This document shows, piece after piece, positions 1 through 64,000 of a stretch of 64,000 bases of DNA. The first letter of the stretch is position 1. Every line of letters begins with the position of its first letter. This DNA comes from Candidatus Krumholzibacteriota bacterium (GTDB lineage: Bacteria > Krumholzibacteriota > Krumholzibacteriia > LZORAL124-64-63), in NCBI GenBank assembly GCA_024275485.1, contig JAJRZA010000022.1, positions 1 through 64,000 on the forward strand. The letters run 5' to 3'. Under the pieces are notes generated by a model that saw nothing but the letters and a program-made list of their open reading frames with translations, made no database searches and had not been told where the DNA came from. The position numbers were made by a program, and so were the translations under genes.

Positions 1-174
1 GATGTCCGATTTCAAACCTTCACTGATGGCCAGACCGGCAGCATCATCGCCGGCGCGGTTGATGCGCAGACCGGAGCTGAGCTTTTCCATGCTCTTGCCG
101 AAATTGATGGTAGAGGTGGCCAGGTGGCGTTGCGTGTTGATTGAAGACACATTGGTGTTAATGCGAATTCCCAT
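1..174 (-). CDS. fliC: Flagellin, N-terminal 58 codons (3' end outside window)
   Basis: Reverse-strand reading from the ATG at 174 gives a typical flagellin D0/D1 start, MGIRINTNVSSINTQ, followed by the conserved SSGLRINRAGDDAAGLAISE block. The gene runs off the left edge, so length and C-terminal D0 helix cannot be judged. A strong ribosome site (AGGAGG, 182-187) lies 7 nt upstream and a sigma-28 promoter lies at 307-333. It is a close paralogue of the complete flagellin at 458-1318 (MGIRVNTNVASLNAQ there) and sits immediately downstream of it, separated by a terminator, so the two filament genes are separately transcribed. Family is certain; which copy makes the main filament is not known. 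Confidence 0.95.
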   Translation of the reverse strand, partial: MGIRINTNVSSINTQRHLATSTINFGKSMEKLSSGLRINRAGDDAAGLAISEGLKSDI

Positions 175-306
175 GGTGTTTTCCTCCTTGAAAACATTCG
201 GGTTTTGTCGAATCGCTTGATGCGATTTGGGATTGATTGTCTGCCGACTCCAGCCAGTGCGAGCAATTCCATTTGCCGCATGGGCCTTCAGCGTCCTACC
301 TGTTGA

Positions 307-333
307 TTATCGTCGAGAGGGACAGGGGCTTTA
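307..333 (-). promoter_or_regulatory. Sigma-28 (FliA) promoter of the left flagellin
   Basis: On the minus strand the -35 TAAA (330-333) is followed by exactly 15 nt and the -10 GACGATAA (307-314), against the flagellar consensus TAAA-N15-GCCGATAA (one mismatch). The start codon at 174 lies about 130 nt further on. FliA is encoded in this window at 34737. Confidence 0.8.
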
Positions 334-344
334 GGATTAAATTT

Positions 345-390
345 AAAAAAACCGACTACCCCTCGCGTCAGGGGGCAGTCGGTTTTTGTT
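345..390 (-). terminator. Rho-independent terminator between the two flagellin genes
   Basis: Stem arms AAAAACCGACTACCCC and GGGGCAGTCGGTTTTT close on a short loop. Read on the minus strand, the stem ends in a run of seven T (complement of 345-351). It lies 70 nt past the stop of the flagellin at 458-1318 and upstream of the next flagellin's promoter. Confidence 0.85.
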
Positions 391-457
391 TTGCTTCAGG
401 ATCCTAAACCCAGTGTCTCAATCCATGTTTACGAGAATCCGTAAATCCCTATTTAAC

Positions 458-1318
458 TTAGCCCCCCAGAAGGTTCAGGGCCAACTGCGAAGTCATGTTG
501 GACTGGGAGAGGATCGATACGCCGGCCTGCTGCAGGATTTGCAGACTTGTCATGTTCGATGTCTCCAGGGCAACATCCACGTCGCGAATACGACTGTTGG
601 CTGCCGAAAGGTTTTCCGCAGTCATGCCGATGTTCCTGATGCTCGATTCCAAACGGTTCTGGGCGGCACCAAAGCCGGAACGAACGCTTGATACCATGCC
701 AGTAGCATTCTCCACCAAACCGATGGCCACCCGAGCTGCGTCACCGTTGGTTCCCAGGATGTTCACACCGACGGCGGGGTTGGCATCGAAAGTCAGATGC
801 AAATCTGCGGAGCTGATGATCTGTGTCAGGTCGATAGGAACGGCGCTGGTGCTTGCATCGGTGCCGATACCAACCTGCACGTCCAGGATTTGGCTGCTGC
901 CGTCAAGCAACATGATCCCGTTGAATTCGGCTGTGGTACTGATTCGGTCGATTTCCTGTAACAATTCCTGGAACTCGCTGTCCAGGTAGACGCGTTCGTT
1001 CTCTCCAAGGGTTTCCGTAGCTGACTGCTCGGCCAACTCCCTCAGGCGCAACAGGATGTTGTTGACTTCATCGAGCGAACCTTCAGCCACCTGCACTAAA
1101 CTGATACCATCGGCAGCGTTGCGGGAGGCCTGCTGCAGAGCCCGGATGTCGGACTTGAGGCTCTCACTGATGGCCAGACCGGCGGCATCATCACCCGATC
1201 GGTTGATGCGCATGCCGGAACTCAGGCGTTCCATCGATTTCTGAAATTTTGTGGTAGTGTTGTAAAGGTGTCGCTGAGCGTTCAGTGAAGCAACATTTGT
1301 ATTGACGCGGATTCCCAT
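458..1318 (-). CDS. fliC: Flagellin (complete)
   Basis: A 286-residue flagellin, a normal length for a filament protein with little D2/D3 insertion. The N-terminal D0/D1 (about 1-140) carries MGIRVNTNVASLNAQ, LSSGMRINRSGDDAAGLAIS and the coiled-coil RELAEQSATETL. The C-terminal D0/D1 (about 200-286) carries SVRSGFGAAQNRLESSI and ends SQLALNLLGG. The reading frame is open further upstream, but 1318 is chosen because flagellins begin at this motif and GGAGG (1327-1331) lies at the right distance. I could not find a convincing sigma-28 or sigma-54 promoter in the 160 nt upstream, unlike the neighbouring paralogue. It is exported by the FlhA/FlhB system encoded here and polymerises outside the cell. 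Confidence 0.97.
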   Translation of the reverse strand: MGIRVNTNVASLNAQRHLYNTTTKFQKSMERLSSGMRINRSGDDAAGLAISESLKSDIRALQQASRNAADGISLVQVAEGSLDEVNNILLRLRELAEQSATETLGENERVYLDSEFQELLQEIDRISTTAEFNGIMLLDGSSQILDVQVGIGTDASTSAVPIDLTQIISSADLHLTFDANPAVGVNILGTNGDAARVAIGLVENATGMVSSVRSGFGAAQNRLESSIRNIGMTAENLSAANSRIRDVDVALETSNMTSLQILQQAGVSILSQSNMTSQLALNLLGG

Positions 1319-1404
1319 TCTCAGATCCTCCATGAAGCGGCAAACACCGGGGCCTTGATTCCTGCTAGGCTCGTTCTGGTTTGCCATCCTGCCGCTTTTG
1401 CAGC

Positions 1405-1432
1405 TTGCCAGTTTTACCGGGTGGTCCATAAT
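1405..1432 (+). promoter_or_regulatory. Sigma-70-type promoter for the GNAT gene
   Basis: TTGCCA (1405-1410), 16-nt spacer, CATAAT (1427-1432); five of six matches at each element. Predicted start about 1439, 37 nt ahead of the ATG at 1476. It faces away from the flagellin gene. Confidence 0.5.
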
Positions 1433-1475
1433 GGGGAAACAGAGTTTCAGCGGGCCCATTTTTTGGAGAGCCAAT

Positions 1476-2465
1476 ATGCCGATTGTCAGTGTTTCGCCAG
1501 CGGATCGTGCCGGGTTTCTCGATTTGGTCAATGCAGAGATCAGGCCAGATCGTGCAAAAACCAACGCCTGGGACGATTTCCCGGTAATTCTAGGGCCTCA
1601 AAACAGCCTCTGGCAGCTTGTTTACAAGATGGATGATGGTTTTATTGCAGGATGCATTGCGTGTCTAATACGTCTCCTCAAAACAAGTTGTGGAGATATT
1701 CCCGTCGCTGGAGTAGGCGGTGTGGTGACCCACCCGGATTTTCGTGGCCGTGGTATAAGTTCGGCCTTGCAAAATGAAATGCTACTGCGTTTGAAGGGGA
1801 AAAAAATTCCCCTTGGAGTCCTATGGACCGACCAACCGGAAATATATTCCGGGCGGGGTTTTGCAGCCGCTGGTTGGGAAATTCACGCCTCTGTTGCTGA
1901 ACTGGCCATTTCTGAACCAATTCCACCGGAGTGGAGCATACGTAATTTCCGAAATGATGATACCGATGATGTGACTTTGCTTTTCAATCAACATCCCTAT
2001 CGTACTGTCAGGGAGCCCGATGATTCGGCCGCTTATTACAATATGCCGGGCACCCAGGGTTTTCTTCTGGTGGATTCTGCTGATCAAATCAAGGCGGCCA
2101 TTTTTTGCGGAAAGGGAGGCGATTTTCCCCACTACATCACCGAATGGTCGGGAGACCCTGCGGTTTTGCCCTACCTCTTCCAATATGCCAACCAGCAAGG
2201 ACTGGCGCAGCAGGTCCTGATTCCAGCCGGCAGCGACCACTTGGTCAATTCCCTGGTGGATATGGGGTCTGGATGGGTCGCCTTGCCTTCCGGACAGTGG
2301 GTAGTGCTTGATGCAGAAACCCTGGTTGAACAAGTCGAATCTTTTGGTGGTGAAATTCCCGAGGACCTACATGATCCTGTGGCCTGGTTGGGAAGTGTTG
2401 ATTCCGATGGCCAACCTTTGATTGGAACTCTGACCGCTGCTGTCTGGGGGTTCGATAGCGTTTGA
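1476..2465 (+). CDS. GNAT-family N-acetyltransferase (Eis-like)
   Basis: A 329-residue protein. The acetyl-CoA binding motif A is visible at about residues 81-105: GGVVTHPDFRGRGISSALQ, with the RGRGIS pyrophosphate loop. The rest resembles the two-domain Eis-like group (GNAT followed by a longer C-terminal half), but the substrate cannot be read from sequence. The ATG at 1476 is preferred over an in-frame upstream ATG (1398) because GGAGAG lies just ahead of it and the family begins near here. It is divergent from the flagellins and followed by a glycosyltransferase, so a role in modifying flagellin or a surface sugar is possible; this is inference from position only. Confidence 0.75.
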   Translation: MPIVSVSPADRAGFLDLVNAEIRPDRAKTNAWDDFPVILGPQNSLWQLVYKMDDGFIAGCIACLIRLLKTSCGDIPVAGVGGVVTHPDFRGRGISSALQNEMLLRLKGKKIPLGVLWTDQPEIYSGRGFAAAGWEIHASVAELAISEPIPPEWSIRNFRNDDTDDVTLLFNQHPYRTVREPDDSAAYYNMPGTQGFLLVDSADQIKAAIFCGKGGDFPHYITEWSGDPAVLPYLFQYANQQGLAQQVLIPAGSDHLVNSLVDMGSGWVALPSGQWVVLDAETLVEQVESFGGEIPEDLHDPVAWLGSVDSDGQPLIGTLTAAVWGFDSV

Positions 2466-2565
2466 ACCGATGGGTTTGGGCAAGACAATTGCTCTTGCTG
2501 GGATAACCAGGAGAAACCGGTGAGTATTTTGCCGGTCATCCATATTCCGGAAGGGCTTGAGGATT

Positions 2566-3600
2566 ATGCCGGAGCGAGGAAATCTGACCTTGGCGGTCAT
2601 CGTCAAAGATGAAGCGGACTTGTTGGACGGACTGTTGCATCATCACCGGCATCTTTATGATGAAGCGGTGGTCGTGGACACAGGCAGCCGCGACGACAGC
2701 CGCCTGGTTGCCTTGAAGGCCGGGGCCAGGGTCTTTGAGTATCCTTGGCATGACGACTTTGCCGCAGCCCGAAACCATGGTTTGCAGCAATCCACTGGAC
2801 ACTGGATTCTTCAACTGGATTGTGATGAGCGCATTGACCCGGATGACTTTGCCGAAATATTGGGCATGGTCCGGAAACCTGCAGAACATTGTCATACTTT
2901 TATCATCCACAACTACACCGAAACTGCCGAAGGAGGTGCTTGGTGCGAAACCGGGACCAAGGACCGTCCATGGTGCGGGGGGGGGGCCGGGTACTGGAAG
3001 ACCCAACCAATACGATTATTCCCCAACCGCCATCAATTACGCTTTTCCGGTGTTATTCATGAGAACATTATAGATGACCTCAACAAATCAACGACACCTA
3101 TCCTTCAGTCGAACATAGTGATTCATCATACGGGCCTGTTGAGTAAAAGTGGACGACTGCGTCGGGAGAAACTCTATGGCCCTCTTTTGATGAAAAAAGT
3201 TCGTTCTGCACCCCATGACATTCGTGCCATTACGGAATTGGCGAGGTATCTTGCTGGAAAGAATGAACTTGTTGTTGCCGAACGACTTATAGCTCAAGGG
3301 TTAAAGCTTGTTCTTAATCCGGACAAGGAAGTCCAGACAAACCTTTTGATGGTTGAAATCCAAACCAGATTGGGCAAATTAAACCTAGCCATGCTTCGCC
3401 TAGAGAAAACCATAAAAAATCACCCGGATCAACTTTTATGCTGGATCCAGGCGGTTGTCCTGTGTCTTGCCAGCGGTAATCAGGTGAAAGCCAAGGCCTA
3501 TTTGCGCCAAGGGCGACAATTGTTCCCTCTTTCTCCGGTACTAAGACAACTGGAAAGCAGGTTGCCAGAGGAAAGTTTCGGGAAATCCTTTGCCAATTGA
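2566..3600 (+). CDS. GT2-family (SunS-like) glycosyltransferase with helical C-terminal repeats
   Basis: About 344 residues. The N-terminal GT-A domain starts LTLAVIVKDEADLLDG, with VDTGSRDDS (37-45) for nucleotide binding and the metal-binding DCDE (85-88), followed by RLFPNR and a HEN segment typical of the group. The C-terminal third (about 215-335) is helical and TPR-like. ATG 2566 is chosen over TTG 2557 because GGAAGG (2549-2554) is too close to the TTG. An uninterrupted G10 tract (2977-2986, residues about 138-141) sits inside the catalytic domain; the frame is open with ten G. Position between flagellin and flgM suggests flagellin glycosylation, by analogy with other flagellar loci; acceptor and sugar are unknown. 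Confidence 0.85.
   Translation: MPERGNLTLAVIVKDEADLLDGLLHHHRHLYDEAVVVDTGSRDDSRLVALKAGARVFEYPWHDDFAAARNHGLQQSTGHWILQLDCDERIDPDDFAEILGMVRKPAEHCHTFIIHNYTETAEGGAWCETGTKDRPWCGGGAGYWKTQPIRLFPNRHQLRFSGVIHENIIDDLNKSTTPILQSNIVIHHTGLLSKSGRLRREKLYGPLLMKKVRSAPHDIRAITELARYLAGKNELVVAERLIAQGLKLVLNPDKEVQTNLLMVEIQTRLGKLNLAMLRLEKTIKNHPDQLLCWIQAVVLCLASGNQVKAKAYLRQGRQLFPLSPVLRQLESRLPEESFGKSFAN
2977..2986 (+). repeat. G10 homopolymer inside the glycosyltransferase gene
   Basis: Ten consecutive G residues encode Gly-Gly-Gly plus the first base of an Ala codon. Loss or gain of one base would shift the frame and remove the C-terminal 60% of the enzyme. Poly-G tracts of this length act as phase-variation switches in flagellar modification genes of Campylobacter; here switching is only inferred. 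Confidence 0.9.
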
Positions 3601-3651
3601 CCAATTGGGACCCAATTTTCCGCATTTTTCCAATATATTCTTAGTAATCAC

Positions 3652-3679
3652 TAAAGTTTTTCTGAACTTACGCCGATAC
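3652..3679 (+). promoter_or_regulatory. Sigma-28-like promoter in the glycosyltransferase-flgM gap
   Basis: TAAAGTTT (3652-3659, perfect match to the extended -35) and GCCGATAC (3672-3679, 7 of 8) with a 12-nt spacer, one longer than the usual 11. The 339-nt gap 3601-3939 holds no convincing gene; besides this site and the promoter at 3859-3887 I see nothing in it. A transcript from here would have a leader of about 250 nt before flgM, or could be a small RNA. Confidence 0.55.
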
Positions 3680-3858
3680 TATTCATGTGTGGTTGGTTTT
3701 TGTTCGGTTTGTCTTGCCTCAAGGCGGCGGCTCAATGAACCAAAGGTGTGGAAAGACTCTTCTCTGTCATCATCCAATGCAGATTAACTCCTCCCAGATG
3801 CGCCAGACAACGGATTTCTCTCATCAACCCGGAATCGAAACGGAATTATGTTGAAGTC

Positions 3859-3887
3859 TTGAGCTTGGGCACCGGGTTTGCTACAAT
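3859..3887 (+). promoter_or_regulatory. Overlapping sigma-54 and sigma-70 promoters of flgM
   Basis: GGGCACCGGGTTTGCT (3867-3882) has the invariant GG-N10-GC of sigma-54 promoters (GG 3868-3869, GC 3880-3881) and matches GGCAC and TTGCT. The same stretch holds a sigma-70 reading: TTGAGC (3859-3864), 17-nt spacer, TACAAT (3882-3887). Either would start transcription about 45-50 nt before the ATG at 3940. Confidence 0.6.
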
Positions 3888-3939
3888 AATACAAACGCAG
3901 TGTTGCGTATGAACTTAATCCTATAGAGGCAGGTTTCTC

Positions 3940-4299
3940 ATGGCGATGGACAAAATCAATGGCTCACCCCTGACCCAACCCGGCATTCTGGATCGTTTCC
4001 AGGTCAATGGTAAAGGCAAGGATGAATCGGAAAGAACCCTCGGGAAGAACAATGGAACCCATGGTGGACCGGCGCCGTCAGATACCGCCGAGATCTCAGA
4101 TAACGCTCACCAACTTATGGACTTAAGGGCGGCCGTGGACGTAGGCAGATTGGCCATTCAAAATGCCCCGGATGTGCGTGAAGATAAAATCGCCGAAGCC
4201 AGGAAACGCCTGGAACAGGGGTTTTACAACTCTCCGGTTGTCCAGGATCAGGTTGCAGGTGTTTTGGGTAACGTTCTCACCAAAATGGATGAACTTTAA
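3940..4299 (+). CDS. flgM: FlgM-like anti-sigma-28 factor
   Basis: 119 residues. The C-terminal half carries the FlgM pattern: a Ser/Asp-rich stretch, SDTAEISDNAHQLMDLRAAV, then NAPDVREDKIAEARKRLEQG, which corresponds to the helices that bind sigma-28 region 4. The N-terminal half is polar and disordered, as expected for a protein exported through the flagellar channel. It is somewhat longer than the roughly 90-100 residues usual for FlgM. RBS GAGGCAGG precedes the ATG at 3940; an in-frame Met at 3946 is an alternative. It is monocistronic: own promoter upstream and terminator at 4321-4350. Its partner would be FliA (34737). Confidence 0.78.
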   Translation: MAMDKINGSPLTQPGILDRFQVNGKGKDESERTLGKNNGTHGGPAPSDTAEISDNAHQLMDLRAAVDVGRLAIQNAPDVREDKIAEARKRLEQGFYNSPVVQDQVAGVLGNVLTKMDEL

Positions 4300-4320
4300 G
4301 TAGCCATTCACGTTTGGAAT

Positions 4321-4350
4321 AAAGGGATCCGTGATTCGGGTCCCTTTTTT
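4321..4350 (+). terminator. Rho-independent terminator after flgM
   Basis: AAGGGATCC and GGGTCCCTT pair (one wobble) around a 7-nt loop, followed by a T run (4345-4350). It lies 21 nt after the flgM stop. Confidence 0.8.
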
Positions 4351-4353
4351 GTA

Positions 4354-4382
4354 TTGATTTTACTGGTAAATAACTTTACACT
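4354..4382 (+). promoter_or_regulatory. Possible sigma-70 promoter of the kinase-regulator pair
   Basis: TTGATT (4354-4359), 17-nt spacer, TACACT (4377-4382). The next ATG is at 4438. An eight-T run (4409-4416) lies in the leader. Confidence 0.4.
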
Positions 4383-4437
4383 ATTTCATGAGTGACCTAG
4401 GACGGCCCTTTTTTTTATCCTTTATCTGTAAGGTTTA

Positions 4438-6738
4438 ATGTTGGAAGAAACCTTGTTCAGTTTGCCCAGTCCGTTGCCGGAAGGTGCCGTCCTGATTGGA
4501 CCAGTTTCCTGGTCGAACCCCCAAGGACCCTCCAGTGATTCATATTCTCATTTTCCCGATCCCGACGAGGCGCTGCGCTGGTTGGTCCAATCATCCAAGG
4601 GAGATCAACCACTCGTTTCCCGTTTGATTCTCCTGCATCAGGATGCTTTTGCCGGTGAAGGTGGCGCTGACGGTCTATGTTTTTGGCTGGAAAATCTGGT
4701 CAGCCTCCATCAACCATGCCTACCCATTCTCCTTCATGCGGAACTATCGGCCAACCATCTGGTCCGATTTTTTAGGGCCGGACTGTTCGATGCCATGTGG
4801 GTTCCCCTGGAACGCTCGGCTTGGGTCAACATGTTGATCAGGGCGGAAAAGAAGCTGGAATACCAGCATCAAAGTCGGCTTATCCTGGAGCACACGGGGG
4901 AAACCCGGGAAACACTCCTGAATCTGCGTCGAAAAATCGAGAATCATACGGCTCGATCCACCAGTGAGTTGTTGCACAGCCAGGAAAGCCTGCAAGCGGC
5001 GAACCAGCAATTGGCCGCGGCCATGGACGAACTTTCCCTGCTTTACCAATTCGGACGCCAACTAAGCACAGCCCGCAATTGGGATCTGGTTCTGCGGGGA
5101 CTGCTCAAAAGCCTGGGCGACTTTGTGGGATCAGGGGGTGCGGCCCTGGTTTTGCGCTCCGCCCAGGGTGGTTCCTATTCTCCCCGGCAAACCTGGCAAT
5201 GGGAAGAGTCCAGTTGGGACAAGGTTCTGGTCAACCTGCAGGATCAGGTCAACGACGCCATGACCGAAACCATGATGGCTCCCGGAGTATTCAACATTGC
5301 TCCGGACAAGGACCACCGACCCGGGGCCGGCCCTCGCATCATCGCCTTGCCTCTTGAACATCAAGAAATCCGTCTTGGATTTTTGCTTTTGCTGTTCGGC
5401 ACTCCGGCAGAACGCGACAGCGCCTCCACCCAATTCCTGCCCTTTCTGCAAACTTTTCAGGTGATGCTTTCGGAAGAAATCGCCAGCGCCCAAATGCTTG
5501 ATCGTATTCGTTATATCGGGAAATTTAACGCCCAAGTGCTGGAGACCATCAAAAGTGCCATCTGGGTCATCGATGAAAATGGCCATACGATTTATTGCAA
5601 TCGTGCAGGCCAGGAGCTTTTGACCGGGAAGGATGCGCCCTCGGAACCTACCGAAGAATTCCTCTTTCAGATCGGTCGTGGCCGACTGGAAAAAACGACC
5701 TGCCAGGATCAGGAGGAACTACCCGAACTTTTTCTGGATGCGCGCCTGCAACTGGACGATGTGCAGGGTCTGTTGTTGCCTGCCTTGCGCAAGGCTCCCG
5801 AGGGAATCTTTCGTGGGGAAGGTGCGGTGCGTCGATCAGATGGACGCCGGATACCCGTTCTGACCCAAACCACCCTGATGGCCGGTCGCGGTCAGGGAGT
5901 CAATTGGCTGGTGGTGGTCTGTGAAGATCTGCGAGATAGCCGCAAGCTGGAAATCGAGCGTCTGCGGGCGGATCAACTGGAGGGCTTGGTGGAAATGTCC
6001 GCCACCCTGGCCCATGAAATCCGCAATCCACTCATGGGATTGAGTGCACAGGCCGAGTTGCTGGCCGAACAGTTGCCGCCCCAGGACAAACGCTCCCGGT
6101 ACATTGAGGTCATCACCGGTGAAGTGGACCGCATCAATGAAACCATCACCCGTATGCTCAATTTCGTCAGACCTTATGAACCAAGCCGCCGCCGGGTTTG
6201 TGTGGCTCGTCTGGCCATGGACTCGGTGGAGCTTGTGCGTCCGCGGGCCGATGAGAGATCCGTCGGCCTGATCTTGGATTTTGATAACCCGACCGCAGAT
6301 GTATCGGAATCCGGCCACTGGGAAATTGACATCGACGGGGCCCAGATCAAACAGGTTTTGCTCAATCTGATGATCAACGCCATCGACGCCGCTCCACCCA
6401 ACTCGGTGGTTTCACTGAGCCTGCGCCTATATGAAGACCTTCACCTAGTGGAAACCATCAGTGGTACCCAAACCAGTTTCGGAGGATTGATGCTACTGGT
6501 TACCGATCAAGGGGATGGATTTGGTGTTGGTGGTCCGGAAAAGATATTCCGTCCCTTCTACACCACAAAAAGCTCGGGCACAGGCCTGGGTTTGAGCATT
6601 TGCCAAAAAATTGTGAGGGCCCACGGAGGAGAAATCCGTGCCGAGCGCCAACAAGATCAAACCGTTTTCCAAGTGCTGTTACCCCAGATCTTGCCTGAAG
6701 ATGACGCCAAAACGAAAATTCAAAAGGAGCAATCATGA
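4438..6738 (+). CDS. Multi-domain sensor histidine kinase (receiver-like, GAF, PAS, HisKA, HATPase)
   Basis: 766 residues, no membrane segment seen, so probably cytoplasmic. Order: a receiver-like fold (about 1-140) lacking a clear acidic pocket, a coiled coil (about 150-200), a GAF-like region (about 205-355), a PAS domain (about 370-470), HisKA with phospho-accepting H526 in AHEIRNPL, and HATPase with N box (NLMINAIDAA, near 642), G1 (DQGDGFG, near 689) and G2 (SSGTGLGLSI, near 713). The HisKA/HATPase pair is of the NtrB/AtoS type. Its stop overlaps the regulator's start (ATGA), so the two are translationally coupled. The stimulus is unknown; location in the flagellar locus suggests a role in motility control. 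Confidence 0.9.
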   Translation: MLEETLFSLPSPLPEGAVLIGPVSWSNPQGPSSDSYSHFPDPDEALRWLVQSSKGDQPLVSRLILLHQDAFAGEGGADGLCFWLENLVSLHQPCLPILLHAELSANHLVRFFRAGLFDAMWVPLERSAWVNMLIRAEKKLEYQHQSRLILEHTGETRETLLNLRRKIENHTARSTSELLHSQESLQAANQQLAAAMDELSLLYQFGRQLSTARNWDLVLRGLLKSLGDFVGSGGAALVLRSAQGGSYSPRQTWQWEESSWDKVLVNLQDQVNDAMTETMMAPGVFNIAPDKDHRPGAGPRIIALPLEHQEIRLGFLLLLFGTPAERDSASTQFLPFLQTFQVMLSEEIASAQMLDRIRYIGKFNAQVLETIKSAIWVIDENGHTIYCNRAGQELLTGKDAPSEPTEEFLFQIGRGRLEKTTCQDQEELPELFLDARLQLDDVQGLLLPALRKAPEGIFRGEGAVRRSDGRRIPVLTQTTLMAGRGQGVNWLVVVCEDLRDSRKLEIERLRADQLEGLVEMSATLAHEIRNPLMGLSAQAELLAEQLPPQDKRSRYIEVITGEVDRINETITRMLNFVRPYEPSRRRVCVARLAMDSVELVRPRADERSVGLILDFDNPTADVSESGHWEIDIDGAQIKQVLLNLMINAIDAAPPNSVVSLSLRLYEDLHLVETISGTQTSFGGLMLLVTDQGDGFGVGGPEKIFRPFYTTKSSGTGLGLSICQKIVRAHGGEIRAERQQDQTVFQVLLPQILPEDDAKTKIQKEQS

Positions 6739-8198
6739 ATTCGAGGATTTTAATCGTGGACGATGAAGCCACCATCAGGGCTTCCCTGGTAGAGTCCCTG
6801 ACCAGGGAAGGGTACGAAATCACCTCGGCCGAATCCGGCGAAGAAGCCCTGGCCAAAACCCACTCCACGGTTTTCGATCTGGTGATCACCGATCTCAAAC
6901 TTCCGGGAGTGTCCGGACTGGAAATTTTGCAGGCCCTGCGCAACCAGGGCAACGCCACGCCGGTGATCATGATGACAGCTTATGGTGACGTTGATACGGC
7001 CGTCAGCGCCATGCGCAATGGGGCCTATGATTTTATTCCCAAGCCATTCAAGCTCGGTTCCATGAAGAAACAGGTTAGGGCCGCCCTGAAGGCCACCTCT
7101 TCCGAATTGCCGGTTCAGGGTGAAACAGAAATAAAGCTCACTGCCAAGACCCCAAAAACCACCCACAGCTCGGCTGCAGACTTCGACGGGCAGTATCTGG
7201 GCATGATCAAAGTCTGCCCCGGACTTCAACACATTGCGCGCATTTTGGAAAAAGTTGGCAACAGTCGCAGTGGCAACGATACATCCATTCTCATCCAGGG
7301 TGAATCGGGAACCGGTAAGGAAATCGTTGCTCGGGCGATCCACGAGATCAGCCGTGGCAGCCGGGATCGTTTTATGGAGATCAATTGCAGCGCCCTGCCT
7401 GAAACCTTGCTCGAGAGTGAAGTCTTCGGTCACGAAAAAGGTGCCTTTACCGATGCCAAGGCTCGCAAAGAAGGATTGTTTGAGTTGGCGGGAGAGGGCT
7501 CAATCTTCCTGGATGAAATCGGCGAAATGGGGATTCTGCTGCAGGCACGGTTGCTGAGGGTGTTGGAAAGTCGGAGGTTCCGGCGTGTTGGTGGTAAGGA
7601 TGACCTCGAGATCCATGCACGAATTGTGGCAGCCACCAACCTGAATCTGGCCGAGGCCATTGAATCGGGGAATTTCAGGAACGACCTCTACTACCGTCTT
7701 CAGGTGGTGGAAATTGAAATACCACCGCTCAGGGAACGTCCTCATGATGTGGAAATCCTGATCAACCATTTCCTGCGGACCTTCAATGAGGAAATGTATC
7801 TGGAAACTGCTCCGGTGGATGCGAAATTACTGGAAATGCTGCAGAAATACCCCTGGCCCGGCAATGTGCGGGAACTGCGCAACGTGCTCAAGCGAATCAT
7901 GATCCTGGAGGAGCCCAAGCAACTCCAGCCGGAACATTTTCCCGCCCACATTCTGGCTGGTCACAATCCCCGCCATACCTCCCAGCACCAGGCCCTGGGG
8001 CAGGCCACCGGACTCATGCCTTTGGCAGAGGTGGAACGGTTGCAAATTCTCTACACTCTGGAAATGACCGACAACAACAAAAGCAAAGCCGCCCGAATTC
8101 TGGGAATCAGCAGACAAACTTTGCGTGAAAAACTGCGGATATACGAACAAAGAACCCAGGATGAAGGTGGTCTGAATGCCGATGCGGGCGAAGCCTGA
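6735..8198 (+). CDS. NtrC-family sigma-54 response regulator
   Basis: 487 residues. Receiver (1-120) with acidic pocket D9-D10, phospho-acceptor D53 (VITDLKLPG) and Lys in PKPF. AAA+ domain with Walker A GESGTGKE (about 189-196) and Walker B SIFLDEIGE. The sigma-54 contacting loop reads GAFTDA (about 236-241) rather than GAFTGA, a variant that also occurs in intact activators. C-terminal Fis-type HTH (about 440-475) in NNKSKAARILGISRQTLREKL. It shares a 4-nt overlap with the kinase gene and is followed by a strong terminator, so the pair forms a two-gene operon. It probably activates a sigma-54 promoter in or near this locus. Confidence 0.95.
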   Translation: MNSRILIVDDEATIRASLVESLTREGYEITSAESGEEALAKTHSTVFDLVITDLKLPGVSGLEILQALRNQGNATPVIMMTAYGDVDTAVSAMRNGAYDFIPKPFKLGSMKKQVRAALKATSSELPVQGETEIKLTAKTPKTTHSSAADFDGQYLGMIKVCPGLQHIARILEKVGNSRSGNDTSILIQGESGTGKEIVARAIHEISRGSRDRFMEINCSALPETLLESEVFGHEKGAFTDAKARKEGLFELAGEGSIFLDEIGEMGILLQARLLRVLESRRFRRVGGKDDLEIHARIVAATNLNLAEAIESGNFRNDLYYRLQVVEIEIPPLRERPHDVEILINHFLRTFNEEMYLETAPVDAKLLEMLQKYPWPGNVRELRNVLKRIMILEEPKQLQPEHFPAHILAGHNPRHTSQHQALGQATGLMPLAEVERLQILYTLEMTDNNKSKAARILGISRQTLREKLRIYEQRTQDEGGLNADAGEA

Positions 8199-8226
8199 CA
8201 ACAGCTTCCAATCTGTGACCCCAAAG

Positions 8227-8260
8227 GCCGGAATTTCTTTGTGGAGTTCCGGCTTTTTTG
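8227..8260 (+). terminator. Rho-independent terminator after the first kinase-regulator operon
   Basis: GCCGGAA (8227-8233) pairs perfectly with TTCCGGC (8247-8253), then six T. The remaining intergenic space to 8552 shows only the sigma-54 site at 8489-8504 and no gene. Confidence 0.88.
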
Positions 8261-8488
8261 ATTGGGAAGCAAAATCTGGTGACAACATAATAGCCAGGAC
8301 TGCGGAAAACTTACCTCTTTGTTGATTGGGCACAAATCTTTTTTGTTGGCCGATTTTTCCCAAATTTATTTTTCCAGCTACCCTTGAGTCTCTGTAACGC
8401 AAATAATCACAACATTATAAATGTACTTCAACGGTCAATTGTCCTGGCGGGGAATAAATTTCCTACACCGGCAAATAGAGTGTCCTGT

Positions 8489-8504
8489 AGGAACGCCTTT
8501 TGCG
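8489..8504 (+). promoter_or_regulatory. Sigma-54 promoter of the large early flagellar operon
   Basis: AGGAACGCCTTTTGCG: GG (8490-8491), N10, GC (8502-8503), with the downstream TTGC intact and five of seven matches to TGGCACG. The ATG of the first gene is 49 nt beyond the GC. Confidence 0.6.
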
Positions 8505-8552
8505 TTGAACTGAAAAAATGCTGTCTTCTTACACAAAGAGGAACCTGGGGAT

Positions 8553-9644
8553 ATGAACCACAATAATTACAATTTCAAACGATCAATGACAGTGGCATCC
8601 TGCATTTGTGCCAGCCTGGCCATTTGTTCCTCTGTGGCCCTTGCCGCCGGACTGAACAATCAGGAAAGCGACGGCTATCTCCAGTGGATGCACAGTCTGG
8701 AAGTCGTCATGAAGAGCCGTGGGACATCAGGGCTGGCCGAAGGAAACCTCCTGTATCCTTTCGATGTTCCGGGCTGGCAGGGGGATGAAACAAGGCCGTA
8801 CCGTCATCTTTCCATCAGCAAGGCCATCAATGAGCTTGAAAAACAATGGCTTTTGCGCGGCGAAAGCCGTACCAAGTCCACGCTGGTGGCTTTGGCAAAC
8901 GCCCGCAACTACGTCAATCTGAGTGAGTATGACAGCGCCACGGTCTGGTTCAACAAAGCAGCCGCGCTGGACACGGACAAAAATTTCTTCCGTGAAATCG
9001 GCAAGGAACGCTTGGCGACCGCTACTGCGGATCGAGACTCCCTGGCCATTCTTTCGGCCATTTCCAACACCCTCGGGTTGAGTTCCATCACCGGGCACGA
9101 GAGCCAATATATTTTGGCTCTTCGCTGGCTGTTGATTCAGCGTGACGCCGAAACCCTTGATCTGATCATCCAAAAGATCCAAGCAGAGGGCTCCAATTTG
9201 CCCGACAGGCTGCGGTTTTGGCTGGCCTACAGCCTTGCCTGGCGAAATGACAACACCGGGTCTTTGGAACACCTGCGAATCCTCATCAACAGTGGGGGAC
9301 TGAGCCGGGATCTAACTGAAAGGCAGCGTTCCTGGGTTCTTTTAGCAATCCCGGATTTCCTGTTTCTGGCCGGAGATCACACGTCGTCACGATCGCTGTA
9401 CGAAGTTTTGGCTAATTCCCAAGTTCCGGAACTTTCAACCTGGGGGAGCTATCAGGTGGCGAATCTGGATTTATTGAGCGGACGCTATCTAAGGGCTAGT
9501 GAGGGATTTAAACGGGTTTGTGAAAGTAAAAGACTAGGGTCCTGGCAAGATCAAGCCTGTGAAATGGCAAAAGTGGCATCCGAAATCGAACGCATCAAAT
9601 CAAAAGGTGAACCGTATGGAGCAGGCTCTTTTTACAACCCCTGA
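8553..9644 (+). CDS. Secreted TPR-like protein of unknown function, first gene of the flgB operon
   Basis: 363 residues. Residues 1-32 form a Sec signal peptide: basic start with NFKRS, a hydrophobic core rich in Ala/Cys/Ser, and a likely signal peptidase I site after VALAA. The mature part is helical and resembles degenerate TPR repeats, for example KSTLVALANARNYVNLSEYDSA and the C-terminal SGRYLRASEGFKRV. No catalytic motif is visible. RBS is weak (GAGGAACC). It overlaps the following gene by 29 nt and leads an operon of regulators and basal-body genes, so a periplasmic assembly or checkpoint role is plausible but not shown. I do not recognise it as a named flagellar protein. Confidence 0.75.
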   Translation: MNHNNYNFKRSMTVASCICASLAICSSVALAAGLNNQESDGYLQWMHSLEVVMKSRGTSGLAEGNLLYPFDVPGWQGDETRPYRHLSISKAINELEKQWLLRGESRTKSTLVALANARNYVNLSEYDSATVWFNKAAALDTDKNFFREIGKERLATATADRDSLAILSAISNTLGLSSITGHESQYILALRWLLIQRDAETLDLIIQKIQAEGSNLPDRLRFWLAYSLAWRNDNTGSLEHLRILINSGGLSRDLTERQRSWVLLAIPDFLFLAGDHTSSRSLYEVLANSQVPELSTWGSYQVANLDLLSGRYLRASEGFKRVCESKRLGSWQDQACEMAKVASEIERIKSKGEPYGAGSFYNP

Positions 9645-10014
9645 TTCCAACATAAAGGAACAGGAGCTCTTCCGACGCCTGCACGGTCTGTACGAAGAGC
9701 AGCGGCAGATTTATGGGCAAGTTCTGGAATTGTCCAGGCAGCAGGGAGAGTTGGTTCGCAGCAGAAGCAACCTGACAGAAATCCGCCAGCTGTTGCAGAA
9801 GAAAAACGTCTGCCTGGAAATCATCAAAAGACTGGAGCTTACCGAACGCTCCGCCAAAAGCGAGTGGGAACAGGGGAAACGCCATTGGTCGGCTTTCAAT
9901 CAGTCAAGCTTGAACCAGACATTGCAAAAGGTGAGTACCCTGATTGAGGAAATCCTGGTATGTGAAGAAAAGAACGACTTGGAGTTTATCCAGCAAATGA
10001 GGGCGCAACAATGA
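9616..10014 (+). CDS. Coiled-coil protein, possibly FlgN-like chaperone
   Basis: 132 residues, almost entirely helical and charged. Heptad patterns run through LHGLYEEQRQIYGQVLELSRQQGELV and LTEIRQLLQKKNVCLEIIKRLE, and the C-terminal helix ends in a short acidic/polar tail. Length, helix arrangement and the K-x-x-x-LE motif resemble FlgN/FliT-type export chaperones, but similarity is weak and no diagnostic residue is seen. ATG 9616 with AAAGGTG ahead of it is preferred to an upstream in-frame GTG (9559), which would overlap the previous gene more deeply. The stop overlaps the kinase start (ATGA). Confidence 0.6.
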   Translation: MEQALFTTPDSNIKEQELFRRLHGLYEEQRQIYGQVLELSRQQGELVRSRSNLTEIRQLLQKKNVCLEIIKRLELTERSAKSEWEQGKRHWSAFNQSSLNQTLQKVSTLIEEILVCEEKNDLEFIQQMRAQQ

Positions 10015-10730
10015 CCGCCACCCAGAGGCAGAAAATTCAGGGAAGGTTGGGCCAAAACCAGGCAACAGCTGCGGCCAGCAAACTTCTGCGGGGATATCTT
10101 CACAAAACAAGCAACAGCTTGTGTGGAATCAGGGGTTATGCCGATCTCATTGCCAAAAGAGAATCCCCAGGTTCGATTACCGGGAATTGGGCTTTGAAAA
10201 TCCTTTCTGAAGTTGAAAGGATGGAAGAAATTTTCCGTTCCGTTGGCGACATGGCTCGAGTGCGAAAACCTTTTCGCTCAGGGTGCGACCTGCCTGGTGT
10301 GTTGCGTCGGGCCCTGTTGGAAGTTGAATCCAAATACCCCGAGATGACCATTGATACAACGTCACTTCCTGCAGGACAACTTCTTTTGCCAGAAGCCGAT
10401 CTGCTCCTTGTGTTGAAGGAAATCCTCAAGAACAGCGTTGAAGCCAAACAAACTGTGGAAGTTAAAATCAACGGCCAAATAGGCATCACCGGACGTGTGG
10501 TTCTCTGCGTTACCGACAACGGGCCCGGGATGATCCCGGAACTGTTGAAACAGGCCACCGACCCTTTTGTAACCACCCGGCATGACCATCACGGAGTAGG
10601 TCTGACCAGAGTGGAAACCATTCTCGATATGCACGGGTTGGCCTGGTCGTTGACCAGTCGATCCGGCCTGGGTACCACCGTCACCATGGAAGTGGCCGAG
10701 GCCCTCAACTGGAATCCTGAAATTGTCTGA
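10011..10730 (+). CDS. Small cytoplasmic histidine kinase (FlrB/FlgS-like)
   Basis: 239 residues: only a dimerisation/phosphoacceptor helix pair and an ATPase domain, with no sensor domain. The H box is H31 in YLHKTSNSLCGIRGY, an unusual form of HExxNPL. The HATPase shows N141 (EILKNSVEA), DNGPGM (169-174), DPFVTT and GVGL (195-198). Lack of a sensor domain suggests the signal comes from a protein partner, as for Campylobacter FlgS reading export-apparatus assembly; the upstream coiled-coil protein is one candidate. Followed after 19 nt by its NtrC-type regulator and then by flgB, so it likely gates the early-to-middle flagellar genes. Confidence 0.88.
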   Translation: MTATQRQKIQGRLGQNQATAAASKLLRGYLHKTSNSLCGIRGYADLIAKRESPGSITGNWALKILSEVERMEEIFRSVGDMARVRKPFRSGCDLPGVLRRALLEVESKYPEMTIDTTSLPAGQLLLPEADLLLVLKEILKNSVEAKQTVEVKINGQIGITGRVVLCVTDNGPGMIPELLKQATDPFVTTRHDHHGVGLTRVETILDMHGLAWSLTSRSGLGTTVTMEVAEALNWNPEIV

Positions 10731-10749
10731 CACGGAAGAAAGGCAAACA

Positions 10750-12120
10750 ATGACCACCAAACGGAACATCCTGATCGTGGACGATGAGCACAGCATGCGA
10801 GATTTACTCGAGTCATCTCTGGCGTCGCGCTTTCAGGTTCATGTTGCCAGCAACGGCGTACGAGGCCTTGAAATTCTCAAAAGGGAAAAAATCGATTTGG
10901 TGTTGTCGGATGTGCAAATGCCCGGCGGAAGTGGACTAGAACTCCTGGCCGCCATTCAGAAGGATCTGGAATATTCACCGGTGGTGGTCATGATGACGGC
11001 CTTTGGCACCATCGAAGGAGCTGTGGAAGCCACACGTCATGGGGCAACCGACTACCTGACCAAACCGTTCGGGCTGGATCAACTCAACCATGTGCTGAAC
11101 AAATGCCTGGAGCACGAAATGTTGCTCAAGGAAAACCGCAGTCTGCGTCGAAATATCAGGACCAAAAAACAAAATCACGGTTTGCTGGGTAACAATCACT
11201 ACATTGAAAGCTTGCGCGAAACAATCGCAATGGTTGCCGACAGCCGCGGTACGGTACTGCTGCAGGGCGAAAGCGGCACCGGCAAGGAAGTGGTGGCCCA
11301 GGCCATTCATTACAGCGGCTCTCGTTGCGAGGGTCCTTTTATTCGTCTCAACTGCGCGGCAATCCCGGAAACACTTCTGGAATCTGAACTTTTTGGGTAT
11401 GAAAGAGGTGCTTTCACCGGTGCCCTGACCACCACCAAGGGCAAATTCGAACTTGCTCATGGTGGAACCCTTCTGTTGGATGAAATAAGCGAAATGCCTT
11501 TCGCCATGCAGGCCAAATTGCTGCGGGTTCTCCAGGAAAAGGAATTCATGCGTCTGGGGGCCAAATACTCAACCAAAGCCGATGTTCGAATAATCGCCAC
11601 CACCAATCGCATTCTCAAAGAAGAGGTCAAGGCTCGCAACTTTCGCGAAGACCTTTACTTCCGTCTCAATGTCATACCCATCAATGTGGTGCCTCTGCGC
11701 AAGCGGAAAGACGATATCCCTCTTTTGGCCAACCATTTCTCCCAGATTTTCTGTGCGGAGAATGCCAAGCCCTTGATGAAAATCAGCGATCAGACCTTGA
11801 GACTCCTGGCGGCCATGGAGTGGCCGGGAAATGTACGCCAATTGCAAAACGTCATTGAGCGAGCGGTGATCCTCAGTCCTGGTGATGAACTCAAGGAAGA
11901 TTTTTTCGGCCTTTCCGATGAAATGGAAATGACCCAGGAAATTGCCAGCTTCGACTCGGACATGACCCTGCGGGATATGGAGCGTGAATTGATCCTGCGT
12001 AAACTCAGCCACACCAGGGGAAACCGCACCGTCGCTGCCCAGGAATTGGGCATCAGCGTGCGGACTTTGCGAAACAAATTGAACATCTACACTGACCAAG
12101 GCGTCGAAATCCCGGGATAG
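10750..12120 (+). CDS. NtrC-family sigma-54 response regulator (FlrC/FlgR-like)
   Basis: 456 residues. Receiver with D11-D12, phospho-acceptor D54 (VLSDVQMPGG) and TKPF. AAA+ domain with GESGTGKE (about 173-180), canonical GAFTGA (near 220) and LLLDEISEM. C-terminal Fis-type HTH in GNRTVAAQELGISVRTLRNKL. An in-frame TTG at 10723 would overlap the kinase gene; ATG 10750 with GAAAGG ahead is preferred. flgB follows after 4 nt, so activator and target structural genes are cotranscribed and may form a positive loop through the sigma-54 site at 8489. Confidence 0.95.
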   Translation: MTTKRNILIVDDEHSMRDLLESSLASRFQVHVASNGVRGLEILKREKIDLVLSDVQMPGGSGLELLAAIQKDLEYSPVVVMMTAFGTIEGAVEATRHGATDYLTKPFGLDQLNHVLNKCLEHEMLLKENRSLRRNIRTKKQNHGLLGNNHYIESLRETIAMVADSRGTVLLQGESGTGKEVVAQAIHYSGSRCEGPFIRLNCAAIPETLLESELFGYERGAFTGALTTTKGKFELAHGGTLLLDEISEMPFAMQAKLLRVLQEKEFMRLGAKYSTKADVRIIATTNRILKEEVKARNFREDLYFRLNVIPINVVPLRKRKDDIPLLANHFSQIFCAENAKPLMKISDQTLRLLAAMEWPGNVRQLQNVIERAVILSPGDELKEDFFGLSDEMEMTQEIASFDSDMTLRDMERELILRKLSHTRGNRTVAAQELGISVRTLRNKLNIYTDQGVEIPG

Positions 12121-12124
12121 AATC

Positions 12125-12535
12125 ATGATAAAAACTGGACTTCTCGACTACAACCGCCTCAACACCCTTAAAAAGGCGGTGCAGGTCTACGCAACCCGGC
12201 ACCAGGTGACTGCCCAGAATATCAGCAATGTTCAAACCAGTGGATATCGAGCCCAGAAACTGAAGTTTGAAGAGATGCTCACAGGAGCGGGTCATCGACT
12301 CCAGGGCCAGCAAACCCATGAGGGGCACCTCAGTCTTGGCCGCAGGGACATTGCTTCGGCCCAGGCTGAACTGGTTGAAGCGGATTCAAATTACGACAAC
12401 GGTATCAATAATGTGGATATCGACGAAGAGATGACGGAGCTGGCCACCACGGATTTGAGTTATCGGTTGGCCACCAGGTTGTTGAGCATGCGATACAACA
12501 CCTTGCGTGGAGCGATCAAAGGTCGTGTCGGGTAG
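12125..12535 (+). CDS. flgB: Flagellar proximal rod protein FlgB
   Basis: 136 residues, the normal FlgB length. The rod-type N-terminal motif VTAQNISNVQTSGYRAQKLKF is present, and the C-terminal helix SYRLATRLLSMRYNTLRGAIKG is conserved. FlgB and FlgC build the proximal rod on the MS ring and are exported without a cleaved signal. It opens the structural series flgB-flgC-fliE-fliF. Confidence 0.97.
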   Translation: MIKTGLLDYNRLNTLKKAVQVYATRHQVTAQNISNVQTSGYRAQKLKFEEMLTGAGHRLQGQQTHEGHLSLGRRDIASAQAELVEADSNYDNGINNVDIDEEMTELATTDLSYRLATRLLSMRYNTLRGAIKGRVG

Positions 12536-12568
12536 TAGGACCAGGAGACAAGATCAAGGAGCAGAGTC

Positions 12569-13078
12569 ATGAGCAGCGGATTATTCGGAGCCATCAAAAT
12601 CAGCGCCTCGGGTTTGCGTGGGCAACGCACCAAAATGGATGTGGTGGCCCGCAACCTGGCCAATTCGGAAACCACCCGCACTGCTGACGGCACACCCTAT
12701 CGTCGTCAACGTGCCATTTTTGAGCAGGTTCTGGGCGAAAAAGTTGGCCAGCATAGATTGAAAATGTCCATCGCTGGTGGGGGACGGGGTTTATCTACCA
12801 CCCACAGCGGTCATCTGTCCGGATTGGGGTCCCGCCTTGAAGGAGACAACAAGGGCGGCATTGCCAGTGATGTGACATTGGCCGAAGACGCCTCCGAATT
12901 CCGTGTTGTGCACGATCCTGGTCATCCGGATGCGGATGCCGATGGATACGTTCTTTTACCCAACGTCAACCCCATCAGCGAGATGGTGGACATGATCAGT
13001 GCCAGTCGTGCCTACGAGGCCAACATCAGTGCAGTTCAAACCGCCAAGGAAATGTTCAACCAGGCTTTGAAAATTTGA
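12569..13078 (+). CDS. flgC: Flagellar proximal rod protein FlgC
   Basis: 169 residues. N-terminal ISASGLRGQRTKMDVVARNLANSETTRTADGTPYRRQ is the FlgC/rod signature (ANSxTTRT.DG.PYRR). The C-terminus EMVDMISASRAYEANISAVQTAKEMF is the shared rod/hook helix. RBS AAGGAG lies ahead of the ATG. Slightly longer than average FlgC (about 140-150) through a Gly-rich middle (about 70-100). Confidence 0.97.
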   Translation: MSSGLFGAIKISASGLRGQRTKMDVVARNLANSETTRTADGTPYRRQRAIFEQVLGEKVGQHRLKMSIAGGGRGLSTTHSGHLSGLGSRLEGDNKGGIASDVTLAEDASEFRVVHDPGHPDADADGYVLLPNVNPISEMVDMISASRAYEANISAVQTAKEMFNQALKI

Positions 13079-13107
13079 CAGGCCTTTAGGCAGGAAGCGG
13101 AAGAATC

Positions 13108-13410
13108 ATGAGTATCGGCAGCCTGAAATCACTGGGATCCATCAGTCCCGTCGCCACATATGGTGTAGGCCAGACAACCGGGAAACCAGCCCAAAGCTTT
13201 GCCAATCAGCTACAAAACGCCATCCAGGAAGTAGGAAACCTCCAAGCCGGCCGGGATCAGATGATCGAAGGCATGGTCTCCGGGGAAGTCACTGAGGTGC
13301 ATGATGTGATGATCGCAGCAAAAGAGTCCCAGTTGGCCTTTGAGTTGCTATTGGAAGTCAGAAACAAACTTTTGGAAGGCTATCAGGAAATCATGAGGAT
13401 GCAGATCTAA
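13108..13410 (+). CDS. fliE: Flagellar hook-basal body protein FliE
   Basis: 100 residues, typical FliE length. The C-terminal half carries GEVTEVHDVMIAAKESQLAFELLLEVRNKLLEGYQEIMRMQI, cut here into its conserved parts: VHDVMIAAxxS and the EVRNKLLEGYxEIMRM helix. FliE joins the MS ring to the rod. It sits between flgC and fliF as in most bacteria. Confidence 0.96.
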   Translation: MSIGSLKSLGSISPVATYGVGQTTGKPAQSFANQLQNAIQEVGNLQAGRDQMIEGMVSGEVTEVHDVMIAAKESQLAFELLLEVRNKLLEGYQEIMRMQI

Positions 13411-13440
13411 TTTTACCTGGGAAGGATTTAAGGTAACAGC

Positions 13441-14967
13441 GTGGACGGACTCAAACATTTTATCGACAACGCAAAAGAACGCATAGGCTCACTGTCGTTC
13501 AACCAAAAAGTCATGCTCGGTGCCGTGGCCACTGCCAGCATCATCAGCATGACCGTGTTCTCAATTTGGTTGCAGAAAGAGGAGATGGGGGTTCTATTCA
13601 CCAATTTAACCCCTGAGGATGCTGCAGCCACGCTGGAGGAATTGAACAAGCAGAATATTGAGACCGAACTGACCAACGGTGGTTCAACCATTCTGGTTCC
13701 TGAAAACGAAACCCTTCGTTTGCGGGTGGAGTTGCAACACAAGGGCGTTATTTCCAACAGCACCGTAGGTTTTGATATTTTTGATGGCAAACAATATGGT
13801 CTGACCGAGTTTCTCCAGAACGTGCAGTTCAAGCGTGCCACTGAAGGAGAACTGACCAGAACCATTGAGGCCTTGGATGGTATACAGGCAGCCAGGGTCC
13901 ACCTGGTCATGCCCAAGCCTTCGATCTTCAACAAGGGCACTTCCGGTGCAACGGCCAGCGTGACTCTGAAAATGGGGCGCGGAGTTCGTCTTGATGCAAG
14001 GCAAGTGGCGGGAATTCAAAGTCTTGTTTCGGCCAGTGTGGAAAACCTGAATCCCAACAATGTGCGCATCCATGATACCAGCGGGATGGAATTGTCTTCC
14101 TCCACCCAGGATGATGATATCGGGCGTTCCGAAACCCAGCTGGCACTGCGCAAAGAGGTGGAACGGCACTTGACAGCCAAAGCTTCCAGCATGTTGGACC
14201 GTGTGTTGGGCCAAGGGAAATCCGTGATCGAAGTCAACGCAACCCTCAACTTTGAGAAAATTGAGAGTGAGCGGGAAACATTTGATCCCTCGAATACCGT
14301 GGTGCGAAGTGAAGAGCGCAACGAATCAAACAACCCCGAAACCGGGAGTGCCGACGAAAACAGCCTGACCAACTACGAGATAAACCGCACAGTGGAACAC
14401 ATCGTCAGCGAAACCGGTGGGGTGACCAACCTGATGGTTTCGGTCATGGTGGATGGCCACTATGAGCCCGGCGAGGACGGCGGCGAACTGGTCTATACTC
14501 CCTTGAGCGAGAATGAAATTGGCCAGCTCAGGCGAATCGTTTCAGCGGCTGTGGGTTTGAACACAATTCGCGGCGATCAAATCGAATTTGTGAATTTCCA
14601 GTTCCAGCAAAATGACGAATTCGGTGGCTCGGGCCTGGCTCCGGACTGGATTGGAATCGTCACCCAGTATGGTGGCAAGTTGTTGATGATCCTCCTGTTT
14701 GGTGTTTTGGCCCTGGCTCTCAAAAAGAATCTTGGCTCGGTGTTGGCAACGGCAATGCACCCTGGGGGCGTCCCCATTGCCAATACCCTCGACGGACAAT
14801 CCGAGGAAATGGAATCATTCGATGGTATCCCTGATATCGACGACCAGGTTATGGACGACATCCAGGACTATGCTTCGGAAAACCCGGAAAGGGTTGCCGA
14901 AGTCATTCAATCCTGGATCAATGATATTGATCTTGGACCTGCCATCAGCGCCAAAGCGGGAGGATAG
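13441..14967 (+). CDS. fliF: Flagellar MS-ring protein FliF
   Basis: 508 residues, starting with GTG at 13441 behind AAGG. One N-terminal membrane segment (about 22-42) and one C-terminal segment (about 405-430, LLMILLFGVLALAL) flank a periplasmic region with the YscJ/FliF ring-building motif (GVLFTNLTPEDAAATLEEL, RATEGELTRTIEALDG). The C-terminal cytoplasmic tail, NPERVAEVIQSWIND, is the FliG-binding helix. It forms the inner-membrane ring that houses the export gate. fliG begins 2 nt later. Confidence 0.98.
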   Translation: MDGLKHFIDNAKERIGSLSFNQKVMLGAVATASIISMTVFSIWLQKEEMGVLFTNLTPEDAAATLEELNKQNIETELTNGGSTILVPENETLRLRVELQHKGVISNSTVGFDIFDGKQYGLTEFLQNVQFKRATEGELTRTIEALDGIQAARVHLVMPKPSIFNKGTSGATASVTLKMGRGVRLDARQVAGIQSLVSASVENLNPNNVRIHDTSGMELSSSTQDDDIGRSETQLALRKEVERHLTAKASSMLDRVLGQGKSVIEVNATLNFEKIESERETFDPSNTVVRSEERNESNNPETGSADENSLTNYEINRTVEHIVSETGGVTNLMVSVMVDGHYEPGEDGGELVYTPLSENEIGQLRRIVSAAVGLNTIRGDQIEFVNFQFQQNDEFGGSGLAPDWIGIVTQYGGKLLMILLFGVLALALKKNLGSVLATAMHPGGVPIANTLDGQSEEMESFDGIPDIDDQVMDDIQDYASENPERVAEVIQSWINDIDLGPAISAKAGG

Positions 14968-14969
14968 CT

Positions 14970-15971
14970 TTGTCTGACAAATCCGTTCGAAAGGCGTCTG
15001 TTTTCCTGATGGCTCTCGGTTCCGAGAACGCTGGTAAGGTCATGTCCAAATTGCCACCCGAGATGGTGGAAATGCTGACCTCCTGCATCTCTTCCATCGG
15101 GCACATCACCTATTCGGAGAGACGCACCGTCCTGAAGGAATTTATCAGCATCAGCAGTCAGATCTCAGGATTGGCTTTTGGTGGCAAGGAAACAGCCAAG
15201 CAAATCCTGGAAGCGGGTTTTGGCACCCGCATGGCCGACTCTTTGCTGGAGCGGGCCACCGCCTTCAACGAGATCAAGAGTTTTGAACATTTGAAGTCCG
15301 TTGATCCGGTGACCATTGCCAACTATATCAAAAACGAACATCCGCAAACAATCGCCGTGGTCATGGCCCACATGGACCCCCGAAACAGCGGGCCAATTCT
15401 GGAAATGCTTCCCGCCGAACTTCAGGGTAATGTGGCTCACCGTATGGCGGTGCTTGAGGCTCCCAATCAGGAAACATTGCGGGCGGTGGAGGAAGTATTG
15501 GTCCGGCAGCTTCAATCCGAAGTCAAGTCCAAGGACACCCAATACGGCGGTAAGAAACAGGTGGCCCAGGTTCTCAACGAGATTGAACGCGAGACCTGGC
15601 AGGAAATTCTCGATGAAATGCGGGAGATCGACGACGAAGTTGCCAATGATGTGAACAACCTGATGTTCGTTTTCGAAGACATTGTCTTGATGAACGACGG
15701 AAACATCCAGGAAATCCTCAAGGAAATCGACGGCAAGGAATTGACCATGGCCCTGAAAGGCGCACCCGACGAGATCACCGTCAAGATATTCGGCAACATG
15801 TCCAAGCGCGCCGCCGAAGGCATTGCCGAAGACATGGATTACATGGGGCCGGTCAAATTGTCGGAAGTGGAAGAGGCCCAGCAACGAGTGGTGGAAGTGA
15901 TTCGCAGTCTGGAAGAAGCTGGAACCATCACCATTGGAAAGGGCGGCAAGGATGCAGAAATGGTCACCTGA
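14970..15971 (+). CDS. fliG: Flagellar motor switch protein FliG
   Basis: 333 residues, full length. The start is TTG 14970 (MSDKSVRKASVFLMALG) with GGGAGG 6 nt upstream; no ATG fits. Three armadillo-like domains are present: the N-terminal part that binds FliF, the middle EHPQTIAVVMAHMDP (EHPQT motif, about 115-130), and the C-terminal torque domain with MFVFEDIVLMND and the charged helix. FliG contacts MotA (23791) and FliM (26063). The 3' end overlaps fliH by 20 nt. Confidence 0.98.
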   Translation: MSDKSVRKASVFLMALGSENAGKVMSKLPPEMVEMLTSCISSIGHITYSERRTVLKEFISISSQISGLAFGGKETAKQILEAGFGTRMADSLLERATAFNEIKSFEHLKSVDPVTIANYIKNEHPQTIAVVMAHMDPRNSGPILEMLPAELQGNVAHRMAVLEAPNQETLRAVEEVLVRQLQSEVKSKDTQYGGKKQVAQVLNEIERETWQEILDEMREIDDEVANDVNNLMFVFEDIVLMNDGNIQEILKEIDGKELTMALKGAPDEITVKIFGNMSKRAAEGIAEDMDYMGPVKLSEVEEAQQRVVEVIRSLEEAGTITIGKGGKDAEMVT

Positions 15972-16740
15972 TGCCTTCACCCCTGAAATTCCAACGGCCG
16001 CGGCTGTTGTTCATGATGGTGGGAATGTTTTTGAATCGGAACATTCCCAAGATACCGACCTCCTGGATGCCGCTGAAGTTCAATCCGCCAGCAATCGCCA
16101 TTTTCGTAGTGAATCAGGGTTTTCAGGCCCTGAAGCCATCATGCGCCATCTGACACAGGACGAGAGAGCCCAGGTATTCGAGCTGGTGGAGCAAGACCTC
16201 ATACGGGATTTCTCAAAAAGGGAACAAGAGCTTCGGGATCAATTGGCAGCCGATATCGAAGAAGTACGGCAGAGTTTCCATGAGACAATGGAGTGCTGGT
16301 CGAAAAACCTGCATCAGGCCATGGCCACCCATGCGAAGGAAATCGCCGATATGTCGGCCAGGCTGGCCTTTCAATTGGCTGAAAAAATTGTGCGCTCCCG
16401 GATGGAATGTGATCCAGACATTTTAATCAGAGCCCTGGAGACTACCCTGTTCAAAGTTGATGGCAATAAAACGGTTATCGTCAACGTCAATCCCGATCAG
16501 GTCGAGTTGCTGGAAAACCAAACCAAACTGATTCAGCGTCTTGGAATCGATCAGGTTGTGGCCGACCGCAGGGTGGATCCCGGCGGCTGCCTGGTCCGAA
16601 CCGAGAAAAAACAATGGGATGCCACCATCAAGGGACAATTGGAATACTTGAACGAATTGGTGGAGGAAATGGTAGCCATGGGCGATGAACCAGAGCTTAC
16701 CGTGGAAGGGGAATCGCAGGATGAACCCGGCCTGGGCTGA
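15952..16740 (+). CDS. fliH: Flagellar export stator protein FliH
   Basis: 262 residues from ATG 15952; GAAAGGG lies 8 nt upstream, and an in-frame TTG at 15934 is the alternative. The N-terminal 70 residues are poorly conserved, the middle (about 75-130) is a charged helical stalk, and the C-terminal domain has the V-ATPase E-subunit-like pattern LAFQLAEKIVRSRME and DRRVDPGGCLVRT. FliH dimers hold the ATPase FliI at the export gate. It overlaps both fliG and fliI by 20 nt, pointing to coupled translation. Confidence 0.93.
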   Translation: MQKWSPDAFTPEIPTAAAVVHDGGNVFESEHSQDTDLLDAAEVQSASNRHFRSESGFSGPEAIMRHLTQDERAQVFELVEQDLIRDFSKREQELRDQLAADIEEVRQSFHETMECWSKNLHQAMATHAKEIADMSARLAFQLAEKIVRSRMECDPDILIRALETTLFKVDGNKTVIVNVNPDQVELLENQTKLIQRLGIDQVVADRRVDPGGCLVRTEKKQWDATIKGQLEYLNELVEEMVAMGDEPELTVEGESQDEPGLG

Positions 16741-18037
16741 TCTCCACCTAAAAATCAAGGGCGTCGATCCTGTGTGCTCCATTGGGCAGGTCACACGCCT
16801 AGTTGGCATGATTATCGAAGTTGAAGGCCTGGCTGGGCCCATTGGCTCCTTGTGCCGCATCGAAATTGGACGCAACGAGGATCCTGTAGTGGCTGAGGTG
16901 GTGGGTTTCAAGGACAATACACTCATGGTCATGCCCTATCAGGATTCCCAGGGAGTTTCACCAGGCTGCAAAGCAACTCTGGTGGCCAGGGCTCTCACTG
17001 TTCCTACCGGAAAAAAATTGCTGGGCAGGGTCATCGACGGCCTCGGGCGTCCCCTTGATGGAGGGCCTTCGCTGAAAAAACTTCCCCAAGTAAAACTGAA
17101 TGGGCGTCCGCCCTCGGCCTTGTCCCGCGAACTGAACACTGAAATCATGTCCACCGGCATCCGCTCCATCGACAGTATGATCACAACCGCCTGTGGTCAG
17201 CGTCTGGGAATATTTGCCGGCAGCGGCGTTGGGAAATCCGTTTTGATGGGAATGTTGGCCCGGCAGGCAACGGTTGACATCAACGTTCTGGCCCTGATAG
17301 GTGAACGTGGTCGCGAGGTGAGGGAATTTATCGAGAGGGACCTGGGCCCGGAAGGGTTGGCCCGTAGCGTCGTCGTGGTTGTCACCTCCGATGAGAGCGC
17401 CGTCATGAGGGCCAAAGGTGCAGAAACTGCCATGTCCATCGCTGAATCTTTCCGCGATAGCAACAACGAAGTGCTCTTCATGATGGATTCAGCCACCCGC
17501 TATGCCATGGCTCTGCGTGAAATCGGCCTCGCGGCCGGCGAACCGCCAACCACCAAAGGTTACCCCCCCTCGGTTTTTGCCGCCCTGCCCAAACTTTGCG
17601 AACGCGCGGGCAGCTCCAATATCAACGCCATGACCGCTTTTTTCACTGTTCTCATTGAAGGGGATGACATCCAGGATCCGGTGGGCGATGCCATGCGGTC
17701 CATTCTTGATGGTCACATCATGCTGAGCCGTGATCTTGCCCGGCAGCATCATTATCCTGCAGTTGATGTTTTGGGAAGTGTCAGCCGTTTGCGCAACGAT
17801 ATCGTTTCCCAGGAGGACATCCAGGCTGGAACCAAGCTCATGCGCTGGATGAAAAGTCTGGAAGACAATCGGGATCTGGTCAACATCGGCGCCTATGTTG
17901 CCGGGGCGGATCCGTTGCTGGACGAAGCGTTGGCAAAGGAAGATGAGGTCCGGGAATACCTGACCCAGGGCATCAATGAAAACACCGATATCCAGTCCAC
18001 CCTGGGAAAGCTGCGTGAGCTGACTGGGGTGGCTTGA
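16721..18037 (+). CDS. fliI: Flagellar export ATPase FliI
   Basis: 438 residues from ATG 16721 (an upstream in-frame ATG at 16685 is possible but would lengthen the overlap with fliH). Walker A GSGVGKS (about 167-173), Walker B MMDSATRYAMALRE, and the F1-beta-like motif PPSVFAALPKLCERAGS are present. It is the hexameric ATPase that energises type III export with FliH and FliJ. C-terminal domain complete. Confidence 0.98.
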   Translation: MNPAWADLHLKIKGVDPVCSIGQVTRLVGMIIEVEGLAGPIGSLCRIEIGRNEDPVVAEVVGFKDNTLMVMPYQDSQGVSPGCKATLVARALTVPTGKKLLGRVIDGLGRPLDGGPSLKKLPQVKLNGRPPSALSRELNTEIMSTGIRSIDSMITTACGQRLGIFAGSGVGKSVLMGMLARQATVDINVLALIGERGREVREFIERDLGPEGLARSVVVVVTSDESAVMRAKGAETAMSIAESFRDSNNEVLFMMDSATRYAMALREIGLAAGEPPTTKGYPPSVFAALPKLCERAGSSNINAMTAFFTVLIEGDDIQDPVGDAMRSILDGHIMLSRDLARQHHYPAVDVLGSVSRLRNDIVSQEDIQAGTKLMRWMKSLEDNRDLVNIGAYVAGADPLLDEALAKEDEVREYLTQGINENTDIQSTLGKLRELTGVA

Positions 18038-18038
18038 C

Positions 18039-18500
18039 ATGCCATTTGAATTCCGCCTGGACAAGGTATTGAAATATCGCAAAAGGGTTGTGGAAAAACA
18101 CACCCGCCAGGTGGCCGAAGCCAGTCGCATCGTTGTGGACATTGTTGGAAAGATGGAGGGACTGACTCGTGATATCGGCAGGCTTTTGGAAGACAACCCG
18201 CGGGAAATTCAAACAGCCCTGGATGTTGAAACCTTGATTTTTCGAGGTCGATGGTTGACCCATTTGGAAGACAGGCTGGCGGAACTGGATAATGAGCTGG
18301 CTAAGGCCAAGACGGAATTGTCCAACCAAAGATCATTGCTCACCAACGCCTGGCAGGATCAAGAAGTTCTGGTACGGCTCCGTGACAAGCAGAAAAACAT
18401 ATGGCTGCAAGATCAGCACAAGCGTGAAATCAAGGAGCTCGATGAGATCGGGCAAATTCGCGCCGACCGCAGCCAGAGGGAAAAGGTTTCCTCAATTTAG
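18039..18500 (+). CDS. fliJ: Flagellar export stalk protein FliJ
   Basis: 153 residues, one long coiled coil. Starts with the FliJ motif FEFRLDKVLKYRKRVVEK and ends in basic helix segments. It is the gamma-subunit-like stalk in the FliI hexamer. It begins 1 nt after the fliI stop and closes the operon that starts at 8553; a 195-nt gap with a sigma-54 site follows. Confidence 0.9.
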   Translation: MPFEFRLDKVLKYRKRVVEKHTRQVAEASRIVVDIVGKMEGLTRDIGRLLEDNPREIQTALDVETLIFRGRWLTHLEDRLAELDNELAKAKTELSNQRSLLTNAWQDQEVLVRLRDKQKNIWLQDQHKREIKELDEIGQIRADRSQREKVSSI

Positions 18501-18618
18501 GAAAGTATTTCCTTAATGGTAGGAAACCGACCAGGGAATGAATTTTTGCCTACTCCTGAAATCCATTGTCCCAGTGATGGTTAGACCAGAGTCGGGAGTT
18601 GTGGATAAACTTTCCGGT

Positions 18619-18635
18619 TTGGCATCAGGGTTGCG
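18619..18635 (+). promoter_or_regulatory. Sigma-54 promoter ahead of the motE-fliK-flgD-flgE block
   Basis: TTGGCATCAGGGTTGCG: GG (18621-18622), N10, GC (18633-18634), with TGGCA and TTGC both intact. Expected start about 18646, 50 nt before the ATG at 18696. It marks the first real gap after flgB-fliJ. Confidence 0.7.
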
Positions 18636-18695
18636 AAGAATCGATTGACCCATTGTAGGCATCGGCAGGCCAAGAGCCAGCTTGAGGAGAATTTA

Positions 18696-19223
18696 ATGAA
18701 AAGCATCATAATAATTTCCGTGATTACTTTCGCCCTGATTTTTGGGGGCGTGGTGGTCATGAGCAGCCAGTTGAACAATGCGTCCATGAACGCCGGCCTG
18801 CCCGAAATGGGGCCGGAAGACTATGAGGCTGCCGAAAGAGTATTTCGCGATATGGCAGTGGAACGTGATCGGATACAACAGGAAAAAGAAGAGTTGTTGG
18901 CTCTTGGACAATCAGTGGCCGTGCAGGAACAGGTTTTGAACCTGAGCCGCGAGCAATTGATTGCCGTGATAAAGAAGATGGAATCACGACAACAGGAATA
19001 CATCGAAGAACGAGAGCGTTCGGCCACCAAGCTGGCCAAAATGTATGAAGCCATGAAGCCGGCCCAGGCTGCTCCCATCATGCAGTCACTCGATCTGGAA
19101 ATCATACTCGATATCATGGGCCGAATGAAGGAACGTCAGGCCGCAAAAATTCTGTCCAAGATGGATGCCGGTTTGGCTGCCCAGGTCAGCACACGCATGA
19201 GCATCAAGGGAGGATCAAATTGA
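18696..19223 (+). CDS. MotE-like protein (membrane-anchored coiled coil with MgtE-N-like domain)
   Basis: 175 residues. N-terminal membrane anchor (IIIISVITFALIFGGVVVM, about 4-22), a coiled coil (about 45-115), and a C-terminal MgtE intracellular-N-like helical domain with KLAKMYEAMKPAQAAPIMQSLD and RQAAKILSKMDA. This arrangement matches MotE, which in other bacteria helps MotC or stator/export assembly. ATG 18696 is fixed by a strong GAGGAG; the open frame upstream lacks one. Stop overlaps the fliK start. Confidence 0.8.
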   Translation: MKSIIIISVITFALIFGGVVVMSSQLNNASMNAGLPEMGPEDYEAAERVFRDMAVERDRIQQEKEELLALGQSVAVQEQVLNLSREQLIAVIKKMESRQQEYIEERERSATKLAKMYEAMKPAQAAPIMQSLDLEIILDIMGRMKERQAAKILSKMDAGLAAQVSTRMSIKGGSN

Positions 19224-20716
19224 TGGATTTGATGACCCAACCTCCTCAAGCTGCAACCCCACTAAAGGTTCCTGGCCGCTCCCAAGAAAAAGTGGGGGCC
19301 AAGCAGGAAGATCCTGAAACACCTCAAGTCTCTTTTACATCAATTCTGCAGGAGACCCAGCAACCGGCTCATCCCGGAAAGACTTTGGGACTTTGGCAGG
19401 GAACCAAAAAAATAGTTTCTCCCAATGGTAGCCAACAGGGCTCAATAAATACCTCAAGGGGCAGTTGCAGTCTGGATGCCAGTCCGGTTGTTGCCCAGCT
19501 CCTTACTCTGGAAGATAAACCTTCCGTGCTTGACCTAGGTGCGGTTGTGGAACACAAAGAAACTACACCGACCCCAAAGCAAGGACCGATTTTACCAACC
19601 CTCCAGCAAGCCCAACCGGCTACAACCTCCGCCAATGGCACGGTCCAGGAACTGGAAGCTCCAGCAGGAATTCTAAAAACTCCCCTGATGGCTAAGGCCG
19701 TCAGTCGGGTGGTAGAGAGTTCACCAACAGCAGAAATCGTAGAAGGGGAAGCGGCCGAATTTTTAACGGGTGAAAAAGTTCAAACAGCAAAGCTGCAAAT
19801 CACGGCAAAACCGACCGTTGATATATCATCTGCTACAAACAGCAAGGAGCCGGAGTCAGCGATGGTTGCAAAAGTGGAACCTCGTTTGCCTGGACAGCCA
19901 GTGTCGGAAAATTCCAAAGAAATCCCGGCAAAATCTCTGAACTCGGAAGCAACTCCCGCTGAAGCTACTGTTGCTTCCATTAAGGATGAGGGGAAGGAAG
20001 AGCATGCCCAGGATTCGGAGATGATCGAGGAATCCCCGGAGATCAAGGCAAGCACACCTGAAGTAACTTCTCTTGTTCGACCCAATTCGGCTGAAGTAGA
20101 ACAATTGGCGGCCCAGTCCAATGCCCAGAAGGTTTATCAACAACCCATCGCATCGGCAGAACATGGAGTTTCGCCCAACTCAACCCTTGCCGACCTGGAT
20201 ATGGACTCGGGGTCTCTTGATTCAAAGGAACAGAAACAGGAAAGCATTGCCCGAATTTTGACTTCTGCCAGCAGCACCCTTGCTTCGAAGACGAGCATTC
20301 GAGGTCAGGTTTTGACCCAGGTGGTTCAACATCTTAAAGATGAAATGGGGCATGAAAAACTGACTATTCGGCTGAATCCTGAAAAATTGGGGCAAGTGGA
20401 AATCCAATTCCAAACCCGGGGCGACAGCCTGAACATCGTCATGAGTGCTTCAAGCCATGAAGCGGAAAGCGTGCTCAAGGAAGGAACCCGCGAGTTGGCA
20501 GAAAATATCGCCGACAAGTCCCCACGATGGAATTTGGTGGATGTTCGGATTGAAAATAGAGGCCAGGACCAGTCCAAACAGGAATCGCGTCAAAACGAGC
20601 GTCGTGAAAAACAGGATCAGGAAACACAACAACAGCGCCAGGGTCGTCAGGATAAAAACAAACACAAAAATAGTACGGGAGCCGGCGAGTGGGCCGCCTT
20701 CCATCTCGGAGGTTAA
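19223..20716 (+). CDS. fliK: Hook-length control protein FliK
   Basis: 497 residues from ATG 19223 (GGGAGG 8 nt upstream; the TTG three bases earlier is unlikely). The first 340 residues are low-complexity, rich in Pro, Thr, Glu and Gln, as expected for a secreted molecular ruler. The C-terminal Flg_hook domain (about 370-450) contains KLTIRLNPEKLGQVEIQF and SHEAESVLKEGTRELAENI. A Gln/Lys-rich tail follows. FliK measures the hook and switches FlhB specificity; flgD and flgE lie directly downstream. Confidence 0.93.
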   Translation: MDLMTQPPQAATPLKVPGRSQEKVGAKQEDPETPQVSFTSILQETQQPAHPGKTLGLWQGTKKIVSPNGSQQGSINTSRGSCSLDASPVVAQLLTLEDKPSVLDLGAVVEHKETTPTPKQGPILPTLQQAQPATTSANGTVQELEAPAGILKTPLMAKAVSRVVESSPTAEIVEGEAAEFLTGEKVQTAKLQITAKPTVDISSATNSKEPESAMVAKVEPRLPGQPVSENSKEIPAKSLNSEATPAEATVASIKDEGKEEHAQDSEMIEESPEIKASTPEVTSLVRPNSAEVEQLAAQSNAQKVYQQPIASAEHGVSPNSTLADLDMDSGSLDSKEQKQESIARILTSASSTLASKTSIRGQVLTQVVQHLKDEMGHEKLTIRLNPEKLGQVEIQFQTRGDSLNIVMSASSHEAESVLKEGTRELAENIADKSPRWNLVDVRIENRGQDQSKQESRQNERREKQDQETQQQRQGRQDKNKHKNSTGAGEWAAFHLGG

Positions 20717-20719
20717 GAA

Positions 20720-21367
20720 ATGCCGATAGAAAGCATTACAGATGCAACTGGTGCCGTCATTGGACAGCCCGCAAGAGATACCAGCGAAATAAGCAAGTTG
20801 GACTTCATGTCGCTTCTGGTGGCCCAAATCCAGAACCAGGACCCCACCAGTCCCATGGACAATGCCGAGTTCACTTCGCAGATCACCCAGTTTACCATGC
20901 TGGATGAAATGGCGGCCATGAATGAAAAGCTCGCCGAGAGCATCATGGTGAGCCAGTCCATGAACAATACTGCCATGTTGGCCCTGGTGGGAAATAGTGT
21001 CACGGTTGAAGGCAATGGCCTGAGCCTTACTGAGGCAGGGGCGTCTGAAAATACCATCAACTCCCAGGGGCCGGGCCAGGCTGTGATCGAGGTGAAGGAC
21101 GCCGACGGCAATGTGGTGGATACGTTTGCTGCAGACATTACCGCGGGACTCAATGACATCACGTGGGACGGGACCGATAGCAATGGCGAAACCTTCCCCG
21201 ATGGAGACTATACCATGGAAGTGACCGTGACCAACGGTGGTTTCGATGTGCCTTTCAATGTCCTGCAAACCGGTGCAGTGGAAGGTCTCAGATACGAAAA
21301 CAACGTAGCGGTGGTCATGGTCAACGGCCACGAGTTCTACGTTTCGGAAATCTACAAAGTAAGTTGA
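20720..21367 (+). CDS. flgD: Hook cap protein FlgD
   Basis: 215 residues. The N-terminal region has DFMSLLVAQIQNQDPTSPMDNAEF split over the cap-protein motif LLVAQIQNQDPTxPMDN and FTSQITQFTMLDEM. The C-terminal part holds the FlgD Ig-like fold with ITWDGTDSNGETFPDGDYTM. Acts as scaffold for hook assembly and is lost in the finished hook. Directly follows fliK by 3 nt. Confidence 0.96.
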   Translation: MPIESITDATGAVIGQPARDTSEISKLDFMSLLVAQIQNQDPTSPMDNAEFTSQITQFTMLDEMAAMNEKLAESIMVSQSMNNTAMLALVGNSVTVEGNGLSLTEAGASENTINSQGPGQAVIEVKDADGNVVDTFAADITAGLNDITWDGTDSNGETFPDGDYTMEVTVTNGGFDVPFNVLQTGAVEGLRYENNVAVVMVNGHEFYVSEIYKVS

Positions 21368-21425
21368 AGCGACCGGTGACCGGGCTTGTGTCCGTCGCCT
21401 AGACGACAATCCAGGAGGATCAAAA

Positions 21426-23435
21426 ATGTTCAAGTCTCTCTACTCTGGTGTTTCCGGCCTGACTGCCAACCTGACTCATCTCTATGTCATCGGCAACAAC
21501 ATCGCCAACAGCAACACCGTGGGCTTCAAATCCGGTCGCGTAACCTTCAACGAGATGCTGACCCAGACCATCCGTTCGGCCAGTCGGCCGGTCAGCGGTG
21601 GACTCGGTGGCACAAACCCCCAGCAGATTGGATTGGGAACCAAGGTTGGCAGCATTGATACCAACTTCAGTCAGGGAAACTTCCAGACCACGGGAAAGAA
21701 AACCGATCTGGCCATTCAGGGGCCAGGTTTCTTCATTCTCAGCGATGGCACCAGCAACGTCTATACGCGTGCAGGTGTTTTTGGTTTGGACAGCGAGAAT
21801 ACTCTGGTAAATCCCTCAACTGGTTTGCGTGTCCAAGGCGTGATGGCTGATGCGGGCGGTGTTTTGGGCACAGGGCCTTTGACCGACATCTATATTGACC
21901 CATCTTTGGTGGTGCCTGCCTCCCCTTCCACGGTGGTGCAATTGATGGGCAACCTCGACAGTGGCAGTGATGCCAAGGGTACCATAATGTCAACCCAATC
22001 GTTCATGGTGGCTGGAGATGCCAGTGACCTCTTGCTGGGCGTTCCCCTGGGCCTTCTTGAAGGTGATGTCATTTCCATTGGCGGTAAAGACAACCTGGGA
22101 AATGATTTGTCAGCGGCCACTTTGGTGGTGGATGCAGCCACAAGTTTGGGTGATCTGAGGGATTTTCTGCAAAACGCCCTGCAAGCTGGAGGGCACAATG
22201 CAGCGGTGGCCATTCAGGCCGACGGAACCTTCCAGGTAAGCAACTCCGCCGGTTACGATCTGGAGGGATTGTCGTTGATTGGGGGATCCCAATTCAACAG
22301 TATTTTCAATTTCGGCACCGTGGCCGATGGTGCTGCCCAGGACAGCAACCAAGTGCTGGCCTACGCCGAGGCCACCGACCTGGCAACTGATTTGTATTCC
22401 TTTGACGGAAGCTCCCTGGACCTTGTCGATGGCGACAATGTGGACCTTGGCGGCACCGTGGGTGGCGATGCAACCACTCCGGTAACCATGACTGTCGGAG
22501 CGGCCACCAATCTCGGCGACATCATGGACCAGCTGCGTTTCAGCCTTGGCATCACCAGCTCCGCCGGGGAGATCAACAGTGAGGGCCAAATGATCCTCAC
22601 CGGTGAGCCAGGCATCGATAATGCCATCAGCAGCATTTCGGTTTCAGAACAGGGCGTGGACAACACTGGGCTGACCTCCGCCTTCAGTTTCAACACCACC
22701 CAGGAGGCCGTGGACCAGAAGATCTTCAGCATGGCTACAGTGACTTATGACAGTCTCGGCAACGAACACAACATCAACTTCACCTTTGAAAAAGAACCAG
22801 GCCTGAACCAATGGCGTTGGAATGCCAGCATGGATAGTGGCGAAGTCATTACCTCTGGTGAAAGCGGCACCGTGAGCTTCAATACCAACGGTTCCATTTC
22901 CAACTTCACCTACGACAACGGCGCTTCAGGTATCACCTTCGACCCCAATATTGGTGGTACCGAAGGTGCTGATCCCGTCATCCTGACCGTTGATTACGGC
23001 GACGTGGGGGCCCTGACAGGCCTGACCCAGTTCGCGGGTTCCGGGAGTCTTCAAGCCATCTCAGACGGTTTTGGTACCGGCACCCTGGTGGATTTCAACA
23101 TCGACCAGTCCGGCACCATTACCGGTATTTTCAGCAACGACACCATGCGCAACCTGGCTCGCATCGGCATGGCCTCCTTCAGCAATGCCGACGGTTTGAT
23201 GCGCCAGGCGAACAATACATACCGACGCAGCGGCAACTCCGGTCAAGCGAATGAGACTTTTGCCGGTACCGGCAACGGTATCACCCTTGTTCCTGGAGCT
23301 CTGGAGACCAGCAATGTTGATTTGGCCAAGGAGTTCACCAATCTGGTGGTGGCCCAGCGTGCTTTCCAGGCCAACAGTCGGGTGATTACCACGGCGGACA
23401 AGATCGCCCAGGAATTGGTGAATCTGATTCGGTAA
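21426..23435 (+). CDS. flgE: Flagellar hook protein FlgE
   Basis: 669 residues, longer than enterobacterial FlgE (about 400). N-terminal rod/hook motif SLYSGVSGLTANLTHLYVIGNNIANSNTVGFKSGR in two parts: GVSGLTAN and NNIANSNTVGFK. The C-terminal FlgE/FlgG motif ends SNVDLAKEFTNLVVAQRAFQANSRVITT. The extra length is a middle insertion (about 190-400) that carries the same module twice, once at about residues 204-280 and again at about 320-395. RBS AGGAGG precedes the ATG. It follows the cap gene flgD. Confidence 0.97.
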   Translation: MFKSLYSGVSGLTANLTHLYVIGNNIANSNTVGFKSGRVTFNEMLTQTIRSASRPVSGGLGGTNPQQIGLGTKVGSIDTNFSQGNFQTTGKKTDLAIQGPGFFILSDGTSNVYTRAGVFGLDSENTLVNPSTGLRVQGVMADAGGVLGTGPLTDIYIDPSLVVPASPSTVVQLMGNLDSGSDAKGTIMSTQSFMVAGDASDLLLGVPLGLLEGDVISIGGKDNLGNDLSAATLVVDAATSLGDLRDFLQNALQAGGHNAAVAIQADGTFQVSNSAGYDLEGLSLIGGSQFNSIFNFGTVADGAAQDSNQVLAYAEATDLATDLYSFDGSSLDLVDGDNVDLGGTVGGDATTPVTMTVGAATNLGDIMDQLRFSLGITSSAGEINSEGQMILTGEPGIDNAISSISVSEQGVDNTGLTSAFSFNTTQEAVDQKIFSMATVTYDSLGNEHNINFTFEKEPGLNQWRWNASMDSGEVITSGESGTVSFNTNGSISNFTYDNGASGITFDPNIGGTEGADPVILTVDYGDVGALTGLTQFAGSGSLQAISDGFGTGTLVDFNIDQSGTITGIFSNDTMRNLARIGMASFSNADGLMRQANNTYRRSGNSGQANETFAGTGNGITLVPGALETSNVDLAKEFTNLVVAQRAFQANSRVITTADKIAQELVNLIR

Positions 23436-23456
23436 TTGAAAAACCGGTGAAATAGT

Positions 23457-23483
23457 GGCCGGCCGTTGGAAACAGGGTCGGCC
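23457..23483 (+). other. Hairpin after flgE
   Basis: GGCCGGCC and GGTCGGCC pair over 8 bp (one wobble) around an 11-nt loop, 21 nt after the flgE stop. No clear T run follows, so it may slow decay of the abundant hook mRNA rather than terminate. Confidence 0.45.
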
Positions 23484-23518
23484 TCTTCCTGGGAAAACCG
23501 GGATTGGAGCTAAAGTTC

Positions 23519-23767
23519 ATGATCAAAGTCACGAAACTAAATGGTAGAGAACTGGTGGTGAATGCCGATTTGATCGAGTTCATCGAATCAACACCCGATA
23601 CTTTGATCAGTCTGACCACCGGAAGAAAAATCATGGTGCTGGAGGAGATGGACCAAGTCATCCAAATGGCCATCTCCTACCGATCAATGGCAAAAATATA
23701 TCCCATCCCCACCGGGGGGACAGGGTCGGTGTTCGAAGGTGAAACCACTGATCGCAGGAGACGATAA
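23519..23767 (+). CDS. flbD: FlbD-family protein
   Basis: 82 residues from ATG 23519, with TTGGAG upstream. The FlbD pattern is clear: MIKVTKLNGRELVVNADLIE, ESTPDTLISLTTGRKIMVLE, then a helix DQVIQMAISYR. This small protein is usually encoded between flgE and motA in spirochaetes, Firmicutes and deltaproteobacteria and affects motility by an unclear route. The C-terminal tail (about 63-82) is longer and more basic than usual (TDRRRR). Confidence 0.9.
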   Translation: MIKVTKLNGRELVVNADLIEFIESTPDTLISLTTGRKIMVLEEMDQVIQMAISYRSMAKIYPIPTGGTGSVFEGETTDRRRR

Positions 23768-23790
23768 GATGGGCAACCAGGAGACATAGT

Positions 23791-24573
23791 GTGGATTTTG
23801 CAACTATAGTCGGACTTTGCATGGCATTTGGTCTGGTCATTTGGTCCATCACGCTCGGCGGAAGTCTCAGTGGGTTCATGGACATGCCATCGGTGGCTGT
23901 GGTGATTGGTGGCACCCTTGGTGCCCTGCTCATCAACTTTCCCCTGCCCAAATTTCTGGCTATTGGAAAAATCATCACGAAAACCTTTGTATTTTCACTT
24001 GATGAACCAGGTGTTGTCATTGACAAAATGGTCAAGTACGCCGAACGAGCCCGTCGCGAGGGGATGTTGGCCCTGGAAGAAGACAGTGAAAACGAGACTG
24101 ACGAATTTTTGCGCAAAGGATTGCGCCTGGCAGTGGACGGGACAGACCCGCAACTGTTGGAAAAAATTCTGGAAACGGATGTCGAACAAATAGAAAACCG
24201 GCACTCGGAAGGTGCCAAACTTCTGGGCATGGGGGGTACTTTTTCCCCTGCTTTCGGAATGATCGGAACCCTGATCGGTCTGGTCAACATGCTTTCTAAC
24301 CTGGAGGATCCCACGCAAATTGGTGCCGGTATGGCAACGGCCTTGATCACCACCTTCTATGGTGCGGTTTTGGCCAATGCGTTTTTTATCCCCTTGCAGG
24401 GTAAACTGGAAACCAGGAGCAAGGAAGAGATGGTCATAAAAACCATGATCATCGATGGGATAATGGCTATTCAGAGTGGCGATTCTCCGCGAATCGTCGA
24501 AGAGAAACTGAAATCCTTCCTCGCACCGAAGGTACGGGCAAAGGTCGAACAAGAGAAGGAAAAAGCCGCCTGA
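23791..24573 (+). CDS. motA: Flagellar motor stator protein MotA
   Basis: 260 residues, GTG start with CAGGAG ahead. Four membrane segments: two N-terminal (DFATIVGLCMAFGLVIW; VAVVIGGTLGALLI), two C-terminal (FGMIGTLIGLVNML; GMATALITTFYGAVLANAFFIPL). The cytoplasmic loop between them contacts FliG. The motif PxxGMIGTLIGLV is the proton- or sodium-channel helix. Operon with motB after a 91-nt gap that contains a hairpin over the motB ribosome site. Confidence 0.97.
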   Translation: MDFATIVGLCMAFGLVIWSITLGGSLSGFMDMPSVAVVIGGTLGALLINFPLPKFLAIGKIITKTFVFSLDEPGVVIDKMVKYAERARREGMLALEEDSENETDEFLRKGLRLAVDGTDPQLLEKILETDVEQIENRHSEGAKLLGMGGTFSPAFGMIGTLIGLVNMLSNLEDPTQIGAGMATALITTFYGAVLANAFFIPLQGKLETRSKEEMVIKTMIIDGIMAIQSGDSPRIVEEKLKSFLAPKVRAKVEQEKEKAA

Positions 24574-24619
24574 TCGCATGACTGGAACTCAGCGGTTGGT
24601 AGTCGCGACCGACTTCTAA

Positions 24620-24658
24620 CCTCCCGGGTCATGCACCCGACAGGGCGGCACCGGGAGG
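24620..24658 (+). promoter_or_regulatory. Hairpin that pairs the motB ribosome binding site
   Basis: CCTCCCGG (24620-24627) is perfectly complementary to CCGGGAGG (24651-24658); the right arm contains the motB ribosome site GGGAGG (24653-24658), 6 nt before the TTG start. Folding would hide it. Confidence 0.6.
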
Positions 24659-24664
24659 CCTGCT

Positions 24665-25513
24665 TTGGCTAAAAAGAACAGAAACATCATCATCAAACAG
24701 GGCCTGGACGATTGGGTCATGACCTACGGGGACATGATGAGTCTTCTGTTGACCTTCTTTGTGCTCATTGTTTCGTTTTCATCCATGCAGGAAACAAAAT
24801 TCAAACAGGCAGCCGCCTCCCTGGCCGATGCTTTTGGTGTGATGACCAGTGCCGAGTCGGTCATTGAATTCAACGAACCCATCATACCGAACCATTCCCC
24901 CCAGGAAGATGCCGAAATCCTTTATGAAGTGCGCAGCGTTGAAAAAATGATTTTGGAGGCAGGTCTGCAGGATAAGGTTGAGGTTCAGGTTACCGACGAG
25001 TCTGTTCTTTTCCGTATCAACGCCCCCTTCATGTTCAGAACTGGGGGCGCCGAGCTGAAAGACGAGTCCAAAAAAATCTTGGACAAACTGGCCCGATTCT
25101 TCACAAAATTTCCCTACCAGGTCCAGGTTCAGGGACATACCGACAGCATTCCAATCAACTCCACCAAATTTCCTTCCAACTGGGACTTGTCAGCAGCCCG
25201 TGCCGTAACTGTGGCACGATACTTCCAAAGCCTGGGTATACCGCCGGTGCAACTCGAGGCCACGGGGTATGGTGAATACCGGCCCTTGGCCGACAACGCC
25301 ACGGTAAAAGGTCGTAATAAGAACCGCAGGGTGGAGATATTCTTGAAATTAGACAAAAAGGACCTGCCGAAGACTGGCCAGATGCCTTTCCAAAAACTTG
25401 TAAAGTCGAAACCGAAGGCCCTGCCGACAGGGAAAGAAAATGTTCTGGTGCGACCAATAATCAACCCGGTCACCGGGAAACTGGGGAGCTTGACCGGACA
25501 ACGGCAGCCCTGA
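24665..25513 (+). CDS. motB: Flagellar motor stator protein MotB
   Basis: 282 residues, TTG start at 24665. One membrane segment with the ion-carrying Asp23 in YGDMMSLLLTFFVLIVSFSSM. The C-terminal OmpA/MotB peptidoglycan-binding domain (about 130-225) contains VQGHTDSIPI, NWDLSAARAVTVARYF and GYGEYRPLADN...NRRVEIFL. A basic tail of about 50 residues follows. Pairs with MotA as stator. The ion (H+ or Na+) cannot be decided from these residues. Confidence 0.97.
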   Translation: MAKKNRNIIIKQGLDDWVMTYGDMMSLLLTFFVLIVSFSSMQETKFKQAAASLADAFGVMTSAESVIEFNEPIIPNHSPQEDAEILYEVRSVEKMILEAGLQDKVEVQVTDESVLFRINAPFMFRTGGAELKDESKKILDKLARFFTKFPYQVQVQGHTDSIPINSTKFPSNWDLSAARAVTVARYFQSLGIPPVQLEATGYGEYRPLADNATVKGRNKNRRVEIFLKLDKKDLPKTGQMPFQKLVKSKPKALPTGKENVLVRPIINPVTGKLGSLTGQRQP

Positions 25514-25529
25514 CAAGGAGAATTGATTC

Positions 25530-26045
25530 ATGGCTGACAAAGAAGAAGTTGAAGGAACCGAAGAAAAAGCCAAAGGTGGCATTTTCGAAAACAAGGCCAT
25601 CCTTCTGGGCATCATCGTAATTGTTCAGGCTGTGTTGGCCATTGGCCTGACTCAATTTCTGATTGTTCCCAAACTGGGAGTGCAGAATGCCGGCATGGAT
25701 GGTTCCGCCGCCACGGAATCGGTGACCAAAATGCCAAAAATGGGTGTGTTGGTCAATCTGGAGGACATCGTGGTCACCCTGGTTTCGGATCCGCGCAAAC
25801 CACGGTATCTGCGCATCAACATCAATGTTGAAGTGCCGAACCAGGTCATTGCCGAAGTGGTTTCTTCCCGGCTACCACAATTGCGTGATTTGATCATCAT
25901 GATCCTTTCGGACAAAACTCCAGAGTCGATTTCCACTCCCGAAGGCAAAAAAGGCCTGAGGGATGAGATTTTCCGGCGTATGGATGAAAAAATGCCCGAG
26001 GGCACCCTAATGAACATCTATTTCTCCGACTTGGTCGTGCAGTAG
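25530..26045 (+). CDS. fliL: Flagellar basal body-associated protein FliL
   Basis: 171 residues. Charged N-terminus, one membrane segment (AILLGIIVIVQAVLAIGLTQF, about 24-45) and a periplasmic FliL domain with LVNLEDIVVTLV, KPRYLRININVEV and PEGKKGLRDEIF. FliL is associated with the stator and supports torque. Position between motB and fliM is standard. Confidence 0.95.
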   Translation: MADKEEVEGTEEKAKGGIFENKAILLGIIVIVQAVLAIGLTQFLIVPKLGVQNAGMDGSAATESVTKMPKMGVLVNLEDIVVTLVSDPRKPRYLRININVEVPNQVIAEVVSSRLPQLRDLIIMILSDKTPESISTPEGKKGLRDEIFRRMDEKMPEGTLMNIYFSDLVVQ

Positions 26046-26062
26046 TCGACCGGAGGACTTTT

Positions 26063-27118
26063 GTGGCAATTGACGATAAAAACCTCGACAGTGATGCCCA
26101 GAACGGCCTGGACGAGTTGGACCTTGACGCAGCCATGGACGCGGCTGAAGATCTGGCCGGTAGTGTCAACGACGGCCTGGAGATGGATCTGGACGATGTC
26201 CTGAATGCGGGTTCGTCAGACGAAGACATCTTACCCGATGGCAGTATGCGCTATGACTTCAACCGCCCCAACAGCATGTCGCGGGTTTTTGAACAAACCC
26301 TCAATGCTGTGGGAGAGTCTTTCGCCAAAACCGGAACCATCGATTTCACCAGTCTTTTTCGGATGACCACCAGTGTCGAATTTCAGGGATTGCGCCAAAA
26401 CACCTACTCCGAATACCTGGAGGAATTGCCCAATCCAACCTGTGTGGCCATGGTAACCCTGCCGCCATTGAAGGGCGTATCCATGGTTCACATCGATCTG
26501 GGGCTCTCATTTCTTTTTCTCAAAAAATTGATGGGCGGTACTGTGGATCCGGAAGAAAACGTAAGGGAATTCACTGAAATCGAACGTGGCATAAACGCTG
26601 GCCTTGTCGGCCGTTTCACTGACATCTTCCGCAAATCCGTGGCCAAGTGGCTGGATGTGACTCCCGGCTTCGTGAATCTTGAAAACAATCCGAACTACCT
26701 CAGCGGCCTGGCCGAAGGCACAGCCATGCTCATCATGAAGTTCATGGTCAGGCTCGACACGGTTGAAGGTATATTGGAAATAGCCTTTCCTCATGCGGCC
26801 TTCGGTCCTGTGCGGGAAATCTTTGATCCTCAAACCGGCATTGAATTGCGAACCCACACGGAAATGAAGGATGATCGGTGCCAAATCCTGGAAATGATCC
26901 AAGGTACAGGAACCGAACTGACGGTTCAGTTGGGACAGGTCAATTCCACCCTGCAAGACGTAATGAACTTGTCCCTGGGCGATATTCTACATCTTCCCCA
27001 GGGTAAAGACACACCTCTGCTGGTCCACATAGAAGGCCAGGCGAGTTGGTTGGGCGAAGCCGGCCGCATTGGGCAGAATCGCGCCGTCAAACTGATCCGG
27101 CAACTGGAGAAGGAGTAG
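26063..27118 (+). CDS. fliM: Flagellar motor switch protein FliM
   Basis: 351 residues, GTG start behind GGAGG. The middle domain has FDFNRP-like YDFNRPNSMSR and a GGTV..EENVREFTEIERG segment; the C-terminal SpoA domain has DILHLPQGKDTPLLVHIEGQ. The N-terminal CheY-binding peptide is not the usual LSQxEIDALL: the closest match is MDLDDVLNAG (about 42-51) after a strongly acidic stretch. It forms the C ring with FliG and FliN. No cheY is present in this window. Confidence 0.95.
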   Translation: MAIDDKNLDSDAQNGLDELDLDAAMDAAEDLAGSVNDGLEMDLDDVLNAGSSDEDILPDGSMRYDFNRPNSMSRVFEQTLNAVGESFAKTGTIDFTSLFRMTTSVEFQGLRQNTYSEYLEELPNPTCVAMVTLPPLKGVSMVHIDLGLSFLFLKKLMGGTVDPEENVREFTEIERGINAGLVGRFTDIFRKSVAKWLDVTPGFVNLENNPNYLSGLAEGTAMLIMKFMVRLDTVEGILEIAFPHAAFGPVREIFDPQTGIELRTHTEMKDDRCQILEMIQGTGTELTVQLGQVNSTLQDVMNLSLGDILHLPQGKDTPLLVHIEGQASWLGEAGRIGQNRAVKLIRQLEKE

Positions 27119-27121
27119 AGA

Positions 27122-27505
27122 ATGACAACCGACGATCTGAACGTGAAAGAAAACCAGGAAAATCCCGTGGCCACGGCGGAACGACCTGAAGAAAACCTGG
27201 AAGCCGATACCCTGCTGTCGGACCTGGGAGGCGAGGTTCCCGATACAGCCAACCTCGACATGCTTCTGGACGTCAACCTTAAAATTACGGTGGAACTGGG
27301 CCGGACCAGAATGAAATTCAGGGATGTTCTGAACCTCTCCAATGGTTCCGTGGTGGAGCTTTCACGCCTAGTCAGTGAGCCGGTTGATATCCTGGTCAAT
27401 GGCGCTCTGCTGGCTTCCGGCGAGGTTGTGGTTGTGGAAGATCATTTCGCCATCCGTATCACCAAACTCCTGAACCGTGTTGAACGACTCAAGAGGGTTT
27501 TGTAA
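27122..27505 (+). CDS. fliN: Flagellar motor switch protein FliN
   Basis: 127 residues. Variable acidic N-terminus (about 1-48), then the SpoA domain: MLLDVNLKITVELGRTRMKFRDVLNL broken at conserved points (VNLKITVELGRT; NGSVVELSRL; EPVDILVNG; GEVVVVEDHFAIRIT). Forms the bottom of the C ring and docks FliH. Its stop shares a base with the fliO ATG (TAATG). Confidence 0.96.
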   Translation: MTTDDLNVKENQENPVATAERPEENLEADTLLSDLGGEVPDTANLDMLLDVNLKITVELGRTRMKFRDVLNLSNGSVVELSRLVSEPVDILVNGALLASGEVVVVEDHFAIRITKLLNRVERLKRVL

Positions 27506-27912
27506 TGACACTGGTATTCCTAGGGAACGCCGCAGTCGATGCGGGCAATCTTACAGGGGGAGGCCAAGGTTCCCTGTGGCAGGCCTTTGCCGGCATGGCT
27601 GTCGTTTTTGGTCTTTTGATGTTGTTCCTGAGGTTGCTGGGTCGTTTGAACAAAGCCCGTGGCAGCGTTGACAGTTCATTAGTGGCCGTTTGGCCCATGG
27701 GACCCAAACGGGAAATCCAAGTTCTGCGCCTGGGGGACAATGTCCACTACATCTATCGGTATGATGGATCCATGGTCGTACTCAAGGATGAGCCCCTGGC
27801 GGAGTTCATGGTCAACCATAAAAATGAAAACGAAGACGGAGAAGATATGACAACCTGGAAAAAACTTTTGGGGAAAAAAGCATCTTTCCTTGGGGTTCAA
27901 ACAACAGCATAA
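27505..27912 (+). CDS. fliO: Flagellar export assembly protein FliO
   Basis: 135 residues. One membrane segment (WQAFAGMAVVFGLLMLFLRLL, about 25-45), followed by a small cytoplasmic domain with the FliO pattern PMGPKREIQVLRLGDNVHYIY. FliO helps FliP assemble. Assigned from size, topology and order fliN-fliO-fliP. A 250-nt gap with a sigma-54 site separates it from fliP, whereas these genes usually abut. Confidence 0.85.
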   Translation: MTLVFLGNAAVDAGNLTGGGQGSLWQAFAGMAVVFGLLMLFLRLLGRLNKARGSVDSSLVAVWPMGPKREIQVLRLGDNVHYIYRYDGSMVVLKDEPLAEFMVNHKNENEDGEDMTTWKKLLGKKASFLGVQTTA

Positions 27913-28099
27913 ACAATCACGCCCAAAGGACATGGGTTTCTAGACTTCACTAAACACTGCAAGATTTCTGGTCGGTCTTTTGGCCATTGAACAACCCATC
28001 CGTCATTTTATTCCATCTGTTTTTGCTCTCATCTCCTCGTAACAGCTTAATTATCTGTCTATTACCCAATTTTGAACTTCTCCCGGACACCCCTGCAAA

Positions 28100-28115
28100 T
28101 GGCACAGGCATTGCC
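28100..28115 (+). promoter_or_regulatory. Sigma-54 promoter ahead of fliP
   Basis: TGGCACAGGCATTGCC: six of seven matches to TGGCACG, TTGC intact, GG (28101-28102) N10 GC (28113-28114). Expected start about 28126, 37 nt before the fliP ATG. It is the only clear signal in the 250-nt gap 27913-28162. Confidence 0.75.
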
Positions 28116-28162
28116 TATCTCATGAGCAACGAGGGCAATTTTCATCTACCCGAGAGAGGGTC

Positions 28163-28969
28163 ATGCGCTACCATTTTCATAACCTATCGCTGTGTTTGCC
28201 GGTAATTATTCTGCTGAGCAGCATATTTCTGAACATTGGCACCCTTGTCGCTCAGGAAGTTGATCCTGATATTCCTCTTTCCACTGTTTCGACCGAAGAT
28301 TCCCAAGTCAGCCTCACCCTTAACGGCCTCAACACCCCCGAAGGCATGGGCTCGGCTATGAAAATCGTCATCCTGATGACGGTTCTTTCCTTGGCCCCGG
28401 CCTTTTTGATTTTGCTGACCAGTTTTACCCGCATCGTCATTGTTTTGGGTTTTCTGCGTCAGGCCATTGGTGCCAATTCGGCACCCAACAACCAGATCAT
28501 CATCGGTTTGGCTCTTTTCCTGACCATCGTCATCATGTCGCCGGTTTTCACCGAGATGAACACCACGGCCATTGAGCCCTTCATGAACGACGAGATATCC
28601 CAGGACCAAGCATTCACGCGTATTCAGGTGCCATTGAAAGAGTTCATGCTCGGTCAAGTCAGGGAAAAAGATATTGCTCTTTTCTTGGAATTGACGAGTA
28701 CCGAAACACCGAAAACACCCCAAGAACTGCCCATGATGGTGGTTATCCCCGCTTTTGTTCTCAGTGAATTGAAGACCGCCTTCCAGATGGGGTTCGTGCT
28801 CTTCATTCCCTTCCTGATCATCGACATGGTGGTCGCGTCCGTGCTCATGTCCATGGGCATGATGATGCTGCCACCGGTTTTGATCAGCCTTCCTTTCAAA
28901 CTTTTGCTCTTTGTCCTGGTCGACGGCTGGTTCCTTGTGGTCCGGTCCCTGGTCCAGGCTTTCCAGTAG
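28163..28969 (+). CDS. fliP: Flagellar export gate protein FliP
   Basis: 268 residues. A cleavable signal peptide (about 1-31, core LPVIILLSSIFLNIGTLVAQ) precedes the conserved membrane segments. The FliP/SpaP signature is clear: LAPAFLILLTSFTRIVIVLGFLRQAIG in parts, then VIPAFVLSELKTAFQMGF, and MMMLPPVLISLPFKLLLFVLVDGW. Five FliP subunits form the core of the export gate. RBS GAGAGAGGG lies just ahead. Confidence 0.97.
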   Translation: MRYHFHNLSLCLPVIILLSSIFLNIGTLVAQEVDPDIPLSTVSTEDSQVSLTLNGLNTPEGMGSAMKIVILMTVLSLAPAFLILLTSFTRIVIVLGFLRQAIGANSAPNNQIIIGLALFLTIVIMSPVFTEMNTTAIEPFMNDEISQDQAFTRIQVPLKEFMLGQVREKDIALFLELTSTETPKTPQELPMMVVIPAFVLSELKTAFQMGFVLFIPFLIIDMVVASVLMSMGMMMLPPVLISLPFKLLLFVLVDGWFLVVRSLVQAFQ

Positions 28970-28987
28970 ACCAGGAGAGGTGTGCCC

Positions 28988-29251
28988 ATGACTCCGGAAG
29001 CCGTCATTGAAATCGGACAAAACGCCATGAAGACCGTCGTCTTTGTGGCTGGCCCCATGCTCATCAGTGGAATGATTGTGGGACTGTTGATCTCCATTTT
29101 CCAGGCAGCCACTCAAATCAATGAAATGACCATGACTTTTGTGCCCAAAATCCTGACCGTGTTCACCGTACTCATTCTCACCCTGCCGTGGGCCATCAGC
29201 CAACTGACCGGCTTTGCCACCGATATGTTCAATCGAATAGCTAACATGTGA
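28988..29251 (+). CDS. fliQ: Flagellar export gate protein FliQ
   Basis: 87 residues from ATG 28988 (CAGGAGAGG, 7 nt upstream; a GTG at 28982 is too close to it). Two membrane helices with MLISGMIVGLLISIFQAATQINEMTM divided at the conserved Gln-rich turn (FQAATQI) and FVPKILTVFTVL. Standard size of about 88-90. Confidence 0.96.
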   Translation: MTPEAVIEIGQNAMKTVVFVAGPMLISGMIVGLLISIFQAATQINEMTMTFVPKILTVFTVLILTLPWAISQLTGFATDMFNRIANM

Positions 29252-29252
29252 C

Positions 29253-30035
29253 ATGGGTTTCGAACTGGACATCACGCTTTTGGCCATCGGAGGCGCCTTG
29301 GCGGTGCGCTTTGCGGTATTGGCCGCAACCATGCCCATGCTGGATTTGCGCAGCGTTCCGCCACTTTGGCGAGTGGCTATTGCCATCACCTTTTCAGCCG
29401 CTCTGGCACCAGGAATCGCTGCGGTGATCCCTCTCGGTTCCATTGATTTGTCCTGGCAAAACCTGGTCCTTGAAGTCATGCGGTCCCTTGTGATCGGTGC
29501 CCTGATTGGTTTCACCATCAATCTCACCTTCACCGCCGTAAAGTACGCCGGCTCCGTCGCCGGCATGCAAATCGGTTTCGCCATCGTGAATTCCTACGAC
29601 CCCATGACCCAATCCCAGGTTTCGATCCTTTCGCAGCTTTATTACATCCTGACTGTTCTTCTGTTTTTTGTTACCGGTGCACATCAAATCCTGGTGGGAG
29701 CAATGTTCGAGAGCTGCGTGGCTGTGCCGCCCTTTGCCCACCTGAACTCGGCAGCGGGATCCTGGTATCTGCTGAAGGAATTCAGTACGGTTTTCGTTTT
29801 GGGCCTGCGCATCGCGGCACCCATAATCGTGACCCTGTTGCTGGTGAGCGCCTCCATGGGAGTCATCGTCAAGACCGTTCCCCAGATCAATGTTTTGGCT
29901 GTAGGTTTCCCCATCAAGATTGCCGTGGGGCTTATTACTTTTGGTGTCTCGCTGATTTATTTCAAAGACATGGTGATCGCCTTGATGCTGCGCATGAATG
30001 GGCAAATGGGGGAATTGTTCCAGGCTCTGGGTTGA
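29253..30035 (+). CDS. fliR: Flagellar export gate protein FliR
   Basis: 260 residues, six or so membrane segments. Characteristic parts include IGFTINLTFTAVKYAGSVAGMQIGF and MTQSQVSILSQLYYIL; the central APIIVTLLLVSASMGVIVKTVPQINV is conserved in FliR/SpaR proteins. A single FliR sits with FliP5 and FliQ4 in the gate. It starts 1 nt after the fliQ stop. Confidence 0.96.
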   Translation: MGFELDITLLAIGGALAVRFAVLAATMPMLDLRSVPPLWRVAIAITFSAALAPGIAAVIPLGSIDLSWQNLVLEVMRSLVIGALIGFTINLTFTAVKYAGSVAGMQIGFAIVNSYDPMTQSQVSILSQLYYILTVLLFFVTGAHQILVGAMFESCVAVPPFAHLNSAAGSWYLLKEFSTVFVLGLRIAAPIIVTLLLVSASMGVIVKTVPQINVLAVGFPIKIAVGLITFGVSLIYFKDMVIALMLRMNGQMGELFQALG

Positions 30036-30094
30036 TTCGATTGTAATGCCTTGATGACCAGCCCCATTGGGGCGCGACCAAAGGAGGTGAGGAG

Positions 30095-31156
30095 ATGGCT
30101 GACGAATCAAGTGGAGAAAAAACAGAAAAAGCTTCGAGTAAAAGACGGGAAGAAGCGAGAAAACAAGGGCAGGTTTCAAAAAGTACCGAGGTGAGCGGAG
30201 CCATTCTCCTGTTCATCGGCATGACCATTCTTCTGGCCTCCACAGGGCATTTTTCAAGGGTTCTAGGTCAAAACGCTTCCTATCTGTTTTCCCAAAGCCA
30301 TTCTCTGCTGCCGGGAAACGCCAATGCCCTTCAGGAGATGTTCGCAGCCAATGTCAAGGTTCTGTTCACGGCTCTTGGCCCCCTGTTGTTGGGCGTTTTT
30401 TTAGCTGGGATCGGAGCCAATGTTCTACAAATCGGTTTCAAGTTTTCTTCCGAATCCCTTCAATTCAAAGCGGAAAAATTGAACCCCATGTCGGGATTCA
30501 AAAAATATTTCGACAAGAAGATGTATGTGGAGGTGGTGAAGAACCTGTTCAAGGTCTCCGTCATCAGCACCTTGGCATATTTTGCCCTGAGCCGGATGAA
30601 CGGTGAATTGAACGCCTCGGCCCTGCTCTCCCTGGAAGCCATCATCTCCCTGGGCAAAATCTCCTTTATCAAGTTGATGGCCCAGCTTTTGGCTTTCACC
30701 GCCTTGTTGGCCATCATCGACTGGTTTTGGACCAAATACCAACATGAAGAACAGATCAAGATGAGCAAACACGATGTCAAGCAGGAGAACAAGGACATTG
30801 AAGGTGATCCCCAGATCAAAGCCAGGATCAAAAGCCAACAATTCGAGATGGCCCGCAAACGTATGCTGGCGGACGTGCCCACCGCCGATGTGGTCATCAC
30901 AAACCCCACCCACTATGCCGTGGCCCTGAAATACGTGCCCGGCTCACCAGCGCCCATGGTCGTGGCCAAGGGACAGGACAATTTAGCCCAGATAATCAAG
31001 AAGATCGCGCGAAAATCGAGGGTGCCCATAATGGAGAACAAACCCCTGGCACGGTCCTTGTATCGTCAGGTTGAAGTGGGGCAATTGATTCCCGACGCTT
31101 TGTTCCAAGCAGTGGCCGAAGTGCTGGCGTACATTTACCGCCTGAAGAAGGCTTAA
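30095..31156 (+). CDS. flhB: Flagellar export specificity switch FlhB
   Basis: 353 residues. Basic N-terminus with EKTEKASSKRREEARKQGQV, four membrane helices, and a cytoplasmic domain with the autocleavage site NPTH (270-273) in VVITNPTHYAVALKY. The tail ends in ARSLYRQVEVGQLIP. Cleavage at N|PTH together with FliK (19223) switches export from hook to filament proteins. A GCCCC-ATT-GGGGC hairpin (30062-30074) and AAGGAGGTGAGG precede the start. Confidence 0.97.
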   Translation: MADESSGEKTEKASSKRREEARKQGQVSKSTEVSGAILLFIGMTILLASTGHFSRVLGQNASYLFSQSHSLLPGNANALQEMFAANVKVLFTALGPLLLGVFLAGIGANVLQIGFKFSSESLQFKAEKLNPMSGFKKYFDKKMYVEVVKNLFKVSVISTLAYFALSRMNGELNASALLSLEAIISLGKISFIKLMAQLLAFTALLAIIDWFWTKYQHEEQIKMSKHDVKQENKDIEGDPQIKARIKSQQFEMARKRMLADVPTADVVITNPTHYAVALKYVPGSPAPMVVAKGQDNLAQIIKKIARKSRVPIMENKPLARSLYRQVEVGQLIPDALFQAVAEVLAYIYRLKKA

Positions 31157-31177
31157 CACACCCTGGAGAGTGGAATT

Positions 31178-33292
31178 TTGGCACAGGAAAACATCATCGA
31201 CAGAGACCTCATTCTGGCCAACAGCAACATCTTGAGTGCTGCTGCCGTTATGGTCATTCTCGGCTTGATGGTCGTTCCGGTACCCCCAGCGCTGCTTGAC
31301 ATGATGTTGACCTTCAGCATCAGTTTCTCCATTACGGTACTTTTGGTGGCCCTATACCTCAAAGAGCCCCTTCAATTCAACAGTTTCCCGAGCCTTCTGC
31401 TGATCCTGACTTTGATGCGATTGTCGCTCAACGTGGCTTCAACAAGACTGATTTTGAGCAGAGGCACTGCTGGTCAGGTAATTGACAGCTTTGGTGATTT
31501 CGTTGTCGGTGGCAACTATGTCATCGGGGTGATTGTCTTTATCATTCTGGTGATCATCAACTTCATGGTCATCACCAAGGGTAGTGGGCGCATTGCGGAA
31601 GTGGCCGCACGATTCACACTGGACGCCATGCCGGGCAAGCAGATGGCCATCGATGCTGATCTGAATGCCGGCATCATCAATGAAACCCAAGCCAAGGCCA
31701 GAAGACAGAAAATCGCCCAGGAAGCGGAGTTTTTTGGTGCCATGGATGGTGCCAGCAAATTTGTCAAGGGCGATGCCATGGCAGGTATTCTCATAACCAT
31801 TGTCAACATTGCCGCAGGCTTTATCATCGGTATGGTGCAGATGGGTATGTCCGCCGGTGAAGCGCTCAGCAAATTCACTATCCTTACCGTTGGCGATGGT
31901 CTTGTCAGCCAGATCCCGGCTTTGCTTGTCTCCACCGCTGCCGGTATGGTGGTTACGCGGTCAAGCAGCGAATTGAACCTGGGCCAAACCATCACTCTTC
32001 AGATATTCCGTCAGAAAAAAGCCCTGTACCTGGCCAGCGGTGCCATGGCCATTTTTGCCCTGATCCCGGGTTTACCCACCGTGCCTTTCCTTTCTTTCGC
32101 AATTTTGACGGTAATCTCCGGCTATGTCATGGGCAAACGCGTGGAAAAGTACGATGACGATGATATCAAGGCCAAAGACGCCGAAATCGAAGCCAAGGTA
32201 ACCGAAGAGGAAACCCCGGGCATCAAGGGCGAAGAGCTTTTCGTTCTGGATCGCCTGGAATTGGAAATCGGATACGGGCTTATTCCTCTGGTTGACGACA
32301 AGCGAGGGGGGGATTTGTTGAGCCGGATCAGCAACATCCGTCGCCAGGTGGGATCGGAGCTCGGCATCTTTATTCACCCCATTCGTGTGCGAGACAATTT
32401 GCAACTGGGAGCCCACGACTACATCCTCAAATTGAAGGGTGTGGAAATATCCCGATCCCAACTCTTCCCCGGGCGGCTGTTGGCCATGAGCACCAGTCCG
32501 GGTACGGGAGAAATCGCCGGCACTGCAACAACCGAGCCCGCTTTCAATCTGCCTGCGGTTTGGATCGATGGTGATCGCAAAGCCGAAGCCGAGGTGGAAG
32601 GCTACACAGTGGTTGAACCCGCAGCGGTCCTGGCCACACACCTTTCGGAAATCATTCGCACCCATGCGGACGAACTGCTCAGCCGGCAGGACATCAAGGA
32701 TATGTGCGAATCCATCCGGGAATATGCCCCTGCCCTTATCGAAGATCTTATCCCAGACAAGGTTTCCATCAATACCCTGCACAATGTCCTGATGGGCCTG
32801 TTGCACGAGCGTATCCCGGTCAAGGACATCATTTCAATTCTGGAAACCCTGGCAAACTATGCCGGTAGCGGAATGGGCAACGATTATCTTCTCGGTAAGG
32901 TGCGTGAAGCCCTCCGACGTTCCATCACCGCCCTGTATACCGAGTCCGACAACAAACTTTTTGTGGTCTCCCTGCATCCTGAAACGGAACAAACCCTGGT
33001 CCAGGCAAGTCGCGACAGCGACACGGCCGGTGGCGTTGTTCTGGATCCCGTTTTTACCCAAAACTTCCTGGGCAAACTGGAATCGGTCCTGCGCATCGCC
33101 TACACCAACGGTCCTCCGCCAGTTCTTCTAGTGCCCACCCCCATTAGAATTTTCGTCAAGCGGCTCATAGAGCCGACATATCCCAACTTGGCCGTCATGG
33201 GTTACACCGAGGTTGCGTCCTCGGCAAAAGTCCAGTCGGCTGGAACGGTGGTGACCAATGGACTCCCGCAACAGAACCAGGCCCTTGGCTAA
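31178..33292 (+). CDS. flhA: Flagellar export gate protein FlhA
   Basis: 704 residues, TTG start behind GGAGAG. Eight N-terminal membrane helices include the FHIPEP signature LLLILTLMRLSLNVASTRLI and the FHIPEP loop GRIAEVAARFTLDAMPGKQMAIDADLNAG in parts. A cytoplasmic domain (about 350-690) forms the nonameric ring that receives chaperone-substrate complexes. The last 35 nt overlap flhF. Confidence 0.97.
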   Translation: MAQENIIDRDLILANSNILSAAAVMVILGLMVVPVPPALLDMMLTFSISFSITVLLVALYLKEPLQFNSFPSLLLILTLMRLSLNVASTRLILSRGTAGQVIDSFGDFVVGGNYVIGVIVFIILVIINFMVITKGSGRIAEVAARFTLDAMPGKQMAIDADLNAGIINETQAKARRQKIAQEAEFFGAMDGASKFVKGDAMAGILITIVNIAAGFIIGMVQMGMSAGEALSKFTILTVGDGLVSQIPALLVSTAAGMVVTRSSSELNLGQTITLQIFRQKKALYLASGAMAIFALIPGLPTVPFLSFAILTVISGYVMGKRVEKYDDDDIKAKDAEIEAKVTEEETPGIKGEELFVLDRLELEIGYGLIPLVDDKRGGDLLSRISNIRRQVGSELGIFIHPIRVRDNLQLGAHDYILKLKGVEISRSQLFPGRLLAMSTSPGTGEIAGTATTEPAFNLPAVWIDGDRKAEAEVEGYTVVEPAAVLATHLSEIIRTHADELLSRQDIKDMCESIREYAPALIEDLIPDKVSINTLHNVLMGLLHERIPVKDIISILETLANYAGSGMGNDYLLGKVREALRRSITALYTESDNKLFVVSLHPETEQTLVQASRDSDTAGGVVLDPVFTQNFLGKLESVLRIAYTNGPPPVLLVPTPIRIFVKRLIEPTYPNLAVMGYTEVASSAKVQSAGTVVTNGLPQQNQALG

Positions 33293-34421
33293 CAACCAGC
33301 CCGTGGTGGTCTCGGCAGCAACTCTCAAGGGCGCCTACAAGCAGGTGAAAGAAGAATTTGGTGACGACGCCATAATTCTTGGCAGCCGAACCGTTACCAG
33401 ACGGCAGGCCCTGGGCCTTGGCCATGAAAAAGTGGTTGAAGTCATGGTTCAGAATCCAGCAGGGATGGCCGTGAGTCACAACCAACATTCCGCGAGGTTT
33501 CAATTCCAAAATGCCGGAGGTGACACCACCGCTCCGTTATCCAAAGAAATGCTGGCCGAGGTAGACCGTATTGAGGAGTTGGTCAAAGCCATCGCCGAAG
33601 ATTTCAAAAAAATTGATACCAGGGCTTCCATCACCCGTGGAAACCCTCTGGCTGAATCCCTGGTTAACGGTGGTGCTTCACCAGAAACGGTTCAAAAACT
33701 CCTGACCCGCTTCACCAGCGAAACCGGGCATTCCTCCAACGATCGAGTGGCTGCTCTTTCCTGGCTGGGCGAAAACCTACGGGCCAGCAATTGCGAGTGG
33801 GAGGGCTTTTACGGCTGTCATGCTTTTATGGGGCCGGTCGGAGCGGGTACAATCGATCTTATTTTGTCCACTGCGGCAAAACTCCAGGAGTTGGGGCGAA
33901 GGACCCTTGTGCTCAATGTTCTGCCTGAAGATCGCAGCCGCATAAAGCAACTCCAGGTCGAAGCGTCTCGCTGTGGGTTCGATGCTGCCGTGATTCAAAA
34001 AACCAGTCAATTGGCTCGCAGCGAAGAACACTTGAAACGATATGACGTTGTCCTGGTGGACATGCCCAACCTCGGACACCCCACCATGGCCACCGGCGGT
34101 GCCCTTCATGGTTGGCTGGCTGGAAATACGACATTCCACCGGCACATATTGGTTCCAGCCAATCAGGACCCCAAAGACATGGAGGCCGTAACAACGGCTG
34201 CACGTATCTGGAATTGCGATTGGCTGGGAATGACCCGCCTGGAACTCACCGGCCGACCCGCCAAGATTCTTGATTTTGCCGATGCCAATCCTCTGCCAAT
34301 TTCGCTGATCCAAAATAACGGTCAGGTTGAGATTGCTTCCAGCGGCCAGCTCCTGGACTTCATTCTGGGGCAAAAATTCAGTGGAAACGATTCCGATCAA
34401 ATCAACAGCGCGAAAGGCTGA
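33258..34421 (+). CDS. flhF: FlhF-like SRP-type protein with degraded GTPase motifs
   Basis: 387 residues. The FlhF N-terminal pattern is intact (LKGAYKQVKEEFGDDAIILGSR, in parts, about 24-47) and the fold order of an SRP GTPase follows. However the four nucleotide motifs are changed: G1 reads GPVGAGTID (near 192; no Lys, no Thr), G2 PEDRSRIKQL instead of DTYRIGAVEQL, G3 VDMPNLG (near 268) instead of DTAGR, G4 TRLE instead of TKxD. It should not bind GTP in the usual way. Start ATG 33258 overlaps flhA; later GTG starts near 33300 fit the family equally well. No FlhG gene follows. Confidence 0.85.
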   Translation: MDSRNRTRPLANNQPVVVSAATLKGAYKQVKEEFGDDAIILGSRTVTRRQALGLGHEKVVEVMVQNPAGMAVSHNQHSARFQFQNAGGDTTAPLSKEMLAEVDRIEELVKAIAEDFKKIDTRASITRGNPLAESLVNGGASPETVQKLLTRFTSETGHSSNDRVAALSWLGENLRASNCEWEGFYGCHAFMGPVGAGTIDLILSTAAKLQELGRRTLVLNVLPEDRSRIKQLQVEASRCGFDAAVIQKTSQLARSEEHLKRYDVVLVDMPNLGHPTMATGGALHGWLAGNTTFHRHILVPANQDPKDMEAVTTAARIWNCDWLGMTRLELTGRPAKILDFADANPLPISLIQNNGQVEIASSGQLLDFILGQKFSGNDSDQINSAKG

Positions 34422-34424
34422 TGA

Positions 34425-34658
34425 ATGTACCGATTTGTCAACACACTGGCCATGACGGCCGCCGTTCTAACTCTGGGTGCTGGCCTCTGGCAGGACTGGG
34501 GCCTTTTTGCCACCATGAAAAAAATGTTTCTTTCCTATTTGGGATTCTTTTTCCTGGGAGGCCTGCTCACCTTGGCGGTGATTTCAGTACCAATGTTTGA
34601 GCACAAATCAATCGATGAACCTGAAAAGAAAAAGAAGAAGGACAAAAGAGCCGCCTAA
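34425..34658 (+). CDS. Small two-helix membrane protein
   Basis: 77 residues. Two hydrophobic segments (about 7-21 and 38-57) are followed by a short charged tail, DEPEKKKKKDKRAA, presumably cytoplasmic. No recognisable family. AAAGG lies 7 nt ahead of the ATG. It occupies the slot directly after flhF where flhG is normally found, and the fliA promoter lies 25 nt after its stop. Real gene because of RBS, hydrophobicity and tight spacing. Confidence 0.65.
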   Translation: MYRFVNTLAMTAAVLTLGAGLWQDWGLFATMKKMFLSYLGFFFLGGLLTLAVISVPMFEHKSIDEPEKKKKKDKRAA

Positions 34659-34682
34659 ATTCCCAATTGCCCTGGGAAAATC

Positions 34683-34700
34683 TTGGCACGGAAACTGCAA
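34683..34700 (+). promoter_or_regulatory. Sigma-54 promoter of fliA
   Basis: TTGGCACGGAAACTGCAA: perfect TGGCACG, then N4 and CTGCA (four of five). GG (34685-34686) N10 GC (34697-34698). The fliA ATG is 39 nt downstream of the GC. The best sigma-54 match in the window. Confidence 0.85.
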
Positions 34701-34736
34701 CTGGCATTTTGAACATTTCCTCAGAAAGGTCTGACA

Positions 34737-35711
34737 ATGTCGGATAAAGTCCAAATTGCACATCACGAGATCTGGGAGCAACTCACCACCGATGAGCGTC
34801 AGAACGCCAGACGCGACCTGGTAGATATTTACGCACGCATTGTAAAATACGTGGCCGGACGAATGGCCATAGGCTTGCCTCACTATGTTGAATTCAACGA
34901 TCTGATCAGCGCAGGCCTTCTAGGTCTCATTCAGGCGGTGGATAATTTTGATCACCTGCGGGGAATCAAATTCGAGACTTATGCCATCCCCAGGATTCGT
35001 GGATCCATTTTGGACGAGCTACGCAGCCAGGATTGGTTTCCCAGGAGTTTGCGGCGCAAGGCCAAGCAGTTGGAAGAAGCCTACAGCGTGCTTGAAGTTC
35101 GACTTGGCAGGCACGCCACAGATGCTGAAATTGCCAAACATCTGGGCATAGAGGTGGTGGATCTGGATTCCCTGGTGGGGGAAGTTTCCATTGCAACCAT
35201 AATGTCCCTGGACGCGGACACCGGCAGCGACGAGTCGGATTCAAGTTCATCCCTGGGTGAATTTCTGGCCGATCCATGCACCGAAGATGTGGAGCAGGTT
35301 CTGGCGCTCCAGGAAATGAAAGAACTCATTGGCATTCGCATGAATGAGCTGCCAGAAAAAGAGCAGTTGGTCCTCGTGCTTTATTACTATGAAGAATTGA
35401 CCCTCAAGGAAATTGGAGAAATCCTGGATGTGACCGAAAGCCGGGTTTGCCAAATTCATACCAAGGCCATATTACGTCTCAAGGGTAAAATTCAAAGGCA
35501 CGAAGGTAAAAGTTCCATCGGCCAGATTACGCGGCAAATCAAGCATGACCACGGCCAGCCGGAAGTCAAGGAAGCCCCGGTGGTTACTCTTGTTTCCAAG
35601 AACAAGAAACTGGAACCGGTCAATATTTTGGCCTGCCTTACTCTGTTCCAAATCAGTTCGTGTCTGACTTGGCTCAGCAGCAGTGGGCAATGGCCCCACT
35701 TGGGTGGTTGA
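34737..35711 (+). CDS. fliA: Flagellar sigma factor sigma-28 (FliA)
   Basis: 324 residues. Region 2 (about 40-100) has HYVEFNDLISAGLLGLIQAVDNFD and KFETYAIPRIRGSILDELR (the FliA-type region 2.4 stretch RIRGSxLDELR); region 3 follows; region 4 (about 195-260) has LPEKEQLVLVLYYYEELTLKEIGEILDVTESRVCQIH in parts. About 65 residues follow region 4, the last 27 being unusually hydrophobic (LACLTLFQISSCLTWL); most FliA proteins stop near 250. RBS AAAGG ahead of ATG. It would recognise the TAAA-N15-GCCGATAA sites at 307-333 and 3652-3679 and be held by FlgM (3940). Confidence 0.96.
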   Translation: MSDKVQIAHHEIWEQLTTDERQNARRDLVDIYARIVKYVAGRMAIGLPHYVEFNDLISAGLLGLIQAVDNFDHLRGIKFETYAIPRIRGSILDELRSQDWFPRSLRRKAKQLEEAYSVLEVRLGRHATDAEIAKHLGIEVVDLDSLVGEVSIATIMSLDADTGSDESDSSSSLGEFLADPCTEDVEQVLALQEMKELIGIRMNELPEKEQLVLVLYYYEELTLKEIGEILDVTESRVCQIHTKAILRLKGKIQRHEGKSSIGQITRQIKHDHGQPEVKEAPVVTLVSKNKKLEPVNILACLTLFQISSCLTWLSSSGQWPHLGG

Positions 35712-35716
35712 AGGCC

Positions 35717-35738
35717 AACCGGGCAGGCCCGGTTTTTG
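35717..35738 (+). terminator. Compact hairpin after fliA (weak terminator or attenuator)
   Basis: AACCGGG and CCCGGTT flank a CAGG loop and run into five T. It lies 5 nt after the fliA stop and 13 nt before the next start codon, so it would lower rather than stop read-through. Confidence 0.55.
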
Positions 35739-35751
35739 AAATGGAGAGGAT

Positions 35752-36066
35752 ATGTCCGGCGACGGAGTTTCAATGCCAACCCAATTGGCTCAAATGGGTA
35801 GTGTGGCCAAATCCCAGGCACAAGCCCAGCAGGCGGCCCAACCGGCCACCAACTTCGATGAGCAACTGGCCAAAAAAGATGCTTTGAAAACACAACGGGT
35901 GAAAGAAACCCAGAACGCTGAAAAAAGCCGCATCAATCCGGATGAGGACCGTCGGCAAAAACGGAGAAAGCGACGACGGCAGAAAAAACTGAAGGATGCG
36001 GAAAAGAACCTTGTAAATAGCGCGGAAGATGAAGAGTTGGGAATGCTGGTGGATTTGCTGGCCTGA
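35752..36066 (+). CDS. Small basic protein of unknown function downstream of fliA
   Basis: 104 residues. A Gln/Ala-rich first half (MPTQLAQMGSVAKSQAQAQ) is followed by a very basic helix with DEDRRQKRRKRRRQKKLKDAEKN (about 64-86, in parts) and an acidic C-terminal end, DEELGMLVDLLA. No domain is recognised. RBS GGAGAGGAT precedes the ATG. It is cotranscribed with the membrane protein that follows. Proteins of this type are found near fliA in several phyla without assigned role; this recollection is uncertain. Confidence 0.65.
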   Translation: MSGDGVSMPTQLAQMGSVAKSQAQAQQAAQPATNFDEQLAKKDALKTQRVKETQNAEKSRINPDEDRRQKRRKRRRQKKLKDAEKNLVNSAEDEELGMLVDLLA

Positions 36067-36100
36067 CCGAAAACCAATGCCATAGACAAGGAGTCCAAGG

Positions 36101-36568
36101 GTGAACTTCGAAAATATATTTTACAATCTTCAAACCCAAGGACCCACTTTTTGGGCTGCCGCCCTGGCAATTACCCTCGGAGCGACCCTTTTGCTAGTTT
36201 CGCTGATTGCTCAATTTCGTCTAATGATGGGCTCATTCCGTGGCTGGTCCAACCCATTCAAGAATCGTGGACTCAAACCTTTGCCAAAGCCTACTGAGAG
36301 CGGGATTTCCTCGAAACCCGGTGTGGCCATCGACAAAACGGATGCCGGGTACCAACCCTCGTCTATGTCACCGCTGAACCCTGGCCCCAGCCAAAATACT
36401 GGTTCTTATGGAGATACGGATGAATTGACTGCTCGTCTGCACCATGCAGCCAATACCCTTGAAGAAATACGGCAGAGTCTCAGACAAGATAATTTCACTC
36501 CTGGGTTTTCCGTACTAAAGCACGAAGCCGAAGGTGTCGAATATCTATTCAAGACTACCGCTGTCTGA
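36101..36568 (+). CDS. Single-pass membrane protein of unknown function (SwrB-like topology)
   Basis: 155 residues, GTG start with GGAG upstream. One N-terminal membrane helix (FWAAALAITLGATLLLVSLIAQF, about 16-38) then a cytoplasmic, Pro/Ser-rich linker and a C-terminal helix ELTARLHHAANTLEEIRQSL. No family recognised. Topology, length and location shortly after the sigma-28 gene resemble SwrB of Bacillus subtilis (about 167 residues, one N-terminal helix, next to sigD), which promotes export-gate assembly; I see no sequence similarity that proves it. Confidence 0.6.
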   Translation: MNFENIFYNLQTQGPTFWAAALAITLGATLLLVSLIAQFRLMMGSFRGWSNPFKNRGLKPLPKPTESGISSKPGVAIDKTDAGYQPSSMSPLNPGPSQNTGSYGDTDELTARLHHAANTLEEIRQSLRQDNFTPGFSVLKHEAEGVEYLFKTTAV

Positions 36569-36644
36569 TTGGTCACCAAAATAGGGATTGTTTCCGGCCT
36601 TCATCCGCCACAACGAGAGAAGGCCTTTGAATCCAGGAGCCTGA

Positions 36645-37544
36645 ATGAGCACCAAGTTGGCGGATCCACCTGCAGATCTGAACAGTTCAGCAGAGGATTC
36701 CAATTCACACCTTCAAAAGATCATCATGTCCACCCGGGATTTGCCGGCAATGCCACAAGTTGCCAGCAAGGTTCTGGAGTTGTCTTCTGATCCCAATTCT
36801 TCTGCCAAACAGCTACAACAGGTCATCTCCGATGATCAGGCCATGACTGCGCGCATCTTGAAAATCGCCAACAGCGCCATGTATTCCTGTAGTCGCAAAG
36901 TAAAAACACTGACCGAAGCCATCGTCATGCTGGGTTACAACTCCATCAGGAGTTTGGTGGTTACCAGCGCAGCCAGGAATCTCTATAACACCCGAAACAG
37001 TCACAGTGGCCTGAAGGAACGCCTGTTGTGGGAACACAGTATCGGGACGGCATTTGCCTGTCGGCTGATGGCTCAGAAACACGCTCCGTCCCTCACAGAA
37101 GAGGCCTTTCTCGCCGGCTTGATGCATGACATTGGAAAATTGGTCCTCAATATCCGCATCCCGGAGAAATTCGATGACATTGTGCAGGTGGTTTACAATG
37201 AAAACCGAACTTTCCATGAAACAGAACTGGAGCATTTTGGGTTTTCCCACACCGAAGTGGGAGCCTTGTTGGTCCACAAATGGAATCTGTCACCATTGCT
37301 TGAGGAAGTCATTCGTAAACACCACAACCCTGAAGCGGCTTCGCTGGAAAATCCCCTTTTGCTGTATTTGGACCTTGCCAATATGATGTGCCACAAGCTA
37401 GGCATCGGTTTCACCGATGTTCCGGATATGGATTTGGAGAACTGTCCGTCCAATCAAATATTATGCTTGTCTCCAGACACATTTGCAGAAATTTCCGACA
37501 TGCTGGTGGAAACTCTCGAATCTGAAATGGAAATTTTCATATAG
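36645..37544 (+). CDS. HDOD-domain protein (first of a pair)
   Basis: 299 residues. After a 25-residue polar start, the HDOD domain (about 30-235) shows MPQVASKVLELSSDPNSS, SDDQAMTARILKIANSAMY, the HD-like LMHDIGKLVL and HTEVGALLVHKWNL. The HD pair is retained, unlike in many HDOD proteins, but catalysis is not assured. HDOD proteins act as signalling scaffolds in c-di-GMP and motility networks. ATG 36645 with AGGAG. The next HDOD gene starts 9 nt downstream; the two share about a third of residues by eye, so they look like an old duplication. Confidence 0.9.
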   Translation: MSTKLADPPADLNSSAEDSNSHLQKIIMSTRDLPAMPQVASKVLELSSDPNSSAKQLQQVISDDQAMTARILKIANSAMYSCSRKVKTLTEAIVMLGYNSIRSLVVTSAARNLYNTRNSHSGLKERLLWEHSIGTAFACRLMAQKHAPSLTEEAFLAGLMHDIGKLVLNIRIPEKFDDIVQVVYNENRTFHETELEHFGFSHTEVGALLVHKWNLSPLLEEVIRKHHNPEAASLENPLLLYLDLANMMCHKLGIGFTDVPDMDLENCPSNQILCLSPDTFAEISDMLVETLESEMEIFI

Positions 37545-37553
37545 GAGATTGTC

Positions 37554-38456
37554 ATGAGCAGCCTGCCATCAACCGTTGACCAAAAAAAAATGCTGTCAAT
37601 CCACGCCCTGTTGAACAGCATTGACGACATGCCATCCATCCCGGAGACCTTGATTGAAATCCTGAAAGTTCTTGACGACCCGGACAGTGGCGCCTCGGAT
37701 CTGGCTGAAGTTGTCAGACTTGACGCCCCGCTAATGACCAAGGTCTTGCGGTTGGCCAATTCTCCATATTATTCCCAGAGAGGGGACCTGGCCGACATCC
37801 ATCGCTGTGTTGCCGTATTGGGTTATCGGACGGTCAGGCAGGTGGCCATCTGCATCACAGTGGCATCGTCGGTTGTATCGGCTGTGGCTGGCGGCAAGGG
37901 GCGCCTGGATTACCGTGAACTCTGGCGCCATTCCGTGGTGACAGGGGCCATCGCCAAACACCTTGCCGGCATGGTGGGCTACCCGGATCCTGAAGAAGTT
38001 TTCACAGGCGGATTGTTGCATGACATCGGGAAATTTGTCCTGGAATTGCATTCGCCCCGGGAATATGACCAGGTTATTGCTCGCCGTGCTGATTCAGGAT
38101 TGCCGCTATGGGTGGAAGAAGAGAAGGATTTCGGCTTTCATCACGCTGCCATCGGCAGTGCTTTTGCCCAATCCTGGCGGTTCCCTGAACTGCTGGTTGC
38201 CTGCTTTGGCCAGCATCATGAAGAAGTGGTTGGCCGGGCCAAATCCAGGATTGAACAGGCGGTTGCCCTGGTGGCTTTGGGTGACTATCTCGCCAACACC
38301 ATGGAACCACCTCGCAGTGATCTGGGTTTTGATCCCAAACAGGTCGATGCTCTTCAGTTGCATCAGAATGCCGGATTGGAAATTGTAGACGTGAAAGGCT
38401 GCCTGAATGAAATCCGGCAGGCGGTTGGATTGGCTTCGGGATACATGGAATTGTAA
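37554..38456 (+). CDS. HDOD-domain protein (second of a pair)
   Basis: 300 residues. HDOD domain (about 20-220): MPSIPETLIEILKVLDDPDSG, RLDAPLMTKVLRLANSPYY, LLHDIGKFVLELHSP and HHAAIGSAFAQSW. GGAG lies ahead of the ATG. An A9 run (37582-37590) falls at codons 10-13, just before an in-frame ATG (37591) that could serve as a second start. Ends with a terminator at 38484-38521. Partner of the gene upstream; possibly part of a motility or c-di-GMP signalling path with the activator at 38580 and the cyclase at 43384. Confidence 0.9.
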   Translation: MSSLPSTVDQKKMLSIHALLNSIDDMPSIPETLIEILKVLDDPDSGASDLAEVVRLDAPLMTKVLRLANSPYYSQRGDLADIHRCVAVLGYRTVRQVAICITVASSVVSAVAGGKGRLDYRELWRHSVVTGAIAKHLAGMVGYPDPEEVFTGGLLHDIGKFVLELHSPREYDQVIARRADSGLPLWVEEEKDFGFHHAAIGSAFAQSWRFPELLVACFGQHHEEVVGRAKSRIEQAVALVALGDYLANTMEPPRSDLGFDPKQVDALQLHQNAGLEIVDVKGCLNEIRQAVGLASGYMEL

Positions 38457-38483
38457 TCCGGCTCCAATAAAATCAGTGGACTG

Positions 38484-38521
38484 ACACAGAAAATCCCTTT
38501 CTTACAGGGGGTTTTTTGTGT
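38484..38521 (+). terminator. Terminator after the HDOD pair
   Basis: A 14-bp stem (ACACAGAAAATCCC with GGGGTTTTTTGTGT, two wobbles) around a 10-nt loop, with a T6 run in the right arm. Confidence 0.65.
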
Positions 38522-38579
38522 AATGTGCCACTTTGTCAGTCTTGGGTTTTCTTGGTAATTGAGAAAGGTGAGTGGATAA

Positions 38580-39821
38580 GTGCGGTCTGTGGTTCTGCTC
38601 AGCCGAAATACAAAATTGTACGGTGCGGCTTCCCAATGGAATCTTGCTGGTGTCGAATTATTCATGTTCGAATCTCCTTCGGAAGCCCTGGCTCGGATTT
38701 CCCAGGGAAAAACATCCGTTTTTCTGTTTGATACCCGAGATTACCCTCGCTTTCGTCATGTAGAGCGAAAATTCTTTTCCCTGAAAACCGATGCCGATTT
38801 GATTCTGTTGGGCCAGGATGTTTCCCCTCTTCCCAGCGAAGAGGCCAACTCCAGCATGGCGGTGCGCCTTTTGCCCGCCGATACACCTGCCGAAGAAACC
38901 AGGGTCGTGGTTGCCAGACTGCTTCAATTGCGACAGGTGAGGGAAAACAGCGGTATTTTTGGCCGCAGCCGGGCCATCGCAGAAATGCTCAGCATGATTG
39001 CCCATACTGCGGCCCTGGACATCAATGTTCTGGTTTTGGGGGAAAGCGGAACCGGCAAGGAGTTGGTGGCTCAGGCCCTCCACAATAACTCACCCCGGCG
39101 TGGTGGGCCCTTCATCAGTCTCAATTGCGGAGCCATGAGCGAAGGCGTTTTGGAAAGTGAACTCTTTGGCCATGTCAAAGGTTCTTTCACCGGTGCCGTT
39201 TCCGATCATTCAGGGGTTTTCAAACGTGCCCATGGTGGGACTCTTTTTTTGGATGAGGTGGGGGAGATGCCTCTGGGCATGCAAACCCGTTTCCTTCGCA
39301 CCCTTGAAACCGGCGAGTTTTTGGCGGTCGGCGGCACCAAACTTGAAAAAAGTGACATTCGACTGGTTGCCGCCACCAATCAGGATCTGACTCAAAGGGT
39401 TGCTGAAGGTCATTTTAGACAGGATCTCTATTACCGACTAAAGGTTGTGGTCATCAACACCCCATCGCTGCGAGACCATCCAGAGGATATTCCGGTTTTG
39501 GCTGAAAAATTTCTCCTTGAGGAAAACAAACGGCATCATTTGCACGTCAAAGGTTTTACAAGGTCCACCCTGCAGGCCCTGATAGATCATCCCTGGCCTG
39601 GAAATGTCCGAGAATTGCGAAACACCATCAGTTCCATGGTTGTGCTCAAACAAAGAGGTATGATTGACCAGAATGACTTGCCGGTAGGTTTTGGTCCCAA
39701 AATAGCAGGAACTGACCATTCCTACCTGCCGGTTCCATTTGGTCTTCACGCTTCTAGCAGCAGCATCGATCCTGGCCTTTTGGCCCACACTTTGCTGGAG
39801 ATTCGTCAGGAGTTGAAGTAA
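38580..39821 (+). CDS. Sigma-54 activator lacking its DNA-binding domain (FleQ/FlrA-like; ends at in-frame TAA)
   Basis: 413 residues, GTG start with AAAGGTG ahead. The N-terminal 125 residues look like a receiver without the acidic pocket (VVLLSRNTKLYG), as in FleQ/FlrA. AAA+ domain: GESGTGKE (about 154-161), loop GSFTGA (near 200, Ala to Ser), TLFLDEVGEM, and the arginine-finger region NVRELRN. The frame ends at TAA (39819-39821) within a linker helix. The same frame continues, with no other stop, into a Fis-type HTH (39831-40094). So this is either a nonsense mutation, a sequencing error or a deliberately split regulator. Confidence 0.88.
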   Translation: MRSVVLLSRNTKLYGAASQWNLAGVELFMFESPSEALARISQGKTSVFLFDTRDYPRFRHVERKFFSLKTDADLILLGQDVSPLPSEEANSSMAVRLLPADTPAEETRVVVARLLQLRQVRENSGIFGRSRAIAEMLSMIAHTAALDINVLVLGESGTGKELVAQALHNNSPRRGGPFISLNCGAMSEGVLESELFGHVKGSFTGAVSDHSGVFKRAHGGTLFLDEVGEMPLGMQTRFLRTLETGEFLAVGGTKLEKSDIRLVAATNQDLTQRVAEGHFRQDLYYRLKVVVINTPSLRDHPEDIPVLAEKFLLEENKRHHLHVKGFTRSTLQALIDHPWPGNVRELRNTISSMVVLKQRGMIDQNDLPVGFGPKIAGTDHSYLPVPFGLHASSSSIDPGLLAHTLLEIRQELK

Positions 39822-39830
39822 ATCAAATCC

Positions 39831-40094
39831 ATGCTTTCGAGCAGCGAATCAACCTCTGATCCGGAAATATCCTGGGCTGCGGGTCAGGATCGTCAAGTTG
39901 TTGAAACTTTTTCAGCAGGCAGTGGTTTCAGTCCCCTGGCCGAAGAACAGGTCGGGGATCTTCAAACAGCAGAGCGCAGCCTGATCGAAAATGCCTTGGC
40001 AACCGCCCACGGGAATCGCCGAGTCGCTGCCTACCGATTGGGTATCAGTGAACGCACTCTCTACAGAAAGATCAAAGCCTATGGCTTGTCCTGA
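39831..40094 (+). CDS. Detached Fis-type HTH domain of the upstream activator
   Basis: 87 residues, in the same frame as the gene ending at 39821 and only three codons beyond its stop. The C-terminal 45 residues form the NtrC-type HTH_8: AERSLIENALATAHGNRRVAAYRLGISERTLYRKI. The first 40 residues are a flexible Ser/Glu linker. No good ribosome site precedes the ATG at 39831, so expression would rely on termination-reinitiation or on reading through the TAA. Best understood as the missing C-terminal part of the sigma-54 activator. Confidence 0.75.
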   Translation: MLSSSESTSDPEISWAAGQDRQVVETFSAGSGFSPLAEEQVGDLQTAERSLIENALATAHGNRRVAAYRLGISERTLYRKIKAYGLS

Positions 40095-40167
40095 GAAAAT
40101 GTCATATAATTTAATGGTACAGAATGAAATCCCGTCTCAAACCCTACCCCTGGTCTGCGAGGCAATA

Positions 40168-41220
40168 ATGCATTCGAAACGGGTTCTGCCTGTTGTAGGT
40201 TTTTGTATGTTGATGAGTCTGGTTTCGCTGTTACCCCAATCAGCCTTGGCCACAAAATATGCCGGTGCTTTTATGGAGACCGGTGGAGGAGCAAGAGCTC
40301 TGGCCATGGGTGGGGCATTCACTGCCGTTGCCGACGATCCCAGCACCACCTTCTGGAATCCAGCCGGACTCGCTTCCATGGATCAAACCGAATTGCTGCT
40401 CATGCATTCCGAGAGGTTTGGTGATCTCATTGACCGTGATTTTGCCGCCTACACTCAGCCCGTGAGCTGGAGTATACTGGGTGAAGGCCAAGCTGGTATC
40501 GGCATCTCGGTCATCCGTCTTGGAGTGGACGATATCCCTTTCACCGACCACCTGCTGGAACAGTTGGATACCAACCGTGATGGTGAGGTCAGTGATACCG
40601 AAGCCTTGGGTCTGCTCGACCTTCAGGATGAGATTCGCTACAAAAGCGACCAGGAATTTGCCTTGATGTTCAGTTATGCTGAACAGGTCGGTTCCTGGCA
40701 GCTCGGCACCAGTTTGAAAATGATCCGCCAGAGCATTGGCCAGTATTCCAGCCTGGGCATTGGTGCCGATATTGGTCTGCTGCGCCCCCATTTGTGGAAA
40801 AATCTGGATCTTGGGATCAAGCTTCAGGATATCACCACCACTTACCTAAGTTGGAGCACTGGTCAGACCGAGATAATCACCCCGGCTGTGGTTCCAGGTT
40901 TGGCTTGGCGGCAACCTCTTCCCGCCTGGAACATGGACCTTTTGCTGGCCGGTTCCCTGGAATCGCGATTCGACAATCGTCGAACTGCCGATCAGTACAA
41001 CGTCGGCAGCATCAGTGGCAACGTCCATACGGGTATGGAACTGGCTTTTGCCAAAAAAGTGTTTCTAAGGGTTGGGTTCAACAGTGGTTGGGCTTCGGAG
41101 AATCTCACCGCAGGTGCCGGATTCAGGGTGGCTCCTTTGACCATCGACTATGCTTATGCGGGGGATTCGCTGGATATTGATGAAGTTACCCACCGCATCA
41201 GCGTTTCGGTAACCTTCTAG
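40168..41220 (+). CDS. UPF0164/PorV-like outer-membrane beta-barrel protein
   Basis: 350 residues from ATG 40168 (GAGG 5 nt upstream; longer in-frame extension lacks a signal peptide). Sec signal peptide 1-28 ends SALA. The mature start GGGARALAMGGAFTAVADDPSTTFWNPAGLA, in parts (GARALAMGGAF; WNPAGLA), is diagnostic for the UPF0164/PorV and FadL-like group. Alternating strands follow to a C-terminal Phe (VSVTF), typical of barrels. A 12-residue EF-hand-like loop (DTNRDGEVSDTE, near 140) lies in one extracellular or periplasmic loop. PorV-type proteins help surface attachment or secretion in FCB bacteria; function here unknown. Confidence 0.8.
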   Translation: MHSKRVLPVVGFCMLMSLVSLLPQSALATKYAGAFMETGGGARALAMGGAFTAVADDPSTTFWNPAGLASMDQTELLLMHSERFGDLIDRDFAAYTQPVSWSILGEGQAGIGISVIRLGVDDIPFTDHLLEQLDTNRDGEVSDTEALGLLDLQDEIRYKSDQEFALMFSYAEQVGSWQLGTSLKMIRQSIGQYSSLGIGADIGLLRPHLWKNLDLGIKLQDITTTYLSWSTGQTEIITPAVVPGLAWRQPLPAWNMDLLLAGSLESRFDNRRTADQYNVGSISGNVHTGMELAFAKKVFLRVGFNSGWASENLTAGAGFRVAPLTIDYAYAGDSLDIDEVTHRISVSVTF

Positions 41221-41251
41221 TCTGCTCAAATTGGGTGGTTCCAATTGATTG

Positions 41252-41300
41252 ATCCGTAGCCCATATGCTGGCGCAAGCATATGGACTACGGATTTCTTTT
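41252..41300 (+). terminator. Long stem-loop terminator between convergent genes
   Basis: Arms of 18 nt (ATCCGTAG-C-CCATATGCT with AGCATATGG-A-CTACGGAT) pair with one mismatch around a GGCGCA loop, then TTTCTTTTG. Placed between the barrel gene (plus) and mltD (minus). Confidence 0.85.
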
Positions 41301-41333
41301 GTTCAAAAGAACGTGTAGCTGCCCTGGTCGATA

Positions 41334-43139
41334 CTATGGACGATAGGCGTACAATTTTTGTCCCGGATAAATCAGGTTGGTCTTGGGAAGTCCGTTGACC
41401 TTTCTCAAATGCCTTACACTGACGCCCAACTTGCGTCCAATACTCCCTAGATTGTCACCTTTGCGGACATTGTACGAAACCCTCTTGTACCCAGCAGGTG
41501 GCACATAGTGACCTTTTTCCAGAGCCCTATCCTGAGCCAGTTTGGCCAGCTGGGCAGGCATGGGAATTAGGAGTTGATCTCCAGGACGGATCAGGTGCAC
41601 GTCCTTCATTTTATTCAGAAGGGCAATATCATGGACACCTGTACCGTATTTACGGGCTATTTGGCCCAGGGTTTCGCCTCGTTGGACTTTGTGGCGTCGC
41701 CAAGTCAGACGTTTGTCCAAGGGTACTTTGCTCAATGCGGTAGTGGCCATTTTCCCGGTGCCGGTGGGAACCCGAATTGGGTAGCCCTTCATTCCCGGAG
41801 GACTGGCCTTTCGCAAAAGGGCTGGATTCAGGACAATGACATCCTGGACGGGTACACCGGCGCATTTGGCCATCAATTGCAAATCGGTGGCATCGCGCAC
41901 CTTGACAATGTCGTAGCTCAAAGCCGGTTTCGAGCGCATTTCGAACCCGTATTTTTCAGGATTTTCTCCAATGCGGGCGGCCGCAATAAATTTGGGAACG
42001 TAGGCTGTAGTCTGGGAGGGAAGCCGCATGTTCCAGAAATTGTCATGTCCATGGAGACGAATGCGTCGGGCCACCCGGTTTCCACCGGAATTGTAAGCAG
42101 CAAGAACCAAAGCCCAATCACCAAAGCGTTTGTGCAGACCTAGCAAATGCTTGGCTGCCGCCCTGGTGGACATTTCCAGATCCCTTCGCTCATCCAACCA
42201 CCAACTCTGTCGCAAATTGTATGCTTTTCCGGTGCCTGGCATAAACTGCCAGGGGCCAACAGCACCAACGCTGGAAACCGCGTTGTTACCCAGGCCACTT
42301 TCAATCACCGCCAGGTAGATCAACTGGGGAGGCAGGCCATTTTCAATGAGGATGGTGGTGATCAGGCTGTCACGAACCGCTTTACGGTCGAGCCAGACTT
42401 GAAAATTGCGGTGCCCCCTCCCCGAAAAATAAGCCACCCATTTGTTCACTGCCTGATTGTCAATTTTCAGGAGATCAGCAGTAAAACCGGGCAAGGTAAC
42501 ACCAGTTGCGGGTACCAGGGAATCTGGAAAAGCGTAGTTGCTCAAGCGACCGTATTCAGTCGCCAGAAGCGAATCACCGAGGGCCGGGTCACCTGCGAAA
42601 GAGGTCATTTCCGCCAGGATACCATCCAGATACCAGGTTTGCCTTTGCGCGCTCATGCGACGAGCCAGATAAAGGGAATCAACAACAGCCGGAAGTGGCA
42701 GAGTGAGTTGTTCTTCCAGCATGAACAAGTGATCCTGGGCCAAAGCCAGCTGATTTTCCGAAAGCAATTGCATGGTTTCCAACAGGAATTCATCCATATC
42801 TTCAGCTGCGGCATATCCCTCTGGTCCGACCGGAATACTGAATGTGGGGACGGGTTCTGGAGGAATCAACATTTCGAGGTCCGATTGTAGGGAATCGGGA
42901 AAATTGGGGATATGGGCATAAGGTTTTCCGTAGCCATCAACTGGTTGATTTTCAGCGGCATCCGGGTCTTGCTTGCCCAGACCATCAGACGTGAAATAAT
43001 TTGAATTTGCTTCACCCTTGAACACGGAACAACTTGCCAGCAATAGAAGTACCAGCACAAGGAAAAATGGGACCATGACGTGTGACTTGAAGTTGTTTTC
43101 GCAAGTTATTGAGATGTAAGATCTTAATCTGATTGTCAT
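41334..43139 (-). CDS. mltD: MltD-type membrane-bound lytic transglycosylase with LysM repeats
   Basis: 601 residues. Lipobox LLLLASC with Cys37 for lipid attachment. The SLT domain (about 265-400) has the catalytic Glu280 in LAVIESGLGNNAVS, then GAVGPWQFMPGT and LAAYNSGGNRV. Two clear LysM repeats at the C-terminus (VQRGETLGQIARKYG; VRKGDNLGSIGRKLGV) follow a third, degenerate one (about 415-460). It cuts glycan strands to 1,6-anhydro ends and sits on the outer membrane. The start is uncertain: a shorter form from Met22 would lack basic residues in the signal. Confidence 0.94.
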   Translation of the reverse strand: MTIRLRSYISITCENNFKSHVMVPFFLVLVLLLLASCSVFKGEANSNYFTSDGLGKQDPDAAENQPVDGYGKPYAHIPNFPDSLQSDLEMLIPPEPVPTFSIPVGPEGYAAAEDMDEFLLETMQLLSENQLALAQDHLFMLEEQLTLPLPAVVDSLYLARRMSAQRQTWYLDGILAEMTSFAGDPALGDSLLATEYGRLSNYAFPDSLVPATGVTLPGFTADLLKIDNQAVNKWVAYFSGRGHRNFQVWLDRKAVRDSLITTILIENGLPPQLIYLAVIESGLGNNAVSSVGAVGPWQFMPGTGKAYNLRQSWWLDERRDLEMSTRAAAKHLLGLHKRFGDWALVLAAYNSGGNRVARRIRLHGHDNFWNMRLPSQTTAYVPKFIAAARIGENPEKYGFEMRSKPALSYDIVKVRDATDLQLMAKCAGVPVQDVIVLNPALLRKASPPGMKGYPIRVPTGTGKMATTALSKVPLDKRLTWRRHKVQRGETLGQIARKYGTGVHDIALLNKMKDVHLIRPGDQLLIPMPAQLAKLAQDRALEKGHYVPPAGYKRVSYNVRKGDNLGSIGRKLGVSVRHLRKVNGLPKTNLIYPGQKLYAYRP

Positions 43140-43311
43140 CCTTGACCACCAATTGTGAAGTCGATTAAAATTTGCGGGAACCCTCAGTCAGTCCGATTGT
43201 TGAATTGGAAACATATCTGGGGAGGAATGTTTCCTCAAGTCCTGCCAATTTATTTGGTTCCCATTTTGCAGGAAAATAGCAATATATGGGCCAATTATTC
43301 AAGCGAAGGTC

Positions 43312-43340
43312 TTGATTATTTCCTTACATTATGTCATAAT
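43312..43340 (+). promoter_or_regulatory. Sigma-70-type promoter of the GGDEF gene
   Basis: TTGATT (43312-43317), 17-nt spacer, CATAAT (43335-43340), 44 nt before the ATG at 43384. The divergent gap 43140-43383 otherwise shows no gene. Confidence 0.5.
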
Positions 43341-43383
43341 TATTACGATCCCGTAATGCAACTGGAGATTGCGCACTAAGACA

Positions 43384-44811
43384 ATGAATCATCAAGAGGC
43401 CGCATTGCGAAAATTACTTAGCGAGGACCTGCCTCTTGATGCGGCTGGCCCTCGACTTCGTCATGCTGTTCGTCGTGCCCTGGCAGTCGGCAACAGCGAC
43501 CGCTTGCTTGCTACGGCCCGGCTTCTTGTGTCTGACCTCATCCGGCAAGGTGTTTTGCTCAGAGTGGCTGTGGAAGGTCAAAACGGGTTGGACTCCTCCT
43601 ATTGTATGGTAAAGGGAACGGACCGGCTAGTTAAACTGGCCCCGCTTGAGGAAAACCCAGCACTCCAAGCCAGTTTGCCTTTCTCTCAGGATCCCCATTC
43701 TTCCCCGCACGGGCCTCAGCCGGGTTTGAATAATCAGACCAGCCTGACTGATTTTGCCGGAATGTTGGGTGCCATGGAACACGCCCAGGATCTTGAAATA
43801 GGGTTCCCCCAATCGGGTGAAACGGGGGTGATCCTTCATGGCATCCTGCGTCTACTGGCCAAATTCACCCCTCAATTCGACCTTTTTGTTCTTCTTTTTG
43901 AAGAAGAAATCCTACCCGAAGGCCAGAACCGTATCTTCACCGTCAGCAGTTCCGACATGGCTTCCGGGTGGTTGGCAATACGGCAACCCACCCATGCGGC
44001 CTGGATTCCCTCACCTGAGGAATTGCCTGGGTTCATTCAAAAATTCGGCCAGAGAAACTCTTCGCAGTTGTCCTTTTCATCCGCTGTGGCCGTACCTTTG
44101 ATCAAACCTTTTGATGACGACCCCATGGGCCAGGCCGGCCGCGAGTTGGGGCTGCTGTTTCTGGTTGCCCATGAAGACTGGGGCCGCAGTCCCCTGTTGC
44201 GCCTGGCCAAACGTCTTTCCCGGTTTGTCACCCGTCATTGGCAGCATCAGCACGAGGTGAACCAACGCATTCACACCGACAGCCTTACCAAGGTTTACAA
44301 CAGGGCCTTCTTCGATAACCAATTTACCTTGGAGTTGGAACGCGCCAGGCGTTCCGATCAACCGCTTTCGCTTGTTATTTGTGATATTGACCATTTCAAA
44401 AGCGTAAATGATCGCTTTATGCATCACAACGGCGACCGGGTTTTGAAGATGGTGGCACGACGCCTGCGTGAGGAACTGCGACGCATCGATCATGTGTGCC
44501 GCATTGGTGGCGAAGAATTTGCCCTGATCCTACCCGATACTCCGCATGAAGCTGCCCGGGAAGTGATGGATCGTCTGGTCAACGCCACCTTCAAGGAAGA
44601 AATTGTGCACAATGGTGAATTGATCAACCTGGACGTGACCTTTTCCTTTGGAGCCGTCACTTTCCCGGACGCCGGCGCCGATGCCTTCGAATTGTATCGC
44701 AAAGCCGACGCCATGCTTTTCCTCTCCAAGGATTCGGGCCGCAACCAATGTCATTTCTGGAGCAGCGAAGGGGATCACAGTCAGCTGCTGCCAGACAGCT
44801 CCAACGCCTGA
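43384..44811 (+). CDS. Diguanylate cyclase (GGDEF) with N-terminal GAF-like sensor
   Basis: 475 residues, ATG 43384 chosen over an in-frame TTG at 43369. The N-terminal half has no clear motif up to about 130, then a GAF-like region (about 150-300). The C-terminal GGDEF domain (about 310-470) has DSLTKVYNRAFF, DIDHFKSVNDRFMHHNGD and the active GGEEF (about 376-380). An RxxD inhibitory site (RRID) lies exactly five residues before GGEEF, so feedback by c-di-GMP is expected. It makes c-di-GMP, often lowering motility. Its 3' end overlaps the comEC start by 64 nt. Confidence 0.92.
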   Translation: MNHQEAALRKLLSEDLPLDAAGPRLRHAVRRALAVGNSDRLLATARLLVSDLIRQGVLLRVAVEGQNGLDSSYCMVKGTDRLVKLAPLEENPALQASLPFSQDPHSSPHGPQPGLNNQTSLTDFAGMLGAMEHAQDLEIGFPQSGETGVILHGILRLLAKFTPQFDLFVLLFEEEILPEGQNRIFTVSSSDMASGWLAIRQPTHAAWIPSPEELPGFIQKFGQRNSSQLSFSSAVAVPLIKPFDDDPMGQAGRELGLLFLVAHEDWGRSPLLRLAKRLSRFVTRHWQHQHEVNQRIHTDSLTKVYNRAFFDNQFTLELERARRSDQPLSLVICDIDHFKSVNDRFMHHNGDRVLKMVARRLREELRRIDHVCRIGGEEFALILPDTPHEAAREVMDRLVNATFKEEIVHNGELINLDVTFSFGAVTFPDAGADAFELYRKADAMLFLSKDSGRNQCHFWSSEGDHSQLLPDSSNA

Positions 44812-46577
44812 CAAACCAGACTTCCTTCCTGTTTCCCGCCCCTGGGCATTGGGCCCTGACCTGGAGCATTCTGCACCTGACCTCATTTGTCTTTGGTGGC
44901 TGGTTGGTGGGCCAAATGGAGTTGCCGGGAATGCCTGGACTCTTTTGGCAATTCCGAGCTTTCCTCATTCTTTTCAGTGCTCTGTTGCCCGCAGGATTGA
45001 TTTTTGCCGCGCGACCTGGAGTTTCATGGCTTATATGGCTCTCGGTGTGCCTGATGGGGGTGGTTTCCGGATACTCAGAGACCAGTCATCGGTGCAGTCG
45101 CAGGGCTGTCATAGCACCGGGAATCATGGCACCTGCCGTGGTCAACACCTGGACAGTCAAATCCTTGATCCGAACCTCAGGATGGACAGTTGCCCGTGAT
45201 GGAGGTATGTGGCAGGCACCTGCCGTTCTTGTTCGCCTGGAAATCCTTGAATCCCCAGGACAAAAAGAAGACCCACCCCTGCGCGGGCAGGGAATTTTGT
45301 TGATGGGCAAGGGAAAACCCCCCTTGCCCGGCGAACTTCTGGCGGCAACCCAGGAAATTACTGTTCCCCGAAGAGGTGATTTGCCGGGGATGTTCGACTA
45401 TCGACTTTTTCTGGCAGGTAGAGGCATTCTCTGGAGAGGCAAAATCATTGAACGTCTTGACCCTCTTGGCGAAAGGCCTGTTGCCAAAATTTTTCGGGTT
45501 TTCCTGGGACCGATACGATCGAACATCCTGAAGGCCCTCCAAACTTTATTACCACCTTTGGAATCATCCCTTGCCTCAGCAGTTTTATTGGGAGCCAAGG
45601 ACAAGACCAGTCGCTCGGCCGGGGAACCCTTCTCTGATCTGGGCTTGGCTCATTTGTTTGCCGTCAGTGGTCTGCATGTTGGGGTTTTGCTGGGGCTTTT
45701 CCTTTTGCCAGGAAAACTCCTGGGAATTTCGTCTTGGCAGAAGTGGGTTTTCCTATGGCTCATTCTCCCTCCCTATGCCCTTTTGACCGGGCTTCCGGGA
45801 AGTGTAATTCGCGCGGCAGGGCTGGCTCTTCTGGCCACCTCGGGAATGCCATTTGGCCGACAGGGCCATCCTCTCCATTTTCTGGGAATTCTGTTTTGGG
45901 CCACCACCATCTGGCAACCGGATCAGGTGCTGGATACAGGGGTTCGCCTCAGTTATGTGGCAGCAGGAGGAATCCTGGCTTTTACCTCCCTTACAACCGA
46001 CATCAGCTATCGGCGCAAAGGTATCCTGGGGTTTATTCTCGGGGGATTGTTCATCAGTCTTTCGGCCCAGTGGTTCACCTTGCCCATGGCTGCAACATCT
46101 TTCGGACGTTTGAGTTTGCTGTCCCCTTTGGCAAACCTTATTGCCGTTCCCACCTTCGGAATAGCCGTTTGGCTGGTTGTATTGGCATTGGCCGGATCTT
46201 TGACACCCGGTGGCCTCGGCTATCTTTTCGGGGCCTTGGGTTGGTTGTTGTTGCGGGGGTTGGCCGGAGCTGTAGGCGGGGCCGAAAAAATCACCGGTGG
46301 TTGGAATATTGGCCTGCCGGTTCCCGATCCCCTCATCATTTCCGTCTGGATGGGTGGAACCATTAGCTGCCTGATAGCTTTGCGTCAAACGGCCAGGGGA
46401 GAGTTGGGACGGAAGTTCGCCGTAGGATGGATTTCCATGGTGGGAGTCATCGGAGTGGGTCTTTTCGCCAACCCTGATTTTTTTTTAAGGGCCGTGAGGG
46501 ACCTGAAGTATGGCAGTTCGACGTGGGACAGGGAGATGGGTCCGTGGTCCGCTTTCCTGATGGCTGGACGGCCATGA
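44748..46577 (+). CDS. comEC: ComEC channel, N-terminal and membrane part (frameshifted)
   Basis: 609 residues as read. An N-terminal domain (DUF4131-like, about 40-220) with PRRGDLPGMFDYRLFLAGRGI in parts, then the Competence domain with many membrane helices and the signature DLGLAHLFAVSGLHVGVLLG. The last 30 residues after the T9 run (46478-46486) are out of frame; a -1 shift there joins the protein to a metallo-beta-lactamase-like domain (to 47305), giving about 850 residues, the usual ComEC length. It would transport single-stranded DNA across the inner membrane. Start uncertain because it lies inside the GGDEF gene and no good ribosome site is visible. Confidence 0.88.
   Translation: MSFLEQRRGSQSAAARQLQRLTNQTSFLFPAPGHWALTWSILHLTSFVFGGWLVGQMELPGMPGLFWQFRAFLILFSALLPAGLIFAARPGVSWLIWLSVCLMGVVSGYSETSHRCSRRAVIAPGIMAPAVVNTWTVKSLIRTSGWTVARDGGMWQAPAVLVRLEILESPGQKEDPPLRGQGILLMGKGKPPLPGELLAATQEITVPRRGDLPGMFDYRLFLAGRGILWRGKIIERLDPLGERPVAKIFRVFLGPIRSNILKALQTLLPPLESSLASAVLLGAKDKTSRSAGEPFSDLGLAHLFAVSGLHVGVLLGLFLLPGKLLGISSWQKWVFLWLILPPYALLTGLPGSVIRAAGLALLATSGMPFGRQGHPLHFLGILFWATTIWQPDQVLDTGVRLSYVAAGGILAFTSLTTDISYRRKGILGFILGGLFISLSAQWFTLPMAATSFGRLSLLSPLANLIAVPTFGIAVWLVVLALAGSLTPGGLGYLFGALGWLLLRGLAGAVGGAEKITGGWNIGLPVPDPLIISVWMGGTISCLIALRQTARGELGRKFAVGWISMVGVIGVGLFANPDFFLRAVRDLKYGSSTWDREMGPWSAFLMAGRP
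46478..46487 (+). other. Frameshift site in comEC: T9 run with slippery heptamer T-TTT-TTA
   Basis: Nine T (46478-46486) followed by AAGG. Read in the comEC frame, 46481-46487 is T TTT TTA, a simultaneous -1 slippage heptamer; slipping back one base gives AAG GGC and continues without stop to 47305. Slippage by RNA polymerase on the T run would give the same result. Confidence 0.7.
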
Positions 46578-47305
46578 TTGACAACGGTGGTTGTTTTGGA
46601 TTTGCCGGAAAAGACCAGAGCGGTCCCTGGAGTCGATCCATTTTGCCCTGGTTGCGTCGGCATGATCTGGCGAATCCCAATGTGGTCATTCTCAGTCACG
46701 GTCACTTGGATCATACTGGTGGTTCCGGTGCCATGATGAAGGAATGCAATGTCGGCCAATGGCTGGTGGCCGGGCGCGCCGACCGGGACCTTTTGCCGGA
46801 TTCTGCAAAAACTTCCGTTCAATTCCCGGTTCAAGGTGAGGTTCTGCATCGTTGGCGGCAATGGTCTTTGGTGATTCTCTATCCTTTGCCCAACCTGCCG
46901 GAAGAGTTCCATGAAAATGACTACTCCATTGTTGTGGCCTTGCAGAAAGACAACCGCACACAGTATTTGTGGAGTGGGGATCTGGAAGAAGGCGGGGAAC
47001 GATTGCTTCTTCACGGAGGGGGGCCCGGTGGCCGAACCAGGGTTTGGAAAGCAGGGCATCACGGTAGCAATACTTCCGGCAGCCAGCCATTTTTGGATGA
47101 AATTGAACCCGAGTTGATCCTGGTCAGTTGTGGGGTGGGCAACGGATATCTTCATCCGAGTCATGGCTTATATGTGGTTCATGGCGATACCATTGACGTG
47201 GTGCGGACGGATCTGGAAGGCAGCATCCATGTGGAATTTGCCAAAAATGGTGAAATTTACTGGAAATCACGGGATCGACAGGGTCATTTGAGCCCGATTC
47301 CTTGA
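46523..47305 (+). CDS. comEC: ComEC C-terminal metallo-beta-lactamase-like domain (separate frame)
   Basis: Open from 46478, first possible start GTG 46523. The sequence before this start reads VWQFDVGQGDGSVV, the universal ComEC junction motif (F-DVGQGD), which shows that the domain belongs to the upstream protein. The metal site LSHGHLDHTGG is complete, and AGHHGSNTSG follows. The GTG has no ribosome site, so independent translation is unlikely. In ComEC proteins this domain is thought to be the nuclease that degrades one strand during DNA uptake. 260 residues as read from 46523. Confidence 0.85.
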   Translation: MGQGDGSVVRFPDGWTAMIDNGGCFGFAGKDQSGPWSRSILPWLRRHDLANPNVVILSHGHLDHTGGSGAMMKECNVGQWLVAGRADRDLLPDSAKTSVQFPVQGEVLHRWRQWSLVILYPLPNLPEEFHENDYSIVVALQKDNRTQYLWSGDLEEGGERLLLHGGGPGGRTRVWKAGHHGSNTSGSQPFLDEIEPELILVSCGVGNGYLHPSHGLYVVHGDTIDVVRTDLEGSIHVEFAKNGEIYWKSRDRQGHLSPIP

Positions 47306-47354
47306 CACCCGGTTGCCCCGGATTTAAGATGCCCTTCCACCTCAATTTTCTTCC

Positions 47355-47373
47355 GGCCGGGCAGAACCCGGCC
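47355..47373 (+). other. GC-rich hairpin between comEC and purC
   Basis: GGCCGGG and CCCGGCC pair perfectly around CAGAA, 20 nt before the purC start. No T run follows, so function is open. Confidence 0.4.
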
Positions 47374-47392
47374 CAACCCGCAGGGGAGTTTC

Positions 47393-48298
47393 ATGGGAGC
47401 CTTACGCAGCACCCGGGACCTCGGTTTGAACCCCGATTACGAGGGCAAGGTCCGCGACATGTTTGATCTTGGGGATCGCTTCCTCATTGTGACTACCGAC
47501 CGCATTTCAGCCTTCGACGTGATCATGAACGACGTCGTGCCCGGCCGGGGCGTGATGTTGAATGTCATGAGTCTGGCCTGGTTCGGCCGTTTTGCCGAAC
47601 TCGTGCCCAACCATTTGATCACTGCCGAGGTCAGTAAATTTCCGACACCCTTCAATCAACATCCGGAAGCCCTTGGCGGTCGATCCATGCTGGTCAAAAA
47701 GGCAGAGCGTTTTCCTGTTGAATGTGTTGTGCGTGGCTACATTGCCGGCTCCGGGTGGAAATCCTATGGCCGTGATGGCACCATTTGCGGGCACCTGCTG
47801 CCGGACGGTCTCAGCCTTGCCCAGAAATTGCCGGAGCCTCTGTTCACTCCCTCCACCAAAGAGGATGAGGGTCATGACGAAAACATTCCCTATTCTACCG
47901 TGGTGGAAATGATTGGTGAAGAAAACGCCGGCATCCTGCGTGACTTGAGCCTGAAACTTTACCGCACCGGTGCGGATTATGCCGAACCCTTTGGAGTTAT
48001 CCTGGCCGACACCAAATTTGAATTTGGCATCATTGAGGGAAAAATCAGCCTCATTGATGAAGTCCTGACTCCGGACTCCAGCCGTTTCTGGCCAGCGGAC
48101 GAGCACAAACCCGGACAGGAACCACCGAGTTGGGACAAGCAGATCCTGCGCAACCATCTCGAAACCCTCGACTGGGATCATGCACCCCCACCGCCAAAGA
48201 TCCCCGACGAGATCCTGGATATAACCTACCAACGTTATCGTGAAGTGCTGGAACTGCTTTTTCCCGGAGAGGCTGAAAAATGGCGAGCATTCCTGTAG
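47393..48298 (+). CDS. purC: Phosphoribosylaminoimidazole-succinocarboxamide synthase
   Basis: 301 residues of the longer (yeast ADE1-like) PurC type. Signatures include GKVRDMFDLGDRFLIVTTDRISAFD in parts, VVRGYIAGSGWKSY, LPEPLFTPSTKEDEGHDENI and ADTKFEFG..LIDEVLTPDSSRFWP. Joins CAIR and aspartate to give SAICAR in purine synthesis. Strong GGGGAG 7 nt before the ATG. Overlaps purH by 19 nt. Confidence 0.98.
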   Translation: MGALRSTRDLGLNPDYEGKVRDMFDLGDRFLIVTTDRISAFDVIMNDVVPGRGVMLNVMSLAWFGRFAELVPNHLITAEVSKFPTPFNQHPEALGGRSMLVKKAERFPVECVVRGYIAGSGWKSYGRDGTICGHLLPDGLSLAQKLPEPLFTPSTKEDEGHDENIPYSTVVEMIGEENAGILRDLSLKLYRTGADYAEPFGVILADTKFEFGIIEGKISLIDEVLTPDSSRFWPADEHKPGQEPPSWDKQILRNHLETLDWDHAPPPPKIPDEILDITYQRYREVLELLFPGEAEKWRAFL

Positions 48299-49818
48299 AA
48301 GGTCCACGCAAGGCCCTGCTCAGCGTAACTGACAAGACACGTCTCGAAGAAGTCGGGCGGGCATTATACAGCCATGGCTATCAAATCATTGCCAGTGATG
48401 GCACAGCCTCTTTTTTGAGGGACCGCGATATCCCGGTTACCGGTGTCGGTGAATTGACCGGTTATCCTGAAATTTTCGGGGGTCGCGTCAAAACCATGCA
48501 TCCTACGGTTCTTGGCGGTATTCTTGGGCCCACTCAAGAGAGTTTTGCCGAGACCAAAAAACTGGGCATCGAAGCCATAGATGTGGTGGTGGTCAACCTC
48601 TACAATTTCGAAGAGGCGGTGAAACGCGAGGCTTCGGATGCGGAAACTGTGGAGAGCATCGACATCGGCGGGCCTACCCTGCTGAGGGCCGCCGCCAAAA
48701 ATTTTTCCCGTGTGACGGTGGTCAGTGATCCGGCCTACTACGACGAATTTCTGGAACAACTAGCCCAAAACGACGGTGGCACCGAATTGAATTTCCGTCG
48801 GAAAATGGCTGCCCTTACTTTCCGGCGGGCCGAAAAATACAATGATGCCATTGCCGATTGGCTGGAAGAGTTGACCGGAATAAGCAGTGGTATTGCTCTG
48901 CGTTATGGGGAAAATCCTCATCAGGCTGCCCAGCTGGTTTTGCCCTCATCCGGAGATTCAGGCAACCCTCTCGCCGGTATTGGATTCATCCAGCATGGGG
49001 GCAAGGAACTTTCCTACAACAACATCGTGGATCTGGTAGCGGCCATCAAGCTCGTGGGTGATTTTCAGGCACCCTGCTGTGGCATCCTCAAGCATACCAA
49101 TCCCTGTGGTTTCGGCTTGGGTGCCGGGTTGGTGGGCCTGGAACGAGCTTTGCTCTGTGATCCCGTATCCGCTTTTGGCGGTGTTTTTGCTTTCAACAGG
49201 GAAATTGATTTGGCCACAGCTGAGCCTCTTGCCAAGCGGTTTCTGGAAATCATAGTGGCACCAGGCTTTTCCGATGAGGCCCTGGCCAAACTCACCAAGA
49301 AAAAGAATGTTCGGGTGCTCACTGTCGATATTCCGGTTTTCCTGTCCGCCACTCAAGGAAAAACCCGAGGCTGGGGACAGTTGCTTCTAAACCAGGATGA
49401 GGATGAAGGATTCAGTGAACTTGAAGAGTGGAAAGTTGCCGCAGGCCCCGAGCCGGATGCTGAAACCAGAACCGCTTTGGAAATGGTCTGGAAGATTTGC
49501 AAACATGGCAAGAGCAATGCCATCGTTCTGGGTGATCTCCACGCTACCCTGGGTCTGGGTTTTGGCCAGATGAGCCGTGTTGACAGCACCGAACTTGCGG
49601 TGCTCAAAGCTGCCAACCAGAACCTCGATTTGAAGGGTTGTGTGGCAGGTTCCGATGGCTTTTTCCCCTTCCCGGACGGTATTGAGAAACTGGCTGCAGC
49701 CGGTGCTCGCGCCATAATCGCGCCAGGCGGAAGCATTCGCGACGAAGAAGTGGCAACAACGGCTGAAAAACTCGGCGTGACGCTGGTCCTAACCGGTCGC
49801 AGGCACTTCAACCATTGA
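48280..49818 (+). CDS. purH: Bifunctional AICAR transformylase / IMP cyclohydrolase
   Basis: 512 residues. The N-terminal MGS-like cyclohydrolase domain begins KALLSVTDKTRLEEVGRAL with FGGRVKTMHPTVLGGIL; the AICARFT domain has LRYGENPHQAAQL, LSYNNIVDLVAA, and KHTNPCG with the catalytic KH pair. The C-terminus ends RHFNH, as in the family. Catalyses the last two steps to IMP. Slightly atypical spacing in the middle, otherwise normal. Confidence 0.98.
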   Translation: MASIPVEGPRKALLSVTDKTRLEEVGRALYSHGYQIIASDGTASFLRDRDIPVTGVGELTGYPEIFGGRVKTMHPTVLGGILGPTQESFAETKKLGIEAIDVVVVNLYNFEEAVKREASDAETVESIDIGGPTLLRAAAKNFSRVTVVSDPAYYDEFLEQLAQNDGGTELNFRRKMAALTFRRAEKYNDAIADWLEELTGISSGIALRYGENPHQAAQLVLPSSGDSGNPLAGIGFIQHGGKELSYNNIVDLVAAIKLVGDFQAPCCGILKHTNPCGFGLGAGLVGLERALLCDPVSAFGGVFAFNREIDLATAEPLAKRFLEIIVAPGFSDEALAKLTKKKNVRVLTVDIPVFLSATQGKTRGWGQLLLNQDEDEGFSELEEWKVAAGPEPDAETRTALEMVWKICKHGKSNAIVLGDLHATLGLGFGQMSRVDSTELAVLKAANQNLDLKGCVAGSDGFFPFPDGIEKLAAAGARAIIAPGGSIRDEEVATTAEKLGVTLVLTGRRHFNH

Positions 49819-49834
49819 ACCTGGCACGGCAATA

Positions 49835-49873
49835 AACCGGTTTGGGAAGGAACTCTGTTTCCCACACCGGGTT
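49835..49873 (+). other. Imperfect hairpin between purH and the M6 peptidase gene
   Basis: AACCGG-TT-TGGGAA pairs with TTTCCCA-C-ACCGGGTT with a bulge. Possibly a weak terminator for the pur operon, but the T run is absent. Confidence 0.4.
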
Positions 49874-49882
49874 CAACAGGGA

Positions 49883-52792
49883 ATGACCATCAGATCTATA
49901 GTTTCTATTCCATCCAACCCAGGAAGCCGGCTGTGTCCGGTTATTTTCCTCTTGGTGCTCCTTGCCCCAGGACTTTTGCTGGCTGACGAGGCAAGCGACC
50001 AGGCCGAATTACATTTCAGACGCCAAGCCAGACGATCCGCCTCTTTAACTCTGCACAAAGCGAAATCCCGTCTTTCATCGCCGGCCCAATTTAGTCTGTT
50101 GGTTATCCCGGTGGATTTTTCCGATGCCCGGCTGCCTGCAGACTGGGATCCTAACGACCAGCTCTCGTCACAGCTGTTCGGCCCGGATGATCAGACCCTG
50201 GTCAACTATTTCAGGGTTGCTTCCAATCAAAATCTGGAGCTGGATATCACCATGGCGCCCCTGGTTGATTTGACCGGCCGACGAGCGGACTATTCCGATA
50301 TAAGAGCGAAGTTCTTTGGAGGCACCCGAGCCCTGGCCACCGAAGCAATTTCCTCCGTTGCACGGCAAGGTTTGGAATTTCGAAGGCTGGATAATGACGG
50401 CCCCGATGGCATGCCCGGCACCGCCGATGATGATGGCCAAGTGGACGGCATCCTCATTCTGCATTCCGGCCCGGGACAGGAGAATGATCCAGTCAACGGC
50501 TTGATCCAGGCACTGCAATTCTTCATAGACCCCGCAGTGGAAAGCGGTGGTGTGCAGGCCGCCTTTTATGCGGTGGCAAGTTTGCACAGCGGGTTGGGCA
50601 TATGGGCGCACGAGACAGGCCACCTCTTGGGCATGGAAGACCGTTACGACCCTCTTTTGATACCTGATGCCGGTGGAGGGGATGTTCGCTCTCTCGGCGG
50701 CCTGGGCCGCTTCAGCTTGATGTCTTCCGGCGCCTTTGGCATCGGCGACGGCCAGAACCCGGCCCTGCCGGATGCCTACACCTGTCTGCAATTAGGTTGG
50801 GTCGATGCCCTGCGATTGCCGTCCCACACCGGATCACCTTTTGAACTGAAACCCTGGCGCGAGGGAGTGCCCTCGGTCACTGTTTGGTCCAACGGCCCTC
50901 TGGAAAGTGAATTTTTTGTCCTGGAAACCAGGGACCCTGCTGCCACCGTGCCTTTTGATGTCGGGCTGCCAAGAGGCCAGATGCTGGTCTATCATGTGGA
51001 TGAAAATGTTCCTGACGGCTCCTACATTATCGATGATTCCGGGAAACACCATTTGCGTGCCCGTCTGATAGAAGCCGACAACGATCAGGGCTTGGAGCAG
51101 GGGACGGATGACGGCCGGGATGAAGACAGTTTTCCCGGGCCGTTGGGTGTGCAGTCACTGACCCCTTTGACCCTGCCCGGGTCAGGTGGGTACGGCGGAC
51201 CCTCGAATGTCAGCCTTGAGGAAATCACCTCCTTTGGAAATTTTCTGACCATGGAAATTTCCGATTCCCTCGACGATCAGGTTTTGGGTTTGGAATTTGC
51301 AGTTCCACCCGCACCCGCCGATGAACTGCTTATCATCGCCCGTTCCCTTGGCCAGAGCATTGCCACGTTGACCTGCACTCTTGAAATTCAAGGGGATGGC
51401 GGCGGGGGTTTTCCCGGGGGAACCCAGACCGTAGATTTTCAATTGGCCAACAGTGATGGCATTTGGACCCCGATAAACCCAGTTCTGTTTGTCGGCCCGA
51501 ACAATCCTGAAGCGGGTGCCACGACAATTTTCGCCTTCCGGTTTTTTGCCGATGGTGTCGAGTTGCCCCTGGAGAACCGCCCCTGGGTTTGGCTCAACGA
51601 TTCCAGTGCTTTTGAATTCAACAATCCTGCCTGGATTTTCTGGGAACAGGATTTTTCAGGTGGGGCAACCAACACCCGCTGGCATCTCTGGGACCAGGCA
51701 CCTTTCCTCACCGCCGATGCCAGCGCCATCCTGGCCTGCACCGATGAAATCCACTCCAATTCAGAAGATTGGCCCAACGTGCTTTATGGCAACGGATCCC
51801 GCACGGCCATCATCAGCCCCCCGCTGGGTGAGAAAATCCGTTCCATCCAACTGACCCATGCCATCGAAGTCGAATACCTGCATGCCGGCATTGTCATGGA
51901 TGGGGCCGCTGCCTTTTGGCAGGGGGCAACTGGAATTCTTTTGCCGGCCGAACCCCTGGATGGATGGAATGCCCAAATTTCCGTCCAGTCCAACAATGGA
52001 TTGAATGGTGCTGGAGTCTTTGCGGATTCCCTGCTGGTCTTCGCCGACAACCAATACCCGCAGTGGCGTATTGACGTGCTCAGTTTGCCGGTTGTGCCTG
52101 GTGGGCCCTGGCGTTTGCGTTTGGAGTTTGCCAGCAACAGTCTGTGGCGTAGACGAGGTTGGTTTATAGCCAAGATGGTTCCCATGGAAGGCTATCCCGC
52201 TCCGGCTTTCCCTGTTGTCTGGAATCCCTCTGCTGGTGAGTGTCCGGCCGGATTGTCATTTGGCCTCCCTTTTCCCCCTGTTGATTTCAGCAATCCGGTG
52301 GTGGAATACTACGATGAAAACCATGGGAGCTTTGCCGAAATTCTCCATCAGGACGGTCGCATCGCAACGTGTTCCACCGGTTTTGTTCTGCCTCGTGATT
52401 TTGTACTCGACAGCCTGCGACCCTCAGGCTTGACCAGGCATTTGTTGCGGGTCGTGGTCCAGGGACCTCAGGGAGATGTCGCTTCACGAGCCGTTGTTGT
52501 GTATCCTGACCGTGGAGCCCAGCCGGTGGTCTACCTGGAACAACCATATCCCAATCCTTCCCTGGGGGGAGTCAAATTCTTGATGGATATTCCCTCGGGT
52601 GGGCCCGCCAAGCTGCGGATCTACGATCTGCGGGGACGTCGGGTTTTCAGCCAGGATTATTCTTCGGGTCGGCACCAGGTTTTTTGGTCCGGATCCGACA
52701 CTGACGGCCGTCGATTGCCTGCCGGAACCTATTATCTGAAGCTGGAAGGATCCGGCTTTTCCTCATTGCGCAAGGTGGTGCTGGTCCGGTGA
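49883..52792 (+). CDS. Secreted M6-family metallopeptidase with C-terminal FlgD-Ig-like tail
   Basis: 969 residues. Sec signal peptide about 1-36 (core PVIFLLVLLAPGLLLA). The catalytic domain (about 70-330) resembles immune inhibitor A peptidases: zinc site HETGH (243-247) in WAHETGHLLGMEDRYD and the later GRFSLMSSGAFG. Asp-rich DNDGPDGMPGTADDDGQVDG suggests Ca2+ binding. Beta-rich modules follow (about 450-870), and the last 85 residues are a FlgD-Ig-like sorting or anchoring domain (PYPNPSLGGVKF, LRIYDLRGRRVF, PAGTYYLKL). The last codon overlaps the next start (GTGA). Confidence 0.9.
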   Translation: MTIRSIVSIPSNPGSRLCPVIFLLVLLAPGLLLADEASDQAELHFRRQARRSASLTLHKAKSRLSSPAQFSLLVIPVDFSDARLPADWDPNDQLSSQLFGPDDQTLVNYFRVASNQNLELDITMAPLVDLTGRRADYSDIRAKFFGGTRALATEAISSVARQGLEFRRLDNDGPDGMPGTADDDGQVDGILILHSGPGQENDPVNGLIQALQFFIDPAVESGGVQAAFYAVASLHSGLGIWAHETGHLLGMEDRYDPLLIPDAGGGDVRSLGGLGRFSLMSSGAFGIGDGQNPALPDAYTCLQLGWVDALRLPSHTGSPFELKPWREGVPSVTVWSNGPLESEFFVLETRDPAATVPFDVGLPRGQMLVYHVDENVPDGSYIIDDSGKHHLRARLIEADNDQGLEQGTDDGRDEDSFPGPLGVQSLTPLTLPGSGGYGGPSNVSLEEITSFGNFLTMEISDSLDDQVLGLEFAVPPAPADELLIIARSLGQSIATLTCTLEIQGDGGGGFPGGTQTVDFQLANSDGIWTPINPVLFVGPNNPEAGATTIFAFRFFADGVELPLENRPWVWLNDSSAFEFNNPAWIFWEQDFSGGATNTRWHLWDQAPFLTADASAILACTDEIHSNSEDWPNVLYGNGSRTAIISPPLGEKIRSIQLTHAIEVEYLHAGIVMDGAAAFWQGATGILLPAEPLDGWNAQISVQSNNGLNGAGVFADSLLVFADNQYPQWRIDVLSLPVVPGGPWRLRLEFASNSLWRRRGWFIAKMVPMEGYPAPAFPVVWNPSAGECPAGLSFGLPFPPVDFSNPVVEYYDENHGSFAEILHQDGRIATCSTGFVLPRDFVLDSLRPSGLTRHLLRVVVQGPQGDVASRAVVVYPDRGAQPVVYLEQPYPNPSLGGVKFLMDIPSGGPAKLRIYDLRGRRVFSQDYSSGRHQVFWSGSDTDGRRLPAGTYYLKLEGSGFSSLRKVVLVR

Positions 52793-55074
52793 TTTATGGA
52801 TGCAATTTTTCTCTTTCTGGAAACATGTTGGCATTGTTTTTCCTGGGGTTGGCCTCAGTCGCCGGTCTGGTGGACGCCAAGCCTGTTTACGACCCTTTCA
52901 TCCAGGAATTCCAGGTTGGAACCCATGCCGACCCCGACAAAATGGAATTGATTTGGGGTTATCCGGCTGGCCTTCTTGAAGTCGCCAGTGTGGATACCAC
53001 CTGGACCAATTCCGCCCTGCAGATCCTGAACCAGGAGCCTTCACTGGAATCGCCACATCTCATCCTGAAATTGTTGGCGGCCATGAAAGACGATGTGGCG
53101 GCCGAATCCTGGCTCCGGTGGCATCGACTGCGCATTGAAAACCTGACCGCGTGGTCAGACACCCTGGATGCCTCGGGCCGATATCTATTGGCAGAACGCC
53201 TGACCATGGGGTTTTTCCGGGCTGTTCAAGCAGGAGAAATGAAGAAAGCCCTTGAGTTGGCCAAACAACTTTCCGCCAAAAACCCAAAAATGGAAATCCC
53301 AGCCCGGGACCGTTTTGTTTGGGATTTGAGGGTTCGGCTGATTACCCGGATTTTGAAACTTGAACACTCCCATGAAGGTCGCTTTTTTGAATCGATCCTG
53401 GTTCTTGGACCCTTCGACACAGGAAATGCCTGGAGCATTTGGACGGCCCACCGTCGTTTGAACGGGTTGCCTGCTTTCCCACCCAGCTTGAACACTAGGC
53501 AAGAGGCCACGAAATTGGCCGTTCTGCGTAAAAGCTGGTTGGTGGGAAGCGACATTGAAAATTCGGCCTTTTCTCAAGACGTCAAAGCGGGCCTGGGAGC
53601 CATACTGCTCAAGAAACAGGAACTCAATCGGCATCTCGGTCGATACCCTGAACCGCCCGGGAACTTTTCCCTGCAGGGTTGGTGGGTGTCTGGTCAAAGG
53701 AGTTCGCGACGTGGAGAAACATCCTTCTATGAGGCTCTGAGCCGGCGTGAAGATTTGAATTTGGGCTGGCGCATGGATCTCTTGCGCCGGGCATCGGAAG
53801 TGCACTTGTTGAATGGGCGCTGGGAGAGGGGCCTTGATGACCTGGAACTGAGCTTGAACTTTGCCACCAAAAAAGCCGGAACCACCGGGCAACGTCGGCG
53901 TTTGCGCCAGTGGACAGAACAGGCCCTGGTTCTGGCCTTGGCCCAAGCGGACACCAAAACCGCCCATAAGGTTTTCGATCTGGGCAATGATTATTTGGTT
54001 GGAAAGGAGCTGGAGGCTTTTCTGTTGGAAACCCGACATTGGCAGGCTGAAATAGGAATGAGTGATCCAGATACCATTGCTGGAATCGGTTTGAAAGTCG
54101 CAGCAGGTCAAATTGTCGAGTCAGGAACGGCTCCTCCCATTGAACCAGTTGATCCGCAGGGGCTGGAAGCATTTTTGACTGCCTCGGCAACTCCATTGTG
54201 GAATTTGTGGGCCCGCTGGGGTCTGGCGGGGATTCCTGCCAGCCCAGAAAATGCCGCGGTTACCAGTTATCGGTCCTTGCTGGAAAGCTGTGGCCAGGAA
54301 ATCGAAGGCCCGCTTCAAACTGATATTGTCATACAAGCGGTGGCCCTGGTACTTTCCGATCGCCTGGATAGGGAATCCCTCTTGCGCTGGGTCCTGGACA
54401 AGGATATCCATAACCTAAGCTGGGGACGTGCTCTCACTGGCAGGAGCCCCATGGCAGGTTTGGCAAAAAATAAACTGGATGATGCGGCCGCCTTGCATGC
54501 CATGTTGGGTCTCGCTTTGCTTGCAGACGATTTGCGAGGTATTGTTGGAGTCGCTACTCCCATGAATCAAACGGGTTTGACAAAAAAGGAAAAGCTCTGT
54601 TTTCTGTACCCGCTTCCCAGGACCGGTGCCATCCATCAGGCCTTGGCCAAGGCGGACAATGATCCGGCCCTGATTTTGGCGGTTGCCCGCAATGAGTCTC
54701 TTTTTGAGCCTTCCGTGCGATCCCGGGCAGGGGCTTTGGGCTGGCTGCAGATCATGCCCTTTCATTTCGCTGACAGGGGAGCCCTACCTGGTGTCGACAA
54801 CTGGAGTTGTGCGAAAGTTTCCATTGCCAAGGGCGATGCCTTGTTAAAAGAAAATCGTCGGCGTTACCAGGGAAATCCCTACAAAACCCTGGCCGCCTAC
54901 AATGCCGGGCCAGGGGCGACTGCCCGTTGGCAGAAACAGCTGGGTGAAACCACTCGGCAGGATATCTTCCTGGCCTGGATCGGTTATCCCGAAACACGGC
55001 ACTATGTGGAAAAAGTCTTGATTGATCGAATGGTTTACCATTGGATCATCGACGAAAGTCGGTTGGCGAACTGA
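52789..55074 (+). CDS. Soluble lytic transglycosylase-like protein (SLT domain)
   Basis: 761 residues, GTG start overlapping the previous stop, with AAGGTGG ahead. A hydrophobic N-terminus (about 12-30) acts as signal or anchor. Residues about 50-600 are helical repeats as in the Slt70 superhelix. The C-terminal SLT domain (about 620-750) has catalytic Glu636 in ILAVARNESLFEPSVRS, then GALGWLQIMPF and LAAYNAGPGATARW. Cuts peptidoglycan in the periplasm. Coupling with a secreted peptidase suggests joint envelope remodelling or export, an inference. Confidence 0.9.
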   Translation: MIYGCNFSLSGNMLALFFLGLASVAGLVDAKPVYDPFIQEFQVGTHADPDKMELIWGYPAGLLEVASVDTTWTNSALQILNQEPSLESPHLILKLLAAMKDDVAAESWLRWHRLRIENLTAWSDTLDASGRYLLAERLTMGFFRAVQAGEMKKALELAKQLSAKNPKMEIPARDRFVWDLRVRLITRILKLEHSHEGRFFESILVLGPFDTGNAWSIWTAHRRLNGLPAFPPSLNTRQEATKLAVLRKSWLVGSDIENSAFSQDVKAGLGAILLKKQELNRHLGRYPEPPGNFSLQGWWVSGQRSSRRGETSFYEALSRREDLNLGWRMDLLRRASEVHLLNGRWERGLDDLELSLNFATKKAGTTGQRRRLRQWTEQALVLALAQADTKTAHKVFDLGNDYLVGKELEAFLLETRHWQAEIGMSDPDTIAGIGLKVAAGQIVESGTAPPIEPVDPQGLEAFLTASATPLWNLWARWGLAGIPASPENAAVTSYRSLLESCGQEIEGPLQTDIVIQAVALVLSDRLDRESLLRWVLDKDIHNLSWGRALTGRSPMAGLAKNKLDDAAALHAMLGLALLADDLRGIVGVATPMNQTGLTKKEKLCFLYPLPRTGAIHQALAKADNDPALILAVARNESLFEPSVRSRAGALGWLQIMPFHFADRGALPGVDNWSCAKVSIAKGDALLKENRRRYQGNPYKTLAAYNAGPGATARWQKQLGETTRQDIFLAWIGYPETRHYVEKVLIDRMVYHWIIDESRLAN

Positions 55075-55166
55075 TTCTTTCAGAAAAGATTCGCCCTTTT
55101 CGACTCTTGTTATTTGCGACCCGGGGGCCGAAACATTTTTGCCCCTCCAACCGAGGAGAAATCCCC

Positions 55167-58100
55167 ATGGCCAACGGGCTTCTGGGCTTCATTGAAAAGG
55201 TTTTCGGGAAAAAGAACCGTGACATGGTTAAGCTGCAACCAACGTTGGAGCAGATCCTGGAAGTGCGCGGGCAGTACGAATCCCTTTCGGATGAAGAATT
55301 ACGGGCCAAGAGGCAGGAGTTCATTCAGCGACATCGCGATGGTGAAAGCTTGGACGATCTTTTGCCAGAAACTTTTGGCGTAGTCTGGGAGGCCTGCCGA
55401 CGTTTGACCGAACGCAAAGCCAGCTGGGTTGTCTGGGGCCAGGACATGGTCTGGGATATGATCCCCTACGATGTGCAACTCATTGGTGGCATCGTTCTGC
55501 ACAAGGGACAGATCGCCGAAATGGCTACCGGTGAAGGAAAGACCCTGGTCGCCATCATGCCCCTTTACCTGAACTCCCTGCCGGGCAAAGGCGCGCATCT
55601 GGTCACGGTAAACGACTATCTGGCTCAGCGTGATGCCCAGTGGATGGGCGGGGTTCTGGAATTTCTGGGCTGCAGCGTGGGTTATATTCTGGGTCAGATG
55701 ACACCTGAAGAAAGGCGCCATGCCTACAGCCGTGATGTCACTTACGGGACCAACAATGAATTCGGATTTGATTACCTGCGGGACAACATGGTTGTGCAAA
55801 AGGAGCATCTGGTTCATCGTGATTTCCATTTTGCCATCGTTGATGAGGTTGATTCGGTGCTGGTCGATGAAGCCCGCACACCTTTGATCATCAGTGGTGC
55901 TGTGGACAAAAGTACTCACCAGTTCGAAGCCCTCGCACCCATGGTGGAAACCGTGGTCAAGAAGCAGGCCAAGCTGGTGAACGATTGGGTGAGCCAGGTA
56001 GAGCGAGCACTGCGGTCCGGGGGACCTGACGACGCTTTGAAGATTGATGATGATACAGCCCTCACGTTGCTGAAAATCAGCCACGGTGGGCCAAAAAATC
56101 CTCGTTTCCGCAAACTTTGCCAGATTCCCGGTGTTCTGGAGAAAATTCAACGCACCGAAGAAGCCTTTATGAGCGACAAAGCCATGTGGGAAGCTGACAA
56201 GGACCTGTTCTATACCGTGGAAGAGAAAAACAATCATGTGGATTTTACGGAGAAGGGTCAGGAACTTCTGTCCAAGCAGGAACCCGACTTTTTTGTCCTC
56301 CCAGATCTCGCCGAAAAGGCTGGTGAAATTCAGGATAATGAAGAGATGTCGCCTGAAGAGAAGGTCAAAGCCCTTGGAATTGTGGAGCAGGACTACGCGT
56401 TGAAAAACGAGCGAATCAGCAATGTGGATCAACTGCTGAGAGCCCACAGTCTGTACGCCAAGGATGTTGAGTACGTCATCCAGGAGGGTAAAATCCTCAT
56501 TGTCGACTCCTTCACCGGGCGTTTGCAGCCGGGTCGTCGCTTCAGCGAGGGTTTGCATCAGGCGCTGGAAGCCAAAGAAGGGGTTCAGGTCCAGAAAGAA
56601 ACCCAAACCCTGGCCACCGTCACGGTACAGAATTTCTTTCGCATGTACGACAAGCTGTCTGGCATGACAGGCACCGCCGAAACCGAAGAGGCGGAATTCA
56701 ACGGCATCTACCAATTGGATGTGGTGGTTATTCCCACTCACCGCCCCATCATCCGCAACGACATGGATGATGTGATCTACAAGACCAAGAGGGAGAAATA
56801 CAAGGCCATCGTGAACGAGGTGGCCCGGCTTCACCAGCTGGGATTGCCCGTTTTGGTTGGCACCACAACAGTGGAAGTCAGCGAGCTTTTAAGCCGTCTG
56901 ATGAAGCTGAAGGGCATCAACCACAATGTGCTGAACGCCAAGCAGCACAAGGCCGAAGCCGAAATCGTCTCCGAAGCAGGGGAATTCGGTGCCGTGACCA
57001 TCGCCACGAACATGGCTGGCCGGGGTACTGATATCAAGCTTCAAGAGGGAATCTTGGACTTACCGGAAAAGTGGGCCAACGACCCGAACCTGACTCCCGA
57101 AATGTATGAGGGGCAGGAAACCGGTTTGGTGATCATCGGAACCGAACGACACGAGAGTCGCCGAATTGACCGTCAGTTGCGCGGAAGGTCCGGACGTCAG
57201 GGTGATCCCGGCTCAGCCATTTTCTTCCTGAGTCTGGAAGATGATCTGATGCGCTTGTTCAGTCCTGATCGTATCATCAAGGTCATGGACAAACTGGGTG
57301 TGCAAGAAGGTGAAGTCATCACCCACAGCATGGTGACCAAGGCCATCGAAAAAGCCCAGATGCGAGTGGAAAACCAGAACTACGAAATTCGCAAGCATCT
57401 ATTGGAATACGATGACGTGGTGAACAAGCAGCGTGAGGTCATTTATGGCCTGCGTCGCGCCGCCGTGCTGGGAGAGGACCTGGAAGAAGATTTCGACGGC
57501 TTCTTCGAAGGGTCCCTGGAGAGCATTTTCCACGAATGCGCCAACAAGGACGATGCCCCGGACTTCTGGGACATGAAGAAACTGGCACTTTTGTACCAGG
57601 GTACTTTCCTGACTCCGCTGCCTCTGGAAGAAGGTGAACATCTGTCCTCAGGTTTTGATGCCGTCTTTGAGATTCTTTCCACCGAGGCTCGGGGAAAATA
57701 CAACGGTAAAAAGCAACGTCTTGGTCAAGAGGTCACCGCCCAGTTGCAGAAGTATGTCCTTTTGCAAATTCTCGATGAGAAGTGGCGGGATCATCTGAAT
57801 GAACTGATTCTATTGCGCAGCGGCATAGGTTTGCGCTCCTACGGACAACGTGACCCGCTCATTGAGTACAAGAAAGAATCGTTCATTCTGTTTGAAGCTT
57901 TGATGCACTCTATCGGCAAACAGTCCGTCAGTTTGTTTATGCGGGCGGAAATTGTTCGTCAGGAGGAACCCCTGCCAAAACAAAATATTGATAAGATGCA
58001 TACCAGTCACAAGGAGGCGTCTGCTTACGAGCAGGGAAGTTCGGATGTCACCGCCAAGGGTTCGGCCTCCGCTCCTTCGGGCAACCGCCCGGTTCAGCGC

Positions 58101-58178
58101 GAAATGGAAAAAGTTGGCCGCAACGAAGATTGCCCCTGTGGCAGTGGGCGCAAATACAAAAAATGCTGCGGAAGATAG
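55167..58178 (+). CDS. secA: Preprotein translocase ATPase SecA
   Basis: 1003 residues from ATG 55167, fixed by GAGGAG 8 nt upstream. NBD1 has the Walker A ATGEGKT (about 121-127), DEVDSVLVDEARTPLIISG (near 227); NBD2 has TNMAGRGTDIKL and IGTERHESRRIDRQLRGRSGRQGD in parts. An insertion of about 60 residues (about 300-400) is larger than in E. coli. The C-terminal zinc motif CPCGSGRKYKKCC is complete. Powers export through SecYEG. Confidence 0.98.
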   Translation: MANGLLGFIEKVFGKKNRDMVKLQPTLEQILEVRGQYESLSDEELRAKRQEFIQRHRDGESLDDLLPETFGVVWEACRRLTERKASWVVWGQDMVWDMIPYDVQLIGGIVLHKGQIAEMATGEGKTLVAIMPLYLNSLPGKGAHLVTVNDYLAQRDAQWMGGVLEFLGCSVGYILGQMTPEERRHAYSRDVTYGTNNEFGFDYLRDNMVVQKEHLVHRDFHFAIVDEVDSVLVDEARTPLIISGAVDKSTHQFEALAPMVETVVKKQAKLVNDWVSQVERALRSGGPDDALKIDDDTALTLLKISHGGPKNPRFRKLCQIPGVLEKIQRTEEAFMSDKAMWEADKDLFYTVEEKNNHVDFTEKGQELLSKQEPDFFVLPDLAEKAGEIQDNEEMSPEEKVKALGIVEQDYALKNERISNVDQLLRAHSLYAKDVEYVIQEGKILIVDSFTGRLQPGRRFSEGLHQALEAKEGVQVQKETQTLATVTVQNFFRMYDKLSGMTGTAETEEAEFNGIYQLDVVVIPTHRPIIRNDMDDVIYKTKREKYKAIVNEVARLHQLGLPVLVGTTTVEVSELLSRLMKLKGINHNVLNAKQHKAEAEIVSEAGEFGAVTIATNMAGRGTDIKLQEGILDLPEKWANDPNLTPEMYEGQETGLVIIGTERHESRRIDRQLRGRSGRQGDPGSAIFFLSLEDDLMRLFSPDRIIKVMDKLGVQEGEVITHSMVTKAIEKAQMRVENQNYEIRKHLLEYDDVVNKQREVIYGLRRAAVLGEDLEEDFDGFFEGSLESIFHECANKDDAPDFWDMKKLALLYQGTFLTPLPLEEGEHLSSGFDAVFEILSTEARGKYNGKKQRLGQEVTAQLQKYVLLQILDEKWRDHLNELILLRSGIGLRSYGQRDPLIEYKKESFILFEALMHSIGKQSVSLFMRAEIVRQEEPLPKQNIDKMHTSHKEASAYEQGSSDVTAKGSASAPSGNRPVQREMEKVGRNEDCPCGSGRKYKKCCGR

Positions 58179-58240
58179 GAACCGCTGGGCTGGAGGGTTT
58201 CGGAAACCACCTGTTTTCTTGCCTTATTAGTGATTTCATA

Positions 58241-58273
58241 CCAGTTTCCGGATAGGTTTTCCGGAAATACTGG
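58241..58273 (+). other. Inverted repeat downstream of secA
   Basis: CCAGTTTCCGG and CCGGAAATACTGG pair with a two-base bulge around a 9-nt loop. No T run on either strand; role unknown. Confidence 0.4.
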
Positions 58274-58333
58274 ACAAGACAGTTTCCCTGCGGTTGAATG
58301 TGCAGGGTATCAACTAGGACCGACTGTGAGGAT

Positions 58334-58828
58334 ATGCACCGCATGGACCCCGAACGCGATCGTCTTAAACATTTGCTGATCATCCTGCTCGAAGCGCTCT
58401 CTGTGGCGCCGGAGGAAGGACCACCAAGTCGCAACCGCATCCAGGAAAAGGTTGCCGATGCCGGATTGGACGAAGGGGACGTGCACGGGCTGCTCGATTG
58501 GATCGAATCCAACTGGGGCGCTTTTCAGGATCTGTCACTGCGGCAGGAACCCTTACCTGAATCACCCTCCGCGCATGCCTTTCGCATTTTCGGTGAGTCG
58601 GAGCGGGATTACATTACCCACGAGGGAATTGGTTTCATGATCAAACTGGTCAACGCAGGCAGCATCACCCGGGCCCAGATGGAAGCGCTATTGCAGTACG
58701 CGTCTTTCATCGCCATCAAGCCCATGACCTCTTATGACCTGGAAACAGTCATCGAGCAGGTCCTGTTTCGGGCCGAGCGTCCAGGAATGACTGGAGGAGC
58801 TTCCGAGGGCTTCGAAAGTCTGCATTAA
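58334..58828 (+). CDS. smg: Smg/DUF494-family protein
   Basis: 164 residues from ATG 58334 (GAGG ahead); ATG 58343 is an alternative. The pattern fits Smg/DUF494: LKHLLIILLEAL, an acidic helix pair AGLDEGDVHGLLDWIES, and C-terminal GIGFMIKLVNAGSITRAQMEALL and LETVIEQVLFRA. No enzyme motif; function unknown throughout the family. Smg is commonly encoded near topA and dprA, and topA follows here after a terminator. Confidence 0.8.
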   Translation: MHRMDPERDRLKHLLIILLEALSVAPEEGPPSRNRIQEKVADAGLDEGDVHGLLDWIESNWGAFQDLSLRQEPLPESPSAHAFRIFGESERDYITHEGIGFMIKLVNAGSITRAQMEALLQYASFIAIKPMTSYDLETVIEQVLFRAERPGMTGGASEGFESLH

Positions 58829-58852
58829 GGCTCGGTTTCATTTTTGTTTTGA

Positions 58853-58873
58853 GCCGGGTGCGCCCGGCTTTTT
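58853..58873 (+). terminator. Rho-independent terminator between smg and topA
   Basis: GCCGGG-TGCG-CCCGGC followed by TTTTT (58869-58873), 25 nt after the smg stop. Confidence 0.88.
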
Positions 58874-58907
58874 CTTGAGCAGGTTCCATTAGGGAAGGAT
58901 TAACCTC

Positions 58908-61616
58908 TTGAAGCTTATTATTGTCGAGTCCCCAGCCAAAGCGCGCACCATCACTCGTTTCCTGGGTGACCAATACGAGGTTTCGTCCAGCTATGGCCAT
59001 ATCCGTGATCTTCCCGGCAGTGCCGGTGAGATCCCCGCCAAGTTCAAGAAAGAGCCCTGGGCCCGACTGGGTGTGAATCCGGACAATAACTACGAGCCTA
59101 TCTATGTTGTCTCCCAGGACAGCAAAAAACAGGTTGCTGAACTCAAGAAATTGATGAAGAAGGCGGATGAAATCCTGCTGGCCACTGATGAGGACCGCGA
59201 AGGTGAGGCCATCAGTTGGCATCTCTTGGAAGTATTGCAACCCAAAGTTCCCGTGCAGCGCATTTCTTTCCATGAAATCACTAAAAGCGCTATTCAAGAA
59301 GCCCTGGATAATCCTAGGGATATCGACATGAAGTTGGTACGCGCGCAAGAGGGCCGCCGCATTCTGGATCGTCTCTTTGGTTACAGTCTATCACCGGTAT
59401 TGTGGAAAAAGGTCCGGACCAAGCTTTCGGCCGGCCGGGTGCAGAGCGTAGCAGTGCGTCTGGTTGTGGAAAAAGAAGAAGAACGTCAAGCCTTTCATGT
59501 GGCGAAATATTTCGATGTGGAGGCTTCGCTGGTTAGCAATGAGCTGCCTTTCATTGCTCGCCTGACGGAGGTCAATGGAACCAGATTGGCAGGCGGCAAG
59601 GATTTTGACCCTGATACCGGTCTGTTGAAAAATGCCGAGTCGAGATTTCACCTGCACGAAGATCTGGCTGCCATTCTGGCCAAGGATTCCAAAAACAATG
59701 TACCCTGGAAAGTCACCGGGATCTCCCGCAAGGAAACCACCCAGAGACCGTCGCCTCCCTTTACCACATCGACGCTTCAGCAGGCAGCCAGTGGTAGATT
59801 GCGCTTGTCTCCCCAGCGGGTCATGCGTGTGGCTCAGCGGCTTTATGAAGGTATTGCTCTGGCCGGTGGTGGGCGCGAGGGTCTCATCACCTACATGAGG
59901 ACCGACTCCCTGACGCTCAGTGAGAAAGCCCTGGCTGAAACAGAACACCTGATCCGGGATCAATACGGCCAGGATTTCACGGATGGTCCTCGTCGTTACA
60001 AAACCAAGAGCAAGAGTGCCCAGGAAGCTCACGAAGCCATTCGACCCACGGATGTAACGCGCACTCCCCAGATGATGGCATCCTCCCTGGACTCCGAGGA
60101 ATTGGGGGTCTACACCCTGATCTGGAATCGTGCAGTTGCCTCCCAGATGACCAACGCCAAGCTGGACAAAACCGCCATCGACATTGCCGTGTCCGTGGAA
60201 AACAAGAACCTGGTGTTCCGGTCCAATGGTTCGGTGGTTCGTTTCCCTGGTTTTCTTAAGGTCTACGGCGATCGTGGCAAGGATGCGCTGCTGCCGAACC
60301 TCAGTGAAGGTATGGAAATAGGTGGGACCGGTTCCGCAAATCCAACAGTAACCATCGACAAAGTCCAGCCCTTGATGCACGAAACACAACCGCCGGCCCG
60401 CTACACAGAGGCCTCCCTGATCAAAAAGCTGGAAGATGAAGGCATTGGCCGTCCGTCAACCTATGCCACGGTCATTTCCACCATTCAAACCCGTGACTAT
60501 GTGACCAAAAAAGGTGGCGCACTGATCCCCAGTTACATCGGCATCGCAGTGACTCATCTGCTGCGTGAGCATTTCAAGACCTATGTGGACACCAGTTTCA
60601 CTGCCCTGATGGAAAGGGAACTGGATCTCATCGCTGAAGGAAAATTCGATTGGATTGAATTTCTCGACCGTTTCTATCGGGGCAGCGAAGACAACCAGCG
60701 CGGGTTGGAAAAAGCCATCGAAGAAGAACTGCCAGAAATCAAATTCCCTCGCATCCTGGTGGGGACCGACCCCAAAACCGGCGGTGCCATCGTCCTGCGC
60801 ATTGGTCGCAATTATGTCTATGTGCAGGTTGAAGGGGATGAGGATCGCAGCGCCACCTTGCCCGTGGACCTGCTCATTGATGAGTTGAACCCCGAGAAGG
60901 CTCTTGAGTTGATCGTGGCCAGGGACAAAAGCAAGGAACCCATTGGGCAGCATCCCGAGACCGGCCAAAACATCTACGCACTGTCTGGTCCGTTCGGTCC
61001 CTACCTGCAGCTGGGGGAACAGGACGGCGACAAGAAGCCCAAACGCATCAGCATGGGCAAAGGCACCGATCGTAGCAAAGTGGATCTGGAATTCGCCCTG
61101 CGACTGTTGAGCCTGCCAAGGGACATCGGTATCGATCCGGAGACGGGGAAACCCGTGCGTGCGGGCCTGGGACGGTTTGGACCCTACGTGGAACTCAACA
61201 GGGTCTTTGTCAGTGTTGATTCTGTGGATACGCTCTTTACCATTGGCCTTGAAGAAGCCATGGAAAGGATCCGCAACAAAAACAAGAAAACCGTGCTCAA
61301 GGAAATCGGAAACCATCCTGAAACCGGCGAACCATTGCAGGTTTTGAAAGGGCGCTACGGTCCTTATATATCACACCAAAAAATCAACGCCACCATCGGC
61401 AAGGGACGCGATCCCGAGGATGTGACTTTGGCAGACGCCTTGGCTCTGCTGAAGGAAGCAGCTTCCCGCAAGGGAAAGAAAAAAACCACCCGGAAGAAGA
61501 AGGACAAAAAGAAAGCCACCAAGAAGAAGACCACCAAGAAGAAAGCTGCAAAGAAGAAAGTCACCAAAAAAAAGGTGGGCAAGAAGGCTGCGCCCGCCAA
61601 GGGGGAGACTCCCTAG
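58908..61616 (+). CDS. topA: DNA topoisomerase I with Lys-rich C-terminal tail
   Basis: 902 residues, TTG start with GGGAAGGA 8 nt upstream. Toprim domain starts KLIIVESPAKARTI; DREGEAISWHL holds the metal site; catalytic Tyr329 lies in LITYMRTDS. Instead of C-terminal zinc fingers there are topo_C repeats (TGKPVRAGLGRFGPYVEL; PLQVLKGRYGPYIS) and a tail of about 46 residues built from Lys, Thr and Ala (KKTTRKKKDKKKATKKK). Relaxes negative supercoils. Followed directly by trmFO with a 1-nt overlap. Confidence 0.97.
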   Translation: MKLIIVESPAKARTITRFLGDQYEVSSSYGHIRDLPGSAGEIPAKFKKEPWARLGVNPDNNYEPIYVVSQDSKKQVAELKKLMKKADEILLATDEDREGEAISWHLLEVLQPKVPVQRISFHEITKSAIQEALDNPRDIDMKLVRAQEGRRILDRLFGYSLSPVLWKKVRTKLSAGRVQSVAVRLVVEKEEERQAFHVAKYFDVEASLVSNELPFIARLTEVNGTRLAGGKDFDPDTGLLKNAESRFHLHEDLAAILAKDSKNNVPWKVTGISRKETTQRPSPPFTTSTLQQAASGRLRLSPQRVMRVAQRLYEGIALAGGGREGLITYMRTDSLTLSEKALAETEHLIRDQYGQDFTDGPRRYKTKSKSAQEAHEAIRPTDVTRTPQMMASSLDSEELGVYTLIWNRAVASQMTNAKLDKTAIDIAVSVENKNLVFRSNGSVVRFPGFLKVYGDRGKDALLPNLSEGMEIGGTGSANPTVTIDKVQPLMHETQPPARYTEASLIKKLEDEGIGRPSTYATVISTIQTRDYVTKKGGALIPSYIGIAVTHLLREHFKTYVDTSFTALMERELDLIAEGKFDWIEFLDRFYRGSEDNQRGLEKAIEEELPEIKFPRILVGTDPKTGGAIVLRIGRNYVYVQVEGDEDRSATLPVDLLIDELNPEKALELIVARDKSKEPIGQHPETGQNIYALSGPFGPYLQLGEQDGDKKPKRISMGKGTDRSKVDLEFALRLLSLPRDIGIDPETGKPVRAGLGRFGPYVELNRVFVSVDSVDTLFTIGLEEAMERIRNKNKKTVLKEIGNHPETGEPLQVLKGRYGPYISHQKINATIGKGRDPEDVTLADALALLKEAASRKGKKKTTRKKKDKKKATKKKTTKKKAAKKKVTKKKVGKKAAPAKGETP

Positions 61617-62941
61617 TGAAAGCGGCGGTCACTGTTGTCGGCGCCGGATTGGCCGGGTGTGAAGCGGCTTTGCAATTGGCACGCTGGGGATTGTCGGTTC
61701 GATTGCTGGAGATGCTACCGGAGCGTGCCACTGTCGTCCACCAGAGTGGTGATCTTGCCGAAATTGTCTGCAGCAATTCCCTGAAAAGCACCGTCTTGTC
61801 CACATCTTCCGGCTTGTTAAAAAAGGAACTGGATCTCTTGGGTTGCCGACTTCTGCATTGCGCCCGTGCGGCTGCCGTGCCCGCCGGGACGGCATTGGCC
61901 GTGGACAAACAGGAATTCAGCCGTCTGGTGCGGCGGGAAATTGAACAGGAGCGGCTGATCAACCTTGAAGTGGCCCATCTCGGTGAACTTCCCTACTTGG
62001 AAAACCACCATTACCTGCTGGCCACCGGGCCTTTGACCTCGGATGAGTTGGTGGAGGAATTGGGACGTCTGACTGGTCGTCCCGCTTTGCATTTCTTTGA
62101 CGCCATCGCACCTACCGTCACAGCCGCCAGCCTGGATACTGAAATTCTCTTCCGGGCCGCCCGTTATGACAAGGGCGACCGTGACTATTGGAATTCTCCC
62201 CTGAATGAAGAGCAATACGATACCCTTCACCATGATCTCATCTCGTCCGAGAAAGCTGATGTGCATGAGTTTGATCGTGCCGATCTCTTTGACGGATGCC
62301 AACCCATTGAGGAAATTGCCGCCAGTGGTCCCAAATCCATGGCTTTTGGGCCTTTGCGGCCTGTGGGATTGCAAAATCCCCACACCGGGAAGCGACCCCA
62401 TGCCGTGATTCAGTTGCGGCAGGAAAATCTTGAGGGGACTTTGTTCGGACTGGTTGGTTTCCAGACAAGGTTGAAGTTTGGTGAGCAGAAAAGGGTCTTT
62501 CGCAAGATTCCCGGCTTGGCCAAGGCAGAATTTGTGCGCTTCGGTCAAATGCATCGTAATTTTTATCTGGATACACCTCGCTGCCTGCGAAGAGACTTTT
62601 GTCTGACCGGTAGACAGGATATTTTTGTGGCCGGCCAGATGACGGGCGTCGAGGGTTATGTTGAAAGCATCGCTTCGGGTTTGTTCAGTGCCTTCAAACT
62701 GGCCGCCCGGGAGACATCGTGCACCTTGTCGCCTTTGCCGGCTGAAACCCTGATGGGTGGCCTGCTCAGTCGTTTCCTTTTCGACAGAACCAGTGCTGAT
62801 TTCTCCCCCATGAATGCCAATTTCGGACTTTTGCCTGATGTTGAACATAGAGTCCGCGGCAAGAAAGAGCGCAAGGAAGCCAAAGCCGAACGTGCAGTAG
62901 CAGCCCTGCAGGGTTGGATTCAAACCAATCCACTACCCTGA
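61616..62941 (+). CDS. trmFO: tRNA uridine-54 C5-methyltransferase (folate-dependent) TrmFO
   Basis: 441 residues, GTG start, GGGGGAG upstream. FAD-binding GxGxxG in VVGAGLAGCEAAL (7-19), then the TrmFO-specific CSNSLKS segment and the C-terminal ANFGLLPD. Catalyses m5U54 formation in the T-loop using methylene-tetrahydrofolate. Gene order topA-trmFO-xerC-hslV matches Bacillus topA-trmFO-codV-clpQ. Confidence 0.97.
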   Translation: MKAAVTVVGAGLAGCEAALQLARWGLSVRLLEMLPERATVVHQSGDLAEIVCSNSLKSTVLSTSSGLLKKELDLLGCRLLHCARAAAVPAGTALAVDKQEFSRLVRREIEQERLINLEVAHLGELPYLENHHYLLATGPLTSDELVEELGRLTGRPALHFFDAIAPTVTAASLDTEILFRAARYDKGDRDYWNSPLNEEQYDTLHHDLISSEKADVHEFDRADLFDGCQPIEEIAASGPKSMAFGPLRPVGLQNPHTGKRPHAVIQLRQENLEGTLFGLVGFQTRLKFGEQKRVFRKIPGLAKAEFVRFGQMHRNFYLDTPRCLRRDFCLTGRQDIFVAGQMTGVEGYVESIASGLFSAFKLAARETSCTLSPLPAETLMGGLLSRFLFDRTSADFSPMNANFGLLPDVEHRVRGKKERKEAKAERAVAALQGWIQTNPLP

Positions 62942-62956
62942 TTCCCCTGGGAGGAT

Positions 62957-63940
62957 GTGTTGTTCAAGCAAATCCTGGAGCCCTATCTCCAGCATCTGGA
63001 AATTGAACGGGGGATGAGTCCCCATACCATCGAAGCCTACGGCCGGGATGTTTCATTTTTCCTGGAAACCGCCTGCGCATTCGGTGTTCTGAAGCTGCCC
63101 TTGGATGCCGGCCAGCTGGCTAAACTGGAAGATCAAAGAGGTTTGTTGAGAGGACACCTTGCCCTCTTGCGGAAACTTGACCGGCAACGCTCCACACTCG
63201 ATCGGCACCTGGCGGCCATACGCTCTTATTACAAATTCCTGTTGGTCACCCATGTACTCGAGAAGGTGCCCGACAACCTGCGCACCGGCAAGGGTGGCCG
63301 TCGGAAGCACCTTCCCAGGGATCTGACCATAGAGATGACGGAACAAATGCTGGCACAACCGGACATCTCAACCCTGCGGGGCCTGCGTGATCGCGCAATT
63401 TTGGAAATGATTTATGGACTGGGACTGCGCCTAGCCGAGTTGGTGAGCCTGGACCTGGGCCGGATTGACTGGGTTTCGGGTCGGGTGCGGGTTCTCGGCA
63501 AAGGCAATCGAGAGAGGGTTCTGCCCCTGGCCGGATGCGCCAGAACCGCTCTGGGTGATTATCTTGAACTAAGCCTGGAGCAGGATATCCGCCAGCGTTT
63601 TACAACCGGCAGACTGTTCGATGACGAATTGAAACTGCCTGTTTTCGAAGGCCGCCGCGGGTATCGAATTGCGCACCGAACCGTGCAAAGCAGGGTGTCG
63701 GTTTATGCAGGGGAACTGGCGGGAGTCCGAGGCGTATCACCGCACACCCTGCGACATTGTTTTGCCACCCATCTGCTGGAAGGCGGGGCAGGTATTCGGG
63801 TGGTTCAGGAACTCCTGGGGCATCAAAACCTATCGACGACCCAAATCTACACACACTTGAGCAGGGGAAGGATCAAAGAGAGTTTTTTGAACGCCCATCC
63901 CCGGGCCAGAAGAAAAAATGAACGGGAGAAGAAGAAATGA
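62957..63940 (+). CDS. xerC: Tyrosine recombinase XerC
   Basis: 327 residues, GTG start behind GGGAGG (a TTG three bases later is possible). N-terminal SAM-like core-binding domain with MSPHTIEAYGRDVSFFL; catalytic domain has GLGLRLAELVSL (first Arg), the Lys region VRVLGKGNRERV, HTLRHCFATHLL (His, Arg), LLGHQNLSTTQIYTH (His, then the nucleophile Tyr). It resolves chromosome dimers at dif sites with XerD, or alone where it is the only recombinase. 4-nt overlap (ATGA) with hslV. Confidence 0.95.
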   Translation: MLFKQILEPYLQHLEIERGMSPHTIEAYGRDVSFFLETACAFGVLKLPLDAGQLAKLEDQRGLLRGHLALLRKLDRQRSTLDRHLAAIRSYYKFLLVTHVLEKVPDNLRTGKGGRRKHLPRDLTIEMTEQMLAQPDISTLRGLRDRAILEMIYGLGLRLAELVSLDLGRIDWVSGRVRVLGKGNRERVLPLAGCARTALGDYLELSLEQDIRQRFTTGRLFDDELKLPVFEGRRGYRIAHRTVQSRVSVYAGELAGVRGVSPHTLRHCFATHLLEGGAGIRVVQELLGHQNLSTTQIYTHLSRGRIKESFLNAHPRARRKNEREKKK

Positions 63941-64000
63941 AGGTACGCTCGACAACAGTCCTGGCAGTGTTGCGCAACGGCGTTGGAGCCATCGGCAGCG
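63937..64000 (+). CDS. hslV: HslV (ClpQ) peptidase, N-terminal fragment
   Basis: Only 21 residues are present before the right edge: ATG 63937 then MKVRSTTVLAVLRNGVGAIGS. This matches the HslV start, in which the propeptide is removed to expose the catalytic Thr (S|TTVLAV) and a conserved RNG follows. Overlaps the xerC stop. HslU is expected just outside the window. Confidence 0.85.
   Translation, partial: MKVRSTTVLAVLRNGVGAIGS

Follow-up and report, generated by a model that had tools for sequence, protein, structure and literature searches.

GmaR, the flagellin O-GlcNAc transferase and MogR antirepressor of Listeria monocytogenes, is a protein of 637 aa in which the N-terminal domain adds GlcNAc to flagellin and a TPR domain is also present (PMC9638930). 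FlmG, the flagellin glycosyltransferase of Caulobacter, likewise combines TPR and glycosyltransferase (GT) modules and modifies flagellin in the cytoplasm (PMC7591256). The peptide S-glycosyltransferases SunS and ThuS consist of a GT-A domain followed by a helical C-terminal part. Regarding the control of such genes, a precedent for phase variation by poly-G tracts is given by the flagellar glycosylation genes of Campylobacter (PMC8355987), and outside the Campylobacterota by the pilus ON/OFF switch of Bifidobacterium breve, where the tracts are intragenic runs of G10–G11 and, in cultured cells, the G10 locus varied far less than that with G11 (PMC9187656).

The locus studied here belongs to a Krumholzibacteriota genome and was analyzed in a stretch of 64 kb (the window), in which a GT2 gene close to flagellin contains ten consecutive G. 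The encoded protein has the same GT2-then-TPR layout as GmaR and a similar flagellar gene context, but with 344–347 aa it is too short for the linker and antirepressor domains of GmaR, and the sequence match to GmaR spans only about the first 120 residues. The order of domains also separates it from FlmG, where the TPR comes first and the GT has a GT-B fold, whereas here a GT-A domain comes first. The architecture of SunS and ThuS is like that of this protein, but the identity to them is 15% and no bacteriocin peptide context was found at the gene.

The GT2-TPR gene and its flagellar locus

The features of the locus are collected in Table 1. For the GT gene, the ATG is a likelier start codon than the upstream TTG. 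Downstream of FlgM, a histidine kinase and then an NtrC-type regulator are encoded. Matches to the sigma-28-like consensus with up to three mismatches were expected by chance 0.28 times, and the predicted promoter lies between the GT gene and flgM, so that flgM need not share the transcript of the GT gene. The contig of the window begins inside a second flagellin copy, where the assembly was probably interrupted within one and the same flagellin array. Either the sugar or flagellin may be the substrate of the GNAT acetyltransferase.

Table 1. Coordinates of the features in the window.
Feature	Position	Strand	Remarks
Flagellin	458..1318	-	Listed ORF extends to an upstream TTG at 1564; flagellin domain begins near 1318
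GNAT-family acetyltransferase	1476..2465 (about)	+	Neighbor of the GT gene, kept in sister species
GT2-TPR glycosyltransferase, GmaR/SunS-like	2557..3600	+	347 aa from TTG 2557, 344 aa from ATG 2566
G10 homopolymer, GGGGGGGGGG	2977..2986	+	Codons GGG GGG GGG G(CC), Gly141–Gly143 and start of Ala144, in a GT-domain loop
Sigma-28-like promoter (predicted)	3652..3679	+	One mismatch to TAAAGTTT-N12-GCCGATAA, upstream of flgM
FlgM anti-sigma-28 factor	3940..4299	+

A GT2 domain (PF00535, E 6e-14) and a TPR (PF13428, above its cut-off) were detected in the protein with Pfam. Its best sequence match in the PDB was GmaR, with an E value of 1.2e-17 for the single sequence and of 3.4e-24 for the profile. 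In the AlphaFold model (mean pLDDT 86.6), the GT-A domain reaches to about residue 190 and is followed by TPR helices at 194–330. The best fold matches of this predicted structure were SunS and ThuS (E about 1e-14, TM about 0.6); the score against the SunS family TIGR04195 was 27 bits, far from its curated cut-off of 350. Thus the protein has the GT2 domain with a DxD motif and the TPR after it that characterize GmaR-like proteins, and lacks the antirepressor domain. Since it ends after the TPR helices, at 347 aa as compared with 637, its resemblance to GmaR is confined to the GT-TPR part, and it is not a GmaR.

A search of 58 kin genomes, with one genome per species in the comparison, yielded two clear orthologs, 54% and 50–51% identical, in Krumholzibacteriia MAGs of the same genus as the source genome (G001 and G003; records JAAEOA010000424.1 and JADGDU010000005.1). 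The DxD motif (D88-C-D90) was invariant among the orthologs. When a collection of genome contigs was searched with the single GT protein, no relative was found, and the search with an alignment of the three orthologs recovered the two sister MAGs and otherwise distant GT2 proteins only. The order flagellin array, GNAT, GT, FlgM, kinase and regulator was kept in both sister species. Tandem arrays of five to six flagellin genes adjoin the GNAT-GT pair in these genomes (L068:8851-13691 in G001 and L069:1-5810 in G003), and two GT genes stand in tandem in G003. The description of the gene as a flagellin-linked GT2 in the initial annotation was backed by this linkage and by the similarity to GmaR, from which we infer that the enzyme most likely modifies the neighboring flagellins.

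The G10 tract and its reading frame

The G10 homopolymer was confirmed inside an intact ORF, and no other run of at least eight G or at least eight C occurs in the window. The ORF, its GT2 domain and its neighbors agreed with the initial annotation, which had placed a run of ten G in a GT2 gene between flagellin and flgM; the GNAT gene, between flagellin and the GT, comes in addition. The codons across the tract read TGC GGG GGG GGG GCC GGG TAC, and in the AlphaFold model they correspond to a loop between a helix (131–136) and a strand (142–153). GGG accounts for about 17% of the Gly codons in the long ORFs of the window.

Translation of altered tract lengths showed that the GT frame is open with 7, 10 or 13 G. 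Lengths of 8 or 11 led to a stop at 167–168 aa and lengths of 9 or 12 to a stop at 171–172 aa; the alternative frames close at most about 30 codons from the tract. It had been claimed that the frame is open at ten G and truncated at nine or eleven, and truncation follows from every length change not divisible by three. Hence, the length of a homopolymer within the ORF sets the frame, as in a poly-G contingency gene.

No homopolymer was present at this site in either of the two sister orthologs, which read TGT AAC GGC GCC AAG GGG and GCC ATG GGC GCT CCC GGA. The loop length in both of them was identical to that of the G10 allele; therefore, ten is the length-preserving state, matching the loop of the relatives. 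Judged from these alignments, the tract most likely arose within the source lineage and without a net change of length. A conserved but non-homopolymeric stretch of glycine codons in relatives had been named beforehand as one half of the outcome that would speak against a switch. The site was indeed non-homopolymeric in the relatives, but the glycine stretch was not conserved, with only two invariant glycines across the orthologs. On the same ground, we rejected a requirement of the protein for a Gly stretch. A paralogous GT of the source genome, 31% identical (G000:C93:19794-20789, L002), is interrupted by an in-frame TAA in the variable loop region that holds the G10 in the GT of the window, which points either to a pseudogene or to an error of the assembly.

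Long G runs in the genome and its relatives

The source genome is a draft MAG-like assembly of 3.98 Mb in 106 contigs with about 52% GC, and its run-length spectrum was counted from pattern matches across all of the contigs. There were 50 G/C runs of at least eight (37 of length 8, nine of length 9, four of length 10 and none longer). The spectrum followed a geometric decay with a continuation probability of 0.25, for which 3.2 runs of ten were expected and four were seen. No excess of long G/C runs, the expected mark of a poly-G contingency system, was found in the 3.98 Mb, and the tract was neither kept in the orthologs nor over-represented in the genome.

For a single window the estimates varied. 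The genome rate of G/C runs of ten is about 0.06 per 64 kb, that is, a chance of about 6% for any given stretch of this size. A first-order model of the window predicted about 0.5 runs of at least ten on either strand; such a model overpredicts long runs generally, and the count of the genome itself was taken as the better yardstick. Extrapolation from the short runs of the window gave 0.02–0.03 runs of ten. A run of ten is uncommon within one window, yet it is inside chance when the whole genome is scanned, and the earlier view that chance was unlikely was overstated.

The genes carrying the runs were annotated for the lengths 9–10 and for a sample of the length-8 runs among the 50. Runs of 8–10 occurred in housekeeping genes, such as those for YchF (G9, C49:6915), RecD2 and LpxD, and also in genes for a DnaQ-like exonuclease (G10, C13:26003), a NYN-domain protein (G9), a multiheme cytochrome (G9), TssF and a PPDK-like enzyme. 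In some of these genes the run was on the strand opposite to that of the gene. Among the runs of 9–10 and the sampled runs of 8, long tracts were not concentrated in surface or glycan genes, and no link of long G runs to glycan or flagellar genes was found in the source genome and its genus.

In the genus and family examined, the longest G runs (G12–G35) were mostly at or near contig ends; the longest were at G004:C570:6131-6165, G036:C5:71483-71500, the end of G036:C30 and in G008:C304. This position suggests sequencing or assembly artifacts, or breaks at variable runs. The interior G runs of at least 11 that were read lay in intergenic DNA or in genes without a glycan link, such as that for a TonB-like protein, where a C11 run of one sister species (G003:C33:85379-85389, L162:1980-1990) encodes four prolines. 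A common pattern among the long G runs of the genus and family was rejected, given that the longest are mostly at or near contig ends and the interior ones that were read have no glycan link.

Two near-identical gene copies at contig ends of the source genome carry a G10 (G000:C47:277-286, L073) and a G9 (G000:C85:277-285, L074). The start of both copies resembles a signal peptide, with the poly-G directly after codon 34, and the tracts differ in length by one G. Both copies share the body downstream, which lies open in a different frame, and translation of either one ends at most ten codons from the start of the tract. No relative of this gene was found in the 58 kin genomes, and the remainder of the gene was absent from the assembly. 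This pair of putative secreted-protein genes is a better candidate for poly-G slippage than the GT gene.

Interpretation of the tract

The G10 is probably an incidental, lineage-specific homopolymer in a loop, a mutational weak spot rather than a switch that evolved to turn the gene on and off. This preference follows from the geometric spectrum, the runs in housekeeping genes, the tract-free sister orthologs and the presence of both MutS and MutL in the genome; the latter does not favor a high mononucleotide instability, although it is compatible with it. In the model that we favor, the gene would encode a cytoplasmic GmaR/SunS-like GT2-TPR enzyme that glycosylates the neighboring flagellins, with the TPR part presumably holding the protein acceptor. 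In a variable loop of this lineage, three glycine codons GGG and a GCC after them would have come together by coincidence, and the gene would normally be ON at G10. A slip of one or two bases would give, by translation, a protein of about 170 aa, and function would be lost. Since the truncation removes the strand from residue 142, the conserved IHEN and IHHTG motifs and the whole TPR, a slipped allele should be null. Several findings speak against coincidence: three GGG codons in a row are improbable from codon usage alone and the protein has no need of them, useful slippage of G10 tracts is known elsewhere (PMC9187656), and the two near-identical paralogs at contig ends of the source genome have tracts of G9 and G10, one G apart.

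The phase-variation switch proposed in the initial annotation is, in our estimate, unlikely. As a contingency locus, the gene would alternate by replication slippage between ON (7, 10 or 13 G) and OFF, giving a mixed population in which some cells carry this flagellin glycan and others lack it, for example against flagellum-binding phages. The mid-gene position of a G10 in which every change by one or two bases truncates, the linkage of the GT to flagellin, a tract that is not dictated by the protein sequence and the precedents in Campylobacter (PMC8355987) and Bifidobacterium (PMC9187656) all fit this proposal. It fared poorly, however, against the sister orthologs without the tract, the lack of a long-run excess or of a glycan or flagellar link in a genome where housekeeping genes hold similar runs, and the presence of mismatch repair (MMR) genes. 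The Campylobacter tracts are, as here, intragenic in flagellin-linked sugar genes (PMC8355987), but they are many and their variation has been observed (PMC539331), whereas here the genome has no tract excess and the tract is known from one assembly. In B. breve a tract of G10 size, likewise intragenic, can switch (PMC9187656), but G tracts recur across that genus in pilus genes and their variation was measured, and no such recurrence was seen here. The broader proposal that poly-G slippage in the flagellin GT and in the G9/G10 signal-peptide gene pair makes mixed surface types in this free-living, uncultured Krumholzibacteriia lineage seems slightly more doubtful still, and no paper in the literature searched joined the phylum Krumholzibacteriota with phase variation.

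Two further readings have very little probability. If the real run length were not ten, the tract would be an assembly artifact, as might occur in a draft MAG-like assembly of 106 contigs whose relatives have their longest G runs mostly at or near contig ends, but the G10 is mid-contig, its frame is open and the loop length of the orthologs is matched exactly. Slippage of RNA polymerase or of the ribosome, by which one cell would make full-length and truncated enzyme from unchanged DNA, has in its favor what a long mid-gene run might by itself suggest, and is equally improbable, with no slippery-frameshift signal and no second used frame before the early stops.

The tract calls for caution, as a single G10 falls inside the run-length trend of its own genome, which has about 52% GC. 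Far from the Firmicutes, the conserved flagellin-flgM locus described here encodes a GT2-TPR enzyme that is GmaR/SunS-like. If the switch were true, phase-variable flagellar glycans would extend to a phylum of uncultured environmental bacteria, and they would more probably be selected by phages or grazers than by host immunity.
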